Below, one piece after another: positions 1 through 58,750 of a stretch of DNA of 58,750 bases. The notes under the pieces were generated by a model. It was given only the letters and a program-made list of their open reading frames with translations, searched no databases and was not told where the DNA came from. Source of the stretch: Agromyces seonyuensis. Its GTDB lineage: Bacteria; Actinomycetota; Actinomycetes; Actinomycetales; Microbacteriaceae. The translations under genes and the position numbers were made by a program. The stretch lies in the NCBI RefSeq assembly GCF_009789225.1, contig NZ_WSTA01000012.1, positions 1 to 58,750 of the forward strand, given 5' to 3'. The number at the start of each line of letters is the position of its first letter. Positions within the stretch are counted from its first letter, which is position 1.

Positions 1-2
1 CG

Positions 3-1496
3 CGTCGCGCCCCGGCGATCGGCGTCGCGGCCTTCGGCGTGCTCGCGCTCGTCGTCGGGGTGGCCGCCCCCGTCGCGGCCGACGCGACCCGCGCCGAGCC
101 GACCGCCGCCGACGTGCCCGCGGGCTTCCTCCGCGCCGACGGCGACGTCATCACCGACGGTCGGGGCAACCAGGTGCTGCTGCGCGGTCCGAACGTCAAC
201 AACCTCGTCGACTTCTCCGTCCCCGACTCTGCCGTCCCCGCGGTGACGCCGCTCACCGAGGACGACTTCGCCGGCATGGCCGAGCAGGGCTTCGACGTCG
301 TGCGCCTCGGGATGTCGTGGTCGGCGCTCGAACCGACCCGGGGCGAACTCGACGATGACTACCTGGGCGAGATCGAGCAGGCGGTCGAGTGGGCCGACGC
401 GCACGACATCCGCGTCGTGCTCGACCTCCACCAGGACTCCTGGTGGAACGAGGGCACCCCGGAGGGCACGGAGTGCCGTGCGGGCACCTCGCCGATGTGG
501 GGCTACGACGGCGCCCCCGACTGGGCGACGATCACCGACGGCGCACCCCGATGCCAGTTCGAGGGCCGGGACATCTCGCCCGCGTCGGACCGCGCCTTCC
601 AGAACTTCTACTTCGACACCGACGGCATCCAGAGCGCCCTCGTCGAGACCTGGGGCGAGCTCGCGGCGGTCTTCGCCGACGAGCCCGCCGTCGCCGGCTA
701 CGACCTGCTCAACGAGCCGGGCTTCGGCGAGACGGCGCCGGTGACCACCTCGCTCCTGCTCGGTCGCTACACGGATCGCGCGATCGAGTCGATCCGGGTG
801 GCCGGAGCGCCGCAGATCGTGTTCATCGAGCCGAGCATCCTGTGGTCGGGGCTCGGGTTCGACTCCGGGCCTGCGGCCGACTTCACGGACGACGCGAACA
901 TCGTCTTCGCGCCGCACCTCTACGCGGAGTCGATCACCATGGACCGCTCGCTCGGCATCCCGCCGATCGCCGACATGGAGCGCCAGTTCCTGCTCGCCGA
1001 GCGCGCGGCCGATGCGTACGACGCGCCGCTGTGGTCGGGCGAGTACGGCTACTGGGGCGACACGGCCGACCGCGTCGAGCGGCTCGAGCGGTACGCCGCG
1101 CTCGAGGACGAGCACCGCATCGGCAGCGCGTACTGGGTGTGGAAGCAGGCGTGCGGCGACCCGCAGAACGGCGCCCAGGACATCGGCGACGGCCTCATGG
1201 TGCAGGACTGCGCGACCGACGAGTTCGCGCCGAACGACGCGCTGCTCGACATCCTGAGCCGCGCCTACCCGCGCTCGGCGCCGGGCCGGCTGACCTCGCT
1301 CACCGCGGACGGCGCATCGATCGCGCTCACCGGCACGACCGATGAGCGCACCTGCGGCCTCGACGTCTGGATCCCGGGCGATGCCGAGCCGGACGTGGAA
1401 GTCGAGCACGTCGACGACCTCGAGGTCGCGGCCGTCGAGGGCGGCTGGCGCGTCACCGGCTGCGCCGAGGGCGAGTACTCGCTGACGGCCGGCTGA
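3..1496 (+). CDS. GH5 glycosidase, endoglycoceramidase-like, 5' end cut by window
   Basis: This is a secreted glycoside hydrolase of clan A, most like GH5 endoglycoceramidases and related glycolipid glucosidases. The reading frame is open to the window edge and encodes a hydrophobic signal-peptide core ending near APVAADA, so the true start lies upstream; the GTG at 39 is internal. Numbering from that GTG, the acid/base Glu is E226 in LLNEPGF and the nucleophile Glu is E335 in WSGEYGYWG. Between them are the expected barrel motifs RLGMSW and DLHQDSWW. A short beta-rich C-terminal domain follows, as in endoglycoceramidases. Catalysis outside the cell on a beta-glucoside or glycolipid is inferred; the substrate cannot be read from sequence. 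It heads a stretch with two GH3 genes on the other strand. Confidence 0.85.
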   Translation, partial: RRAPAIGVAAFGVLALVVGVAAPVAADATRAEPTAADVPAGFLRADGDVITDGRGNQVLLRGPNVNNLVDFSVPDSAVPAVTPLTEDDFAGMAEQGFDVVRLGMSWSALEPTRGELDDDYLGEIEQAVEWADAHDIRVVLDLHQDSWWNEGTPEGTECRAGTSPMWGYDGAPDWATITDGAPRCQFEGRDISPASDRAFQNFYFDTDGIQSALVETWGELAAVFADEPAVAGYDLLNEPGFGETAPVTTSLLLGRYTDRAIESIRVAGAPQIVFIEPSILWSGLGFDSGPAADFTDDANIVFAPHLYAESITMDRSLGIPPIADMERQFLLAERAADAYDAPLWSGEYGYWGDTADRVERLERYAALEDEHRIGSAYWVWKQACGDPQNGAQDIGDGLMVQDCATDEFAPNDALLDILSRAYPRSAPGRLTSLTADGASIALTGTTDERTCGLDVWIPGDAEPDVEVEHVDDLEVAAVEGGWRVTGCAEGEYSLTAG

Positions 1497-1571
1497 GCCG
1501 AACGCCCCTCGACCGGTCCGGTTCGTACGGCGCGGGAGTAGCATCCGGCGCATCGAGCGAGGGAGTCCGAG

Positions 1572-1910
1572 ATGGCCGCGATCGAGAAGCGCGTGTTCGA
1601 CGAACCCGATGCGACGAGCGACGCGATCGAGCGGATGCTCCGTGAGGACGTCGGCATCGGCGGTGCGCAGTTCACCCGGGTGACCGTGCAGCCCGGGTGG
1701 CGATGGTCCGAGCACGTGCGGCCGATCGTGCAGACCGAGAGCTGCCAGGTGGACCACCTCGTGTACATGCTCTCGGGCCGGATGGCGGCCCGAGCCGATT
1801 CCGGCGACGAGGTCGAGTTCGCCGCCGGCGAGTGGGGGCACATCCCGCCCGGCCACGACGGATGGACGGTCGGCGAGGAGCCGGCGGTCTGGATCGAGGT
1901 CGTGCACTGA
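1572..1910 (+). CDS. small cupin-domain protein
   Basis: The 112-residue protein is a single-domain cupin. Residues 35-110 hold the conserved small beta-barrel, with the partial metal motifs HLVYMLSGRM and GEWGHIPPGHDGW. The pattern resembles cupin_2 proteins that bind a metal or small ligand, but the first His cluster is incomplete, so metal binding is uncertain. A purine-rich site (GAGGGAG) lies about 10 bases before the ATG, and a possible -10 hexamer TAGCAT at 1539-1544 suggests its own promoter. It is followed by a convergent hairpin shared with the PAP2 gene. No partner suggests a substrate. Confidence 0.75.
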   Translation: MAAIEKRVFDEPDATSDAIERMLREDVGIGGAQFTRVTVQPGWRWSEHVRPIVQTESCQVDHLVYMLSGRMAARADSGDEVEFAAGEWGHIPPGHDGWTVGEEPAVWIEVVH

Positions 1911-1968
1911 GGGAACGGCGCCGGTCGTCGTCGTACGTCGGCGAGTCGTCGGGGGAGCCGCATGCACT

Positions 1969-1999
1969 GCGCCCCCGGTCGCGTGGCGGCCGGGGGCGC
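1969..1999. terminator. convergent hairpin terminator
   Basis: A perfect 10-bp inverted repeat (GCGCCCCCGG / CCGGGGGCGC) with an 11-base loop lies between the converging cupin and PAP2 genes. There is no T-run, as is usual in high-GC actinobacteria. It can serve both strands. Confidence 0.6.
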
Positions 2000-2013
2000 G
2001 GTTCGGGTGCGGG

Positions 2014-2760
2014 TCAGACCGCCGCGGCGGCAGCGAGCTCGCGGTCGCGCAGGAACCACGGCCGGCGGGCCGCGTCGCGCTCGAGCCACGGCTGGAACGC
2101 CCACCACATGAGCAGGGCGGCGGCGGAGCCGGCGACGAGGCCGCTCAGGGCATCCGAGAGCCAGTGGGCGTTGATGAGCGTGCGCTGCCAGACCATGCCG
2201 ACCATGATGAGCGCCGCGAGGACCCACCAGATGCGCTGCACGAGCACGGGCGCGCCCTGCAGCAGCGCGGCGATCGCGACGACGAGCACCGCGGCGGTGG
2301 TGGCGTGCCCCGAGGGGAACGAGCCGTGGTCGACCGAGAACAGCGGGCCGTAGAGGCCGGCGGCCTCATCGAGCGCCGGGCGGGGGCGGTCGACGAGGTT
2401 CTTCAGGCCGGTCGAGAAGACCCCCATCGCGAGCAGGTAGGACGCGAGGAGGTAGAGCGAGGAGCGCCAGCGACCGATGACGATCAGCACGAGGATGATG
2501 CTCAGCACGGTGACGGGACCGGCGAGCTCCCCGAGGTGCTGGAAGAACATCGGCAGCAGCCAGGTGTGGGCCGTGCCGTCCGGCGCGGCGCCGTTCACCG
2601 AGCGCCACCAGTCGTCGACCGACTGGGTGAAGGGTGCGGCGGGGTTCATGAAGACCAGGGCGGCCATCACGAGGAGCAGGGCGAGGAGGCCGAGGCCCCA
2701 CGCGAGCAGTTTCGGGGAACGGGTCGGGCGCGCGGTCTCGAGCGAGGACGTCGTCGTCAC
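2014..2760 (-). CDS. PAP2-family membrane phosphatase
   Basis: The 248-residue integral membrane protein of the type 2 phosphatidic acid phosphatase family has about six hydrophobic segments. The three family motifs are visible: K-x6-RP as KNLVDRPRP, PSGH in GSFPSGHATT, and the R...H motif as RTLINAHWLSD. It is predicted to remove phosphate from a lipid such as phosphatidate or undecaprenyl pyrophosphate on the outer membrane face; the substrate is not determined by the sequence. The GTG start at 2760 is chosen because GAAAGG lies about 9 bases upstream and the N-terminal segment then precedes the first helix. It is last in a same-strand run TetR-GH3-GH3-PAP2, with a 140-bp gap before it, so cotranscription is possible but not assured. 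Confidence 0.85.
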   Translation of the reverse strand: MTTTSSLETARPTRSPKLLAWGLGLLALLLVMAALVFMNPAAPFTQSVDDWWRSVNGAAPDGTAHTWLLPMFFQHLGELAGPVTVLSIILVLIVIGRWRSSLYLLASYLLAMGVFSTGLKNLVDRPRPALDEAAGLYGPLFSVDHGSFPSGHATTAAVLVVAIAALLQGAPVLVQRIWWVLAALIMVGMVWQRTLINAHWLSDALSGLVAGSAAALLMWWAFQPWLERDAARRPWFLRDRELAAAAAV

Positions 2761-2900
2761 GGGCAGGGGCCTTTCGGGATGGGTCGAGCGGATCGTTGTG
2801 GAAGCCGCCGGCGCGCGTCCGGAGACGGGCGCCGGCGGGGACTGCCGGAGGCGCCCCGGCCCGGGCACGAGGCCTGGACCGGAGCGCGTCGTGCGGAGCG

Positions 2901-5651
2901 TCAGTCGAACTGGTTCGTCTTCAGCATGGTGAACAGCACGGCGTGCACCCGGTCGCGCAGACCGTCGCCGATGCCGATCGGGTCCGTCTCGGCGGCGTCG
3001 CGCAGGGCGGACACCGACGAGCTGGGGTTCAGCGCGGAGAGGAAGAGATCGTTGCCGCCGAGCACGGCCTGCACGGGATCCATCCAGCTGCCGAGCACGG
3101 CGTCGGTGCTGACGAAGCCCTCGAAGCCCCACTCGTCGCGGAGCACGCCGATCAGCAGGTTGTCGTAGCCGCCGGCCCAGTTGCCGCCGATGTTGATGAA
3201 CGAGGACATGACGCCGGAGACCGGGGACTCCTTGACCGTGATCTCGAACGGGCGCAGGTACAGCTCGCGCAGCGTCTGCTCGGAGGCGAACACGTTGATG
3301 CCCGAGCGCGCGGCGACCTCCTGGTCGTTGAGCGCGAAGTGCTTCATCGTGGTGGGCACGCCGTTGTCCTCCGAGCCGGAGACCATCGCGGCGCCCATCT
3401 TGCCGCTGAGCAGCGGGTCTTCGGAGAAGTACTCGAAGTCGCGGCCGCCCATCGGGGTGCGGTGCAGGTTCATGCCGGGCGCGTACCAGACGTCGACGCC
3501 GACGGCCTTCGCCTCGGCCGCGACGGACTCGCCGACGGCGTAGGCGAGTTCGTCGTTCCAGGTGGCGGCGATGACGATCTCGGCCGGGTAGCGCGCGGAG
3601 TCCAGCGGGCTGAACAGCGAGTTGAGGCCCGCCGGGCTGTCGAGCAGCGTGATCGCGGGGATGCCGAGCCGCTCGACGGCGACGGTGCGGTAGGCGCCGT
3701 ACGAGAAGAGGTCGATCTGCTCGTCGAGCGTGAGCTGGTCGAGGAACTCGCCCCACTTCGGGTCGTCGTAGCCCAGGCCCTCGAGGTCCTCGAGCTGCAG
3801 GCCGTTCTCGGCGCCGTAGGTCGGTGCCGCACCGGTCGTGACCGGCTCGAGCGCGGGGTCCATGAACGCGAGCAGTTCGTCGCTCGCGACCGTGCCCGCC
3901 TCGGGCGCGGCGGGCCAGGTGCCCTCCCAGTCGTCCCGCGAGAGGGTGGTGAGCTCGCCCGAGGCATCCGCGAACTGGTTCGCGAGCTCGGTGCCGGTGG
4001 CGTCGTCGGTCGTGTACACGACCTCGTCGGCGACGACCGTCTCGAAGGAGGCGACGGGCTCGTGCACGTTGCGCGACACGTCGATGCCGTAGGTGCCGGG
4101 CTCGAGCACGTACGCGCCGGCCTCCTCCGACCACGACGACATGTCGCGGACGTCGAACGTGATGGTCACGGTCTCGGAGGCGCCGGGCTCGAGCAGCGAC
4201 GTCTTGGCGAAGCCGGCGAGCTCGATCGCGGACTTCTCGATGCCGCCCGGCGTGTACGGAGCGGAGAAGTAGGCCTGCACGACGTCCTTGCCGGCGGTGT
4301 CGCCGGTGTTGGAGACCGTGACGTCGAGGGTCGCGGTCTCGTCGGTGACGACGGGCTCGGCGGCCTGCCAGTCGAACGTCGTGTAGCTGAGGCCGTGGCC
4401 GAAGGGGTACTGCACGGCGGCCGCGTAGCCGGCCCCGTCGCCCTCGTATCGGGTCTCGTAGTAGCGGTAGCCGACGTAGATGCCCTCTTCGTAGTCGAGG
4501 AACGAGCGCGCGACGTTGTCGTAGGTGTGGTTGCCGAGGTTCTCGGTCGCGGGTGCGGATTCCACGTCGTACGCGTAGGTGTCGGTGAGGCGGCCGGACG
4601 GGTTCACGGCGCCGGTGAGCACCTTGGCGAGGGAGGTCGTGCCGGCCGGGCCGGGCGCGCCGATCCAGAGGGCGGCCTTGATCGCCGGGTAGTCCTGGAG
4701 GAAGCCGAGCTCCATCTGGTTGCCGGAGTTGACGATCACGACGACGTTCGGGATGCTCGCGCTCACGCGGTCGAGCAGCGCCGTCTGCGTGTCGGAGAGA
4801 CGGAGGCGGTCCGCGGTGAAGTCCGAGCCCTCCGAGCCGATGTCGCCGACGACGACGATCGCGGTGTCGGAGTACTCCGCAGCCTGCGCCATCACGACGT
4901 CGGTGAGGTAGTCGGGAGCCGGCTCGCCGCTCCCGCCGGCACCGAGCAGGCCGCCGGCGATCTGCACGAAGGCGTTCGAGGCGCCGGCCTCGTGCTTCGC
5001 GCCCGCTTCCTCCATCGTCGCGTAGAGGTCCTCGTTGTAGGCGACGCCCTGCGCCTGGAGGGCCTCGAAGAGCGTGGGGGCGTCGGCGTTCGCCGCGCCG
5101 CCCGATCCGCCGCCGCCCATCTGGAGGTTGAACGAGGCGAACGAGAAGACGTTCACGGCGCCGTCCGTCAGCGGGAGCACGCCGTCCTCGTTCTCGAGCA
5201 GCACGATGCCCTCGTCGGAGATGGCTTCCGACACCGGCGCCGCCGCCGCGCGGGCCGCTGCGGCCTCGGGGGTGTCGTCGGTGAAGGCGATCGAGGTGAG
5301 ACGGCCGATGCCGCTCGCGTACGGCGCGGCCAGCGCCACGATGCCGACGACGGCGACCGCCCCGACGCCCCAGCCGGCGATGCGGCGCGGGCGCGCCTTG
5401 AGCCGCCGGTAGGCGCGTTCGGCTCGCTTGGCCTCGCGTCGCTCGGCGCGGCTCGAGGATGCTCGCGCGGCCTTCCGCTCGGCAGTGCGGGCCGTCTTCG
5501 CCGACTTCGCCGCCTCGCGGTCGGCGGCCTTGGCCGCCTTCCGGTCGTCGGGCGACATCGCCGCGAGTTCGTTCTTCCGCTGGAGCTTCGCGGCCTTCTC
5601 GGCGGCGAGTCGCACCTTCGCGGCTTGCTTCAGTTCTTTTCGGGTTGCCAT
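2901..5651 (-). CDS. membrane-anchored GH3 glycosidase with reversed domain order
   Basis: The 916-residue GH3 enzyme has its domains in reverse order. Residues 1-90 are an Ala/Lys/Arg/Glu-rich, probably coiled-coil cytoplasmic tail, and residues 91-114 are a transmembrane helix. The GH3 C-terminal alpha/beta domain follows (EGIVLLENEDGVLPL near 148, TGAVNPSGRL, YPFGHGLSYTTF), then a fibronectin III-like domain (NTGDTAGKDVVQ). The TIM barrel comes last (DQLTLDEQIDLF to the C-terminus). The catalytic nucleophile is Asp850 in VSTDAVLG, where ordinary family members have SDW or TDW. Reversed order is known in a minority of GH3 beta-glucosidases, for example from rumen bacteria; the charged tail plus anchor is less usual. 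The glycosidase part would face outward. It follows the ordinary GH3 gene by 80 bp on the same strand and is probably in its operon. Confidence 0.88.
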   Translation of the reverse strand: MATRKELKQAAKVRLAAEKAAKLQRKNELAAMSPDDRKAAKAADREAAKSAKTARTAERKAARASSSRAERREAKRAERAYRRLKARPRRIAGWGVGAVAVVGIVALAAPYASGIGRLTSIAFTDDTPEAAAARAAAAPVSEAISDEGIVLLENEDGVLPLTDGAVNVFSFASFNLQMGGGGSGGAANADAPTLFEALQAQGVAYNEDLYATMEEAGAKHEAGASNAFVQIAGGLLGAGGSGEPAPDYLTDVVMAQAAEYSDTAIVVVGDIGSEGSDFTADRLRLSDTQTALLDRVSASIPNVVVIVNSGNQMELGFLQDYPAIKAALWIGAPGPAGTTSLAKVLTGAVNPSGRLTDTYAYDVESAPATENLGNHTYDNVARSFLDYEEGIYVGYRYYETRYEGDGAGYAAAVQYPFGHGLSYTTFDWQAAEPVVTDETATLDVTVSNTGDTAGKDVVQAYFSAPYTPGGIEKSAIELAGFAKTSLLEPGASETVTITFDVRDMSSWSEEAGAYVLEPGTYGIDVSRNVHEPVASFETVVADEVVYTTDDATGTELANQFADASGELTTLSRDDWEGTWPAAPEAGTVASDELLAFMDPALEPVTTGAAPTYGAENGLQLEDLEGLGYDDPKWGEFLDQLTLDEQIDLFSYGAYRTVAVERLGIPAITLLDSPAGLNSLFSPLDSARYPAEIVIAATWNDELAYAVGESVAAEAKAVGVDVWYAPGMNLHRTPMGGRDFEYFSEDPLLSGKMGAAMVSGSEDNGVPTTMKHFALNDQEVAARSGINVFASEQTLRELYLRPFEITVKESPVSGVMSSFINIGGNWAGGYDNLLIGVLRDEWGFEGFVSTDAVLGSWMDPVQAVLGGNDLFLSALNPSSSVSALRDAAETDPIGIGDGLRDRVHAVLFTMLKTNQFD

Positions 5652-5731
5652 CTCGGTGTTTCGGTCGGGATCCGGGGAACGGATCGGTATCGGGGGCGGG
5701 TGCTGGGTGCGACCGGGGGAGTCGGTCGCGG

Positions 5732-8188
5732 TCAGCGCGGGTCGCGGCGCCGGCGGCGGGCGGCCCGGATCAGGTCGCGGACGCCTCGCCAGAAGCGGCC
5801 GTTGACCATGAGCAGGAATCCGTCGAGCATCGCCTCGTCGAACTTGCCACCGGAGAGCCGGGGCAGCGATCGGAAGGGCATGTCGAGGGCGAAGCGCGTG
5901 TTGTTGGCGGCGTGCGGGCGACCGAGCCGCATGAGCACGGTGTACGCGGACTCGATGAGACCGTGGAGGAATCCGGCGAAGCCGCCGCGTCCCCGGGTCT
6001 GCGCGATGATGTCGGCGCGGGTCAGGGGAGCACCGACCGGCCACGTCGGCGACGGCAGCGGGCGGCCCAGGAGCCGCTCGAACTCGGCGGCATCGACGTC
6101 CGCCACCCGGCCGGAGCGGTAACGGGGCAGGTCCGCGGGCGTCGCACCCGCCCACGGCTCGCCTTCGACGGTGACGGTCGCATCCAGACGGAAGTCGCGC
6201 GAGGAGGCGCCGACGAGCACGCGGTACGCGCCGGGCACGGTGCGCCAGTCGCCGAGGTCCGTGTCGAACACGTCGAACGCGTGCTCGGCGAGCTCGATCT
6301 CGACGCGCGCCGAGGCGCCGGCCTCCAGGCGCACCTTCGCGAAGCCGCGCAGCTCGCGGGCGGCGCGGAACGCATCCGCTGCGGCATCCGGAGCCTCGAC
6401 GTAGACCTGCACGATCTCGGCGCCCACGCGGTCGCCGGTGTTCGTGACGGTCACGCCCGCCCGCTCGGCGTCGGCCTCGAGGTCGGTGTACGCGAAGGTC
6501 GTGTAGCTGAGACCGTGGCCGAATGGATACCGCACGTCGGTGCCGGTCTTGTCGTAGTAGCGGTAGCCGAGGTAGAGGCTCTCGCGGTGCTCGCTCGTCG
6601 CCTCGGTGCGGCCGAACGCCGCAGCGGAGGGGACGTCGGCGTAGGCGAGCGGGTAGGTCTCGGCGAGCTTGCCGCTCGGGTTGACCGCGCCGGTGAGCAC
6701 GTCGGCGACGGCGCGGCCGCCGCCCTGGCCGGCGAGGTAGCCGTGCACGATGGCGTCGACCCGGTCGGCGAAAGGCAGTTCGACGGGGGCGCCCCCGGCG
6801 AGTATGACGACGACGCGCTTGCCGAGCGCGAGCACCGCGTCGGCGAGGTCGAGCTGGTTCTGCGCGAGTCGCAGGTGCTGGCGGTCGACCGCCTCCGCCT
6901 CTGCGGACTCGTCGAGGCCGAGGAAGAGCAGCACGGTGTCAGCCTTCGCGGCGAGCTCGAGCGCGCGACGCTGACGGCCGCGGGCCGCGGAGTCGCGGCG
7001 GGTGAAGCCGGACTCGTACCCGACCACGTCGAGGCCGGAGGCGCGCAGCGCGGCGAGCGGAGCATCCACCCGCGTCGGGTTCACGAGCGAGGAGCCCGCG
7101 CCCTGGTAGCGCGGCGTCTCCGCGAAGTCGCCGATGACGGCGATCCGGCCCGCCGAGGGGCCGAGCGGCAGCACGCCGGTCGGGTTCGCCAGCAGCACGA
7201 TCGCCTGGCGGGCCGCCTCGACGGCGAGCTCGTGGGCGGACTCGTGGTCGACCGTCGGCGCGGGCGTGCCCGCCGGCCGACGGGTGCGCTCGACGAGCGC
7301 GAGGACCTCCGCGACGCGGGCGTCCAGCACCGCTTCATCGAGCGTCCCGGCTTCGACGGCCGCGACGATCTCGGCGTCGGTCACGCCGTCGGTCGAGGGC
7401 ATCTCGAGGGCGTTGCCGGCGAGCAGGCCGGCGACGCGGTCGTTGTTGCCGCCCCAGTCGGTCACGACGAGGCCCTCGTAGCCCCAGCGCTCGCGGAGGA
7501 TGCCGATGAGGACGTCCTGGTTCTCGTTCGCGTAGACGCCGTTGATCTTGTTGTACGAGGACATCACCGTCCAGGGGTCGCCCTCGGCGACGGCGATCCG
7601 GAACCCCTCGAGGTAGAGCTCGTGCAGGGCGCGCTCGTCGACGATCTCGTCGATCGACATGCGGTGGGTCTCCTGGCTGTTCACCGCGAAGTGCTTCATC
7701 GACGCGCCCACGCCGCTCGACTGGATACCGCGGATGAACGCACCGGCGAGCTTGCCCGAGACCTGCGGGTCCTCCGAGAAGTACTCGAAGCTGCGGCCGC
7801 CGAGCGGGTTGCGCTTGAGGTTGAGGCCCGGGCCGAGCACGACGCTCACGTCCTCGGCCGCCGCTTCGGCGCCGAGCGCCGCACCGACGCGTTCGAGCAG
7901 CGCGACGTCCCACGAGTTCGCGAGCGTCGCCGCGGTCGGGAAGCAGGTCGCCGGGATCGAGGCGTTGAGCCCGAGGTGGTCGGCGGCGCCGCCTTGCTTC
8001 CGCAGGCCGTGCGGCCCGTCGGTGAGCATCATCGAGGGGATGCCGAGGCGTTCGACGGCTTTCGTGTTCCAGAAGTTCGCGCCGGACATGAGCGAGGCCT
8101 TTTCGGCGAGCGTCATGCGGGCGATGAGGTCGCGGCGGTCGGCCTCGGTGGCGGAGGCCGTCGTGTCGGGGTCGTGTCGTGCGGTCAT
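5732..8188 (-). CDS. GH3 beta-glycosidase (cytoplasmic, usual domain order)
   Basis: The 818-residue family 3 glycosidase, most likely a beta-glucosidase, has no signal peptide. The N-terminal barrel begins at DLIARMTLAEKASLMSG and carries the nucleophile Asp244 in VVTDWGG. The second domain starts near AIVLLANPTGVLPL, and a fibronectin III-like domain with NTGDRVGAEIVQVY closes the core. About 130 further residues (from the PLPSPTWPVG region) extend past the usual end and include LTRADIIAQTRGRGGF, a tail often seen in actinobacterial GH3 proteins. The start at 8188 has GGAAGC seven bases upstream. It lies 44 bp after a TetR gene on the same strand, so that regulator probably controls it. Substrates would be imported or released oligosaccharides; the specific sugar is not determined. 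Confidence 0.92.
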   Translation of the reverse strand: MTARHDPDTTASATEADRRDLIARMTLAEKASLMSGANFWNTKAVERLGIPSMMLTDGPHGLRKQGGAADHLGLNASIPATCFPTAATLANSWDVALLERVGAALGAEAAAEDVSVVLGPGLNLKRNPLGGRSFEYFSEDPQVSGKLAGAFIRGIQSSGVGASMKHFAVNSQETHRMSIDEIVDERALHELYLEGFRIAVAEGDPWTVMSSYNKINGVYANENQDVLIGILRERWGYEGLVVTDWGGNNDRVAGLLAGNALEMPSTDGVTDAEIVAAVEAGTLDEAVLDARVAEVLALVERTRRPAGTPAPTVDHESAHELAVEAARQAIVLLANPTGVLPLGPSAGRIAVIGDFAETPRYQGAGSSLVNPTRVDAPLAALRASGLDVVGYESGFTRRDSAARGRQRRALELAAKADTVLLFLGLDESAEAEAVDRQHLRLAQNQLDLADAVLALGKRVVVILAGGAPVELPFADRVDAIVHGYLAGQGGGRAVADVLTGAVNPSGKLAETYPLAYADVPSAAAFGRTEATSEHRESLYLGYRYYDKTGTDVRYPFGHGLSYTTFAYTDLEADAERAGVTVTNTGDRVGAEIVQVYVEAPDAAADAFRAARELRGFAKVRLEAGASARVEIELAEHAFDVFDTDLGDWRTVPGAYRVLVGASSRDFRLDATVTVEGEPWAGATPADLPRYRSGRVADVDAAEFERLLGRPLPSPTWPVGAPLTRADIIAQTRGRGGFAGFLHGLIESAYTVLMRLGRPHAANNTRFALDMPFRSLPRLSGGKFDEAMLDGFLLMVNGRFWRGVRDLIRAARRRRRDPR

Positions 8189-8232
8189 GCTGCTTCCGGT
8201 CGGCGGTGGGGGTGCAGGGGTGCGGGGGCGGT

Positions 8233-8931
8233 TCAGCCGGCTTCGGCGGGAGTCCGGGCGGTATCGGGCAGGAGCCCGCGCACGCCGACGACGAGCAGGT
8301 CGAGGGCGAGATCGAAGGCGGCGGCCGCGCTCGACCAGGTCTCGGCGGCCGTCATGGTGCGCAGCGCCTCGAATGAGGTGTGCTCCTCGTCGCCGGAGGC
8401 GAAGTAGTCGCGCATGCCGTCCCGCTGCACCGTCGTGCCGTGACGGCGTTCCATCGTCTCGTCGCGGGCGTACCCGATGCCGATGATCGCGGCGGTGCGG
8501 AGGACTGCGCTGATGCGGTCGGCGTCGAGGCCGGCATCGAGCAGGGCCCGCACGGCGCGCTCCGCGGGAAGGATCGCCTGGAGGTCCTGCGGGTTCGGCT
8601 CGAACTGGATGCCGTGACTCAGCGGTGCGACGAGCGAGACATCGTGGATGATCCTCGCGAAGCCGCGCAACGCGCCCTCCCACGAGGCGTCGTCGTCGGG
8701 GGCTGCGGCGGCGGCGAGTTCCGAGGCGAAGGCGTCCGCGGCGACGAGGGCGAGGAGTTCGTCGCGACTGCGCACGTGGTAGTGCACGGTCTTCCGGTCC
8801 ACTCCGAGCGCGTCGGCGACGGCCTGCATCGTGATGGAGTCCGGGTCGAGGCGGCGCGCGGCCGCGATGATGCGGTCGCGATCGACGCGCGGCGGGCGGC
8901 CGCGGCGGCTCGTGGAGGCGGCGTCGGGCAT
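8233..8931 (-). CDS. TetR-family repressor
   Basis: The 232-residue protein has a TetR-type N-terminal helix-turn-helix (DRIIAAARRLDPDSITMQ, then AVADALGVDRKTVHYHVRSR) followed by an all-helical ligand-binding domain of the TetR_C kind. GAGGAG precedes the ATG by about 12 bases. It is the first gene of a same-strand series with two GH3 glycosidases and a PAP2 phosphatase, so it probably represses this series and itself in response to a sugar or aglycone. That role is inferred from position only. It is divergent from the TMEM175-like gene across about 160 bp, which could hold its operator. Confidence 0.88.
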   Translation of the reverse strand: MPDAASTSRRGRPPRVDRDRIIAAARRLDPDSITMQAVADALGVDRKTVHYHVRSRDELLALVAADAFASELAAAAAPDDDASWEGALRGFARIIHDVSLVAPLSHGIQFEPNPQDLQAILPAERAVRALLDAGLDADRISAVLRTAAIIGIGYARDETMERRHGTTVQRDGMRDYFASGDEEHTSFEALRTMTAAETWSSAAAAFDLALDLLVVGVRGLLPDTARTPAEAG

Positions 8932-9092
8932 CCTCGTCGATCACTCCTCTGACATCGTCGTCGGCCTTTTTCCCGGGTGGGGTGAAAAGAGTGTCGCACA
9001 GAACCCTCGAAGCTTCGAATTCGCGTCGGACGATCGGGCTCGGGACCGCCTCGCTCTGTCGCCGGACGGTATCCGGCGGGCAGAATGAGCGG

Positions 9093-9716
9093 ATGGCGCA
9101 GGGGGAACGGCCGCTCCGCACGGAGCGCGGGCTCGATCGACTCGTGAACTTCTCCGATGCCACGGTCGCGATCGCCATGACGCTGCTCGTGCTGCCGCTC
9201 GTCGACCTCGCCACGCGGCTGGACGGCGCCGATCTCTTCGGGTTCCTCGGCGAGCACGTCGGCGAACTCGTGGCCTTCGTCGTCACCTTCGTCGTCACGG
9301 CACGCTTCTGGCTCGTGCACCACCACGTCTTCGAATGGCTCGTCGACTACTCGCCCGCGCTCATCCGGTGGAACTTCGTCTGGTTGTTCGGCATCGTCGC
9401 CGTGCCGTTCTCGGCGAACCTGCTCACCTACGACGATGCGACCGATCCGGGCGTCAGCGGGTTCTACATCGCGACCCTGCTGTGGATCGCGCTCGCGATG
9501 CTCGGGATCGAGCGCTACCTGCGCCGCTCGCCCGGACTCCTGCGAGACGACGGCGGCGCCGGCTTCGACCTCGAGCCCTCGTACGTGTTCGTCGGCCTGC
9601 TCGTCGTCGCGCTGCTCGTCGGGGTGCTCGTGCCGCACGTCGGGATCTGGGCGCTGCTCATCCTCGTGCTCTCAGGGCCGGTCGAGGCCGTGGTCCGTCG
9701 CCTCCGTCGACGCTGA
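9093..9716 (+). CDS. TMEM175/DUF1211-family membrane protein
   Basis: The 207-residue protein has about six membrane segments and the family signature RLVNFSDATVAIAMTLLVLPL near its N-terminus, including the FSDA core. Bacterial members form potassium-permeable channels as oligomers. The channel role is taken from the family; no selectivity measurement can be read here. The ATG at 9093 is chosen because the conserved first helix begins shortly after it; longer in-frame starts add a basic, non-conserved segment. A -10-like CAGAAT at 9081-9086 lies six bases before the ATG, so the mRNA may be leaderless. It converges with the S33 hydrolase gene, with only about 30 bp between them. Confidence 0.85.
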   Translation: MAQGERPLRTERGLDRLVNFSDATVAIAMTLLVLPLVDLATRLDGADLFGFLGEHVGELVAFVVTFVVTARFWLVHHHVFEWLVDYSPALIRWNFVWLFGIVAVPFSANLLTYDDATDPGVSGFYIATLLWIALAMLGIERYLRRSPGLLRDDGGAGFDLEPSYVFVGLLVVALLVGVLVPHVGIWALLILVLSGPVEAVVRRLRRR

Positions 9717-9748
9717 TCGGCCGGCCCGGCTCGACGGGCCGGCTCGGG

Positions 9749-11050
9749 TCAGATCGTGGATGATGCGCGTGCACCGCCGTGCGCGTCGAGCAGCCGGCGC
9801 AGTCGCGCGAAGACGTCGCCCACCCGGAGTCCGTCGTGCTCGAACTCGTTCGTCTCGAGGTGCCGGGCGTTGCCGAGCGCGGCGAGGGTATCGTGCTGGA
9901 GGTCCGCGTCGACGTACATGTCGTCGACGTAGACCGCCGCGACGACCGGCACCTCGTTGGCCGCGAGGCGGGCGGCGTCGTAGAGCTCGGGCCAGTCGGC
10001 CCGCGCCGCGAGGTGCTCGACCGCACCGCGGAACGGCCGCAACGCCCGGATCTCCTCGAACATCCAGGGGTGGATGCTCTCGCCCGTGAGCAGGAGCGGG
10101 CGCGCGTCGTCGGCGAACTCCGGCCGCCGTTCGAGCTCCGCCTGCGCGGCCCACGCCGTGGCGTCCGGGCCGGACGCGTAGATCGACTCGTGCAGGGCCG
10201 CGAACAGCGGATTGTCGCTGTAAGCGGTCGCAGTCTCGACCTGCGCGAGGAAGGTCGTCGTGAGTTCGCCGTCGTCGGCGAACGCCTCGTCGAAGAGGTA
10301 GTGCAGCCGCTCGAACCCCGCGCCCATGCCGAGGTCGAGGCCGACGTGCTGCAGACGCCGCACCGTCAACGCGTCCCCGGAGGGCAGCCGCACGTCGCCG
10401 GCGGCGAGACGGTCGGCGATGCGCGCGAGCGACTCGACGTGCTGCGGGTACCGCTCGGCGAAGGCGCGGTTCTTGCCCGCGATGCGCGGGAACGTGCGCC
10501 GGTAGACCTCGGCCGCGTCCGGGCGGATGCTCGGCAGGCCGCCCGTGACGTAGCAGGCCGCGAGTCCCTCCGGCGCGCGAGAGAGGTAGGCGAGCGTCAC
10601 GAAGCCGCCGTAGCTCTGCCCGAGCGTCGACCAGCGCCGGCCGCCGAAGACGCTCGTGCGCAGCAGCTCGGCGTCGGCCACGATCGAGTCGGCGCGGAAG
10701 CACGCGAGGAATGCCGCCTGTGCGGCGGCGTCGCCGATCCCTTCGAGCCGGCGCCCTTCGATCCGGCTCGAGCGCCCGGTGCCGCGCTGGTCGAGCAGGA
10801 TGACGCGATGCGTCCGAATCGCCTCGCCGATCCAGCCCTCGGGGCCGGTCGGACGCGGGCTCTTGCCGCCGGGTCCGCCCTGCAGGAAGAGCAGGAGCGG
10901 GAGGTCGTCGTTGCGGCGAACGGGGTCGACGACCTCGCGCGCGAAGACCGTGATGCGCGCCGGGTCGGAACTGTCGGCCCAGTCGAGCGGCGCCTGGACT
11001 TCGTGCTCGCGCACGTGGAGTCCGGGGATCGTGTACTCGGCGCGGATCAT
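9749..11050 (-). CDS. alpha/beta hydrolase, S33 proline iminopeptidase-like
   Basis: The 433-residue enzyme of the alpha/beta-hydrolase fold has the oxyanion motif QGGPGGK near 57-63, DQRGTGRS near 87-94, and the nucleophile Ser146 in GQSYGGF. The C-terminal DGLRVGDV segment sits about where the catalytic His is expected (as EHDG). These features match the prolyl aminopeptidase subfamily that releases N-terminal proline from peptides, but the substrate is not fixed by sequence. The ATG overlaps the stop of the upstream small zinc-ribbon gene (ATGA), so the two are translationally coupled. No signal peptide is present, so the enzyme is cytoplasmic. Confidence 0.88.
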   Translation of the reverse strand: MIRAEYTIPGLHVREHEVQAPLDWADSSDPARITVFAREVVDPVRRNDDLPLLLFLQGGPGGKSPRPTGPEGWIGEAIRTHRVILLDQRGTGRSSRIEGRRLEGIGDAAAQAAFLACFRADSIVADAELLRTSVFGGRRWSTLGQSYGGFVTLAYLSRAPEGLAACYVTGGLPSIRPDAAEVYRRTFPRIAGKNRAFAERYPQHVESLARIADRLAAGDVRLPSGDALTVRRLQHVGLDLGMGAGFERLHYLFDEAFADDGELTTTFLAQVETATAYSDNPLFAALHESIYASGPDATAWAAQAELERRPEFADDARPLLLTGESIHPWMFEEIRALRPFRGAVEHLAARADWPELYDAARLAANEVPVVAAVYVDDMYVDADLQHDTLAALGNARHLETNEFEHDGLRVGDVFARLRRLLDAHGGARASSTI

Positions 11051-11331
11051 GCGGGTTCCTCCGGCGGAGCAGCGGTGCCCTGCTCCGTCGACGCGACAGC
11101 GCGGGCGGGGGCGGCCGGGCAGCGCATGAAGGTGCGCGCGCCGGTGCGGTCGATCTCGTGCGCGGCGAGCGGGGCGCCGCAGACCGGGCAGACCTGGGCG
11201 ACCGGCGGCGGGGGAGTCGTCTCGTAGGGGCCGACTTGCGGCGGCCCGGCGAACCGGACGAGCCATCGATTCCACCAGTGGTAGAAGCCGCCCGCATCGC
11301 GGACTTCCGAGCGCAGATCACGTCGTGTCAC
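11047..11331 (-). CDS. small zinc-ribbon protein coupled to the S33 hydrolase
   Basis: The 94-residue protein starts with a GTG at 11331. It has an N-terminal part RDLRSEVRDAGGFYHWWNRW, rich in aromatic residues, and a short zinc-ribbon-like part with CPVCGAPL, an HEID segment and a later single Cys in FMRCP. The Cys set is CxxC plus H and C, so metal binding is plausible but not certain. Its stop overlaps the ATG of the hydrolase gene. Its start lies seven bases after a -10-like TACACT (minus strand 11344-11339), so it is probably translated from a leaderless message. The function is unknown; I recognise no named family. Confidence 0.7.
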   Translation of the reverse strand: MTRRDLRSEVRDAGGFYHWWNRWLVRFAGPPQVGPYETTPPPPVAQVCPVCGAPLAAHEIDRTGARTFMRCPAAPARAVASTEQGTAAPPEEPA

Positions 11332-11350
11332 AATGCTGAGTGTACTGAGT
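11332..11350. promoter_or_regulatory. divergent promoter with CTGAGT direct repeats
   Basis: The 39-bp gap between the zinc-ribbon/hydrolase pair and the MarR gene contains CTGAGT at 11336-11341 and again at 11345-11350, nine bases apart. They overlap the minus-strand -10-like TACACT. This is a likely binding site for the adjacent MarR/OhrR protein, which would let it control both directions. The assignment is inferred from position and repeat structure. Confidence 0.4.
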
Positions 11351-11370
11351 AATTCCGAGAGGGGAATGCG

Positions 11371-11832
11371 GTGGCATCCGATTCGACCGAGCGCCTGGAC
11401 GCGCTCCAGCTCGACGCGCAGCTCTGCTTCGCCATGGTCGCCGCCGCCCGCGCGGTCGTCGCGGCGTACAAGCCCGTGCTCGAACCGCTCGGACTGACCC
11501 ATCCGCAGTACCTCGTGATGCTCGCGCTCTGGGAGTCCTCGCCCCGCCCGATGAGCGAGATCGCCGGAGCGATCCGCCTCGAGCCGGCCACGGCCACTCC
11601 GCTCGTGAAGCGCTTGGAGCAGGCGGGGCTCGTGCGGCGCGCCCGACGTGCCGGCGACGAGCGGGTCGTCGAGGTCGGGCTCACCGATGCGGGCGCCGCC
11701 CTCCGAGAACGGGCCCTCGACGTGCCGCCGACGATGCTCGAGCGGCTCGGGATGACCGCCGGCGACGTCGAGGCGCTGCGCGCGACGCTGGCCGACTTCA
11801 CGGTCCGCATCGGCACGGCTTCGGCGCACTAG
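11371..11832 (+). CDS. ohrR: MarR-family regulator, OhrR-like peroxide sensor
   Basis: The 153-residue MarR-type winged-helix protein has the helix-turn-helix in PMSEIAGAIRLEPATATPLVKRLEQAG and a basic wing RRARRAGDERVVEV. The N-terminus carries LDAQLCFAMVAAARAV with Cys19, matching the reactive Cys of OhrR repressors that sense organic hydroperoxides. No ohr peroxidase gene is adjacent, so the regulated gene is unknown; the divergent zinc-ribbon/hydrolase pair is the nearest candidate. The GTG start follows GAGAGGGGAA at good spacing. An alternative is a general MarR repressor of a drug or phenolic response. Confidence 0.8.
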   Translation: MASDSTERLDALQLDAQLCFAMVAAARAVVAAYKPVLEPLGLTHPQYLVMLALWESSPRPMSEIAGAIRLEPATATPLVKRLEQAGLVRRARRAGDERVVEVGLTDAGAALRERALDVPPTMLERLGMTAGDVEALRATLADFTVRIGTASAH

Positions 11833-11955
11833 CTGATCAGCAGACTCGACAACCTGCCTGGACATCACACCGAGCCCGACGCGAAGTCGGCGGACGCGGC
11901 GCCGCGGGACATCGCGTCGGGGAGGCGCGCCGGCGGTCGCTCGGCGGTGGACGCA

Positions 11956-11992
11956 GCGCGGGCCGGGCGGGAGCATCCCGCCCGACCCGCGC
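11956..11992. terminator. hairpin between ohrR and flotillin genes
   Basis: A 16-bp stem with one mismatch (left arm GCGCGGGcCGGGCGGGA) and a three-base loop lies between the converging ohrR and flotillin genes. It probably stops transcription from both sides. Confidence 0.65.
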
Positions 11993-12007
11993 CGGCATCC
12001 GGACCGA

Positions 12008-13468
12008 TCAGTCGCGCGTGACCGCCGGGGCGCCCTTGGCGAGCTGACCGCCCGCGAGTCCCGCGAGGATCGCGGACACGTCGAGCCCGGTCAGCGATTT
12101 GACGACCTCGGTGCCCTCGCCGAGCACCTGGCCGACGGTCTTCGTGAGGGCGGACGCGCCGTCCGTCGAGACGACGGTGAGCTTGTCGATCGCGGCGATC
12201 GGCTCGGCCGCGGCGCGCACGATCTCCGGCAGGCGGGAGATGATCTCCTGCGCGAGCGCGGCCTCGCCGTACTTCTTGAGCGCGAGGGCCTTGGCGTCGG
12301 TCGCCGTGGCCTCTGCGAGACCCGCGGCCTGGATCGCCGAGGCGCGCGCCTCGCCGTCGGCACGCACACCCTCGGCGAGGGCGACCTGGCGGTCGCGCTC
12401 GGCCAGACCCGCGGCGCGCACGGCGGCTGCCGACGCCTCGGCGTCCTGCACGGCGGCGATCTTGTTCGCCTCGGCGATGCGCGTGCGCTTGAACGCGTCG
12501 GCCTCGGTCGCGGCGTTCGCGGCGTCGCGCGAGGCCGTCGCGCGCTGCACCTCGGCGTACGCCTGCGCCTCGGCGGGCTTGCGGACCTCGATGTCGAGGC
12601 GCTCCTGGGTCACGCGCGCCTGCTCGGCGAGCGACTCGCGCTCCTGCACGGCGACGAGGCGCGACTGCTCGGCGTTCGCGAGCTGGCCCGCGGCCTCCGC
12701 CTCGGCGTTGGCCCGGTCGGTCTCGGCCTTGATCGTCGCCTGCTTCAGCGAGAGCGCCTTCTGACGCTCGGCGATCTGCTCGGCGGCCTCGATGCGGGCG
12801 AACTCGCTCGCGCGGGCGGCCTCGGACTCGCTGATCTCGGCGACCTGGCGGGCGCGGGCGGCCTCGGCGCGGCCGAGGTTCGCGAGGTAGTCGCTGCCCG
12901 GCGTCGAGATGTCGGAGATGTTCAGCAGGTCGACCTGGAGCCCCTGCTCGGCGAGGTCGGTCTTCGTCTCGGTGACGACGCGGTCGGAGAGGCTCTTGCG
13001 GTCGGAGATGATCTGCTCGATCGGCAGGTCGCCGACGATCGAACGGAGCGAGCCCTCGAGCGATTCCTTGATGATCTCGGTCAGGAGGTCCTGCTGCGAG
13101 AGGAAGCGCTGCGCGGCGCGGCGCACGCCGTCCTCCGTGCCGGAGACCTTGAAGTTGATGGACGCCTTGATGGCGATCTTGATGCGGTTCTTGTCGACGC
13201 CCTCGACCGTGATGCCGATCTGACGCTGCTCGAGGGAGATGGCGTAGCCCTGCTGGAGCACCGGCCACACGAACGTGCGCCCGCCGATGACGACGCGCTG
13301 GCCGCCGGAGTACTCGCCCTCCTTCGGGCGGCCCGCGCCGCGGCCGACGACGACGAGCGCCTCGTTCGGCGGGACGCGGCGGATGCGGCTGGCGATGAAG
13401 CCGACCAACGCGAAGAAGGCGATCGCGAGGGCGGCGATCGCGGCGATCTGGATGAACACTGCGGGCAT
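12008..13468 (-). CDS. floT: flotillin-like SPFH-domain membrane scaffold protein
   Basis: The 486-residue flotillin has an N-terminal membrane helix (residues 4-27), an SPFH/band 7 domain (about 30-200, with PPNEALVVVG and GITVEGVDKNRIKI), and a long Ala/Glu-rich coiled coil (about 200-400). The coiled coil contains the flotillin repeat style AEAEAAGQLANAEQ and AEANKIAAVQDAEA. Flotillins oligomerise at the inner face of the membrane and organise ordered lipid microdomains and associated protein complexes. The gene lies 100 bp after an NfeD-like gene on the same strand; NfeD-flotillin pairs are a known conserved arrangement. A purine-rich GAGAGGAA precedes the ATG. Confidence 0.9.
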   Translation of the reverse strand: MPAVFIQIAAIAALAIAFFALVGFIASRIRRVPPNEALVVVGRGAGRPKEGEYSGGQRVVIGGRTFVWPVLQQGYAISLEQRQIGITVEGVDKNRIKIAIKASINFKVSGTEDGVRRAAQRFLSQQDLLTEIIKESLEGSLRSIVGDLPIEQIISDRKSLSDRVVTETKTDLAEQGLQVDLLNISDISTPGSDYLANLGRAEAARARQVAEISESEAARASEFARIEAAEQIAERQKALSLKQATIKAETDRANAEAEAAGQLANAEQSRLVAVQERESLAEQARVTQERLDIEVRKPAEAQAYAEVQRATASRDAANAATEADAFKRTRIAEANKIAAVQDAEASAAAVRAAGLAERDRQVALAEGVRADGEARASAIQAAGLAEATATDAKALALKKYGEAALAQEIISRLPEIVRAAAEPIAAIDKLTVVSTDGASALTKTVGQVLGEGTEVVKSLTGLDVSAILAGLAGGQLAKGAPAVTRD

Positions 13469-13568
13469 GCGGGCGGGGTTCCTCTCGGGTTCGGGGCAGG
13501 AGGTGCGGGACTGCGGGGCGGGGGAGTCGCACGGCCGTAGGCGGCCGGGATCGAGTTCGTCGGGGCGC

Positions 13569-14045
13569 TCAGCCCTCGGCGGCGGCGACCTTCACGCGGC
13601 CGCCGGAGTGCTCGACGACGCGGATGCGGATGCCCGAGTCGAGCGGGCTGTCGGCGTAGGCGAGCCGTCGCTCGATCTCGCCCGGGGCGTCGAGGGCGAC
13701 TTCGCCGCCGGCGGGACCGGTCGGCGCGGTCGTCACGCCGGGGGCGCCGACCACGGACGCCTGCTCGCCGTCGGAGGAGGCGGCGAGCGATCGCACCGCC
13801 TGCACGGCGACGAGGTAGGCGAGGACGCCGAGGACCGCGGCGATGCCGTAGGCCCACCCGATCCCGAGGTCGAAGCTGAACGCGAGCGCGCCGGAGGCGC
13901 CGAAGACGACGAGCGCGATGCCGAGGGCGTTGCCCGAGATGGCGCCGTCGCCGATCTCGAGGTGGTCGAAGACGTCGCCGAGGATCATCGAGATCAGGAG
14001 GACGACGAGACCGATGCCGCCGATGATGAGGAAGGGGAGGAGCAC
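13569..14045 (-). CDS. NfeD/YuaF-like membrane protein, flotillin partner
   Basis: The 158-residue protein has an N-terminal membrane helix, a soluble loop, two more hydrophobic segments (IALVVFGASGALAFSF and AYGIAAVLGVLAYLVAVQAV), and a C-terminal domain. The C-terminal domain (about 105-158) has the length and beta-pattern of the NfeD OB-fold (GIRIRVVEHSGGRVKVAA). Its position directly upstream of the flotillin gene supports the call, since NfeD/YuaF proteins are typical flotillin partners. The start is GTG at 14045 with AGAGAGG eight bases before it. Sequence identity in this family is low, so part of the confidence rests on gene order. Confidence 0.8.
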   Translation of the reverse strand: MLLPFLIIGGIGLVVLLISMILGDVFDHLEIGDGAISGNALGIALVVFGASGALAFSFDLGIGWAYGIAAVLGVLAYLVAVQAVRSLAASSDGEQASVVGAPGVTTAPTGPAGGEVALDAPGEIERRLAYADSPLDSGIRIRVVEHSGGRVKVAAAEG

Positions 14046-14169
14046 CGAGAGCCTCTCTGCTGGCGCCGCGCATCGTGTCGCACGGCTCGGGTGCCGCCAA
14101 CCTATCGGCCGGACCCGCTGCTCGGACCCGCAGACCTGCGGCTGTGGAGAACTCGCGGCCCGTGGGCGC

Positions 14170-14919
14170 TCAGGACGCCTCGGCGCGCACCAGCAGCGCG
14201 TCGACGGCGTCGTCGCCCCGGAGACGACGCAGGAGCACCACGACTTCGTCGACCGCGGCGACGGTGAGTCCCCGGCAGACGACGCTGTTGGGACCGAGCG
14301 CCTCGAGCCCTTCGGAGCGGATGCGGATCACGTCCCAGCCGACCTCCCGCAGCAGGTCGTCCTTCTCGAGGTCGGAGCCGGCCTTCAGCCCGCGGTGGGC
14401 GCCGCCGCTGCGACCGGGGGAGTCGTACTCCACGGCCACGCGGAGTTCGGGGATGACGATGTCGGGCCACACTTCGAGGCGGCCGTAGAAGGGCCGGGCG
14501 ACGTGCACCGCGTTGACGCGGTGCTGGAGCCGGATCCGCTCCCCGAGCAGGGTCTTCAGTCGCTGCTCGGTCATGGACGTGCGCGTGCGCAGCCCCGGGT
14601 TCATGAACGGAACCCCGGCCTCCCGGCGGACGGAGGGACCTGCCGCGTTCGCCCGGCACTTGCGGCAGCCGGTGCCTGTGAGCGCCTCGCGGATGCTCGC
14701 CTCGTAGCGGTCGTGCCCGCGCGTGCAGCGCCATGTGTAGGTGGCGCCGATGCGGGTCTCGATCGCGAGCGCGGCCCGTTCGAGCGGCACGACGCGGCCG
14801 AGCAGTTCCGATCGCGAGCGGTGGGTCTCGGCGATGAGCATGCAGACGGGGCACGCGCGCCGAAGCCGGAGTGCGGCGTCAACCGCGCCGTGGCCGCAGG
14901 CGAATGCGACGGCGGTCAC
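14170..14919 (-). CDS. zinc-finger plus PD-(D/E)XK (DUF559/Vsr-like) nuclease-fold protein
   Basis: The 249-residue protein has two cysteine clusters followed by an endonuclease-like domain. The clusters are CGHG...CPVC (about 8-30) and CTRGH...GCRKC (about 60-85). The C-terminal half has WPDIVIPELRVAVEYD, then KDDLLREVGWDVIRIRSE, matching the D-(E/V)-E-x-D...K layout of Vsr/DUF559 PD-(D/E)XK nucleases. A DNA repair or nicking role is possible but the target is unknown. The GTG at 14919 overlaps the stop of a 10-codon reading frame (14948-14916) that begins six bases after a -10-like GACACT, so translation may be coupled. It is divergent from the DNA polymerase gene. Confidence 0.7.
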   Translation of the reverse strand: MTAVAFACGHGAVDAALRLRRACPVCMLIAETHRSRSELLGRVVPLERAALAIETRIGATYTWRCTRGHDRYEASIREALTGTGCRKCRANAAGPSVRREAGVPFMNPGLRTRTSMTEQRLKTLLGERIRLQHRVNAVHVARPFYGRLEVWPDIVIPELRVAVEYDSPGRSGGAHRGLKAGSDLEKDDLLREVGWDVIRIRSEGLEALGPNSVVCRGLTVAAVDEVVVLLRRLRGDDAVDALLVRAEAS

Positions 14920-15113
14920 CGCGGGGTCCAACGGTTCGAGTCGGGCATGCGACCAGTGTCGCCGCCACCGCCGACAGGATGCCGAACGGCGACGGATGCG
15001 CCGGGCGCCGTGCTCGTGGGCTCCTGCGGCTCGAGGCGGGCGTCCCGACGGTCCGAGGCTCGGACCCGTCGGCCGATCCGGCGATGTCGCCGATGCGGGG
15101 GAGGATGGACGAC

Positions 15114-16883
15114 GTGCACGTCGTCCTCGCCCGCTCCGCTCCCGGGTTCGTCGGGCTCCAGTCCGTCGACGACGCCGGGGCGGCGATCGGCGACGCGGAG
15201 ACCGTGCCCGTCGAGCGGCTTCCCGCCGTCGTGGCGGAGCGCGAGCAGGATCGGCCCCGCTGGATCTGGTCCGATTCGCGCACCTGGTACCCGGCGCTCC
15301 TCGATGCCGGGGTGCGCATCGAACGCGTCCACGACCTCCGGGCGGCCGGGGCGATCCTGGCGGGGTCGACGTTCGCGGCCCGCGCCCGAGTCGACCACCC
15401 GCCGAGCCCGGACTGGGCCGCGGCGCTCGCCGCCGAGGCATCCGCGCCCCGGGGGGTGCCCGTTGCCGCTGCCGGGACGGCCCTCTTCGACTTCGACGAG
15501 TTCGACGCGCCCGCGCCGCCCGCGCCCGACGCCGAGACGGTCGTCGCCGACCCGGTCGCCGCCACCGTCGCCGAGTTCGCACGGCAGCAGTCGCTCGTCG
15601 CCGCATCCGACGCCCCCGGCCGCCTCCGCCTGCTCCTCGCCGCCGAATCGGCGGGCACGCTCATCGGCGTGGAGCTCCAGCACGCGGGCCTGCCGTGGCG
15701 GCGCGACGTGCACGAGTCCGTGCTCGAGCGGGCGCTCGGGCCGAAGCCCTCGCCGGGGCGCAAGCCGGCGAAGATGGCGGTGCTCGCGGGCGAAGTGCGC
15801 GACGCGCTCGAAGCGCCGGCGCTGAACCTCGACTCGCAGACGGAGCTGCTGAAGGCGCTCCAGCGCGCCGGCATCGCGGTGGCCTCGACGAGCCGGTGGG
15901 AGCTCGCCGATCACGCCCATCCGGCCGTCGCCCCGCTCCTGGCGTACAAGAAGCTCGCCCGGCTGCTCTCCGCGAACGGGTGGACGTGGCTCGACGAGTG
16001 GATCGTCGGCGGCCGCTTCCGCGCGGAGTACGTGCCGGGCGGCACCGCGACGGGCCGCTGGGCGACGAACGGCGGCGGAGCGCTTCAGCTGCCGAAACAG
16101 GTGCGCAGCGCCGTGGTCGCCGACTCCGGGTGGAAGCTCGTCGTCGCCGACGCCGCGCAACTGGAGCCCCGCGTGCTCGCGGCGATGGCCCGCGACGAGG
16201 CGATGGCGGATGCCGCGCGCGGCCGGGACCTCTACGCCGGCCTCGTCGAGCGCGGCGTCGTGGCCAGTCGCGACGAGGCGAAGATCGCGATCCTCGGGGC
16301 GATGTACGGAGCGACGAGCGGGGATGCCGGGCGGCTCGTGCCGCGGCTCGCCCGCGCCTACCCGGCCGCGATGGCGCTCGTCGACGGCGCCGCGCGCGAG
16401 GGAGAGCGGGGCGGCGTCGTCACGACGCTCCTCGGCCGCTCGTCACCGCTGCCGCCCGAGGGCTGGCGGGCCGTGCAGGCCCGTGCCAGCGAGCCGGGAG
16501 CCGTGGCGGCCGAGGAACGGCGCGCACGGTCGGCCGCACGCGAGTGGGGCCGCTTCACCCGCAACTTCGTCGTGCAGGGCACCGCCGCCGAGTGGGCCCT
16601 CTGCTGGATGGCCGAACTGCGGCACCGGCTCGCCGGCATCGCGCCCTCGCCGCTCGGCGCGCGACGGGCGGGCGCGTCGGGCCCGGCGTTCGAGCTGGCG
16701 CCGCATCTCGTCTTCTTCCTCCACGACGAGCTCATCGTGCACACGCCGGCGGCGCTCGCGCCGGAGGTCGCGGACGCCGTCGCCGAGTCCGCCGAGGTCG
16801 CCGGGCGCCGGCTCTTCGGCACGTTCCCGGTCGACTTCCCGCTCGATCTCGCGGTCGTCGACAGCTACGCCGAGACCGACTGA
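15114..16883 (+). CDS. family A DNA polymerase without 5' nuclease (bifunctional exonuclease/polymerase type)
   Basis: The 589-residue PolA-like protein found in actinobacteria lacks the 5'-nuclease domain. The N-terminal 180 residues replace the proofreading domain and show poor conservation of exonuclease acidic residues. Polymerase motifs remain: motif A as VVADAAQLEPRVLAAMA (usual DYSQIELR), motif B with RDEAKIAILGAMYGATSGD, and motif C FFLHDELIVH. Two of three motif A positions after the catalytic Asp are changed, so fidelity or substrate preference may differ from Pol I. The GTG at 15114 sits nine bases after GGGGAGG; the in-frame ATG at 15105 abuts that site and is less likely. It is not near other replication genes. 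A role in repair or translesion synthesis is inference. Confidence 0.85.
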   Translation: MHVVLARSAPGFVGLQSVDDAGAAIGDAETVPVERLPAVVAEREQDRPRWIWSDSRTWYPALLDAGVRIERVHDLRAAGAILAGSTFAARARVDHPPSPDWAAALAAEASAPRGVPVAAAGTALFDFDEFDAPAPPAPDAETVVADPVAATVAEFARQQSLVAASDAPGRLRLLLAAESAGTLIGVELQHAGLPWRRDVHESVLERALGPKPSPGRKPAKMAVLAGEVRDALEAPALNLDSQTELLKALQRAGIAVASTSRWELADHAHPAVAPLLAYKKLARLLSANGWTWLDEWIVGGRFRAEYVPGGTATGRWATNGGGALQLPKQVRSAVVADSGWKLVVADAAQLEPRVLAAMARDEAMADAARGRDLYAGLVERGVVASRDEAKIAILGAMYGATSGDAGRLVPRLARAYPAAMALVDGAAREGERGGVVTTLLGRSSPLPPEGWRAVQARASEPGAVAAEERRARSAAREWGRFTRNFVVQGTAAEWALCWMAELRHRLAGIAPSPLGARRAGASGPAFELAPHLVFFLHDELIVHTPAALAPEVADAVAESAEVAGRRLFGTFPVDFPLDLAVVDSYAETD

Positions 16884-16908
16884 GGCGGGCCGTCCGCCCG
16901 GCGCACCC

Positions 16909-16937
16909 TTGCCAGACCGGGCGTTCTCGGGCAGAAT
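16909..16937 (+). promoter_or_regulatory. sigma-70-type promoter of the DUF3145 gene
   Basis: TTGCCA at 16909-16914 and CAGAAT at 16932-16937 are separated by 17 bases. This is the best-spaced -35/-10 pair before the DUF3145 gene, giving a leader of about 100 bases. Confidence 0.5.
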
Positions 16938-17041
16938 CGGCCGCGACGGCCGTGTCCGTCGCTCACAACCGAACACGAACGCCGCACCGCCCGTGCACGA
17001 GGTCGTAGGGGAAGACGCACCTCGAACGAACGGAGACGGAG

Positions 17042-17563
17042 ATGGCTGAACACTTCACGCGACGTCTGCACGCCGCGCGCGGTGTGCTGTTCGTGCACTC
17101 GTCGCTCGCGGCCCTGGGCCCGCATGTCGAGTGGGCGGTCGGTCGCGTCCTCGGCGAGCCCGTGAACTTCGATTGGACCGAGCAGCCCGTGCTGCCCGGC
17201 ACGCAGCGCGCCGAGTTCTACTGGGAGGGCCCGCAGGGCACGGCGGCGCGGATCGCCTCCTCGCTCCTCGGCTGGGAGCAGCTGCGCTTCGAGGTGTCCG
17301 AAGACCCCTCGCCCGGCTGCGACGGCGGGCGGTGGCTCCATACGCCGCGCCTCGGCGTCTTCCACGCGCACGCCGACGCCGCGGGCAACCTCGTCGTCCC
17401 GGAGGACCGGCTCCGGGCCGCCATGGAGTCGGCCGGCGGCGACGCGATCGCGCTGCACGCCGAACTCCGCGCAGCGCTCGGGCAGGACTGGGACGACGAG
17501 CTCGAGCCCTTCCGGCACGCCTCCGACTTCGCCCCCGTCATCTGGCTGCACCAGGTGGGGTAG
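17042..17563 (+). CDS. DUF3145 family protein
   Basis: The 173-residue protein belongs to the DUF3145 family, which is found across Actinobacteria. It has no signal peptide, membrane helix or catalytic motif that I can identify. Conserved-looking stretches are RGVLFVHSSLAALGPHVEWA, FDWTEQPV and the C-terminal FAPVIWLHQVG. It is placed tail to tail with fabF, separated by a strong hairpin, and the same neighbourhood is common in actinobacteria. A link to fatty-acid synthesis has not been shown, and none is claimed. GAACGAACGGAGACGGAG before the ATG contains the ribosome site. Confidence 0.8.
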   Translation: MAEHFTRRLHAARGVLFVHSSLAALGPHVEWAVGRVLGEPVNFDWTEQPVLPGTQRAEFYWEGPQGTAARIASSLLGWEQLRFEVSEDPSPGCDGGRWLHTPRLGVFHAHADAAGNLVVPEDRLRAAMESAGGDAIALHAELRAALGQDWDDELEPFRHASDFAPVIWLHQVG

Positions 17564-17650
17564 GCGGCGAGACCGCGGCCGGACCGCGGCGCAGGCGAGA
17601 CTCGGACGTCCATCCCGGGGAGCGTTGCAGCGAAGCATCCGGCCGCCCAT

Positions 17651-17686
17651 GACGAAGGGGCCCCGCGTGAGCGGGACCCCTTCGTC
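17651..17686. terminator. bidirectional terminator between DUF3145 gene and fabF
   Basis: A 16-bp stem (GACGAAGGGG and CCCGC, with one C/A mismatch) closes on a GTGA tetraloop. It lies 90 bases after the DUF3145 gene and 30 bases after the fabF stop. Confidence 0.7.
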
Positions 17687-17714
17687 GCATCATCGGGCCG
17701 GAGCGGCCCCGGCG

Positions 17715-18950
17715 TCAGACCGTGCGGAACGCGGCGACCGCGTTGTGGCCGCCGAAGCCGAACGAGTTCGAGATCGCGAACTGCGGGCCGTCGCCGAGCG
17801 GCGTCGGCTCGCCGGAGAGGCGGAACGGCACCTCCGGGTCCTGCTCGGTGAGGTTGATCGTCGGGGGCGCCACGCGGTTCTGGATCGCGAGGATCGTGAA
17901 GATCGCCTCGAGCGCGCCGGTGCCGCCGAGCAGGTGGCCCGTGGAGGCCTTCGTCGCCGAGACGGGGATCTCGTCGATGCGCTCGCCGAAGACGGCCTTG
18001 AGGGCCTGGTACTCGTTGGGGTCGCCGACGGGCGTCGAGGTGGCGTGGGCGTTGATGTGGGTGACCTCGTCGGGCGTGGCGCCCGCCATCTCGAGCGCGA
18101 GCTTCACCGCACGTGCGGCGCCGCGGCCCTCGGGGTCGTTGGCCGTGATGTGGTACGAGTCGGCGGTCACGCCGCCGCCCGCGACCTCGGCGTAGATCTT
18201 CGCGCCGCGCGCGAGCGCGTGCTCCTCGGTCTCGAGGATGAGGACGCCCGCGCCCTCGCCCATGACGAAGCCGTCGCGGTCGATGCTGCCGGGACGCGAC
18301 GCGTGGGCCGGGTCGTCGTTGCGCTTGGAGAGCGCCTGCATCGACGCGAAGGAGGCGATCGTGACCGGGTGGATGGCCGACTCGGTGCCGCCGGCGATGA
18401 CGACGTCCGCGAGGCCGTCGCGGAGGTGCTGCACGGCGTTCACGATCGACTCGGTGCTCGACGCGCAGGCGCTCGCGACCGTGCGGGCGAAGGCGCGGGC
18501 CTCGAAGTGGAGGGAGAGGTTGCCGGCCGCCGCGTTCGGCATGAGCATGGGCACCGTCATGGGCAGCACGCGGCGCGGACCCTTCTCGCGGAGAGTGTCC
18601 CACGCGTCGAGGAGCGTCCAGACGCCGCCGATGCCGGTGGCGAAGTCGACGCCCAGGCGGTCGGGGTCGACGGTCGGGCTGCCGGCGTCGGCCCATGCCT
18701 CCATGGCCGCGACGAGCGCGAGCTGCGAGGAGGGGTCGAGCCGCTTGGCGACCGGACGTTCGAGCACGGTGTCGGGGCGCACGAGGGCCTCGGCGGCGAA
18801 GGTGACGGGGAGCTGGTACTGCTCGACCCAGTCGTGCTCGAGGGTGCGGGCGCCGGAGGCGCCGTTCAGCAGCGCGCTCCAGCTCTCGGGGGCCGTGCCG
18901 CCGATGGGCGACGTGGCGCCGATGCCGGTGACGACGATCTTCTTGGTCAT
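17715..18950 (-). CDS. fabF: beta-ketoacyl-ACP synthase II
   Basis: The 411-residue condensing enzyme of the KAS I/II thiolase fold elongates acyl-ACP with malonyl-ACP in type II fatty-acid synthesis. The catalytic Cys is in TVASACASSTESI, and the two active-site His are in INAHATSTPVGD and TKASTGHLLGG. The C-terminal ISNSFGFGGHN is the family glycine motif. It is the last gene of the minus-strand run fabD-fabH-acpP-fabF and ends just before a strong terminator. AAGGG about 15 bases upstream is a weak ribosome site, fitting an internal cistron that follows acpP by 109 bp. Confidence 0.96.
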   Translation of the reverse strand: MTKKIVVTGIGATSPIGGTAPESWSALLNGASGARTLEHDWVEQYQLPVTFAAEALVRPDTVLERPVAKRLDPSSQLALVAAMEAWADAGSPTVDPDRLGVDFATGIGGVWTLLDAWDTLREKGPRRVLPMTVPMLMPNAAAGNLSLHFEARAFARTVASACASSTESIVNAVQHLRDGLADVVIAGGTESAIHPVTIASFASMQALSKRNDDPAHASRPGSIDRDGFVMGEGAGVLILETEEHALARGAKIYAEVAGGGVTADSYHITANDPEGRGAARAVKLALEMAGATPDEVTHINAHATSTPVGDPNEYQALKAVFGERIDEIPVSATKASTGHLLGGTGALEAIFTILAIQNRVAPPTINLTEQDPEVPFRLSGEPTPLGDGPQFAISNSFGFGGHNAVAAFRTV

Positions 18951-19059
18951 GGTGAGAGAAGCCCTTTCGGACTGGCGAGAGACGGAGTACTGGATCGGAG
19001 GACGGTCCGGCGTCGCCGGACCCGGTGCGGACCGCTGGGCGGTCCGCACCGGTGACGTC

Positions 19060-19308
19060 TTACGCCGAGGCGTTGACGATGAAGGTGACGGCGTCGCCGA
19101 CGGTCTTGAGGTTCTTGACCTCTTCGTCGGGGATCTTCACGTCGAACTTCTCCTCCGCGGTGACGACGATCGTCATCATCGAGATGGAGTCGATGTCGAG
19201 GTCGTCCGTGAACGACTTGTCCAGTTCGACGGTGTCGACGGCGATCCCGGTCTCGTCGTTGATGAGCTCGGCCAGGCCGGCGAGCACTTCTTCGGTGGAC
19301 AGCGCCAT
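19060..19308 (-). CDS. acpP: acyl carrier protein
   Basis: This is an 82-residue acidic acyl carrier protein. The phosphopantetheine attachment site is Ser41 in DLDIDSISMM, where most FAS-II carriers have DSL; the I after Ser is seen in actinobacterial forms. The four-helix pattern and strongly acidic second helix (TAEEKFDVKIPDEEV) are intact. It carries growing acyl chains between FabD, FabH and FabF, whose genes flank it. The ribosome site GAGGAGAA lies eight bases before the ATG, stronger than those of the neighbouring genes, as expected for a protein needed in large amounts. Confidence 0.97.
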   Translation of the reverse strand: MALSTEEVLAGLAELINDETGIAVDTVELDKSFTDDLDIDSISMMTIVVTAEEKFDVKIPDEEVKNLKTVGDAVTFIVNASA

Positions 19309-19422
19309 GGGTTCTTCTCCTCAGTTGGGGTCTCTCGTGACCGAGAGACAGTTTAGGGGGACGGGTCGGGGCGCAGCGGACCGAGCCCGGCGTCCGGTCC
19401 CCGCGGACGGGGTCCGGCGGTC

Positions 19423-20427
19423 CTAGGGCAGGACCACCACTTGGGCGCCGAACACGAGCCCGGCGCCGAAGCCGATCTGGAGGGCGAGGCCCCCCGAGAG
19501 TTCCGGATGCTCCTCGAGCAGCCGGTGCGCGGCGAGCGGGATCGACGCCGCCGACGTGTTGCCGGTCGTCGCGATGTCGCGTGCGATGACCACGGACTCG
19601 GGGAGCCCGAGCTGCTTGGCGAACTCGTCGATGATGCGCATGTTCGCCTGGTGGGGGATGAACGCAGCGAGGTCGGACGCCTCGACGCCCGCGGTCTCGA
19701 GCGCCTGCTTGGCGACCTTGGCCATGTCCCACACCGCCCAGCGGAAGACCGTCTGGCCCTCTTGGCGCAGCGTCGGCCACTCGCCGGCGCCGTCGCGGAA
19801 GTCGACGAGCGTGCGGTTCATGCCGACCGCGCCGGCCTTGGAGCCGTCGGAGCCCCAGACCGTCGCCGAGATGCCCGGGGTCTCGCTCGGCCCGATCACG
19901 GCGGCGCCGGCGCCGTCGCCCAGGAGGAACGAGATGCTGCGGTCGGTCGGGTCGACGACGTCGGAGAGCTTCTCGGCGCCGATGACGAGCGCGTAGTGCG
20001 CGGCGCCGGCGCGGATGAGGGCGTCGGCCTGCGCGACCGCGTAGGCGTAGCCCGCGCAGGCGGCGTTCTGGTCGTACGCGGCGGCGGGGTTCGCACCCAC
20101 GCGGTCGGCGACGACGGCTGCGATCGACGGGGTCTGCTGCACGTTCGAGATCGTCGCGACGATGACGAGGTCGATGTCGGCCGGGGCGACGCCCGACTTC
20201 GCGACGGCCTCCTCGGCCGCCTCCGTCGCGAGGTCGACCGCGAGCACATCGGCGCCCGCGCGTGCACGGGTGATGATGCCGGTGCGCTGGCGGATCCACT
20301 CGTCCGACGAGTCGATCGGGCCGACGAGGTCGTCGTTCGGCACGGCGTTCGCGCCGCGGGCGGCTCCGAGCGCGTAGATGCGGGTCGCGGCGGGGCCGTG
20401 CGACTGGACGAGGACGGGCTGAGTCAT
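19423..20427 (-). CDS. fabH: beta-ketoacyl-ACP synthase III
   Basis: The 334-residue initiating condensing enzyme joins an acyl-CoA primer with malonyl-ACP. The catalytic triad is visible: Cys in DQNAACAGYAYA, His in FIPHQANMRI and Asn in TTGNTSAASI. The C-terminal GFGAGLVFGAQVV is typical. Branched primers are usual in this bacterial group, but primer choice cannot be read from the sequence. It starts 25 bp after fabD on the same strand and precedes acpP by 114 bp. GAAGGAGCG before the ATG is a good ribosome site. Confidence 0.96.
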   Translation of the reverse strand: MTQPVLVQSHGPAATRIYALGAARGANAVPNDDLVGPIDSSDEWIRQRTGIITRARAGADVLAVDLATEAAEEAVAKSGVAPADIDLVIVATISNVQQTPSIAAVVADRVGANPAAAYDQNAACAGYAYAVAQADALIRAGAAHYALVIGAEKLSDVVDPTDRSISFLLGDGAGAAVIGPSETPGISATVWGSDGSKAGAVGMNRTLVDFRDGAGEWPTLRQEGQTVFRWAVWDMAKVAKQALETAGVEASDLAAFIPHQANMRIIDEFAKQLGLPESVVIARDIATTGNTSAASIPLAAHRLLEEHPELSGGLALQIGFGAGLVFGAQVVVLP

Positions 20428-20452
20428 CGGGTTTCGCTCCTTCGGGCGTTCG

Positions 20453-21373
20453 TCAGGCGGCCTGGGCGATCAGGTCGATCGCCGCGTCCAGGTCGTCGGG
20501 GGTCTTCACGGCCACGGTCGGCACGCCCTTGAGCGCGCGCTTGGCGAGGCCGACGAGGGCGCCGGCCGGCGCGACCTCGATGATGCCGGTGACGCCGGCG
20601 GCCTCGAACGAGGCCATGCAGGCGTCCCAGCGGACGGGGGAAGAGACCTGGCCGACGATGAGGTCGAGGTACTCGCGGCCGGAGGCGACGGCCGAGCCGT
20701 CGCGGTTCGTCCAGAGCGGCAGGCTCGGGTCGGCCGGGTCGAGGGCTGCGGCCGCGGCGGCGACCCGCTCGACGGCGGGGGTCATGAAGCTCGTGTGGAA
20801 CGCGCCGGCCACCTGCAGCGGCATGACCCGCGTGCCGGGCAGCGGGTCGGCCTTCAGCGCGTCGAGGGCGTCGAGGTCGCCCGCGACGACGATCTGGCCG
20901 CCGCCGTTGAAGTTGGCGGGCTCGAGGCCGAGCGCGGCGAGCTTCGGGGCGAGCGTCGCCTCGTCGGCGCCGAGGACGGCGCTCATGCCGGTGCGCACGA
21001 GGCCGGCGGCCTCGGCCATCGCCGCGCCGCGCACGGCGACGAGCGAGACGGCGTCGGCGTCGCTCAGGATGCCCGCGCCCGCGGCCGCGGTGAGTTCGCC
21101 GACGGAGTGGCCGGCGATGCCGCCGATGCGCTCGACGCGGCCGTCCGCGAAGAGCTCGCCGAGGGTCAGGATGCCCGCCGCGACGATGAGCGGCTGGGCG
21201 ACGGCGGTGTTGCGGATCTCGTCGGCGTCCGCGGCGGTGCCGAAGTGCGCGAGGTCGAGGCCGGCCGCGTCGGAGAGCTGCCCGAGGCGCTCGGCGATGC
21301 CGGGCCGCTCGAGCCAGGGTGCGAGGAATCCGGGGGTCTGGGAGCCCTGACCAGGGCAGACGACGACGATCAC
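20453..21373 (-). CDS. fabD: malonyl CoA-acyl carrier protein transacylase
   Basis: The 306-residue enzyme moves malonyl groups from CoA to ACP. The nucleophile is Ser90 in AGHSVGELTAA; PGQGSQ near the N-terminus forms the oxyanion loop, and the catalytic His is in VAGAFHTSFM. The GTG start at 21373 is set by the first strand VIVVVCPGQGSQ; no good ribosome site precedes it. A -10-like CAGACT ends six bases upstream, so it may be read from a leaderless transcript that begins the fabDHPF run. A 19-bp hairpin separates it from fasR, which argues for a promoter of its own. Confidence 0.95.
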   Translation of the reverse strand: MIVVVCPGQGSQTPGFLAPWLERPGIAERLGQLSDAAGLDLAHFGTAADADEIRNTAVAQPLIVAAGILTLGELFADGRVERIGGIAGHSVGELTAAAGAGILSDADAVSLVAVRGAAMAEAAGLVRTGMSAVLGADEATLAPKLAALGLEPANFNGGGQIVVAGDLDALDALKADPLPGTRVMPLQVAGAFHTSFMTPAVERVAAAAAALDPADPSLPLWTNRDGSAVASGREYLDLIVGQVSSPVRWDACMASFEAAGVTGIIEVAPAGALVGLAKRALKGVPTVAVKTPDDLDAAIDLIAQAA

Positions 21374-21493
21374 CGTTTCAGTCTGCCGAAGGCGTGGACC
21401 CCTCGTGTGTCCGCTCGGAACAAGACCTCGGCGAAACCCTTGTGCGTGTTTCACAGTGCGACGCGGCCCGATCGCGACCCGCGCTCGGAACGC

Positions 21494-21537
21494 CGAAGCG
21501 CGCGTCGCCCCGATCGTCCGGGGCGACGCGCGCTTCG
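21494..21537. terminator. perfect 19-bp hairpin between fasR and fabD
   Basis: The arms CGAAGCGCGCGTCGCCCCG and its complement enclose a six-base loop ATCGTC. It is the most stable hairpin of the FAS region and lies 12 bases after the fasR stop. It probably ends fasR transcripts and insulates fabD, though leakage would link the two. Confidence 0.7.
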
Positions 21538-21549
21538 CGGTCGCGGGGC

Positions 21550-22752
21550 TCAGCGGCTCGGCCGCCGCCGCGGGGCCTGTTCGTGATCGCTCATCGACCC
21601 GATGATGAGCGCCGACTGCAGGATGAGCGCCTCGCGCGCGCCGGTGGCATCCCACCCGATGACGTCGGAGACGCGCTTCAGGCGGTAACGCACCGTGTTG
21701 GGGTGCACGAACAGCTCGCGCGCCGTCGCCTCGAGGGAGCGGCCGTTGTCGAGGTAGCTCCAGAGCGTCGTCAACAGCTCGGTCGAGTGCGCCTGCAGCG
21801 GCCGGTAGATGCGGTGCACGAGGGTCGCCCGCGCGAGCGGGTCGCCCGCGAGCGCGCGCTCCGGCAGCAGGTCGTCGGCGTGCACCGGCCGCGGCGCGTG
21901 ACGCCACGACCGCGCGACGGCGAAGCCGGCGAGGGCCGCCTTCGCGCTCTTGGAGGCATCCACGAGATTCGGCACCTCGTGGCCGAGCACGAGGTGACCG
22001 GCGCCGAAGTGCGGCTCGAGCTTGCCCGCGATCTCGATGAACGTGGTGGCGGGCTGCTCCTCCTCGGCCGCCGCCTCGGCGCGCCCGATGACGAGCACGA
22101 GACGGTTGCCCTGCACGCCGATGAGCACGTCGGCGTGCAGGTGCCGCGCGGAGCGGCGCACCTGGTCGACGTCGAGCTGCTTCGGCGCGGTGCCCACGAG
22201 CACCGCGACCTCGCCGTGGCCGTGCCAGCCGAGGGCGGCGATGCGGCTCGGGAGTTCGTCGTCGTACTCGCCCGAGAGGATCGAGTCGACGACGAGCGCC
22301 TCGAGGCGCGCATCCCAGAGGCCGCGCGCCTCGGCCGCCCGCGCGTAGACGTCGGCGGCCGAGAACGCGATCTCGCGCGAGTAGAGCAGGATCGCCTCGT
22401 GGAGCTCGGCGCCGCCGGAGTCCTTGATGCGGTCCTCGACGACCTCGACGGTCACCCGGATGAGCTGCAGCGTCTGCTGCAGGCTCACCGAACGGAGCAG
22501 CTCGCGGGGCGCGGCCCCGAAGACGTCCGCCGCGATCCACGGCGTCGACCTCGGGTCCTCGTACCAGGAGATGAACGAGGAGATGCCGGCCTGGGCGACG
22601 AGCCCGACGGCGGAGCGGCGGCTCGGGGGCATCTCCCCGTACCAGGGGAGGGTGTCCTCGAGCCGCTTCAACGTCGCCGTCGAGAGCTCGCCGGAGATCG
22701 TCCGCAGCCAGCCCAGCGTCTCCGGCTTGGTTTTCGGCTTCGCCACCGTCAT
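21550..22752 (-). CDS. fasR: PucR/CdaR-type activator, FasR-like
   Basis: The 400-residue regulator has an N-terminal region of unknown fold, a GGDEF-like middle part typical of CdaR/PucR proteins, and a C-terminal helix-turn-helix. The helix-turn-helix is SLEATARELFVHPNTVRYRLKRVSDVIGWD at about 346-375. In Streptomyces coelicolor a protein of this family, FasR, sits at the same place and activates fabDHPF. The same order here (aceE, fasR, fabD-fabH-acpP-fabF) makes orthology likely but it was not tested. It starts 11 bp after aceE on the same strand and is probably cotranscribed with it. It would link fatty-acid synthesis to an acyl or CoA signal. Confidence 0.85.
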   Translation of the reverse strand: MTVAKPKTKPETLGWLRTISGELSTATLKRLEDTLPWYGEMPPSRRSAVGLVAQAGISSFISWYEDPRSTPWIAADVFGAAPRELLRSVSLQQTLQLIRVTVEVVEDRIKDSGGAELHEAILLYSREIAFSAADVYARAAEARGLWDARLEALVVDSILSGEYDDELPSRIAALGWHGHGEVAVLVGTAPKQLDVDQVRRSARHLHADVLIGVQGNRLVLVIGRAEAAAEEEQPATTFIEIAGKLEPHFGAGHLVLGHEVPNLVDASKSAKAALAGFAVARSWRHAPRPVHADDLLPERALAGDPLARATLVHRIYRPLQAHSTELLTTLWSYLDNGRSLEATARELFVHPNTVRYRLKRVSDVIGWDATGAREALILQSALIIGSMSDHEQAPRRRPSR

Positions 22753-22763
22753 CCGCCCTCGGG

Positions 22764-25490
22764 TCAGCTCTCCCCGCCGGCGTTGCCGGTGGTGCCGGCG
22801 TTCACGTCGAACAGTTCGTACTTCGCGATGGCGAGGGCCACGACCGAGCGGTCGATCTCGCCGCGCCGCGCGAGCTGGTCGAGCGTGCGCACGACGAGCG
22901 AGGGGCCGTCGATCTTGAAGAAGCGGCGGGCGGCGGCACGCGTGTCGGAGAAGCCGAAGCCGTCCGCTCCGAGCGTCGCGAAGTCACCGGGGACCCACGC
23001 GCGGATCTGGTCCGCGACCTCGTGGTTGTAGTCGCTCGTCGCGACGAACGGTCCCTCGGCGTCCTGCAGCTTCTGCGTGAGGTACGCCGTGCGAGGCTCC
23101 TCGTCGGGGTGGAGCCAGTTGTGCTCGTCGGCGGCGAGGCCGTCGCGGCGCAGTTCGCTCCAGCTCGTGACCGACCACACGTCGGCCGAGACGCCCCAGT
23201 CGGCGGCGAGGAGCTGCTGCGCCTCGTGCGCCCACGGCACAGCCACGCCGGAGGCGAGCAGCTGGGCCTTCGGGCCCGTGCCCTCGCCGACCGACACGCG
23301 GTGGATGCCGTGCACGATGCCGTCGACGTCCACGTCCGCCGGCTCGGCCGGCTGCACCATGGGCTCGTTGTAGACGGTCAGGTAGTACATGACGTTCGGG
23401 TCGGCGTGGGTGCCGCCGTACATGCGGTCGAGGCCCGACTTCACGATGTGCGCGATCTCGTAGCCGTAGGCGGGGTCGTACGTGACGACGGCCGGGTTGG
23501 TCGCGGCGAGCAGCGGCGAGTGGCCGTCGGCGTGCTGCAGGCCTTCGCCCGTCAGCGTCGTGCGGCCCGCGGTCGCGCCGATGATGAAGCCGCGCGCCAT
23601 CTGGTCGCCCGCCGCCCACATGGCGTCGCCCGTGCGCTGGAAGCCGAACATCGAGTAGAAGACGTAGACCGGGATCAGCGGCTCGCCGTGCGTCGCGTAC
23701 GACGTGCCGATGTTCGTGAACGCCGCGAACGCGCCGGCCTCGTTGATGCCGACGTGCACGAGCTGGCCCTGCGGGCTCTCCTTGTACGCGAGCAGCAGTT
23801 CGCGGTCGACCGACGTGTAGTGCTGGCCGTTCGGGTTGTAGATCTTCGCCGTCGGGAAGAACGCGTCGATGCCGAAGGTGCGGGCCTCGTCGGGGATGAT
23901 CGGCACGATGCGGTGACCGAAGTCCTTCGAGCGCATCAGGTCCTTGAGCAGACGCACGAAGGCCATCGTCGAGGCGATCTCCTGCGTGCCCGAACCGCGC
24001 TTGGCGACCTGGTACGCCGAGTCCTCGGGCAGCGGGATCTGGGTGTACTTCGAACGGCGCTCGGGCACGTAGCCGCCGAGTTCGCGACGACGCTCCTGCA
24101 GGTACTGGATCGCCTCGTCGTCCTGACCGGGGTGGTAGTACGGCGGCAGGTAGGGGTTCTCCTCGAGCTGCGCGTCGGAGATCGGGATGCGCATCTCGTC
24201 GCGGAAGCCCTTGAGGTTGTCGAGCGTCAGCTTCTTCATCTGGTGGGTCGCGTTGCGGCCCTCGAAGGACTTGCCGAGGCCGTAGCCCTTGATCGTCTTC
24301 GCCAGGATGACCGTGGGCTGGCCCTTGTGCTCGGTCGCGGCCTTGAAGGCGGCGTAGATCTTGCGGTAGTCGTGGCCGCCGCGCTTGAGGCCCCAGACCT
24401 GGTCGTCGGTGAGGTCCTTGACGAGCTCGAGGGCGCGCGGGTCGCGGCCGAAGAAGTTCTCGCGGACGTAGGCGCCGGACTCCGTCTTGTACGTCTGGTA
24501 GTCGCCGTCGGGCGTGACGTTCATGAGGTTGCGCAGGGCGCCGTCGTGGTCGCGGGCGAGCAGGTCGTCCCACTCGCGGCCCCAGACGACCTTGATGACG
24601 TTCCAGCCGGCACCGCGGAAGAAGCTCTCGAGCTCCTGGATGATCTTGCCGTTGCCGCGGACCGGGCCGTCGAGGCGCTGCAGGTTGCAGTTGATCACGA
24701 AGTTGAGGTTGTCGAGACCCTCGTTCGCGGCGACCTGGAGCTGGCCGCGGCTCTCGACCTCGTCCATCTCGCCGTCGCCGAGGAACGCCCAGACCTGCTG
24801 GTCGGACGCGTCCTTGATGCCGCGGTTGGTGAGGTACTTGTTGAGCTGCGCCTGGTAGATCGCGTTGATCGGGCCGAGGCCCATCGACACCGTCGGGAAC
24901 TGCCAGAACTCCGGCATGAGGCGCGGGTGCGGGTAGGAGGAGAGCGCGTGCGGGGCGCGGGACTTCTCCTGGCGGAAGCCGTCGAGGTCGGCGTCGCTCA
25001 GTCGGCCCTCGAGGAAGCCGCGGGCGTACATGCCGGGGGAGGCGTGGCCCTGGAAGAAGACCTGGTCGCCGCCGCCGGGGTGGTCCTGGCCTCGGAAGAA
25101 GTGGTTGAGGCCCACCTCGTAGAGCGAGGCGGCGCCCGCGTACGTCGAGATGTGGCCGCCGACCGCGATGTCGGGGCGCTGTGCGCGGTGCACGAGCACC
25201 GCGGCGTTCCAGCGCAGCCAGGCGCGGTAGCGGCGCTCGAGGTCTTCGTCGCCGGGGAACTCGGGCTCGTTCTCGGGCGCGATGGTGTTCAGGTAGTCGG
25301 TGGTGGGCACCATCGGGACGCCGAGGTGCAGCTCCTTCGAGCGCTTCAGCAGGCCGAGCATGATCTCCCGGCCGCGCTGGTGGCCCGCTCCCTCGACGAC
25401 CGCGTCGAGGGATTCGGACCATTCGGCGGTCTCTTCGGGATCGGAGTCGAGTGCTTCGACGCTGTACGGGTCCTGGTCGTTGACAGTCAC
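22764..25490 (-). CDS. aceE: pyruvate dehydrogenase E1 component (homodimeric type)
   Basis: The 908-residue thiamine-diphosphate enzyme decarboxylates pyruvate and passes the acetyl group to the E2 lipoyl domain. The homodimeric E1 architecture is complete. The ThDP motif is [14 protein letters not shown] running on to the [14 protein letters not shown] stretch, and [20 protein letters not shown] and [16 protein letters not shown] precede it. The pyrimidine-domain region has [22 protein letters not shown]. The start is GTG at 25490 with GAAAGG seven bases before it. E2 and E3 genes are not in this window. It precedes fasR by 11 bp, so its product, acetyl-CoA, feeds the FAS-II genes downstream. 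Confidence 0.96.
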
Positions 25491-25549
25491 AGTCGACCTT
25501 TCTCTCTTCGGCAGATCGTGCCAAGCAGCGGGGGCGCGTGGCCGCGCCA

Positions 25550-25582
25550 TGTTGTCTACGTCGGACAAACAGCACCAGCCTA
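25550..25582 (-). promoter_or_regulatory. candidate aceE promoter and operator
   Basis: On the minus strand a -10-like TAGGCT spans 25582-25577. About 10 bases downstream lies the inverted repeat TGTTTGTC...GACAACA (25571-25550, seven-base spacer), where a repressor would block initiation. The remaining 60 bases to the GTG form the leader. No -35 is obvious. Confidence 0.35.
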
Positions 25583-25692
25583 TTCCCTAAACGAGAGGGT
25601 CTCGCACGCGGGGCGGGAGTGCTCAGCGGGGGTGCGGCGGGCTCACCGAAAGCCTGCAGGAACGGTCGGGGCGAGCCCTGTGCGAGCGCCCG

Positions 25693-25698
25693 TAGGCT
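25693..25698 (+). promoter_or_regulatory. -10 hexamer TAGGCT, leaderless start of peroxiredoxin gene
   Basis: TAGGCT ends seven bases before the ATG at 25706. This places the expected transcription start on or next to the start codon. No ribosome site precedes the ATG. Confidence 0.5.
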
Positions 25699-25705
25699 GG
25701 GCTGC

Positions 25706-26164
25706 ATGACCCTCCAGATCGGCGATGCCGCCCCCGATTTCGCCCTCTCCGACCAGCACGGCCAGACCGTGCGCCTCTCCGACTTCCGCGGCGTCAAGCC
25801 CGTGACGCTCGTCTTCTACCCGCTGGCCTTCTCGAGTCGCTGCGAGGGCGAGCTGTGCGAGCTGCGCGACAACTTCGACCTCTTCGACGGGCAGGGCGCC
25901 GAGCTGCTGGCGATCTCCGTCGACTCCAAGCACACGCTCCGCGCGTGGGCCGAGGCGCAGGGATACGGCTTCCGCCTCCTCGCCGACTTCTGGCCGCACG
26001 GCGAGGTCGCCGCGCAGTACGGCGTCTTCCTCGACGGCGCCGGCATCGCCGACCGGGCGACCTTCGTCATCGGCACCGACGGTCTGATCAAGGCCGCCTT
26101 CCGCACGGCGCCGGGCGAGTCCCGGCCGCTCGACGCGTACCGCGAGGCGCTCGCGGCCCTCTGA
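25706..26164 (+). CDS. peroxiredoxin, AhpE-type
   Basis: The 152-residue thioredoxin-fold peroxidase has the peroxidatic Cys46 in the motif YPLAFSSRCEGELCEL; a second Cys51 follows. The layout is that of AhpE-like 1-Cys or atypical 2-Cys peroxiredoxins, which reduce H2O2 and organic or peroxynitrite oxidants. The usual T in PxxxTxxC is S here (SSRC), a common and functional substitute. TFVIGTDGLIKAAFRT near the C-terminus is the conserved beta-strand with the R that helps position Cys. It is divergent from aceE. The message is probably leaderless (see the TAGGCT hexamer). Confidence 0.93.
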   Translation: MTLQIGDAAPDFALSDQHGQTVRLSDFRGVKPVTLVFYPLAFSSRCEGELCELRDNFDLFDGQGAELLAISVDSKHTLRAWAEAQGYGFRLLADFWPHGEVAAQYGVFLDGAGIADRATFVIGTDGLIKAAFRTAPGESRPLDAYREALAAL

Positions 26165-26175
26165 GCAGAGCGACC

Positions 26176-26212
26176 GGATGCCTCGTGCCACGACCGTGCG
26201 CGCGAGGCATCC
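26176..26212. terminator. convergent hairpin after peroxiredoxin gene
   Basis: GGATGCCTCG (26176-26185) pairs perfectly with CGAGGCATCC (26203-26212) around a 17-base loop. It separates the peroxiredoxin gene from the converging DUF1345 gene. Confidence 0.6.
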
Positions 26213-26237
26213 TGCCGTTGCAGCTGGCTCGCCCCGC

Positions 26238-26984
26238 TCAGCCGAGGATGTTCACGGCGCGGGCGATGACGAGCGCGAGCAGCACGAAGCAGCCGAACGC
26301 CTGCAGCGCCATGAGCGACTTGAACCGGGGCGAGAGCGGCATCGCGTCGGTCGCGGAGTACGCCATCGAGTTCGACAGGCTCGTGTAGAAGTAGTCGATG
26401 AACCGCGGCGTCCATCCGACGAGGGCGGACGAGCGGGCCGCGACCTCGACGACGGCGTCGTCGTCCTCGTCCTGGGGGAAGCGGAAGTCCGCCGCCGGCA
26501 GCTCGTGCCGGGGCAGCATCGATCGGCTGACCGCGCCGCCGCGGTCGAGGTCCCAGTACAGGATCGCGAACCCGATGACGTTGGCGACCCACACCTGCAG
26601 CGCCGAGAGCAGCAGCACCGAACCCTGATGACCGCCCTCGACGAGCGCCACGATGATCTGCACGAGCGAGACCTGGTTCGTGACGACGAGCACGCTCGTC
26701 AGGCCGACGGAGAGGGGCCTCGACCACGCGGTCTCACGGGTGAAGCGGAGCGGGTTCACGACGATCAGTGGGACGAGGCACGCGATCCCCACCGCGACGA
26801 CGATCCAGCGCTGGATGCCCAGGAGGTCGCCGGGCAGGAACGCGTAGAGGGCGAGCGCCGAGCAGAGGGCGACGACGACGGGCCAGCGGTGCTCCGCCCG
26901 GCGCGGTTCGCCGGAGGCCGCCCCCGCGGGCGGATCGCCCGGCACGCGGCCGGGATCGGCCGCCCCCGCACCGCCCTCGCTCAT
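26238..26984 (-). CDS. DUF1345-family membrane protein
   Basis: The 248-residue protein has a hydrophilic, Pro/Gly-rich first 30 residues and then about six membrane segments. The conserved DUF1345 elements are WDLDRGG (about 140) followed by FRFPQDE and WTPRFIDYFYTSLSNSMAYSATDAMPLS. These correspond to the family's characteristic loop before the last helices. No function is established for the family; membrane transport is often proposed. The ATG lies six bases after a -10-like TAGACT (minus strand 26996-26991), so the message may be leaderless. Confidence 0.85.
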   Translation of the reverse strand: MSEGGAGAADPGRVPGDPPAGAASGEPRRAEHRWPVVVALCSALALYAFLPGDLLGIQRWIVVAVGIACLVPLIVVNPLRFTRETAWSRPLSVGLTSVLVVTNQVSLVQIIVALVEGGHQGSVLLLSALQVWVANVIGFAILYWDLDRGGAVSRSMLPRHELPAADFRFPQDEDDDAVVEVAARSSALVGWTPRFIDYFYTSLSNSMAYSATDAMPLSPRFKSLMALQAFGCFVLLALVIARAVNILG

Positions 26985-27038
26985 GGCGCGAGTCTACGAC
27001 CGCGGCCGCTAGCATCGAGGGTGCGCCCCGCGCTCCGC

Positions 27039-27111
27039 GGGCCTGTAGCTCAGTTGGTAGAGCGCCACGTTTACACCGTGGATGTCGTCGGTTCGAGCCC
27101 GGCCGGGCCCA
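27039..27111 (+). tRNA. tRNA-Val (anticodon TAC)
   Basis: A 73-base cloverleaf is complete. The acceptor GGGCCTG pairs with CGGGCCC (one G-U), the D-arm starts TAGCTCAGTTGGTAGAGC, and the anticodon stem CCACG/CGTGG encloses TTTACAC with anticodon TAC at 27072-27074. The T-arm contains GGTTCGAGCC and the discriminator base is A. The CCA end is not encoded. A -10-like TAGCAT lies at 27010-27015, about 24 bases before the mature 5' end. Confidence 0.97.
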
Positions 27112-27292
27112 CTTCGTCTCACGTCCCCAGCTGCGCGGGCGGGTCGCCGTGCAGTGCCCCCCGAACACGGGGTGTCATCCCGGCGCACGACACGCCATGC
27201 GAACGCCGCTGTCACTCGCGGGTAACACCTGACTCATAGCTTGAGCACAGCGTCCGTCCCCGGATGCGTCCCGTACACGAAGAGAGACAGCT

Positions 27293-29779
27293 ATGACACC
27301 GATCGCGCAGGCACGCTCGCCGCGACGGCGGCTCCTCGGCCTCGCCGTTCCACTCGTCCTGGCCGCCGGCGTGATCGCCGCGCCGGCCGCAGCGTTCGCC
27401 GCCGACGACCCCGTCGACGGCGCCCGCACGTCCACCGATCCGATGTTCCCGAACGTCGGCAACGGCGGCTACGACGCGCTCGACTACGACGTCCGGCTCG
27501 CCTGGACGCCCGACGCCGCCCAGTCGGGTCAGTACATCGCCGGTTCGATCGTCGCGACGTCGACGATGACGGCGAAGGCGCTGCAGCCCCTCAAGAGCTT
27601 CTCGCTCGACTTCGAGGGGCTGCAGGTCGACTCCGTGCTCGTGAACGGCGTCCCCGCCGCGTGGGAGCGCGACGTCGACGCCGCAGCGATCAAGTTCAAG
27701 CTCGTCGTGACCCCGGCGACCCCGGTGAGCGGCGAGTTCACCGTCGCGGTGGCCTACCACGGCGTCCCGAGCTCCCACACCGACCTCGACGGCTCCTCCG
27801 AAGGCTGGAACCGCACGGCCGACGGCGCGACGATGCTCGGACAGCCGATCGGCAACATGACGGGATACCCGCACAACAACACCCCGTCCGACAAGGCGAC
27901 CTACACGTTCGGCATCGACATCCCGACGACGTTGAACAACGTCGCCGGCAACGCGCCCGGTGCGGGCGCCGCGGTCAGCAACGGCGAGCTCGTGTCGAAG
28001 ACCGCCTCGGCGGACGGCACGCGCACGACCTGGGTCTGGGAGCAGACGAAGCCCATGGCCTCGGAGCTCGCGGTCGTCTCGATCGGCAAGTACGACGTCA
28101 TCGAGTCGCAGGTCGCGCTCTCCGACGGCTCGAGCATCCCGGCGTGGTCGTTCATGGACTCGGCGCTCTCGGCGACGAACAAGGCGACCATCACGACCCG
28201 CGTCGGCCAGCTCGGACCGATCATCCGCAACCTCGAGTCGCTCTACGGCCCCTACCCGGGCAAGAGCGCCGGCGTGATCGTGGACACCGTGCCCGGCGGC
28301 ATCAGTTACGCCCTCGAGACGCAGGATCGCTCGTTCTTCCCGTCGACGAACTCGGTCGCGGGCAGCACGCTCATCCACGAGCTCGTGCACCAGTGGTACG
28401 GCAACAACGTGGCGCCGACGACCTGGACCGACATCTGGATCGGCGAGGGCATGGCCACGTGGGGTCCGGCCTACTACAACTCGAGCGAAGGCTTCGGCAC
28501 GGCCGCCAACCCGACAGAGCTCACCTATTTCAACTCCTGGAACAACCTCGCGGCCACGAGCCCGAACTGGAGCATCGCGCCCGGTCTGCAGACGGACTCC
28601 GCCGAGCTGTACGAGTACCAGACGTACACGCGCGGCGCGCAGTTCTGGGCGGCACTCCGGGTGGCGATCGGCGACGACGCGTTCTTCGACCTCATCCGCG
28701 AGTGGCAGGTGCGCTACGGCGGCACGAGCAAGACGGGCGCCGACCTCAAGGCGCTCGCCGAGGAGCTCTCCGGCCGCGATCTCACGGCGCTCTGGCAGGA
28801 CTGGATCCTCGAGTCCGGCAAGCCCGCCTGGCCCGAGAAGCTGAGCCTCTCGCTCGCGTCCTCGCCCGCCGAGGGATTCGTCCCGGCCGGACAGACGGTC
28901 TCGTACACGCTCACGGCCACGAACACCGGCCGCGTGCCGCTCGGGACCTCCGTCGCGACGGTCGACGTCGCCGGGCTCCTCGGGCAGGCGAGCATCGATC
29001 CGGCCGGGCTGCCCGCCGGGCTCACGCTCGACGGCACGACGCTCACCTGGGCCGTCCCGGCGGTCGCGGCGAGCCCGGCCGCGCCGCAGAGCGCCACCGC
29101 GACCTTCACCGCGACGGTGAAGTCGACGGCGACCGGCGGCCCGCTGACGGCCGTCGCGAAGGTCGCGACGCTCGGCGGCACGTGCGTCGCCTGCACGTCG
29201 ACCCTCTCGGTGCCCGACACCCAGCGCCCCACGGCGAGCCTCGTCTCGCCGACGACGGCCGGTCCGTTCTCGGCGCTCTCGCTCCGCGTGGACGCTACGG
29301 ACAACCTCGGGCTCGCCCGGATCGTCGCGAACGTCTACCAGGGTTCGACGCTCGTCAAGAGCACCCAGACCAAGGTGGCCGACGGGGCGACGAGCGGCAC
29401 GCACACCGCCACGGTGTCGCTGCCCGACGGGTCGTACACGATCAAGTACAACTCGCAGGACCTCGCGGGCAACATCTCGGCGACGAGCACCTTCGCCGTG
29501 ACGCTCGACTCGACGAAGCCGACCGCGACCGTCAAGGACGGGACGTCGTTCACGTCCCCGGCCGCCGGTCCGTACGACGTCGTGAGCTTCAAGCTCTACG
29601 ACGCGGGCAAGATCGACAAGGTCGTGCTCAACGGCACCGTGAAGGACCTCAGCGACAACGCGTGGTCCGACGTGAACTTCGTGAAGCCCGGCGTCTTCGG
29701 CGCCGTCCGCGGCACGAACACCCTCGTCGTGCACGACGTCGCGGGCAACGTCTCCACGGTGGTCTTCGAGCTGCGCTGA
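27293..29779 (+). CDS. secreted M1-family aminopeptidase with Ig-like C-terminus
   Basis: The 828-residue exported metallopeptidase has a signal peptide (residues 1-36, cleavage after AFA). The M1 zinc site is HELVH at 362-366 plus Glu385 in WIGEGMATW, with Glu363 as the catalytic base. A gluzincin-like N-domain starts at DVRLAWTPDA. The M1 exopeptidase Gly motif GxMEN is replaced by the SYALETQ stretch (about 332-340), so substrate N-terminus recognition may be altered. After about residue 510 come two beta-sandwich domains (a DUF11-like repeat near 530-620 and an Ig-like domain to the C-terminus). There is no LPxTG anchor, so release to the medium is expected. AGAGAGACAGCT provides the ribosome site. 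Confidence 0.9.
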   Translation: MTPIAQARSPRRRLLGLAVPLVLAAGVIAAPAAAFAADDPVDGARTSTDPMFPNVGNGGYDALDYDVRLAWTPDAAQSGQYIAGSIVATSTMTAKALQPLKSFSLDFEGLQVDSVLVNGVPAAWERDVDAAAIKFKLVVTPATPVSGEFTVAVAYHGVPSSHTDLDGSSEGWNRTADGATMLGQPIGNMTGYPHNNTPSDKATYTFGIDIPTTLNNVAGNAPGAGAAVSNGELVSKTASADGTRTTWVWEQTKPMASELAVVSIGKYDVIESQVALSDGSSIPAWSFMDSALSATNKATITTRVGQLGPIIRNLESLYGPYPGKSAGVIVDTVPGGISYALETQDRSFFPSTNSVAGSTLIHELVHQWYGNNVAPTTWTDIWIGEGMATWGPAYYNSSEGFGTAANPTELTYFNSWNNLAATSPNWSIAPGLQTDSAELYEYQTYTRGAQFWAALRVAIGDDAFFDLIREWQVRYGGTSKTGADLKALAEELSGRDLTALWQDWILESGKPAWPEKLSLSLASSPAEGFVPAGQTVSYTLTATNTGRVPLGTSVATVDVAGLLGQASIDPAGLPAGLTLDGTTLTWAVPAVAASPAAPQSATATFTATVKSTATGGPLTAVAKVATLGGTCVACTSTLSVPDTQRPTASLVSPTTAGPFSALSLRVDATDNLGLARIVANVYQGSTLVKSTQTKVADGATSGTHTATVSLPDGSYTIKYNSQDLAGNISATSTFAVTLDSTKPTATVKDGTSFTSPAAGPYDVVSFKLYDAGKIDKVVLNGTVKDLSDNAWSDVNFVKPGVFGAVRGTNTLVVHDVAGNVSTVVFELR

Positions 29780-29798
29780 CCCGGCGTCCCTCGATCGG

Positions 29799-29832
29799 AC
29801 GGCGCCTCCCCGGGATTCCGGGGAGGCGCCGT
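29799..29832. terminator. convergent terminator after the M1 peptidase gene
   Basis: A perfect 15-bp stem (ACGGCGCCTCCCCGG and its complement) with a GATT loop lies between the converging M1 peptidase and iclR genes. Confidence 0.7.
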
Positions 29833-29874
29833 TCCGGTGTGCGGCACGTGCGGCAGGGTGCCGGAAACGGCGGC

Positions 29875-30651
29875 TCAGGCGCCGACCTGGCGGCCGAGCC
29901 GCCGCTGCAGTTCGGTCGCCGTGGGCCGGATCGCCTCGGCGAGATCCGGCCACGAGTCGCGCGGATGCTCGTCGGAGCGGAACGTGATCGCGACGGCCGC
30001 GATCGGCCACCCCGCGGCATCCCGGATGGCCGATGCCACCGACGCGAGTCCGGGGGAGACCTCGCCGTCCTCCCAGGCGTACCCGGCGGCTCGGATGCTC
30101 GCGAGCAGCGACCGCAGCTCGCCCGGCGACGTCGGGGCGGCGTCGCCGCGGTGCGCGAACGCGCCGGCATCCGGATAGAGCGCCCGCACCTGCGGACGAT
30201 CGAGCGCGGCGAGCATCGCACGACCGCTCGCGGTGAACTGCGCGGGCAGCCGCACCCCCACCTCGGAGACGAGGGCCGGCCTGTGGCGGGCGCGCTCCTC
30301 GACGACGTAGACGACCTCGCGGCCCTGCAGGACGGCGAGCTGGAGGCTCTCGCCGAGCCGGTCGACGGCGGCGGCGAGCAACGGGGCGCCGAGCCGGGCG
30401 AGCGGGGCCTGCCGGAGGTAGCCCGAGCCGAGTTCTGAGGCCGCGACGCCGAGGCCGTAGCGCTGCTCCTCGGGGTAGTGCAGCAGCAGGCCCTCCTCGA
30501 CGAGGGCCGCGAGCAGGTGGTACGTCGAGGACCGCGGCAGGCCGAGCTCGCGCGCGAGCGCCGCGGCCGGCACGGGACCGCGCTGGGCGGCGAGGTGGCG
30601 CAGCAGCCGCGCGGTCGCACGGGCGGCGGGCACCTGTCCGCGTCCGGTCAT
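29875..30651 (-). CDS. IclR-family regulator next to hutH
   Basis: The 258-residue IclR-type protein has an N-terminal winged helix-turn-helix (about 20-75, with AAALARELGLPRSSTYHLLA) and a C-terminal effector domain. The effector domain carries FTASGRAMLAAL and YAWEDGEVSPGLASVASAI, as in the family. It is divergent from hutH across a 243-bp gap rich in repeats, so it probably controls histidine degradation and itself in response to a pathway metabolite. A good ribosome site GAGGGAGGAG precedes the ATG. Regulation of hutH is inferred from position; in other actinobacteria the hut regulator is indeed often of the IclR type. Confidence 0.86.
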   Translation of the reverse strand: MTGRGQVPAARATARLLRHLAAQRGPVPAAALARELGLPRSSTYHLLAALVEEGLLLHYPEEQRYGLGVAASELGSGYLRQAPLARLGAPLLAAAVDRLGESLQLAVLQGREVVYVVEERARHRPALVSEVGVRLPAQFTASGRAMLAALDRPQVRALYPDAGAFAHRGDAAPTSPGELRSLLASIRAAGYAWEDGEVSPGLASVASAIRDAAGWPIAAVAITFRSDEHPRDSWPDLAEAIRPTATELQRRLGRQVGA

Positions 30652-30687
30652 CCCGACTCCTCCCTCACCCGCACTCCGCACTCCGGT

Positions 30688-30792
30688 TTCGCGAGCGGGG
30701 CACTCCCAGTTCGCGAGTGGGCACTCCCGTTTCGCGAGTGGGTAGGTGCTGCGGGTCGGCTGCGCCGAGCACCCGCAGCACCTACCCACTCG
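30688..30792. repeat. direct repeats plus 22-bp perfect inverted repeat
   Basis: TTCGCGAG recurs at 30688, 30710 and 30731 with period 21-22, each followed by GGG or GGGG and twice by CACTCCC. The last copy begins an inverted repeat of 22 perfect base pairs (30735-30756 with 30771-30792). Its 14-base loop holds a small hairpin (CGGC/GCCG). It lies between the divergent iclR and hutH genes. It could be a regulatory hairpin, a nested operator or a miniature mobile repeat. Confidence 0.65.
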
Positions 30793-30894
30793 GGAAGGTA
30801 TGGCGGGCGTGCCTCCTCGAAAGAAGTCTGGCATGTGAGACAGCTCCGCCCGGAACGCCGTGGTCGCCCCGGCCTGACCAGCTGAGATGGATGC

Positions 30895-32457
30895 ATGACG
30901 ACGACCGCGCCCGACTCCGCCCGCACCCAGCCCTCGCCCGCCCGCCGCGTCGAGCGTGCCGCCGTTCGCCTCGGCGCCGGCGAGCTCACGATCGCCGACG
31001 TCGTCGCGGTCGCCCGTCATCGTGCACCCGTGGAGCTCGACGCCGCCTCGCTCGCCGAGGTCGAACGCACGCGTGCGGTCATCGAGGCGCTCGCCGCCGA
31101 CCCGCATCCGCACTACGGCGTCTCGACCGGGTTCGGCGCGCTCGCGACGACCTTCATCGCGCCCGAGCGCCGCACCCAGCTGCAGGCGAGCCTCATCCGC
31201 TCGCACGCCGCCGGCTCCGGCCCCGAGGTCGAGCGGGAGGTCGTGCGCGCGACGATGCTGCTGCGCCTGCGCACGCTGCTCACCGGCCGCACGGGCGTGC
31301 GTCCGCTCGTCGTGCAGGCGTACGCCGACCTGCTGAACGCCGGCATCACGCCGATCGTGCACGAGTACGGCTCGCTCGGCTGCTCGGGCGACCTCGCCCC
31401 GCTCTCCCACATCGCGCTCGCGGTCATGGGCGAGGGCGACGTGCGCGACGCGCAGGGCATCCGGATGCCCGCCGCAGGCGCGCTCCCGGCCGCGGGCCTC
31501 GCCCCGGTCGTGCTCGCCGAGAAGGAGGGCCTCGCGCTCGTCAACGGCACCGACGGGATGCTCGGACAGCTCGCGATCGCCCTGCACGACCTCGGTTCGC
31601 TCGTCGACACCGCCGACCTCGCGGCCGCGATGAGCGTCGAGGCGCTGCTCGGCACCGACCGCGTCTTCGCCGACGACCTCCAGGCCCTGCGTCCCCACGC
31701 CGGTCAGCGCCGCTCGGCCGGGAACATCCTCGCCGCCCTCGACGGTTCGGAGATCGTCGCGAGCCATGCCGGCCCCGGCGACGGGCGGGTGCAGGACGCC
31801 TACTCGCTGCGCTGCGCGCCGCAGGTGCACGGCGCGGTGCGCGACACGATGGCGCACGCCGCCTCGGTCGCGAGCGCCGAACTCGCCGCCGCGATCGACA
31901 ACCCCGTCGTCACGGCCGACGGCCGCGTGGAGTCCAACGGCAACTTCCACGGGGCGCCGATCGCCTACGTGCTCGACTTCCTCGCGATCGCCGTCGCCGA
32001 TCTCGCCTCGATCTCCGAGCGCCGCACTGACCGGATGCTCGATCCGGCCCGCTCGCACGGCCTGCCCGCGTTCCTCGCGGGCGAACCGGGCGTCGACTCG
32101 GGCCACATGATCGCCCAGTACACGGCGGCCGGCATCGTCTCCGAGCTCAAGCGTCTCGCGGTGCCCGCCTCGGTCGACTCGATCCCGTCCTCGGCGATGC
32201 AGGAGGACCACGTCTCGATGGGCTGGGCCGGCGCGCGGAAGCTGCGGCGGGCGGTCGACGGCCTCACGCGTGTGCTCGCGATCGAACTGCTGACGGCGGC
32301 CCGCGCGGCCGACTTCCGGGCGCCGCTCGCGTCGAGCCCGGTGATCGCGGGGATGCGCTCGCGCATCCGCGAGCTCGTCGACGGCCCCGGCGCCGACCGC
32401 TACCTCGCGCCGGAGATCGAGGCCGTCGTCGGCCTCATCGCGCCCGCGCGCGGCTGA
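30895..32457 (+). CDS. hutH: histidine ammonia-lyase
   Basis: The 520-residue enzyme of the aromatic amino-acid lyase family removes ammonia from histidine to give urocanate, the first step of histidine use. The cofactor MIO forms by cyclisation of three residues; here these are Cys163-Ser164-Gly165 in YGSLGCSGDLAPLSH, where most enzymes have Ala-Ser-Gly. Other active-site markers are YGVSTGFGAL, the downstream EKEGLALVNGT and SIPSSAMQEDHVSM. The other hut genes (hutU, hutI) are not adjacent. No clear ribosome site is seen before the ATG. The divergent IclR gene is the likely regulator. Confidence 0.94.
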   Translation: MTTTAPDSARTQPSPARRVERAAVRLGAGELTIADVVAVARHRAPVELDAASLAEVERTRAVIEALAADPHPHYGVSTGFGALATTFIAPERRTQLQASLIRSHAAGSGPEVEREVVRATMLLRLRTLLTGRTGVRPLVVQAYADLLNAGITPIVHEYGSLGCSGDLAPLSHIALAVMGEGDVRDAQGIRMPAAGALPAAGLAPVVLAEKEGLALVNGTDGMLGQLAIALHDLGSLVDTADLAAAMSVEALLGTDRVFADDLQALRPHAGQRRSAGNILAALDGSEIVASHAGPGDGRVQDAYSLRCAPQVHGAVRDTMAHAASVASAELAAAIDNPVVTADGRVESNGNFHGAPIAYVLDFLAIAVADLASISERRTDRMLDPARSHGLPAFLAGEPGVDSGHMIAQYTAAGIVSELKRLAVPASVDSIPSSAMQEDHVSMGWAGARKLRRAVDGLTRVLAIELLTAARAADFRAPLASSPVIAGMRSRIRELVDGPGADRYLAPEIEAVVGLIAPARG

Positions 32458-32487
32458 GCCTAGCGGCGCCGGAGCGGATCGGTCGTC

Positions 32488-33105
32488 CTACGCGTCGCTG
32501 GGGGGACTGTCGCCCGCCCCGGGCAGTGCGCCGCGTCGGCCGACCTCGTGCACGGTCCAGGCGCCGTCGGCGTCCCGCTCGAGCAGCGTCCAGGTGGCCG
32601 TCCGCAGGTGGCCGTGCGGTGCGCGCGGGTCGATCGCGTGCACGACCTGGCGGATGACCACGTCGTGCGTCACGACGACGACGTCGCCGCCGGGATGCGC
32701 GTCGAGCACCCGCTCGACCGCGGGCCGCGCCCGCACGAGCACCGTGGCCTTCTTTTCCACGCCGGGGGCGTCGTCGACGCGGCCGAACGCGGCGACGACC
32801 TCGAGACGCACCTGGCCCGTCCATTGGCCGTAGTCGCGGTCGTTGAAGTCCGCATCCACGATCGGCGCGAGGCCGAGCGGCCCGGCGACCGCCTCGGCGG
32901 TCTGCACCGCCCGCTGCAGCGGACTCGAGTAGACGGCGACGGCGCCCGAACCGGCGAACCGCTCGCCGAGCCGTGCCGCCTGGGCGTGCCCGTGCGCGTC
33001 GAGCGGTGGATCGGCGAGCCCGCGGAGACGCCCGGCGGCGTTCAACGCGGTCTGTCCGTGGCGGATCAGATACAGCCGCTGCGCGCCGTCCCCCGTGGCA
33101 TCCAT
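32488..33105 (-). CDS. histidine phosphatase superfamily protein
   Basis: The 205-residue phosphoglycerate-mutase-like phosphatase has the phosphohistidine motif LIRHGQT with catalytic His16, the phosphate-binding SSPLQRAVQTAE, and the second His in VVVTHDVVIRQVVH. EYG-like YGQWTGQ lies between them. Substrates in this branch range from sugar phosphates to small metabolites, so none is assigned. The ATG follows a -10-like CAGAAT (minus strand 33118-33113) by seven bases, suggesting a leaderless message. The sdaA gene ends about 70 bp upstream on the same strand. Confidence 0.88.
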   Translation of the reverse strand: MDATGDGAQRLYLIRHGQTALNAAGRLRGLADPPLDAHGHAQAARLGERFAGSGAVAVYSSPLQRAVQTAEAVAGPLGLAPIVDADFNDRDYGQWTGQVRLEVVAAFGRVDDAPGVEKKATVLVRARPAVERVLDAHPGGDVVVVTHDVVIRQVVHAIDPRAPHGHLRTATWTLLERDADGAWTVHEVGRRGALPGAGDSPPSDA

Positions 33106-33112
33106 GGCCCTG

Positions 33113-33118
33113 ATTCTG
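33113..33118 (-). promoter_or_regulatory. -10 hexamer CAGAAT, leaderless start of histidine phosphatase gene
   Basis: Reading the minus strand, CAGAAT is followed by seven bases (CAGGGCC) and then the ATG at 33105. Confidence 0.4.
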
Positions 33119-33178
33119 CCCTGCCGTGGCCACGAACCCGACGGGGCCGCGCGCGAAGCCGCCGCGGGAACCTCGGAA

Positions 33179-34591
33179 TCAGCACTCGATGACGTTCACG
33201 GCGAGCCCGCCGAGCGCCGTCTCCTTGTACTTGTGGCTCATGTCGCGACCCGTCTCGCGCATCGTGTCGATGACCTGGTCGAGCGTGACGTGGTGCGAGC
33301 CGTCGCCCCACAGCGCCATCTGCGCGGCGTTGACGGCACGCGCTGCGGCGATCGCGTTGCGCTCGATGCACGGGATCTGCACGAGGCCGCCGATGGGGTC
33401 GCAGGTGAGCCCGAGGTTGTGCTCCATCGCGATCTCGGCGGCGTTCTCGACCTGCTCCGGCGTGCCGCCCATGAGCTCGGCGAGCCCGGCGGCGGCCATC
33501 GAGGCGGCCGAGCCGACCTCGCCCTGGCAGCCGACCTCCGCCCCCGAGATCGAGGCGCGCGTCTTGTAGAGGATGCCCACCGCGCCGGCCGCGAGCAGGA
33601 ACCGGGCCGTCGCATCGTCGCGGACGGCATCGTCGGCCCCGCGGTACGCGGGCAGGTACTCGAGGGCGTAATCGAGCACCGCGGGGATGATCCCGGCGGC
33701 GCCGTTGGTGGGCGCCGTGACGATGCGCCCGCCCGAGGCGTTCTCCTCGTTGACGGCGAGGGCGACGAAGTTCACCCACTCCTGCCAGCGGGCGGGGTCG
33801 CGGTCCGGGTCCTCGGCCCGCAGGCGCTCGAGCCAGCGCGCCGCGCGGCGGCGCACGTGCAGGCCGCCGGGCAGCTCGCCTTCGCGATCGGCGCTCGACC
33901 ACACGGATGCCCGCATGACGGCGGCCCGCTCGAGGAGGCCGGCACGGGTCTCGGCTTCGGGCCGGCGTGCGGCTTCGTTGCGCAGCATCACTCCGGAGAA
34001 CGAGAGCCCTTCGGCGCGGCACTGCGCGAGCAGCTCGGCGGCGGTGGAGAACGGGAGCGGGAGCGCCGCGCCGGGGGCCGCGGCGCCCGCGGGTTCGTCC
34101 TCGCGCTCCACGAATCCGCCGCCGACCGAGTACGACGTCTCGCCGAACAGTTCGGCGCCGGTCTCGTCGAATGCGGCGAAGCGCATGCCGTTCGGATGCT
34201 TCGGCAGCATCGTCAACGGGTGCAGGATCACGTCGTCCTCGATCGAGAACGGGACCTCGCGGGCGCCGCCGAAGCGGAGGATGCCGGTCGTGTGCTGTTC
34301 CGCGAGCCGGATCGACGCGCCTGCGGGGTCGACGCGATCGGGCAGGTCGCCCTCGAGGCCGATGGCGACGGCGTCGAAGGTGCCGTGCCCCCGGCCGGTC
34401 GCGGCGAGCGAGCCGTAGAGGTCGACCCGCACCCGCGCGACGCGGGGGAGCAACCCGGCATCGGCGACGCGGGCGGCGAACCCCGCGGCGGCGCGCATGG
34501 GACCGACCGTGTGCGAGCTCGACGGGCCGATGCCGACCGAGAAGAGCTCGAAGACGCTGATCGTCGGGCCGATGTTCGCGAGATCGTGCAT
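33179..34591 (-). CDS. sdaA: L-serine ammonia-lyase, iron-sulfur type
   Basis: The 470-residue single-chain L-serine dehydratase deaminates serine to pyruvate. The N-terminal beta domain has [18 protein letters not shown]. The alpha domain carries the 4Fe-4S Cys: one in [19 protein letters not shown] contributes two, and a third is expected in the [21 protein letters not shown] stretch. GAGGAG lies seven bases before the ATG. A tandem glycine riboswitch occupies the leader, so high glycine (interconvertible with serine) likely switches the gene on. That ties it to one-carbon balance. Confidence 0.95.
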
Positions 34592-34637
34592 GGAGGCTCC
34601 TCATGGACCCGCAGCGCGCGGGTGTTCGGTTCCTCCC

Positions 34638-34821
34638 CGCTCTGTATCGGACCTGAGAGATTCCGCCCGCTCCCTCGTCGGAGTGGACGTTGCACCGTCG
34701 GTGCGGCCCGTGGGGGCCGGCTTTCCAGAGTCGCCGGTCGATGCAGTACAGGGGCCTGAGAGATTCCCGGGGAGGGCTTGCTCCTACGGCGGCACCCGGG
34801 GGTGCGCTCTCCTGCATCGAC
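34638..34821 (-). promoter_or_regulatory. tandem glycine riboswitch upstream of sdaA
   Basis: On the minus strand, two glycine aptamers lie head to tail. The first begins at 34821 with a perfect 10-bp P1 (GTCGATGCAG at 34821-34812 with CTGCATCGAC at 34746-34737). It continues through GGAGAG, a GGAGCAA-type P3 loop and the hallmark AATCTCTCAGGCCCC. The second shows GACTCTGGAAAG, CGGTGCAACG and AATCTCTCAGGTCC before CAGAGCGGGG near 34640. The paired AATCTCTCAGG elements are diagnostic of the gcvT-type glycine riboswitch. The remaining bases to the ATG at 34591 hold GAGGAG, so control could act on translation or on an unseen terminator. Confidence 0.9.
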
Positions 34822-34937
34822 GTCGCAGCGTGCTCGATTCTCGCAGCATCGCGGCAGCGGCGCCACCCGGCCGGGCCGGCCGCGCGACGCCGGGGAAGTC
34901 CGGTGGCGTCGACCGGCCCGGCGGCAGGCCGGGCGGG

Positions 34938-34943
34938 TAGGCT
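34938..34943 (+). promoter_or_regulatory. -10 hexamer TAGGCT, leaderless start of Nif3-like gene
   Basis: TAGGCT lies six bases before the GTG at 34950. No ribosome site is seen. Confidence 0.45.
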
Positions 34944-34949
34944 CGACGG

Positions 34950-35813
34950 GTGCCAACCCTCGCCGAAGTCGTGTCCGTCGCCCACGGGCGGTGGCCGCTT
35001 TCCGGCGCCGAACCGTGGGACGCCCCCGGCCTCCTCGCGGGCGACCCGCAGGCGGGCGTGGCGCGCATCCTGCTCGCCGTCGACGCCGTGGCCGCCACGG
35101 TCGACGAAGCCGTCGACGGCGGCTACGACCTCCTGCTCACGCACCACCCGCTGCTGCTGCGCGGCGTGACGAGCGTGGCGGAGGACCGCTACAAGGGCGC
35201 ACTGCTCGCCCGGCTCATCCGCGGCGGCACCGCGCTGCTCGCCGCGCACACGAACGCCGACGTCGTCGAGGACGGCACCTCGGGCGTCCTCGCCGTCGGG
35301 CTCGGCCTGCAGAGTTCTCGCCCGATCGTGCCCGACGCGAGCGGCAGCCGCGGCCTCGGCCGCATCGGCACGCTCGCCGAACCGGTGCGCCTGCTCGACT
35401 TCGCCCGTCGCGTCGCCGACCTCCTGCCCGCCACCGCCGGCGGGGTGCGCATCGCCGGCGACCCCGAGCAGCTCGTGACCACGGTCGCCGTCTGCGGCGG
35501 TGCCGGCGACTCCCTGCTCGGCGATGCCGGCGTGCGAGCCGCCGACGTCTACGTCACCGCCGACCTCCGCCACCACCCCGCGCAGGAGGCGCGCGAGCAG
35601 GCCCGCCTCGGCGGCGGCCCCGCCCTCGTCGACGTCTCCCACTGGGCGAGCGAATGGCTGTGGCTCGACGCCGCGGCCACCGCGCTCCGCGACGCACTGC
35701 CCGACGCCCAGGTCGACGTCTCCGAACTCAACACCGATCCCTGGGACTTCGCGCTCGTCCGAGCGCCGAACCCCACCGAACCACGGCGACATCGCCGGAA
35801 GGAGCCCGCATGA
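34950..35813 (+). CDS. Nif3-like dinuclear metal-centre protein
   Basis: The 287-residue protein of the Nif3/YbgI family has the metal-binding motifs LLLTHHPLLLRG (His65, His66), AAHTNADVVEDGTSG (His100), and a C-terminal VDVSHWASEW that supplies further ligands. Family members form hexameric toroids with two metals per subunit; GTP cyclohydrolase 1 type 2 is a naming in some databases and is not a proven activity here. The next gene, for a zinc-ribbon coiled-coil protein, begins within its stop (ATGA overlap), so both are made from one message. Nif3 followed by such a protein is a common actinobacterial pair. Confidence 0.9.
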   Translation: MPTLAEVVSVAHGRWPLSGAEPWDAPGLLAGDPQAGVARILLAVDAVAATVDEAVDGGYDLLLTHHPLLLRGVTSVAEDRYKGALLARLIRGGTALLAAHTNADVVEDGTSGVLAVGLGLQSSRPIVPDASGSRGLGRIGTLAEPVRLLDFARRVADLLPATAGGVRIAGDPEQLVTTVAVCGGAGDSLLGDAGVRAADVYVTADLRHHPAQEAREQARLGGGPALVDVSHWASEWLWLDAAATALRDALPDAQVDVSELNTDPWDFALVRAPNPTEPRRHRRKEPA

Positions 35814-36547
35814 AGGCCGCCCCCGCCCAGCAGCAGGAGCTGCTGCGTCTGCAGGACCGCGACATCGCGCTCACGCAGCTCGCCCACAAACTCCGCGCGC
35901 TGCCGCAGACCAAGGCGCTCGCCGACCTCGCCGCGGCCGACGACGTGCTGCGCCGCGAGACGACCGCCCCGCTCGGCGAGCTCGACGACGCGCGCGCCGA
36001 ACTCGGCCGCATCGAGTCCGACGTCGCGGTGGTCGAAGCCCGCATCACGCGCGACGAGAGCCGCCTCCAGCTCGTCACCAACCCGAAGGACGCCGTCGGC
36101 CTCGAGTCCGAGCTCGAATCCCTCCGTCGACGGCTCTCCGAGCTCGAGGACAACGAACTCGTCGTCATGGAACGCATCGAGGAGGGCGAGGCGGGCGTCG
36201 CCGCCATCGAGGCGAAGCGCGCCGAACTCGCCGCCCAGCGCACGGCCCTCGCCGAGGAGCGCGACCAGGCCGCCGGCGTGCTCGCGGTCGAGCAGGAGAA
36301 CGCCGAGCGCGATCGCGGCATCGTCGCGAGCGGCATCGACGCCGACCTGCTCGCCCTCTACGAGCGCCACCGCGCCGCCGGCGGCGGCATCGGCGCGGCG
36401 CTGCTCCGCCAGCGTGCGTGCGGCGGCTGCACGATGACCCTCACCGGCACCGACCTCGACCGCGTTCGCAAGGCCGCAGCCGACGAAGTGGTGCTGTGCC
36501 CGGAGTGCGACCGCATCCTCGTGCGCACGGAGGAGTCCGGGCTCTGA
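35810..36547 (+). CDS. coiled-coil zinc-ribbon protein paired with Nif3
   Basis: The 245-residue protein is predicted to be a long helical hairpin (about 10-185, for example RRRLSELEDNELVVMERIEE) closed by a C4 zinc ribbon with CGGC (about 204) and CPEC (about 228). It resembles bacterial CT398/zf-RING_7 proteins, proposed to act as an adaptor for RNA or secretion partners, but a role in this bacterium is unknown. AAGGAGCC lies six bases before the ATG. Its last six codons are repeated several times downstream in a tandem array that runs up to rnpB. Confidence 0.85.
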   Translation: MKAAPAQQQELLRLQDRDIALTQLAHKLRALPQTKALADLAAADDVLRRETTAPLGELDDARAELGRIESDVAVVEARITRDESRLQLVTNPKDAVGLESELESLRRRLSELEDNELVVMERIEEGEAGVAAIEAKRAELAAQRTALAEERDQAAGVLAVEQENAERDRGIVASGIDADLLALYERHRAAGGGIGAALLRQRACGGCTMTLTGTDLDRVRKAAADEVVLCPECDRILVRTEESGL

Positions 36548-36775
36548 CGCGTCCGCCGGTCGAGAAGCGCGAAGCGGGTCTCGAGACCTCGTCCGTGCGG
36601 AGGACTCCGGGCTCTGGCCCCGGTCCGCTGGTCGAGTAGCGCGAAGCGCGTCTCGAGACCTCGTCCGTACGGAGGGCTCCGGCCTCTGGCCTCGGTCGTC
36701 CGCTGGTCGAGTAGCGCGAAGCGCGTATCGAGACCTCGTCCGTACGGAGGGCTCCGGGCTCCGACCCGGTAGGCT
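36529..36775 (+). repeat. tandem array built from the 3' end of the zinc-ribbon gene
   Basis: An 18-base element (GGAGGASTCCGGGCTCTG and variants) occurs at 36529, 36599, 36671 and 36746, giving periods of 70, 72 and 75. The first copy is the coding end of the zinc-ribbon gene. Between copies lies a palindromic segment starting GGTCGAG at 36558, 36630 and 36705 and ending CGAGACC. Thus three full units and one partial unit run from the gene end to the start of rnpB. Confidence 0.85.
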
Positions 36776-36782
36776 GTTCCGG

Positions 36783-37169
<387 letters not shown>

Positions 37170-37178
37170 CATACGACG

Positions 37179-37218
37179 CGAACGGCGCCCGCCCCGGAAA
37201 CGGGGCGGGCGCCGTTCG
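37179..37218. terminator. terminator between rnpB and ppgK
   Basis: A perfect 18-bp stem (CGAACGGCGCCCGCCCCG and its complement) closes with a GAAA tetraloop. It ends rnpB on the plus strand and ppgK on the minus strand. Confidence 0.85.
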
Positions 37219-37231
37219 TCGTTCCGAACCC

Positions 37232-38002
37232 TCAGCCGGCGGCGAGGCCCGCCGCGCCGATGATGCCCGCGTTGTTGCGGTGCACGGCGGCGATGATCGG
37301 CACGGACAGGTGCAGCTTCGGCAGGAACTTCTCGGGGTGCTTCGAGACGCCGCCGCCGACGACGAACAGGTCGGGGGAGAAGAGGAACTCGAGCGTCGAG
37401 TAGTACTTCTGGAGCCGTTCGGCCCACTGGTCCCACGAGAGCTCTTCGCGTTCCATGGCGGAGTAGGCGGCCCGCGACTCGGCGTCGTGACCGTCGATCT
37501 CGAGGTGTCCGAGCTCGCTGTTGGGCACGAGCACGCCGTTGTGGAGCATCGCGGAGCCGATGCCGGTGCCGAGGGTCGTCAGGATGACGAGCCCGTCGAC
37601 GCCCTTCGCAGCGCCGTTGCGGAGTTCTGCGACGCCGGCGGCATCCGCGTCGTTGACGAATCGGATGTCGCGATCGAGACGCTGCTCGAAGAGGCGCTCG
37701 GCCGGGAGGCCGATCCACTTCTTCGAGACGTTCGCCGCCGACAGCGTGCGCCCGTCCTTGACGATCGCCGGGAAGCACACGCCGAGCGGGAGCTTGTCGA
37801 GCTTCGGAGCGTCGTCGGCCTCGGCGATCTTGTCGAGCAACTCCGCCGTCGCTTCGAGGATGTCGTCCGGTTCGCCGCCGTCGGGTGTGAAGATCTTGAT
37901 GCGTTCGGTGACGAGTTTGCCGGTGCGGAGGTCGACCACGGCCCCCTTGATGCCCGTTCCGCCGATGTCGATGCCGATCGCGTGGTGGTGCGAGTTCCCC
38001 AT
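37232..38002 (-). CDS. ppgK: polyphosphate glucokinase
   Basis: The 256-residue ROK-type kinase phosphorylates glucose with polyphosphate or ATP to give glucose 6-phosphate. The N-terminal phosphate-binding motif is AIGIDIGGTGIKGAVVD, the catalytic Asp is in RFVNDADAAG, and the second phosphate motif is ILTTLGTGIGSAMLHNG. The C-terminal VVGGGVSKHPEKFLPKL is typical of actinobacterial PpgK. It has two possible starts; the ATG at 38002 is preferred. Upstream a -10-like TAGGGT (38015-38010) lies seven bases before it, inside the end of the map gene, so ppgK may have its own leaderless promoter. Confidence 0.95.
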   Translation of the reverse strand: MGNSHHHAIGIDIGGTGIKGAVVDLRTGKLVTERIKIFTPDGGEPDDILEATAELLDKIAEADDAPKLDKLPLGVCFPAIVKDGRTLSAANVSKKWIGLPAERLFEQRLDRDIRFVNDADAAGVAELRNGAAKGVDGLVILTTLGTGIGSAMLHNGVLVPNSELGHLEIDGHDAESRAAYSAMEREELSWDQWAERLQKYYSTLEFLFSPDLFVVGGGVSKHPEKFLPKLHLSVPIIAAVHRNNAGIIGAAGLAAG

Positions 38003-38007
38003 GGCCT

Positions 38008-38889
38008 TCACCCTACCGAGGTCGCCGGAGGCAGCGTCAGGATTTCGACGCCGCGCTCGGTCACGACCATCGTGTGCTCGAACTGCGCGGTGAGCTTCCG
38101 GTCCCGCGTCGTCACGGTCCAGTCGTCGTCCCACACGTCCCACTCGGTCGTGCCGAGGGTGAGCATGGGCTCGATCGTGAAGACCATGCCGACCTCGATG
38201 ATGTCGTCGTACTGCTCGGTGTCGTAGTGGGGGATGATCAGCCCGGTGTGGAACGCGCGGCCGACGCCGTGCCCCGTGTACTCCCGGACCACGCCGTAGT
38301 CGAAGCGCTTCGCGTACGCCTCGATCGCACGGCCGATGACGTTGACCTGACGCCCGGGCGCGACGGCCTTCATGCCGCGGCGCAGCGCCTCCTCGGTGCG
38401 CTCGACGACCAGTCGGGTCTCCTCGGCGCCCTCGCCGACGACGAAGGTGCGGTTGAGGTCGCCGTGATAGCCGTCGAGGTAGGCGGTCACGTCGAGGTTG
38501 ATCAGGTCGCCGTCCTCGAGCACGGTGTCGTCGGGGATGCCGTGGCAGATCACTTCGTTGACCGAGGTGCAGCTCGACTTCGGGTAGCCCCGGTAGCCGA
38601 GGGTCGAGGGGTAGGCGCCGTGGCCGACGACGTACTCGTGCACGATGCGGTCGAGCTCGTCGGTCGTGACGCCCGGTCGGATCGCCGCGGCCGCGGCCTC
38701 GATGGCGCCGGCGGCGATCGTGCCGGCGGCGCGGATGCGCTCGACCTCGTCGGGGGCGTAGCGGTCGCCCCCGGTGTTGGGGCGCGGCTCGGCGCGGCCG
38801 ACGTACTCGGGGCGGGCGATCGAGGCCGGCACGGCGCGCGCGGGCGACAGTCGGCCGGGGATCAGATGTCCGGCGGAATCCTTGGGCAT
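38008..38889 (-). CDS. map: methionine aminopeptidase, type I
   Basis: The 293-residue enzyme removes the initiator Met from nascent proteins. The five metal ligands of the pita-bread fold are visible: two Asp in [19 protein letters not shown], the His in [14 protein letters not shown], and Glu residues in [10 protein letters not shown] and AQFEHTMVV. An N-terminal extension of about 45 residues before [12 protein letters not shown] is usual in actinobacterial forms and may bind the ribosome. The ATG lies seven bases after a -10-like TAGGCT (38902-38897), so the mRNA appears leaderless. Its start codon lies within the putative -10 of the divergent SPOR-like gene. Confidence 0.95.
38010..38015 (-). 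promoter_or_regulatory. -10 hexamer TAGGGT before ppgK
   Basis: On the minus strand TAGGGT is followed by GAAGGCC and the ATG. It overlaps the map stop codon, so ppgK could be transcribed independently of map. Confidence 0.35.
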
Positions 38890-38904
38890 ACGATCAAGCC
38901 TATG
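38887..38904. promoter_or_regulatory. interlocked divergent leaderless promoters of map and SPOR-like gene
   Basis: The 12 bases between the two ATG codons contain most of both promoters. Plus-strand TACGAT (38889-38894) is followed by seven bases and the ATG at 38902. Minus-strand TAGGCT (38902-38897) is followed by seven bases and the ATG at 38889. Each hexamer shares its first base with the other gene's ATG. Neither start has a ribosome site. Confidence 0.6.
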
Positions 38905-39087
38905 ACTGCGGATATCGAGCAGAAGTTCTGGTACAACCTCAAGACCGGCGCGGTGGAGCACGGGTTCCAGTCGGCGTCGGCCGATCGCGTCGGGCCGTTC
39001 GACACGCACGCGGAGGCCGAGCAGGCGCTCGAGATCCTCCGCGCGAACTCGGCCAAGTGGGCCGAGGAGGACGCCGCCGAGGACTGA
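38902..39087 (+). CDS. small SPOR-like protein divergent from map
   Basis: The 61-residue protein has the sequence type [16 protein letters not shown]...[15 protein letters not shown], annotated in actinobacteria as a SPOR-domain-containing or methionine-aminopeptidase-adjacent protein. It is acidic, soluble and lacks a signal peptide, so the peptidoglycan-binding role of true SPOR domains is doubtful. The conserved aromatic core (FWYN, GPFDT) and terminal WAEEDA stand out. It is read from an apparently leaderless mRNA sharing its promoter region with map, which suggests co-regulation. No function is assigned. Confidence 0.8.
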
Positions 39088-39117
39088 CCCCGCCGGTCGG
39101 GTAGCGACAACTGACCT

Positions 39118-39193
39118 CGCCGGTCGAGTAGCGACGAAGGAGCGTATCGAGACCCCTTTGCAGGGTCTCGATACGCTTCGCACTCGACCGGCG
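39118..39193. repeat. palindromic repeat element acting as terminator
   Basis: The outer 12-bp arms CGCCGGTCGAGT (39118-39129) and ACTCGACCGGCG (39182-39193) enclose an inner 14-bp stem GCGTATCGAGACCC (39142-39155) with GGGTCTCGATACGC (39163-39176). It lies between the converging SPOR-like and M3 peptidase genes. The GGTCGAG...CGTATCGAGACC core recurs at 36558-36730 and 49161-49247. Confidence 0.8.
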
Positions 39194-39201
39194 ACGCCGG
39201 C

Positions 39202-41232
39202 TCAGGCGAGCCCGCGGCGCTCCAGGAGCGGCTCGATGGCCGCATCGCGGCCGCGGAACGCGCGGTACGCCTCGAGCGGGTCGCGCGAGCCGCCGATGCC
39301 GAGCACGAACTCGCGGAAACGGTCCCCGTTCGCCCGCAGCAGCCCGCCGTGCTCGTCGAACCAGGCGCCGGTGTCGGCGTCGAGCACCTCGCTCCAGATG
39401 TAGGAGTAGTAGCCCGCGTCGTAGCCGCCCGCGAACACGTGCGCGAAGTACGTGCTCGAGTAGCGCGGCGGCACGGCCGGGTCGTCGAGGCCGACGGCGG
39501 CGAGCGCCGCGGCCTCGAACGCGGCGACGTCGTGCACGTCGGCATCCGCGTCGATCGTGTGCCAGGCCTGGTCGAGCAGTGCGGCGGCGAGGTACTCGCT
39601 CGTTTGGAAGCCCTCGTTGAACGCCCGGGCCGCGAGGAGCTTCTCGACGAGCTCGGCGGGCATGGGCTCGCCCGTCTCGTGGTGCACCGCGTAGTTGGCG
39701 AGGATCTCGGGGTGGAGCATCCACATCTCGTTGACCTGGCTCGGGAACTCGACGAAGTCGCGGTAGACGTTCGTGCCGGAGAAGGACGGGTAGGTCGTGC
39801 GCGCGAAGAGCCCGTGCAAGGCGTGGCCGAACTCGTGGAAGAGGGTCTCGGTCTCGTCGTAGGTGAGCAGCGTGGGCTCGCCGGCGGCGGGCTTCGGCAC
39901 GTTGAGGTTGTTCACGACGACCGGCAGCCCGCCGAGGAGGTCGGATTGCTCGACGAGCGAGTTCATCCACGCGCCGCCGCGTTTGGAGTCGCGCGTGAAG
40001 AAGTCGCCGAGGAAGAGGCCGACGGGGGAGCCGTCCTCGTCGTGGACCTCCCAGATGCGCACTTCGGGGTGGTAGCCGACGAGGTCGGGGCGCGGGGTGA
40101 ACGTGATGCCGTAGAGGCGGGTCGCGGCGTGGAAGACGCCGTCCACGAGCACGCGATCGAGCTCGAAGTAGGGGCGCATGGCGGCGAGGTCGACGTCGTA
40201 GCGCTCGGTGCGCACCTGCTCGGCGTAGAACGACCAATCGGATGCCTCGATGGCGCGGCCGCCGACGGCATCCGCCCGCTCCTGCAGGAGCGCGAGCTCG
40301 GCGCGGGCGTTGCGGGCCGCCGCCGGAGCGAGCCGGCCGAGCATCGCGGCCACGGCCTCGGGCGTGCGCGCGGTCTGGTCGGCCGTGACGGCCGCCGCGT
40401 GGTTCGGGAAGCCGAGGAGCCGGGCGCGTTCGGCGCGCAGTCGCGAGATCCGCAGCACGAGCTCGCGGTTGTCGTGGTCGCCGCCGCGGCCGCCGCGCGA
40501 GCGCGAGGCCGTCATGATGCGGTCGCGCGTCGCCGGCGAGGTGAGGGCGGCGAGCCACGGATGCCCGGTCGGCAGCACGAGGGTGACGAGCCAGCCGTCG
40601 AGCCCGCGCGACTTCGCGGCCTCGCGCGCGGCGGAGCGCTCGCCCTCGCTCAACCCGTCGAGCTCGGCCTCGTCGGCGACGAGCACCGCGAGCTCGTTCG
40701 TGTCGGCGAGGAGTTGCTTCTCGAAGCGGGTCGTGAGCGTCGACAGCTCGGCGTTGAGCTCGCGCAGGCGGTCCTTGTCGGACTCGGCGAGGGCGGCGCC
40801 GGCGAGCGTCATCTCGGTGTGCCGGCGCTCGATGAGGTAGACGGACTCGGCGTCGAGGCCGAGCGCGCCGCGGTTCGCGTGCAGTGCGTCGATGCGGGCG
40901 TAGAGCACGGGGTCGAGTCGGATGCGGTCGCTGTGCGCCGCGAGGATCGGCGCGAACTCGGCCTCGAGACGGTTCGTCTCCTCGCTGGAGTCGGACGAGC
41001 TCTGGTTGTAGAAGACCCGCAGCACCCGGCCGAGGTACTGGCCGCTCCGCTCGAGCGGGAGCATCGTGTTCTCGAACGTCGGGGCGGACTCGTCGGCGGT
41101 GATCGCGGCGACCTCGGCTTCGTGCTCCGCGATCGCGGCGCGGAGCGCGGGCTCGTAATCGGACTCGGCGAGCTCGGCGAACGGGGGCAGTCGGTAGGGC
41201 AGGGGGCTCGGGGCGGCGAACGGGTTCGGCAT
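39202..41232 (-). CDS. M3-family metallopeptidase (Dcp/oligopeptidase A-like)
   Basis: The 676-residue cytoplasmic zinc peptidase of the thimet oligopeptidase family is nearest to peptidyl-dipeptidase Dcp and oligopeptidase A. The zinc site is HEFGH at 466-470 within ETLFHEFGHALHGLFA; the third ligand Glu is in the following helix near FVEFPSQVNEMWMLHP. A substrate-binding Tyr/Gly segment GYDAGYYSYIWSEVLDAD is near the C-terminus. It would degrade short peptides from protein turnover or signal peptides. There is no signal peptide. It converges with the SPOR-like gene over a palindromic repeat. Subfamily and exact cleavage mode are not resolved. Confidence 0.92.
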   Translation of the reverse strand: MPNPFAAPSPLPYRLPPFAELAESDYEPALRAAIAEHEAEVAAITADESAPTFENTMLPLERSGQYLGRVLRVFYNQSSSDSSEETNRLEAEFAPILAAHSDRIRLDPVLYARIDALHANRGALGLDAESVYLIERRHTEMTLAGAALAESDKDRLRELNAELSTLTTRFEKQLLADTNELAVLVADEAELDGLSEGERSAAREAAKSRGLDGWLVTLVLPTGHPWLAALTSPATRDRIMTASRSRGGRGGDHDNRELVLRISRLRAERARLLGFPNHAAAVTADQTARTPEAVAAMLGRLAPAAARNARAELALLQERADAVGGRAIEASDWSFYAEQVRTERYDVDLAAMRPYFELDRVLVDGVFHAATRLYGITFTPRPDLVGYHPEVRIWEVHDEDGSPVGLFLGDFFTRDSKRGGAWMNSLVEQSDLLGGLPVVVNNLNVPKPAAGEPTLLTYDETETLFHEFGHALHGLFARTTYPSFSGTNVYRDFVEFPSQVNEMWMLHPEILANYAVHHETGEPMPAELVEKLLAARAFNEGFQTSEYLAAALLDQAWHTIDADADVHDVAAFEAAALAAVGLDDPAVPPRYSSTYFAHVFAGGYDAGYYSYIWSEVLDADTGAWFDEHGGLLRANGDRFREFVLGIGGSRDPLEAYRAFRGRDAAIEPLLERRGLA

Positions 41233-41497
41233 GGGCTCCACCCTAGAGGCGCGTGCGGCGGCAGCGGCCGTCTCCGGGGGGCGCCGTTCGCGGGGCCGAG
41301 GCGGGGCGACCGGCCGTCCCGCGAAGCAGTGCCGAGGCGGGGCATTCGTCCGTGCCCGGCCACCGCGCGCGTGGGGCGGCCGTAGCATCGGGCACCCCCG
41401 GCGGCGCAGGGCGAGCGAGGTGGACGCACGTCGTCGTCGACGCCTCGTCGGGGACCATTCCCCACGAGTCCCCAGAACCGCGGACGGAGCATTCCCC

Positions 41498-41728
41498 ATG
41501 ACCGCCTACACGCCATCGCCGGGCGTCGCCGGCCTGTCCTTCACCATGCCCGAGCGCATGGCCATGCGCGTCGGCATGGCCCTCGAACGCTGGGCTGCGC
41601 ACCACGCGCGCATCCGTTCCGAGATCTGGCACGACCCGCATCCGAACATCGCCGAACTGGAGCGGCAGCAGGAGGCGCTGAAGTCCGACGTGTACTTCAA
41701 GACCTTCCAGAACTTCCATCCGCTGTGA
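41498..41728 (+). CDS. small protein, paralogue-like to the gene at 42408
   Basis: The 76-residue protein is of unknown function. After a short loop it has PERMAMRVGMALERWAAHHARIR, an amphipathic helix, then an acidic/Gln-rich helix (NIAELERQQEALKSD) and a Phe-rich end. It shares the pattern ER-x-A...LE-x-WA with the 77-residue product at 42408. The two flank a HTH regulator gene, so all three may form one regulated set. GGAG before the ATG is the ribosome site. About 265 bp of non-coding sequence without other recognised signals precedes it. Confidence 0.65.
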   Translation: MTAYTPSPGVAGLSFTMPERMAMRVGMALERWAAHHARIRSEIWHDPHPNIAELERQQEALKSDVYFKTFQNFHPL

Positions 41729-41762
41729 TCGGCTCGGATGCCGCGACGGCGCGGCAGCCGAA

Positions 41763-41804
41763 TGCAAAGGAATGGTTGCAAAGCGTTCTTTGCATCGCTA
41801 TCGT
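41763..41804 (+). promoter_or_regulatory. promoter and TGCAAAG operator of the HTH regulator gene
   Basis: TTGCAA (41776-41781) and TATCGT (41799-41804), spaced by 17, form a good promoter whose start would fall at the ATG (seven bases after the -10). TGCAAAG occurs at 41763-41769 and 41777-41783, and inverted at 41788-41794 (CTTTGCA). The last two form a palindrome with spacer CGTT that covers the -35 and spacer. This layout suggests autorepression. Confidence 0.6.
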
Positions 41805-41811
41805 CGGCGGC

Positions 41812-42411
41812 ATGGACACCGAGCACGCCGCGCCCGCCCCGCGGCATACGCCCACGGGCGTGGCCACGTTGAAGGCGCTCTCGCACCCCGTCCGCATGGA
41901 GATCTTCGACCGGCTCGTGCAGTACGGGCCCGAGACGGCCTCGAGCCTCGCGGCCGCGCTGGGGGAGTCGAGCGGCGTCACGAGCTACCACCTGCGCCGC
42001 CTCGAGGGGCACGGCCTCGTGCGGGAGGTCGAGGGCAAGGGCACCGCGCGCGAGCGGTGGTGGGAGCGGGTGCCCGGCGCCGTGACCGTCGACTACACCG
42101 ATCTCGGCGGCGACGAATCCGCGCGGGTCGCCGCCGACACGCTCGTCGCCCACTGGCACGAGCTGCGCACCGGGGCGCTGGAGCGCTTCATGGCCCGCGG
42201 CGCCGACGAGCTGTCCGACGAATGGATGCGCGCCGCGCTCGTGCAGGCCGGCAACGCCACCGCGACCGCGGCGGAACTCGCCGAGCTCGGCGCCGCGATC
42301 GAGGTGCTCGTGGCCGACTTCGTCGAGCGCCACCGCGAGAACCCCGCGCCGGATGCCCGCCGGGTGCAGCTCCAGGTCAATCTCATCCCGTTGCTGGAGG
42401 CGACGCCGTGA
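41812..42411 (+). CDS. ArsR-like winged-helix regulator
   Basis: The 199-residue regulator has an N-terminal ArsR/HTH_20-type winged helix (about 18-85: LKALSHPVRMEIFDRLVQYG, then SSLAAALGESSGVTSYHLRRLEGHGLV) and a C-terminal helical region of unknown ligand. The metal-binding Cys of metal-sensing ArsR proteins are absent, so the signal is something else. The ATG at 41812 is probably the 5' end of a leaderless mRNA. Its stop overlaps the GTG of the next small gene (GTGA), so both are cotranslated. It probably represses itself through the TGCAAAG palindrome. Confidence 0.82.
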   Translation: MDTEHAAPAPRHTPTGVATLKALSHPVRMEIFDRLVQYGPETASSLAAALGESSGVTSYHLRRLEGHGLVREVEGKGTARERWWERVPGAVTVDYTDLGGDESARVAADTLVAHWHELRTGALERFMARGADELSDEWMRAALVQAGNATATAAELAELGAAIEVLVADFVERHRENPAPDARRVQLQVNLIPLLEATP

Positions 42412-42641
42412 GCACGCCGCTCCTCTCCCTCGACCGCCTCGAGGCGCCCGCCTACACGCCCCTCGAGCGCGTCGCGATCATCGCGGCCGCCCGACTCGAA
42501 GCCTGGGCCGTACGCCGCGTCGCACATCGTGCCGTCGGCAGCCCGGCGATCGACCCGGCACGGCGCCTCGTCGCCGAACGCGTGCAGGCCGAGCGCGAGC
42601 GCTGCCGCGCCGAGTACGGCGTGCTGCTCCAGGCCCGCTGA
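42408..42641 (+). CDS. small protein coupled to the HTH regulator
   Basis: The 77-residue protein starts with GTG at 42408, overlapping the regulator's stop. It is helical and basic, with LERVAIIAAARLEAWAVRRVAHRAV in the middle and a charged tail. The segment resembles that of the 76-residue product at 41498 (ER-x-A...LE-x-WA). No domain is recognised and no function is assigned. It precedes a strong hairpin that ends the regulator transcript. Confidence 0.65.
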   Translation: MSTPLLSLDRLEAPAYTPLERVAIIAAARLEAWAVRRVAHRAVGSPAIDPARRLVAERVQAERERCRAEYGVLLQAR

Positions 42642-42673
42642 GCGCCGATCCCGACTCCACGCTCTCGGATGCC

Positions 42674-42712
42674 GCGAGGGGCCGCGTCGTCCGTGACGGC
42701 GCGGCCCCTCGC
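42674..42712. terminator. hairpin after the HTH regulator operon
   Basis: Left arm GCGAGGGGCCGCG (42674-42686) pairs perfectly with CGCGGCCCCTCGC (42700-42712) around a 13-base loop. It is shared by the converging small gene at 42739. Confidence 0.65.
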
Positions 42713-42738
42713 ATCCTCGGTCGGTGCGACCGGTTCGT

Positions 42739-42972
42739 TCACCAGTCGTCGTCGGCGTCGTCCTCGAGCGCCGCGGCGCCCGTCGTGCCGAACTCGTCGA
42801 CGACGAAGCCGTCGTCGGCCGTGGCGATGCCGCGGCCCTCGAGGAACGTGAGCGTCCAGCTCGCGAACCCGGCACCCGCGTCCGCGTCGTGCGCCGCCAC
42901 GCCCGCGCAGAGCGGGGCGGGCACGGCCGCTGGCGGCGTCGCGCCGCGGTTCCAGCGGGTGCCGAGCTGCAT
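42739..42972 (-). CDS. small protein downstream of valS
   Basis: The 77-residue acidic protein has no signal peptide. It reads MQLGTRWNRG, then a VAAHDADAG segment, WTLTFLEGRGIA and a tail rich in Asp. Its ATG overlaps the valS stop by one base (TGATG), so translation is coupled to valS. Similar small proteins appear next to valS in other actinobacteria as far as I recall, but I assign no function. Given the acidic tail it may be a regulatory or folding accessory, which is speculation. Confidence 0.6.
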   Translation of the reverse strand: MQLGTRWNRGATPPAAVPAPLCAGVAAHDADAGAGFASWTLTFLEGRGIATADDGFVVDEFGTTGAAALEDDADDDW

Positions 42973-45557
42973 CACGCCTCCGCGGGGGTGAGGACGATGT
43001 CGCGCACCGACAGCTCGTCGGCGGCCTCGAAGCGCAGGTCGGCGATGCGGCCGACGGCCCGGAGGTCGGCGGCGGCGTGCACGAGGCGCTCGGTCGCGTC
43101 GGCGGGGCCCGCGATGACGGCGGAGTCGACCGGCGTCTTCTGGGAGGCCTTCGCCTCGGTCTTCGCGCGGCGGATGCCCGTGAGCGCGAGGCTCGTGAGC
43201 CGCAGCAGCTCGCCGTCGGCCTCGCCCTTCACCTCGTCGAGCTCGGCGGTCGTCGGCCAGGCGGCCACGTGCACCGAGCCCTCGTGCGACCAGGACCACG
43301 CCTCCTCCGCGGCGAAGGAGATGACCGGCGCGAAGAGGCGCAGCAGCACGTCGAGCGCGGTCTTCAGCGCGGCGACGGCGGAGGCCTTCTCGCCCTCCTC
43401 GCCGCCGTAGGCGCGCTCCTTGACGAGCTCGAGGTAGTCGTCGCAGAACGTCCAGAAGAACGTCTCGGCGACCTCGAGCGCGCGGGCGTGGTCGTAGTGC
43501 TCGTAGGCCGTGCCGGCCTGGAGCACGACCTCGGAGAGCTCCGCGAGCATCGACCGGTCGAGCGGCACCGTGACGGACGCATCGGCCGAACCCTCGAAGC
43601 TCAGGATGAACTTCGCCGCGTTGAGGACCTTGATCGCGAGGCGACGGCCGATCTTCATCTGGGTCGGGTTGTTCATGTCGAAGGACGCGTCGGTGCCGAG
43701 TCGCGCCGAGGCAGCCCAGTAGCGCACGGCGTCGGAGCCGTGCTGGTCGAGCAGACCCGCCGGGGTGACGACGTTGCCCTTCGACTTCGACATCTTCTTG
43801 CGGTCGGGGTCGACGATGAAGCCGGAGATCGCGGCGTTCTTCCACGGCGCGACGCCCGCCTCGAGCTGCGCGCGCAGCGTCGAGGAGAACAGCCACGTGC
43901 GGATGATGTCCTGGCCCTGCGGGCGCAGGTCGTAGGGGAAGACGAGGTCGAACAGCTCGGGGTCGCGCTCCCAGCCGCCCGCGAGCTGCGGGGTGAGGGA
44001 GGAGGTCGCCCAGGTGTCCATGATGTCGAGTTCGCCGATGAAGCCGCCGGGCACGCCGCGCTGCGACTCGTCGTAGCCGGGGGCCGGCTGCGAGGACGGG
44101 TCGACGGGGAGGAGTTCGCGGGTCGCGACGATCGGCTGCTCGTGCACCGGGTTGCCCTCGGCGTCGAGCGGGTACCAGACGGGGATCGGCACGCCGAAGA
44201 AGCGCTGGCGCGAGATGAGCCAGTCGCCCGTGAGGCCGCCGACCCAGTTCTCGTAGCGCACGCGCATGAACTCGGGGTGCCAGGCGATCTCGCGGCCGCG
44301 CTCGAGGAGCTCGGCGCGCAGCGTCTCGTCCTTGGCGCCGTTGACGATGTACCACTGGCGCGTCGAGACGATCTCGAGCGGGCGGTCGCCCTTCTCGAAG
44401 AACTTGACGGGGTGGGTGATGTTGCGGGGCTCGCCGATGAGCTCGCCCGACTCGCGCAGGAGGTCGACGACGGCCTTCTTGGCCGAGAAGACGGTCTTGC
44501 CGGCGAGCTCGGCGTAGGCGGCCAGGCCGGCCTCGCTCGTGATCGCCTCGGGCGCCTCGGCGAGCACACGGCCGTCGAAGCCGATGATCGCGCGGTTCGG
44601 CAGGTCGAGCTCGCGCCACCAGATGACGTCGGTCACGTCGCCGAAGGTGCAGATCATGGCGATGCCGGAGCCCTTGTCCTGCTGGGCGAGGTGGTGGGCG
44701 AGGATCGGGACCTCGACGCCGAAGATCGGCGTGGTCACGGTCGTGCCGAAGAAGGGCTTGTAGCGCTCGTCATCGGGGTGCGCGACGAGGGCGACGCACG
44801 CCGGCAGCAGCTCGGGGCGGGTCGTCTCGATCTCGATCGTGCCGCCGTCCGGCTGGTGGAACGCGACGCGGTGGTAGGTGGCCGGCTGGTCGCGGTCCTC
44901 GAGCTCGGCCTGGGCGATGGCCGACCGGAAGTCGACGTCCCACAGGGTCGGCGCCATGGCCTGGTAGGCCTCGCCGCGCTCGACCTGCTTGACGAAGGCG
45001 AGCTGCGACGTGAAGAGCGCCTCGTCGCCGATCGTGCGGTAGGTCTGCGTCCAATCGACCGAGAGGCCGAGCTTGCGCCAGAGCGCTTCGAACTGCTGCT
45101 CGTCTTCGGCGGTGAGCCGCTCGCAGAGTTCGATGAAGTTGCGTCGGCTCACGGGCACCTGGTCGGCGGCCTTGGAGCTCTTGCCCTCGCCGCCTTCGAA
45201 CGGCGGCACGAACTCGGGGTCGTAGGGCAGCTTCGGGTCGCAGCGCACGCCGTAGTAGTTCTGCACGCGACGCTCGGTGGGCAGGCCGTTGTCGTCCCAG
45301 CCCATCGGGTAGAAGACCTGCTTGCCGAGCATGCGGCGGTAGCGGGCGATCACGTCGGTGTGCGTGTACGAGAACACGTGGCCGATGTGGAGCGAGCCGG
45401 AAGCCGTGGGCGGCGGGGTGTCGATCGAGTAGATGCACTCGCGCGTCGCGTTCGCACGGTCGAAGCGGTAGGTGCCGGCGGTCTCCCAGACGCCGCCCCA
45501 GCGCTCTTCGAGTCCTTCGAGTGCGGGCTTGTCGGGGATTCGAGGCGCGTCGGTCAT
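42972..45557 (-). CDS. valS: valine--tRNA ligase
   Basis: The 861-residue class I synthetase charges tRNA-Val. The signature motifs are SGSLHIGHVFSYTHTDVIAR and KKMSKSKGNVV. The HIGH region continues with YPMGWDDNGLPTERRVQNYYG, a pattern of archaeal and Rickettsia-type ValRS rather than the TDHAGIATQ pattern of E. coli or mycobacteria. An editing domain lies between (about 200-380), and the C-terminal coiled coil of the usual bacterial enzyme is absent. It is preceded by GGAG 11 bases before the ATG. The ABC importer genes end 80 bp upstream on the same strand but are functionally separate. Confidence 0.95.
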   Translation of the reverse strand: MTDAPRIPDKPALEGLEERWGGVWETAGTYRFDRANATRECIYSIDTPPPTASGSLHIGHVFSYTHTDVIARYRRMLGKQVFYPMGWDDNGLPTERRVQNYYGVRCDPKLPYDPEFVPPFEGGEGKSSKAADQVPVSRRNFIELCERLTAEDEQQFEALWRKLGLSVDWTQTYRTIGDEALFTSQLAFVKQVERGEAYQAMAPTLWDVDFRSAIAQAELEDRDQPATYHRVAFHQPDGGTIEIETTRPELLPACVALVAHPDDERYKPFFGTTVTTPIFGVEVPILAHHLAQQDKGSGIAMICTFGDVTDVIWWRELDLPNRAIIGFDGRVLAEAPEAITSEAGLAAYAELAGKTVFSAKKAVVDLLRESGELIGEPRNITHPVKFFEKGDRPLEIVSTRQWYIVNGAKDETLRAELLERGREIAWHPEFMRVRYENWVGGLTGDWLISRQRFFGVPIPVWYPLDAEGNPVHEQPIVATRELLPVDPSSQPAPGYDESQRGVPGGFIGELDIMDTWATSSLTPQLAGGWERDPELFDLVFPYDLRPQGQDIIRTWLFSSTLRAQLEAGVAPWKNAAISGFIVDPDRKKMSKSKGNVVTPAGLLDQHGSDAVRYWAASARLGTDASFDMNNPTQMKIGRRLAIKVLNAAKFILSFEGSADASVTVPLDRSMLAELSEVVLQAGTAYEHYDHARALEVAETFFWTFCDDYLELVKERAYGGEEGEKASAVAALKTALDVLLRLFAPVISFAAEEAWSWSHEGSVHVAAWPTTAELDEVKGEADGELLRLTSLALTGIRRAKTEAKASQKTPVDSAVIAGPADATERLVHAAADLRAVGRIADLRFEAADELSVRDIVLTPAEA

Positions 45558-45637
45558 GGATGCTGCTCCGCTTCGGTATAGACGGCACTGCGTCGAGGTG
45601 TGCCTGAGTGTGTGGGATTCGTCGGATTGCCGACGTC

Positions 45638-47302
45638 TCAGGATACCGGGTCGGTCTGCGCCCGTGCTGCGCCGCCGAGCGGGCGGCGGGCGCCGAGCAG
45701 GCGCCGTGTGGCCGGATGCTCCGGGGCGGCGAGCACGCGCGCGGCGTCGCCCTGCTCGACGATGCGGCCGGCCTCGACGACCGCGATCCGGTCGCTCGCG
45801 TGGGCGACGACGTCGAGGTCGTGCGAGATGAGGAGGTAGCCGAGCCCGCGCTCGCGCTGCAGGTCGTCGAGCAGGTCGAGCACGCGCGCCTGCACGGTGA
45901 GGTCGAGCGCCGAGACCGGCTCGTCGAGCACGAGGAGCTCGGGCCCGGCGGCGAGCGCGCGGGCGATCGCGACGCGCTGGCGCTGCCCGCCGGACAGCGA
46001 GGCGGGGGCGCGTCCGGCGAGCGAACCGCTCAGCCCGACGGCGTCGAGGAGCGCGGCGACGGCACGGCGACGAGCGGTCCGCGTGCGCCGGCGACCGCCG
46101 GGTTCCGCGGCGAGCGCGTCGGCGAGGGTGCGCTCGACGCTCCAGCGGGGATCGAACCCGCCCCCGGCGTCCTGGCCGACGAGTCCGATGCGGCCGCGCG
46201 CGGCGCGGAGCGCGCCGGGTCCCGACCCGCCGGGCTTCCCGAACCGGCGCACCTGCCCGCTCGTGGGGGCGTCGAGCCCGATCGCGACGCGCGCGAGGGT
46301 CGTCTTCCCCGACCCGGAAGCGCCGACCACGCCGAGCGTCTCGCCGCGGCGCAGTTCGAGCGATGCGCCGTCGAGCGCGGAGAACGGTCCGTCGGGTGTG
46401 CGGTGCACGACGCCGACGTCGCGCAGCTCGAGGACGGGTGGGCCTCCGACCCCCCGCGCGGGTTCGATCGGCGGTTCCCGGGTCGCTCGACCGTGTCTCG
46501 GCGGCCGGTCCTCGATCGAGAGCCGCGTCCCGCGCGGACGGCCGGCGGGGTTCGCCGCGAGGAGCGCCCGGGTCTCCGGGGCCTCGGGAGCGGCGAGGAG
46601 TTGCGTCGTCGGCCCGGACTCCACGACCCGCCCGCCCGCGAGCACGAGCACGTGGTCGGCGAGCCCCGCCACGGCGTCGAGGTCGTGCGAGATCAGCAGG
46701 ATGCCCGTGCCGGCGGCCTTGAGCCGGCCGAGTTCGGCGAGCACCTGGCGGCCGATGCCGGCATCCAATGCGGTGGTCGGTTCGTCGGCGACGAGGTACG
46801 GCGGATCGAGCGCGATGGCTGCGGCGATGAGCGCGCGCTGGCGCAGGCCGCCCGAGAGTTCGCCGCTGCGCTGGCGGGCGCGGAGCACCGGGTTCTCGAT
46901 ACCGGCCCGGAGGAGGGCGTCGTGCACGCGGCCGGCGCGCTCGCTCCCGGACGCACGGGCGTGCAGCCGGAGCCCGTCGCCGATCTCCCGTCCGACGGGT
47001 CGCAGCGGATCGAGGGCGCCGAGCGCGTCCTGCAGCACGAGCCCGATCCGGGCGCCGCGGATGCGCCGCCACGCGGGTGCCCCGGCTGCGGGGAGCGGCG
47101 CACCGTCGAGCTCGAGGGCCGCAGCCGACACCCGGGCGTCGGCCCCGGCGAGCCCGAGCAGCGCACGGGCGGTCACCGACTTGCCCGATCCGGACTCGCC
47201 GACGAGGGCGACGCACTGGCCGGCCGCGAGGTCGAACGAGACCCCGGCGACCGCCTCGACGCCGCCGAACGACACCGCGAGATCCTGCACCCGGAGGCTC
47301 AT
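45638..47302 (-). CDS. peptide ABC importer, fused double ATPase
   Basis: The 554-residue protein contains two complete ABC ATPase domains in one chain, corresponding to DppD and DppF fused. The first has Walker A GESGSGKS, signature LSGGLRQRA and Walker B LVADEPTTALD; the second has GASGSGKT, LSGGQRQRVAIARAL and LVLDEPVSALD. A linker of about 40 residues rich in Arg/Pro joins them. It powers the importer whose two permeases lie just upstream; the ATG overlaps the stop of the second permease gene (ATGA). It ends about 80 bp before valS, with no obvious hairpin between. Confidence 0.93.
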   Translation of the reverse strand: MSLRVQDLAVSFGGVEAVAGVSFDLAAGQCVALVGESGSGKSVTARALLGLAGADARVSAAALELDGAPLPAAGAPAWRRIRGARIGLVLQDALGALDPLRPVGREIGDGLRLHARASGSERAGRVHDALLRAGIENPVLRARQRSGELSGGLRQRALIAAAIALDPPYLVADEPTTALDAGIGRQVLAELGRLKAAGTGILLISHDLDAVAGLADHVLVLAGGRVVESGPTTQLLAAPEAPETRALLAANPAGRPRGTRLSIEDRPPRHGRATREPPIEPARGVGGPPVLELRDVGVVHRTPDGPFSALDGASLELRRGETLGVVGASGSGKTTLARVAIGLDAPTSGQVRRFGKPGGSGPGALRAARGRIGLVGQDAGGGFDPRWSVERTLADALAAEPGGRRRTRTARRRAVAALLDAVGLSGSLAGRAPASLSGGQRQRVAIARALAAGPELLVLDEPVSALDLTVQARVLDLLDDLQRERGLGYLLISHDLDVVAHASDRIAVVEAGRIVEQGDAARVLAAPEHPATRRLLGARRPLGGAARAQTDPVS

Positions 47303-48153
47303 CGCAGCCCTCCCGCACGGCGTTCGAGGGCGCGGCCGAGCACCGTCGCGGCGAGGATCGTGCCGACGATCGCGAGGCCGGGGAAGACGGTCATCCACCA
47401 CGCGACCTGCAGGTAGGTGCGGCCCGCGTTGAGCATCGCGCCCCATTCGGGCGCGGGAGGTTCGGTGCCGAGTCCGAGGAAGGACAGCGTCGAGGCCCAC
47501 ACGATCGCCTGGCCGATGCCGAGGGTCGCGAGGACGAGGAGTTGGCGTGCCGTGTTCGGCACGATCGTGCGGGCGAGGATGCGGGTGCGCCCGTGTCCGA
47601 GGACGCGGGCGGCCTCGACGTAGCCGGTGGCGCGGATGCCGATGACCTGGCCGCGCACGAGTCGCGCGTAGCCCGGGGCGCTCGAGAGTCCGACCGCGAT
47701 CGTCGCCGGCACGGGACCCGGTCCGACGAGCACGATGACGAGCAGGGCGAGCAGCAGCCCGGGCAGGGCGAAGAGCACCTCGACGGTGCGGCCGACGGCG
47801 TAGTCGGCGACGCGGCCGCCGAGCCCGGCGAGGAGGCCGAGGAGGGTGCCGAGGCCGAGCCCGATGGCGGTCGCGGCGACGCCGATGAGCAACGACGGTC
47901 CGGCGCCGTGCACGATGCGCGTGTAGACGTCCCGTCCGGACTCGTCGGTGCCGAAGACGTGCTCGGTCGACGGCGGCGCGAATGCCTGCGCCGGGTCGAT
48001 CGCGGTCGGCGAACCGGGAGCGAGGATGCCGGGCGCCACGGCCGCGACCGCGAGCAGCACGGCGAAGACCGCGGCCAGGACGAGGGGGAGCCGGGAGAGC
48101 AGGTCGGCGCGACGTCGCGTCTCGCGGGCGGTGGGGAGGCGGAGCGCCGTCAT
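47299..48153 (-). CDS. ABC importer permease, DppC type
   Basis: The 284-residue membrane protein of the oligopeptide/nickel permease C class has an N-terminal helix, the periplasmic loop with HVFGTDESGRDVYTRIVHGA typical of DppC/OppC, and five further helices. The EAA loop is YVEAARVLGHGRTRILARTIVPN. It pairs with the B-type permease immediately upstream (start codon overlaps by four bases). No substrate specificity can be read. Confidence 0.93.
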   Translation of the reverse strand: MTALRLPTARETRRRADLLSRLPLVLAAVFAVLLAVAAVAPGILAPGSPTAIDPAQAFAPPSTEHVFGTDESGRDVYTRIVHGAGPSLLIGVAATAIGLGLGTLLGLLAGLGGRVADYAVGRTVEVLFALPGLLLALLVIVLVGPGPVPATIAVGLSSAPGYARLVRGQVIGIRATGYVEAARVLGHGRTRILARTIVPNTARQLLVLATLGIGQAIVWASTLSFLGLGTEPPAPEWGAMLNAGRTYLQVAWWMTVFPGLAIVGTILAATVLGRALERRAGGLR

Positions 48154-49082
48154 GCGGCGACCTCCGCCCGCGGGGTCGGTGCGGGTCGATCGCCGGTCTC
48201 GGCGTCGCGCCGACGCGGGTCGATGAGCGTCGCGGCGACGTCGGCGAGGAAGGTCACGACGAGATAGGCGAGCGCCACGACGAGCACGACGGCCGTCACC
48301 AGCGGCACGTCGCGCAGGGTGACGGCTTGCAGCAGCGTGCGCCCGAGCCCGGGCATCGCGAACATCGTCTCGACGACGACCGCCCCCGAGACGAGGTAGC
48401 CGAACGCCCACGCGGAGAGCTCGACCCCGGGCACGGCCGCGTGCCGGAGCGCGTGCCGCAGGCGCAGGCCGGTCTCGGATTCGCCGCGCGAACGGGCGGC
48501 GAGCGAGAACGGCGCAGCAAGGGCATCCAGCATCGATTCGCGCATGATCTGCGCGAGGAAGCCCGCGACGGGGATGGCGAGCGTGAGCACGGGGAGGACG
48601 ACGCCCGCCGGCGTCCCGTCCGCGACGGCGGGAAGCCACCCGAGGCCCGTCGCGAAGACGATCACGAGGATCGAGGCGAGCCAGAACTGGGGGAGCGCGG
48701 CCGCGACGGTCTCGATGCCGCCGCCGATCGAGCGCGCCCAGCGCGAGCGACCGGTCGAGACGAGCGCGAGGCCGATCGCGATCGCCCAGGCGACGACGAG
48801 CGAAGCCGCCGCGAGCGCGAGCGTTGCGCCGATCTGGGCGCCGATGACGTCGGCGACGGGACGGCGCAGCACGTACGATTCGCCGAAGTCGCCGGTGACG
48901 AGCCGGCCGAGGAAGGCGCCGTACTGCACGAGCACCGGCTGATCGAGCCCGTACTCGGCGCGCACGGCGGCGAGGGCCTCCGCGCTCGCCTGCGAGCCGG
49001 GACCCCCGAGGATCGCGAGCGCCGGGTCGCCCGGCACGAGCCGGATGCCGACGAAGACGATGGTCGCGACGGCCCACAGCAC
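48150..49082 (-). CDS. ABC importer permease, DppB type, uncertain start
   Basis: This is the B-type permease with VFVGIRLVPGDPALAILGG, the conserved N-terminal loop, and the EAA loop SLAARSRGESETGLRLRHALRHA. The reading frame continues upstream of the annotated GTG at 49082 as LRLTTRLLGAALVLWAV, which looks like the normal first helix. However, no ATG, GTG or TTG is found between 49082 and the palindromic repeat at 49161-49247. A CTG at 49118 is the only near start that would include the helix. So either a rare CTG start is used, or the start was damaged by a nearby repeat insertion and a shorter protein is made from 49082. Confidence 0.8.
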   Translation of the reverse strand: MLWAVATIVFVGIRLVPGDPALAILGGPGSQASAEALAAVRAEYGLDQPVLVQYGAFLGRLVTGDFGESYVLRRPVADVIGAQIGATLALAAASLVVAWAIAIGLALVSTGRSRWARSIGGGIETVAAALPQFWLASILVIVFATGLGWLPAVADGTPAGVVLPVLTLAIPVAGFLAQIMRESMLDALAAPFSLAARSRGESETGLRLRHALRHAAVPGVELSAWAFGYLVSGAVVVETMFAMPGLGRTLLQAVTLRDVPLVTAVVLVVALAYLVVTFLADVAATLIDPRRRDAETGDRPAPTPRAEVAA

Positions 49083-49160
49083 GAGCGCAGCGCCCAGGAG
49101 CCGCGTCGTCAGACGCAGGACGGTGCGGGAGATCGCTGGTCGAGGAGCGGAGCCGCCCCC

Positions 49161-49247
49161 CGCTGGTCGAGTAGCGAAGCGTATCGAGACCCCGTGAGAC
49201 GCCGCACGGGGTCTCGAGACGGCGCCGGCGCGCCGACTCGACCAGCG
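49161..49247. repeat. palindromic repeat between binding-protein gene and permease
   Basis: Outer 12-bp arms CGCTGGTCGAGT (49161-49172) and ACTCGACCAGCG (49236-49247) surround an inner 13-bp stem TCGAGACCCCGTG (49184-49196) with CACGGGGTCTCGA (49205-49217). A further half copy (GGTCGAGGAGCGG) starts near 49137. Its plan matches the element at 39118-39193. It may reduce transcription into the permease genes. Confidence 0.8.
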
Positions 49248-49252
49248 ATGGT

Positions 49253-50911
49253 TCACGAGGTGAAGCGCGCGTCGAGGAACGTCGGCGTCGACACGGTCGG
49301 CATCGCCCGTACTCCCTCGAGGTCCGCGGTCAGCAGGAAATGGTTCTGCTGATCGTAGAGCGGCAGCAGCCGGTACGTCTCGAGCAGGCGCTCCTGCACG
49401 TCCGCGTAGGCGGCGGCGCGCGCGTCGGCGTCCTGCGAGGCCGAGGCCTCGTCGAGGAGCGCGTCGATCTCGGGGTCGTCCACCTGCGCGAGGTTCGCGA
49501 AGTAGCCCGAGGGCGCCGGGGTCATCGAGTCGGAGTGGTAGACGATGCGGAGCACGTCGGGGCCGACCTTCGTGTACGGGGCGCTGACGAGGTCGTACTC
49601 GTGGGCCGCGAGCGCGCCGTACCAGCTCGAGAGGTCGAGCGGCTGGAGCTGCACGTCGAACCCGACCTCGCCGGCGGAGGCGGCGAACTGCTCGAAGAGC
49701 GACTGCTCGGCCGCCGTGGACTGGTTCGTGGAGATCGGGAAGACCGCGGTCAGGCGCACGCCGCCCTTGGTGCGCACGCCGTCGTCGTCCCGGTCGGTCC
49801 AACCGGCCTCGTCGAGCAGCGCGTCCGCCTCGTCCGGGTCGACGGTGAACAGGTCGGCGTCGCCGACGCTCGTCGGCTCGACGCTCGAGAGCGGCGAATA
49901 GGAGCGTTCCGCGGTGTCGAAGAAGAGCGCCTGGATGCCCGCATCCGGGTCGACGGCGCGGACGAACGCCTCGCGGACGCGCTCGTCGTCGAACGGCGCC
50001 TTCGAGCCGTTGAACTCGATGCGGTTCGAGGCGCCGGGGCGCGGGGCATCCAGTTCGACGATGCCGGAGGCCTCGCCCGCCCGGCTGATCGCGTCGGGCT
50101 GCGCGTTGTCGATGACATCGACCTGGCCGGCCTCGAGCGCCGCGTAGCGCGTGGCCGGATCGGGGATGAAACGCCACTCGATCGTCTCGAGGTAGGCGGG
50201 GCCCTCGTGGCCGGCGTCGGCCGGCGGCGAGGAGTAGTCGTCGTTGCGGGTGAAGACGATGCGGTCCTGCGGGGTCCACGACTGCACCGCGAACGGCCCG
50301 GTGCCGATCGGGGCGAGGCAGTTCTCGTCGGTGCCCCGGGAGAGGCCGACGGGCGACTCGATGGCCAGCCACGGTTGGCTGAGCGACTCGAGCAGTGCGC
50401 TGTCGGGCGCGCTGAGGTGGAAACGGGCGTGGGCGTCGTCGACGACCTCGACCTCGGTGATCTTGGCGGCGGCGAGGTAGCCGGTCGAGGAGCCCGTCGC
50501 CGGGTCCTGCAGGTGCTCGATGTTGGCCTTGACCGCCTCGGCGTCGAACGGGGTGCCGTCGGTGAAGGCGACGTCGTCGCGCAGCGTCAGGTCCCAGGTC
50601 AGGCCGTCCTCGGAGACCTCCCACCCCGTCGCGAGCCACGGGATGATCTCGCCGTCCTCGTCGCGGGAGACGAGCGACTCGAGGAACTGCGTCGCCGCGA
50701 GCGCCTGCGGATAGTTGCCGCCGACGTGCGGGTCGAGGCACGTCGGCTCGGCGTCGCCCGAGGCGTACACGAGCGTCGTGCGGGACGCGTCGGTCGTCGG
50801 CTCGGCGTCGCCGGACGTGCAGCCGGCGAGCGCGAGCACGCCGACGGCGAGCACGGCGGCAATGGGGAGGATGCGCCGGGCGCCGGTCGTGCCGGCGGGT
50901 TCGGAAGGCAT
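49253..50911 (-). CDS. ABC importer substrate-binding lipoprotein (family 5)
   Basis: The 552-residue extracellular solute-binding protein of the DppA/OppA family has a lipobox VLALAGC with Cys31 as the lipid-modified residue. Family markers are DGLTWDLTLRDDVAFTDGTPFDAEAV and the IGTGPFAV segment. It probably binds peptides or a related oligomer at the cell surface and hands it to the two permeases. It is the first gene of the importer run (binding protein, permeases B and C, fused ATPase), but a palindromic repeat separates it from the first permease. It is divergent from a TetR gene across about 110 bp. Confidence 0.93.
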   Translation of the reverse strand: MPSEPAGTTGARRILPIAAVLAVGVLALAGCTSGDAEPTTDASRTTLVYASGDAEPTCLDPHVGGNYPQALAATQFLESLVSRDEDGEIIPWLATGWEVSEDGLTWDLTLRDDVAFTDGTPFDAEAVKANIEHLQDPATGSSTGYLAAAKITEVEVVDDAHARFHLSAPDSALLESLSQPWLAIESPVGLSRGTDENCLAPIGTGPFAVQSWTPQDRIVFTRNDDYSSPPADAGHEGPAYLETIEWRFIPDPATRYAALEAGQVDVIDNAQPDAISRAGEASGIVELDAPRPGASNRIEFNGSKAPFDDERVREAFVRAVDPDAGIQALFFDTAERSYSPLSSVEPTSVGDADLFTVDPDEADALLDEAGWTDRDDDGVRTKGGVRLTAVFPISTNQSTAAEQSLFEQFAASAGEVGFDVQLQPLDLSSWYGALAAHEYDLVSAPYTKVGPDVLRIVYHSDSMTPAPSGYFANLAQVDDPEIDALLDEASASQDADARAAAYADVQERLLETYRLLPLYDQQNHFLLTADLEGVRAMPTVSTPTFLDARFTS

Positions 50912-50988
50912 GCGGAATCGGGCTCCAGTTCGTGGGTGCGGTCCGTGGTCCCGGGGCGCCGATGGGCGTCTCGCCGGTTTCGATACCG

Positions 50989-51023
50989 GGTCCGAAAACC
51001 TCCGGACCATACTGGAGTGTATG
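50989..51023. promoter_or_regulatory. operator region between TetR and importer genes
   Basis: Two inverted repeats lie here: GGTCCG (50989-50994) with CGGACC (51003-51008), and CATAC (51008-51012) with GTATG (51019-51023). The second spans the TetR gene's -10-like CATACT (51008-51013), which ends seven bases before its ATG. TetR repressors typically bind such palindromes. Confidence 0.4.
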
Positions 51024-51671
51024 CCAGTTCCGAAGGCCCCCGGCACGCCGGCCCCGAACGCGTCGAGCCGCAACGTCGGCGGTCGCCCCCGACGCTCCTC
51101 CCGGGCCACGCTCGAGGACGCCGCGAGCGAGCTCTTCCTCGAACAGGGCTATGCGGCGACGACGATCGACCAGATCGCCCAGCGCGCCGGCGTCGGCCGC
51201 AACACGTTCTTCAGCTACTTCGGCGCGAAGTCCGACCTGCTCTGGCTCGACGCCGACCCCACGCTCGAGCTGCTCCCCGCCGAGCTCGCCGCCGCACCGG
51301 CCGACCTGCCGCCGACGGCCGCGCTGGCCGCCGCCCTGCACGAACTCGCCTCGAGGCATCCGCACTCGGCCCTGCCGATCGCCCTCAGCCAGCGCGAGTC
51401 GATGGCGACGCTCGACGAGTTCCTCCGGGCGGGCCTGCCGCGGTTCCTCGCCGTCCGCAGCGCGATCGCGGAGTTCCTCGCCGACCGGTCCGGCAGAACG
51501 GCCGCCGATCCGATCGTGCGGGCCGCCGCGGCCGCGATCACCGCAGCGGTCGCCACGGGGGCGGGCGACTGGGCGCTCGCGGGTTCCGAGCGGGGACCGT
51601 TGGCCGATGCCGTCGACCTCGCGGTCGCGCCGGTGCTCGGGGGCTTCGCCTCGCTCCTGAACGCGCGGTAG
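51021..51671 (+). CDS. TetR-family regulator of the ABC importer
   Basis: The 216-residue regulator has a TetR helix-turn-helix (about 26-72: SRATLEDAASELFLEQGY, then TTIDQIAQRAGVGRNTFFSYFGAKSDLL) and a C-terminal domain of the MftR type. It is divergent from the peptide importer operon and probably represses it, with the operator palindromes between them. Its message appears leaderless. It is followed at once by the ileS T-box, with no terminator visible. Confidence 0.88.
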   Translation: MPVPKAPGTPAPNASSRNVGGRPRRSSRATLEDAASELFLEQGYAATTIDQIAQRAGVGRNTFFSYFGAKSDLLWLDADPTLELLPAELAAAPADLPPTAALAAALHELASRHPHSALPIALSQRESMATLDEFLRAGLPRFLAVRSAIAEFLADRSGRTAADPIVRAAAAAITAAVATGAGDWALAGSERGPLADAVDLAVAPVLGGFASLLNAR

Positions 51672-51679
51672 GATGCCAG

Positions 51680-51895
51680 GACCGACATCGATCCGGCCAT
51701 CACCGGGGAGTCTTCGGAAGAACGGCCGACAGCCCGCTGGCGGCCCAGTAGAACCGAACGGGGCCGGCCCGTCACAGCCGAAGAACGAGCGGCCGTCCGA
51801 GCGATCGGGCGGCAAGCGGGGTGGTACCGCGGTGGAGCTGCGAAGCAGCCGACCGTCCTCGTGGAGTCCATGCGAAACGCATCAGACCAGGAGAG
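51680..51895 (+). promoter_or_regulatory. translational T-box leader of ileS
   Basis: The T-box consensus TGGTACCGCG is at 51822-51831 and is followed by CGTCCTCGTGG. Upstream is the ultrashort stem I of actinobacterial ileS leaders: CCGG-CCATCA-CCGG (51693-51706), with the Ile specifier ATC at 51699-51701 in the loop, then GGGGAG and AGAACGG. An ATC at 51687 is an alternative. No terminator hairpin follows; instead TCCTC can pair with AGGAG (51889-51893), sequestering the ribosome site. Uncharged tRNA-Ile should release it. Confidence 0.88.
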
Positions 51896-51899
51896 CGCG

Positions 51900-54800
51900 T
51901 TGTACCCCAAGGGCCAGGATCCCGAGCAGCCGTCCGGCGTCGTTCCGTCGCCGAGCTTCCCGTCCGTCGAGGAGGGCGTGCTCGCCTTCTGGAAGGGCGA
52001 CGACACCTTCCAGGCATCCATCGACCAGCGCGAGGGCGCGCCGGAGTGGGTGTTCTACGACGGCCCGCCGTTCGCCAACGGCCTGCCGCACTACGGCCAC
52101 CTCCTGACGGGCTACGCGAAGGACGTCTTCCCGCGCTTCCAGACCATGCGCGGCAAGCAGGTGCACCGGCGCTTCGGCTGGGACACGCACGGCCTGCCCG
52201 CCGAGCTCGAGGCCGAGCGCCAGCTCGGCATCACCGACAAGTCCCAGATCGAGCAGATGGGCATCGGCGAGTTCAACGAGGCCGCCAAGGCCGCCGTGCT
52301 CCGCTACACCGACGAGTGGCAGGAGTACGTCACGCGCATGGCGCGCTGGGTCGACTTCGAGAACGACTACAAGACGCTCGACGTGACGTTCATGGAGTCG
52401 GTGCTCTGGGCCTTCTCGCAGCTCCACGACAAAGGCCTCGCGTACGAGGGCTACCGCGTGCTGCCCTACTGCTGGCGCGACCAGACGCCGCTCTCCAACC
52501 ACGAACTGCGCATGGATGACGACGTCTACAAGTCGCGCCAGGACCAGACCGTGACCGTCACGTTCCCGCTGACCGGTCCGAAGGCCGAGACGCTCGGCCT
52601 CACCGGCGTGCGCGCCCTCGCCTGGACGACGACGCCGTGGACCCTGCCGACGAACTCGGCCCTCGCGGTCGGACCCGACATCGAGTACGTCGTCGTGCCC
52701 GCGGGCCCGCTCGGCACGCCCGACGCGACGGTGCTCCGCGAGCGTGCCGAGGGCGCCGGCGGCGACGTCGAGGTGCTCGCCGGCCAGTACCTGCTGGCCC
52801 GCCCGCTCGTCGGCGGCTACGCCAAGGAACTCGGCTACGAGTCGGCCGACGAGGCGCTCGCCGCCGTCACCGCGTCGTACCGCGGCGCCGACCTCGCCGA
52901 CGTGACCTACGACCGGCTGTTCGACTACTACGCCGGTCGCGAGGGCCTCGAGCGGGCGTGGCGCATCCTCGTCGACGACTACGTCACGACCGAGGATGGC
53001 ACGGGCATCGTGCACCAGTCGCCCGCCTACGGCGAGGACGACCAGCGCGTGTGCGAGGCGGCGGGCATCCCCGTCGTCATCTCCGTCGACGACGGCGGCA
53101 AGTTCCTGCCCGAGGTGACCGACGTCGCCGGGATGCTCTGGAGCGACGCCAACAAGCCGCTCACGCAGCTGCTCAAGGCCGAGGGGCGACTGCTCCGCCA
53201 GGCGAGCTACGAGCACCCGTACCCCCACTGCTGGCGCTGCCGGAACCCCCTGATCTACAAGGCCGTCTCGAGCTGGTTCGTGCGCGTGCCCGAGTTCCGC
53301 GACCGCATGTCCGAGCTCAACGAGGACATCAACTGGGTGCCCGAGAACGTCAAGCACGGCCAGTTCGGCAAGTGGGTCGGCAACGCCCGCGAGTGGTCGA
53401 TCAGCCGCAACCGCTACTTCGGCTCGCCCATCCCGGTGTGGAAGAGCGACGACCCCGAGTACCCGCGCCTCGACGTCTACGGCTCGCTCGCCGAGATGGA
53501 GCGCGACTTCGGCCGGCTGCCCGTCAACGGCGCCGGCGAGGTCGACCTGCACCGCCCGTACATCGACGAGCTCACCCGCCCGAACCCCGACGACCCCACC
53601 GGCAAGTCGACGATGCGGCGCATCCCCGACATCTTCGACGTCTGGTTCGACTCCGGCTCGATGCCCTACGCGCAGGTGCACTACCCGTTCGAGAACGAGG
53701 CGTTCTTCGACGCGCACCACCCGGCCGACTTCATCGTCGAGTACATCGGGCAGACGCGCGGCTGGTTCTACGTCATGCACGTGCTCTCCACGGCGATCTT
53801 CGACCGCCCGGCGTTCCGCAACGTGCTGAGCCACGGCATCGTGCTCGGCAACGACGGCCAGAAGATGTCCAAGAGCCTGCGCAACTACCCCGACGTGAAC
53901 GAGGTGTTCGAGCGCGACGGCGCCGACGCGATGCGCTGGTTCCTCATGGCCTCGCCCGTGCTGCGCGGCGGCAACCTCATCGTGACCGAGGAGGGCATCC
54001 GCGAGGGCGTCCGCCAGGTCATGCTGCCGCTCTGGAGCACCTGGTACTTCTTCTCGCTCTACGCCAACACCGCCCGCGAGGGCGGCTACGAGGCGTCGTG
54101 GCGCACCGACTCGACCGACGTGCTCGATCGCTACCTGCTCGCCAAGACGGGCGAGCTCGTCGCCGCGCTCGAAGCCGACTACGAGGGCTTCGACACCGGC
54201 GCGGCCGCGCAGCACCTGCGCGACTTCGCCGACGTGCTGACGAACTGGTACGTGCGCCGTTCCCGCGATCGCTTCTGGTCGGGCGTGGATGCCGACGGCG
54301 CCGGTTCGGAGGCCTTCGACACGCTCTACACGGTGCTCGAGACGTTCACGCGCGTCGCGGCCCCGATGCTGCCGCTCGTCGCCGAGGACGTCTGGAAGGG
54401 CCTCACCGGCGGACGGTCGGTGCACCTCGAGGACTGGCCCGACGCGGCCGCCTTCCCGCTCGACCACGAGCTCGTCGCCGCCATGGACCAGGTGCGCGAG
54501 GTCGTCGGCGTCGCGCAGGCGCTGCGCAAGCAGGCCGGCAAGCGCGTGCGCCTGCCGCTCGCGAACCTCACGGTCGTCGCCGCCGACGCGGCGGGGCTGA
54601 CGCCCTTCACGGGCATCCTCCGCGACGAGCTCAACGTCAAGCACGTCGAGGTCGTCGAGCTCGACGAGACCGCGGCCGAGCGGTACGGCGTCACGAAGAA
54701 GCTCACGGTCAACGCCCGCGCGGCCGGCCCGCGCCTCGGCAAGACGGTGCAGCAGGCGATCGTCGGCGCGAAGACGGGCGACTGGTCGCTCGACGGCGAC

Positions 54801-55211
54801 ACGGTCGTCGCGGGCGGCATCGCGCTCGAGACCGGCGAGTACGACCTCGTGCTCGAGGCGGCCGGCGGCGCCGGCGACAGCGCCCTCGGCCTGCTCGCCG
54901 ACGGCGGTTTCGCGATCCTCGACACCGCCACGACGCCCGAGCTCGAGGCCGAGGGCGTCGCACGCGACATCGTGCGCGCCGTCCAGGACGCCCGCAAGGC
55001 GGCCGGACTCGAGGTCGGCGACCGCATCCGGCTCCGCCTGACGGCCGACCCGGCCGCCGCGGACGCCGCGCGCGTCCACGAGGAGCTCATCGCGGCCGAG
55101 ACGCTCGCGCTCGCGGTCGAGGTCGTCGCGGCCGACGGCACGTCGGATGCGGCGGACGCCAAGAAGCTCGGCGACGGTTCCGGGCTGCTCGTGGAAGTGG
55201 AGGCCGCATGA
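51900..55211 (+). CDS. ileS: isoleucine--tRNA ligase, type 2
   Basis: The 1103-residue class I synthetase has a HYGH variant of HIGH in [20 protein letters not shown] and [15 protein letters not shown] marks the type 2 IleRS shared by actinobacteria and eukaryotic cytosol; type 2 enzymes are intrinsically less sensitive to mupirocin. The CP1 editing domain spans about 200-400. The start is not the first in-frame codon; the TTG at 51900 is chosen because AGGAG lies six bases upstream and is the site that the T-box would control. Longer starts (GTG 51861, ATG 51870) lie inside the leader. folC overlaps its stop. Confidence 0.95.
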
Positions 55212-56587
55212 GCGACGAACTCAGCCCCGACCAGTACCGTTCCGAGGCCGACGGGGTCTTCGAGGCGATGCTCGCGCGAGTCGGCGAGGGCAGCCCGAGG
55301 CCCCGCCTCGAGCCCACCCGCCGCGTCGTCGAGCTGCTCGGCGACCCGCACCGCGCCGCGCCCGTCATCCACCTGACGGGCACGAACGGCAAGACTTCGA
55401 CGAGCCGTCTCGTCGAGGCGATCCTGACCGCGCACGACCTGCGCGTCGGCACGCTGACGAGCCCGCATCTCGAGCGCTTCACGGAGCGCATCCGCATCGA
55501 CGGCGCCCCGATCACCGACGAGGCGGTCGTGCGCAACTGGCTCGACATCGAGCCCTACGTCGGCATGGTCGACGCCGAGCTCGAGACCGCCGGCGAGAGC
55601 ACGCTGACCTTCTTCGAGGTGCTCACGGTGCTGGCCTTCGCGGCCTTCGCCGACGCGCCCGTCGACGTCGTCGTGCTCGAGGTCGGCATGGGCGGCGAGT
55701 GGGACTCGACGAACGTCGCCGACGCGGCCGTCGCAGTGTTCACGCCGATCGACCTCGACCACCAGTCGCGGCTCGGCCGCACGGTCGAGGAGATCGCGCG
55801 CACCAAGTCGGGCATCGTGAAGCCGGGCTCCGCCGTCGTTTCGGCCCTCCAGCAGCCCGTCGCCGAGGCCGTCCTCCGCGACGCCGCCGCCCGCATGGAG
55901 GGCACGATCGCCTACGAGGGCGACGAGTTCGCCGTGCTCGAGCGGCAGCCCGCCGTCGGCGGCCAGCTCGTGTCGGTGCGGGGGCTCGCGGGGGAGTACC
56001 GCGACCTCGTCCTCCCGCTCTTCGGCGCCCACCAGGCCGAGAACGCCGCCGTCGCAATCGCCGCGGTCGAGTCGTTCCTCGGCGCCGGCACGGTGCCCCT
56101 GAACCCCGCCGTCCTCGCCGCGGGCCTCGCCGCCGCGGCCTCGCCGGGCCGGCTGCAGGTCATCGGCAACGACCCCGCGATCGTCGTCGACGCGGCTCAC
56201 AACCCGCACGGCGCCCGCGCGCTCGTGGCGGCGCTCGCGGAGTCGTTCGGCTTCGACGACCTCGTCATCGTGTTCGGCTCGCTCGCCGACAAGGACGCCC
56301 GCGGCATCGTCGAGGCGCTCGCTCCGACCGGCGCCCGCTTCCTCATCACGCCGGTCGAGTCCGAGCGGGCGCTGCCCGCCGAGGAGCTCGGCGAGATCGT
56401 CGCCGACGTCGTCGGCCCCGAGCGCGTCAACCTCTACGAGACGCTCGACGACGCGCTCGACGACGCCCGGCGCTGGGCGGACTCGGCGGAGGACGAGCGC
56501 ACCCGCGGCATCCTCGTCACGGGCTCGATCGTCCTCGTCGGCGAAGCCATGGCCATCGCCGAGGACCGCGAGTGGGGCGGCGCATGA
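55208..56587 (+). CDS. folC: folylpolyglutamate synthase/dihydrofolate synthase
   Basis: The 459-residue bifunctional Mur-ligase-type enzyme adds glutamate to dihydropteroate and to folates. The ATP loop is [19 protein letters not shown], the folate-binding element is [15 protein letters not shown], and [13 protein letters not shown] and [12 protein letters not shown] complete the catalytic set. Its ATG overlaps the ileS stop (ATGA), so it is cotranslated and likely also under T-box influence. Genes for DUF4233 and ndk follow with similar overlaps. Confidence 0.95.
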
Positions 56588-57078
56588 GCGTCGAACCCGT
56601 CGCACGGCGCGCCCGCCGCGAACGCGGCGCCCGGGAGAGCCTCGGCGCGATCGTCGGCGCGTTCGAGATCTTCGTGCTGTTCCTCGCGGGCCTCGTGGTC
56701 TGGGGGCTCTGGCACGACGTCGCCGGCGACAGCGGCATCCCGTCGTGGGTCGCCCTCGCGGGCGCCGGCGTGCTCATCGTGCTGCTGATCGTCGCCGTCC
56801 TGCTGCTGTCCAAGCCGGTCGGCGTGTGGCTCGGCGGCATCGTCCAAGTGCTGCTCGTCCTGGGCGGCTTCCTCAACCCCGTCATCTTCGTCGTCGGCGG
56901 CGTGTTCGCGGCAGGCTGGTTCTACTGCATGGTCACGGGCACCCGCCTCGACCGGCAGAAGGCCGCGTACTTCGCCGCCCTCGCCGACGCCGAAGCCGGC
57001 GACCCGGCCGCGCGAGCGGTCGACCCCGCCGCGTCGCACCCGACGCCGGCGGACGATTCACGGAAGGATCCCGCATGA
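56584..57078 (+). CDS. DUF4233 membrane protein
   Basis: The 164-residue protein has a basic N-terminus ([15 protein letters not shown]) and four hydrophobic segments (about 20-40, 53-78, 83-100, 103-118), ending in a polar tail. It belongs to DUF4233, found between folC and ndk in many actinobacteria. No function is known. Its ATG overlaps the folC stop and its own stop overlaps the ndk start, so it is translationally coupled on both sides. Confidence 0.85.
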   Translation: MSVEPVARRARRERGARESLGAIVGAFEIFVLFLAGLVVWGLWHDVAGDSGIPSWVALAGAGVLIVLLIVAVLLLSKPVGVWLGGIVQVLLVLGGFLNPVIFVVGGVFAAGWFYCMVTGTRLDRQKAAYFAALADAEAGDPAARAVDPAASHPTPADDSRKDPA

Positions 57079-57494
57079 GCACCCCCATCGAAGAGACCCT
57101 CGTCCTGGTGAAGCCGGACGGCGTCGCCCGCAACCTCACGGGCGAGATCCTGCGTCGCATCGAGGCGAAGGGCTACTCGCTCGTCGACATCAAGCTCGTG
57201 CAGGCCGACCGGGAGCTCCTGGCGAAGCACTACGCCGAGCACGAGGGCAAGCCCTTCTACGAGCCGCTCGTCGAGTTCATGCAGTCGGGCCCCGTCGTCG
57301 CCCTCCGCGTCGCCGGCAACCGCGTCATCGAGGGCTTCCGCGTCCTCGCCGGCACGACCGACCCGACGACGGCGGCTCCCGGCTCGATCCGCGGCGACTT
57401 CGGCCGCGACTGGGGCCTGGCCGTGCAGCAGAACCTCGTGCACGGCTCGGACTCGGTCGAGTCCGCCGAGCGCGAGCTCGCGCTCTGGTTCTGA
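57075..57494 (+). CDS. ndk: nucleoside diphosphate kinase
   Basis: The 139-residue kinase equalises nucleoside triphosphate pools. The phospho-acceptor is His123 in NLVHGSDSVESAERELALWF. TLVLVKPDGVARNLTGEIL at the N-terminus and GDFGRDWGLAVQQN are family features. It is the last gene of the ileS-folC-DUF4233-ndk run. The last four codons and stop are the first copy of a tandem repeat that continues past the gene. Confidence 0.97.
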   Translation: MSTPIEETLVLVKPDGVARNLTGEILRRIEAKGYSLVDIKLVQADRELLAKHYAEHEGKPFYEPLVEFMQSGPVVALRVAGNRVIEGFRVLAGTTDPTTAAPGSIRGDFGRDWGLAVQQNLVHGSDSVESAERELALWF

Positions 57495-57564
57495 CCCGCT
57501 GAACCCGAGCTCCGGTTCTGCCCCGATCGGACCCGAGCTCTGGTTCTGACCCGCTGAACGCGGA
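57483..57564 (+). repeat. tandem copies of the ndk 3' end
   Basis: Three units of 27-28 bases start at 57483, 57510 and 57538. Units 1 and 3 share 22 identical bases beginning CTCTGGTTCTGACCCGCTGA; unit 2 is diverged (CTCCGGTTCTGCCCCG). The first unit covers the terminal LWF and stop of ndk. Confidence 0.9.
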
Positions 57565-57604
57565 CGGGCCCGCATGCCGTCACCGGCATGCGGGCCCGTC
57601 CGCG
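57559..57604. terminator. terminator between ndk and VKOR gene
   Basis: A perfect 21-bp stem (57559-57579 with 57584-57604, core GGACGGGCCCGCATGCCG) with a TCAC loop lies between the converging ndk and VKOR genes. It is the longest perfect stem in this part of the window. Confidence 0.85.
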
Positions 57605-57633
57605 TCGGTGCCGGTCGAGCCGCTCGGGTCGGT

Positions 57634-58260
57634 TCAGGAGTAGTAGTTCTGCAACTCCCGGATGACGGTCGGGATCGCGTCGAGGCGCAACTGGGCGAGC
57701 AGGATCACGACGGCGTAGCCGACGAGGGCGATGACCCACGTCCACGACAGGATGACCGAGCCGACCCGTCGGGTCCGCTCGCCGCCGCCGAACACGCCCC
57801 CGGCCAGGTTGCCCGCGGTGACCGCGACGAACAGCGGGATCGTCACCGACCACGTGAGCATGCACCACGGGCACAGCACCCCGAGCACGTAGATCGACTG
57901 GCCGATGAGCCAGATCACGAACGCGAGCGCACCGGCGACGCCGAGGTTGAAGACGGCGTGGAACCAGCGCGGGAAACGGGCGCCGGCCAGGAGCGACACG
58001 CCGACGACCACGACGCACGGCCAGGCCATGAGGCCGATGAGCGGGTTCGGGAAGCCGAACACCGATCCCTGCCAGGAGCCGAGGTTCGTCGAGCAGCTCA
58101 CGAGGATGCCGACATTGCACGCGGCGTTGTAGTCCGGTTCCGCGAGGGTGTTGATCTTCTCGACGGTCAGTTCGAACGCCGCCAGCAACCCGATAAGGCC
58201 CGCGATCACGAGGAAGACGGCGTAGCCGATTGGACGTTGACGGGGCGGTGCATCGGGCAT
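57634..58260 (-). CDS. vitamin K epoxide reductase-family protein
   Basis: The 208-residue membrane protein of the VKOR family has about five helices. The loop cysteines Cys48 and Cys56 and the active-site CPWC at 130-133 are present. In actinobacteria, VKOR reoxidises DsbA-like proteins with menaquinone as electron acceptor, making disulfides in exported proteins. No DsbA gene is adjacent. The ATG lies seven bases after a -10-like CACAAT (minus strand 58273-58268), so the message may be leaderless. Confidence 0.93.
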   Translation of the reverse strand: MPDAPPRQRPIGYAVFLVIAGLIGLLAAFELTVEKINTLAEPDYNAACNVGILVSCSTNLGSWQGSVFGFPNPLIGLMAWPCVVVVGVSLLAGARFPRWFHAVFNLGVAGALAFVIWLIGQSIYVLGVLCPWCMLTWSVTIPLFVAVTAGNLAGGVFGGGERTRRVGSVILSWTWVIALVGYAVVILLAQLRLDAIPTVIRELQNYYS

Positions 58261-58267
58261 GACCCGT

Positions 58268-58273
58268 ATTGTG
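58268..58273 (-). promoter_or_regulatory. -10 hexamer CACAAT, leaderless start of VKOR gene
   Basis: On the minus strand CACAAT is followed by ACGGGTC and the ATG at 58260. Confidence 0.35.
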
Positions 58274-58308
58274 TCACGCGCTTCCACCAGGACCCCGGGC
58301 GGGCGTGC

Positions 58309-58545
58309 GATAATCGACGTCAGTCGACCGGGTCTCCCGGTCGACGCCGAACCAGGCTTGAGGATGCCACCGGCATCCGTGAACGCGGCGAACCGCCGCG
58401 AACGAAGCGCGACGCAGGCGCCGGTCGAAAGACCCGGCGCCGGTCGCACCGCAGGATTGGCGATTCGGGGCAACGCCGCCGAATCGCTCGGATTTACCGG
58501 TTCAGCCGGGGCGACCCGCTGGACCGGTCGAGGAGTGCACCAGCG
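58309..58545 (+). promoter_or_regulatory. structured 5' leader before probable rne
   Basis: A -10-like GATAAT (58309-58314) starts a leader of about 225 bases holding consecutive hairpins: 58323-58345 (10 bp, TCT loop), 58362-58378 (7 bp, ACC loop), 58384-58400 (7 bp, AAC loop), 58417-58441 (10 bp with one bulged C, GAAA loop), and 58460-58487 (9 bp). A last pair ACCGGT (58496-58501 with 58523-58528) abuts the ribosome site GAGGAG (58530-58535). No coding frame is evident. It may be a target for RNase E autoregulation. Confidence 0.65.
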
Positions 58546-58750
58546 ATGGTGGAAGGCAACGACCGACCCAACGACGACAACGAGACTGCAGCAGCCCCGA
58601 CCCGACGACGCGTGCGCGTCTTCGGACGACGCGCGGGCCGCGGCAAGCAGGCGGACGAGGTCGCGGCGCGACCCGCGACGCCGGCGCCGAGCGGCGGCCA
58701 GGATTCCGGGACGGAGCCCGCGGCGGCTGCGCCCGCTCCGGCCGACGCGG
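58546..58750 (+). CDS. rne: probable ribonuclease E/G N-terminus, cut by window
   Basis: The first 68 codons of a protein run off the window end. They begin with an acidic MVEGNDRPNDDNE, followed by the basic TRRRVRVFGRRAGRGKQ and an Ala/Pro-rich disordered stretch. This resembles the N-terminal extension of actinobacterial RNase E, and the gene order ndk-VKOR-rne fits that group, but the S1 and catalytic domains are beyond the window. The call therefore rests on composition and context. GAGGAG lies ten bases before the ATG. Confidence 0.55.
   Translation, partial: MVEGNDRPNDDNETAAAPTRRRVRVFGRRAGRGKQADEVAARPATPAPSGGQDSGTEPAAAAPAPADA

Follow-up and report, generated by a model that had tools for sequence, protein, structure and literature searches.

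We consider it probable that the 18 bp at the junction of map with a divergent gene for a SPOR-like small protein in Agromyces seonyuensis, CATACGATCAAGCCTATG, constitute a compact bidirectional promoter from which two leaderless genes are transcribed, and in which each predicted −10 element overlaps the start codon of the opposite gene. The features concerned lie in a stretch of 58,750 nucleotides that was analysed as a whole (the window):

38008–38889, minus strand: map, type I methionyl aminopeptidase, 293 aa, with its ATG at 38889–38887 (TIGR00500, E 1.3e-90; PF00557, E 6.2e-53).
38902–39087, plus strand: gene for a 61-aa SPOR-like small protein, with its ATG at 38902–38904; homologues were found in 193 of the 199 family genomes.
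38889–38894, plus strand: predicted −10 element of the SPOR-like gene, TACGAT; TANNNT is found here in 70 of 85 family map–SPOR loci and is absent from 15.
38897–38902, minus strand: predicted −10 element of map, TAGGCT; TANNNT is found 6–7 nt before the map ATG in 85/85 and 79/80 loci of the two samples described below.
38889–38890: common TA step, providing the first two bases of the plus-strand −10 and the inferred −1/+1 of the map transcript.
38901–38902: common TA step, supplying the leading TA of the map −10 together with the inferred −1/+1 of the SPOR-like gene's transcript.

The nearest named relative of map among the matches listed is that of Agromyces bauzanensis (locus L009, 82% identity). 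The 61-aa protein has no Pfam or NCBIfam match at 1e-3, and its SPOR match is sub-threshold (E 0.03, below the Pfam cut-off). Just 5 nt separate the stop codon of map from the start of a ROK-family gene (TGA AGGCC ATG, 38000–38010); the minus-strand transcript may therefore carry both genes, and a map–ROK operon downstream of the predicted leaderless start is likely. On the other side, a strong inverted repeat lies 3′ of the SPOR-like gene (39093–39195). Folded as DNA, the segment 39090–39200 has an energy of −44.8 kcal/mol (z −8.5), and nearly all of the 128 matches of a similarity search fall on the inverted-repeat part of its query, pointing to a dispersed REP-like hairpin in this genome.

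The junction occupies positions 38887–38904 and contains two divergent ATG codons with 12 bp between them. CAT at 38887–38889 is the map ATG read on the minus strand, ATG at 38902–38904 starts the SPOR-like gene on the plus strand, and the gap between them (38890–38901) reads ACGATCAAGCCT. On the plus strand TACGAT is followed by 7 bases and then the ATG at 38902, while on the minus strand TAGGCT (38902–38897) is followed by 7 bases and then the ATG at 38889, and each hexamer begins with a T whose base-pairing partner is the start-codon A of the other gene. The original prediction had described this arrangement (two ATGs, 12 bp, 7-nt spacers and common first bases), and on re-reading the letters it proved exact. 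It had also stated that mutating one start codon would alter the opposite promoter, which holds for the predicted elements, as a change of the start-codon A would change the other hexamer. The two hexamers are separate, standing 2 bp apart (38889–38894 and 38897–38902), and do not constitute one −10 common to both strands. The palindromic pattern CATANNNTNNANNNTATG has a single copy in the 3.9-Mb genome, namely this junction, and its reversed-pattern control has none; as about 0.07 copies are expected by chance (calculated from the window's 72% GC), we conclude that the pattern is not a chance occurrence. No Shine–Dalgarno sequence was visible upstream of either the map or the SPOR-like ATG on unscored inspection of both strands, a consensus −35/−10 scan of 38700–39100 returned no match, and an Rfam search of 37500–40500 likewise returned none.

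The rule by which we call a start leaderless, a spacer of 6–7 nt, was set from the family's own DNA. With map/SPOR junctions left out and the first ATG taken as the start, the family DNA that was fetched holds 1514 frames of 250 aa or more; TANNNT precedes the ATG by 6 nt in 119 of them and by 7 nt in 66, and each other spacing from 0 to 15 occurs in only 0–8 frames. The junction spacers, 7 nt on both sides, fall within this enriched class. The peak agrees with what the available portions of two papers report, namely TANNNT about 12 bp before the start in leaderless (TA-led) actinobacterial genes (PMC3160421) and TANNNT in M. tuberculosis, where no −35 motif was found and purine starts were most often flanked by pyrimidines (PMC3898074).

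Conservation of the map side extends well beyond the family. Among the best 80 of 574 map loci across Actinomycetota, TANNNT stands 6–7 nt before the chosen map start in 79 (46 at 7 nt, 33 at 6 nt), a count in which the start with a hexamer was chosen wherever several were possible. In 76 of these 80 loci a divergent SPOR-like gene is found upstream of map, its match starting within ~300 bp; no SPOR-like match was found in L064, L067 and L075, and L074 has only a weak match elsewhere. The pairing of the two genes is thus old, and a leaderless map is predicted in nearly all cases. Within the family, the map hexamer is present in each of the 85 loci that adjoin a SPOR-like gene (73 at 7 nt, 12 at 6 nt). 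These counts bear on the possibility that the start codons are mis-called, with both genes having leaders and distant promoters and the hexamers arising by chance. In its favour, many TANNNT motifs of M. tuberculosis have no start site (~16,400 copies, of which >3,100 have one; PMC3898074, in the portion available), but the enrichment at 6–7 nt, the conservation of the map hexamer in both samples and the lack of a visible Shine–Dalgarno sequence at either ATG make this explanation very unlikely. That the hexamers are leaderless −10 elements, as had been proposed, is very probably correct in view of their conservation in relatives.

The junction as a whole was compared in 121 family loci, the window and 120 stretches fetched from the 193 genomes with a SPOR-like match; the stretches were taken from a best-first list, with some entries skipped. 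In 85 loci map is divergent, adjacent and aligned from its first residue, the rule by which we define adjacency, and in 36 it is not. The hexamers had been expected to persist at a fixed distance across Microbacteriaceae, and both are anchored in 70 of the 85 adjacent loci, 40 of which, from 18 genera, also retain both start codons and hence the full 12-bp interlock. The other 45 adjacent loci are not interlocked. An anchored SPOR-side hexamer is missing from 15 of these, and in 30, from 17 genera, both hexamers remain with the SPOR-like start codon elsewhere (genus counts were read by hand from genome labels). In these 30 loci the SPOR-side TANNNT continues to take its first base from the T of the map CAT. 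At other leaderless-like starts, the two anchoring bases (T at −1 and A at −5) occur together in 15 of 258 cases (6/102 at 7-nt spacing and 9/156 at 6-nt spacing), and the comparison of 30/45 with 15/258 yields a binomial p of ~1e-26, a value that ignores kinship although related genomes are not independent. The predicted start site in all 30 is an A that is also the partner of the map hexamer's first T. From this common A, the next SPOR start lies 20–24 nt downstream in 18 loci and 32–104 nt downstream in 12, and a Shine–Dalgarno-like match by a loose rule precedes the shifted start in 25 of the 30; the choice of SPOR start and the division into Shine–Dalgarno-led and unclear classes are both rule-based and loose. 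The hexamer pair is therefore kept while the predicted translation mode of the SPOR-like gene differs.

The loci form a natural series (L186, L193, L210 and others) in which the SPOR-like gene is, depending on genus, either interlocked and leaderless or led by a Shine–Dalgarno sequence, with both hexamers in place. The T and A corresponding to 38901–38902 are in register in 66 of the 70 anchored loci; the remaining 4 (L210, L214, L222 and L230, all among the 30 with a shifted SPOR start) are one base shorter in the middle, with both spacers at 6 nt. The junction of L259, CATACGATCGATCGTAG, contains the perfect palindrome TACGATCGATCGTA, in which both hexamers are the same word, and L257 and L264 have near-palindromes around GATCGATC.

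Among the 36 non-adjacent loci, the SPOR-like gene has TANNNT 6 or 7 nt before its start in 17, a Shine–Dalgarno-like start in 18 and an unclear start in 1; one of the 17, L265, is in reality an 11-bp interlocked junction that was missed because its map alignment began at residue 36. Each promoter can exist alone, and the interlock is a packing of two modules. A −35 element was also sought through synonymous codon bias in map. The Gly codon of a Gly-His pair at map residues 7–8 is GGT in 27 of the 53 anchored loci that have it, and GGT accounts for 243 of 1845 later map Gly codons; this bias does not discriminate the anchored loci, because 7 of 11 loci without an anchored hexamer show GGT there too.

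The 18 bp could also be conserved as a transcription-factor operator, a near-palindrome (commonest form AGGATCAAGCTT) kept for protein binding. Such a site would fit with the occurrence of identical CATAGGATCAAGCTTATG in loci of several genera and with the C that follows the SPOR hexamer in 63 of the 70 anchored loci. However, outside the bases fixed by selection of the loci, constancy is highest within the map hexamer (A, T and A, 66/70 each), the SPOR hexamer is variable at its three inner positions (top base 70–73%), and unrelated gene pairs share the geometry with a different inner sequence. We regard an operator as improbable and return to the bidirectional promoter.

Under the promoter reading, RNA polymerase with what we take to be the housekeeping sigma factor would bind in either orientation, using TACGAT or TAGGCT as its −10 element, and transcription would begin with the A of the start codon on whichever strand is used (38902 on the plus, 38889 on the minus), so that both mRNAs would begin at their start codon. 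Each TA step would provide the first two bases of one −10 together with the −1/+1 start site of the other transcript, and can serve both strands because TA is its own reverse complement. Since only the T of the opposite CAT can supply the first T of TANNNT, the gap would be fixed at 12 bp with 7-nt spacers or at 11 bp with 6-nt spacers, and no tighter packing would be possible so long as the opposite start codon is CAT. Under the interlock both start codons would have to begin with A, the opposite −10 fixing that base, and inserting or deleting a single central base would alter both spacers together. The hexamer pair could stay in place when the SPOR-like start codon moves downstream behind a Shine–Dalgarno sequence. 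Judging from the geometry, the two promoters would never be occupied at once, and steric exclusion of simultaneous binding is likely on general grounds; this exclusion may matter little unless a promoter is strong, because no substantial basal competition was found at five E. coli bidirectional promoters (PMC12825309, in the portion available).

The geometry recurs at other gene pairs, which the original prediction had not noted. We searched 199 family genomes for two hexamers anchored on opposite start codons, on the forward strand only as the pattern is its own reverse complement, and obtained 11, 114, 116 and 14 matches at gaps of 10, 11, 12 and 13 bp, respectively, with 32, 19, 41 and 20 for the reversed-pattern controls. 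In a larger sample of 398 genomes, the 12-bp form was found in 185, with 219 matches vs 68 controls. These totals include orthologous junctions repeatedly (map/SPOR alone accounts for at least 40 of the 116 12-bp matches), and the independent units are therefore the five recurrent gene pairs described below. A fully overlapping palindromic −10 (19-bp gap, TANNNTA) gave 35 matches vs 18 controls in the 199 genomes, a weaker signal than that of the interlocked form, and was set aside.

Flanks were read for 116 distinct family instances, comprising search-returned loci and 40 picked stretches, less duplicates. With gaps of 11–12 bp, 75 of 101 instances are flanked on each side by a frame of 55 aa or longer, and 71 of 101 belong to five recurrent gene pairs; with gaps of 10 or 13 bp, two such frames are found in 2 of 15 and none of the 15 is recurrent, in a smaller sample where recurrence is less likely to be seen. 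The recurrent pairs, with domains checked on one representative of each new pair, are a chorismate-binding enzyme and a class IV aminotransferase (45 instances), a UPRTase and a deaminase (9), map and SPOR (9), a DUF255 thioredoxin-like protein and an MBL-fold protein (6), and a DAGK and an aminotransferase I-II (2). We take the first of these to be pabB/pabC-like and the second upp/tadA-like. Three of the four further pairs occur in both 11- and 12-bp forms, and map/SPOR too is found in the 12-bp form in the window and in the 11-bp form in A. bauzanensis (L009). The remaining 30 of the 101 are single instances; in most of them one or both flanking frames are short, which is what chance matches would give.

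The divergent chorismate-binding enzyme/class IV aminotransferase pair carries the 11- or 12-bp interlock in L126–L134, L307–L309, L312–L318, L320–L323 and others, and outnumbers map/SPOR in the instances read (45 vs 9).

The distribution of the interlock is uneven. Within Agromyces, the 12-bp form occurs in just 2 of the 10 genomes sampled, and the 11-bp form was found in 1 of 5 searched (G240, whose junction has the same 17 letters as that of L009) and not in G000, G079, G142 or G194. In G079 and G194, map was not found in the stretch fetched around the SPOR-like gene, which keeps TANNNT 6 nt before its ATG (L159 and L151). Elsewhere in the family, an anchored hexamer is lacking from the loci of Curtobacterium and from three of the four of Leucobacter. 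In the 80-locus actinobacterial sample, 51 loci lack it, including all those of Streptomyces and Micromonospora; outside the family, it is present in most Arthrobacter-like loci and both Sinomonas loci, and not in L055 or L085. Across the phylum, the 12-bp form showed no clear enrichment (158 matches vs 133 controls in 398 genomes), and the interlock is thus a family feature, not one of the Actinobacteria as a whole. Elsewhere in the order, the 11-bp form gave 57 matches vs 19 controls, above control, but in most cases two open frames were lacking: of 30 loci read, 8 are flanked on each side by a frame of 55 aa or longer, and none is among the recurrent gene pairs. We therefore did not retain the order-wide form. 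Overall, the predicted interlock is specific to the family, perhaps extending to some neighbours, and is not phylum-wide. As the hexamer pair is present in both Microbacteriaceae and Micrococcaceae, it may predate their split, with convergence as an alternative.

The five pairs and the two gap lengths raise the possibility of a distinct Microbacteriaceae class of divergent leaderless promoters, "TA-locked" at 11- or 12-bp gaps, in which one polymerase-sized site would act as a one-at-a-time switch setting the ratio of the two outputs, with both start codons locked to ATG. We offer this only tentatively. Two ordinary leaderless promoters may instead abut, each kept for its own gene, with the overlap a by-product of compaction that has no regulatory effect; this account shares the promoter anatomy set out above and denies only that the overlap has consequences, and we give it about an even chance. 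It is consistent with the TANNNT placed 6 or 7 nt before the SPOR-like start in the 17 non-adjacent loci (including the truly interlocked L265), with the retention of the map −10 in Streptomyces and Micromonospora loci that lack the interlock, and with the little basal competition reported for E. coli bidirectional promoters (PMC12825309, in the portion available). The sharp peak at 11–12 bp and the five gene pairs nevertheless show that the packed form was reached and kept repeatedly, which does not by itself imply a regulatory benefit.

If the starts are as predicted, two genes have their promoters, start sites and start codons contained in 18 bp, in a form that is conserved and re-used at several gene pairs. 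The compact bidirectional promoter would then open the question of whether opposing polymerases compete when their promoters are inseparable, and the map/SPOR series bears on how a gene moves between leaderless and Shine–Dalgarno translation with its promoter unmoved. For annotation, it would provide a sharp start-codon rule for genomes of the Microbacteriaceae family.

A literature search, with most subscription papers outside its reach, did not find a −10 element overlapping the start codon of the opposite gene. The junction resembles actinobacterial leaderless (TA-led) genes in its TANNNT ~10–12 bp before the start and its lack of a Shine–Dalgarno sequence (PMC3160421, PMC3898074); it differs in that the opposite promoter and start codon occupy the same bases, a packing that the available portions of these papers do not describe. 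In M. tuberculosis, leaderless prpD and its divergent regulator form a similar pair, divergent and with both mRNAs leaderless (here predicted), and closely juxtaposed divergent promoters are called common there, whereas overlap of a −10 with the opposite start codon is not described in the portion available (PMC3898074). The bidirectional promoters of Warman, Grainger and colleagues are likewise close: opposite starts lie 10–23 bp apart around a symmetric −10 sequence, which there accommodates one polymerase orientation at a time. According to the available portion of PMC12825309, the common start separations in E. coli are 18, 10 and 23 bp around a shared −10, basal firing of five such promoters is too low for the directions to compete, and activating one direction represses the opposite. 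Unlike that type, with its shared −10, the junction described here has separate hexamers and holds in common a TA step, start site and start codon, with both mRNAs predicted to be leaderless. Its predicted start separation, with starts placed from sequence, is 13 bp (12 in the short form), and 13 is not a preferred distance of the Warman type as covered in that portion. By our own reading of the geometry, the E. coli 10-bp class could be an analogue that uses the second TA of TATAAT.
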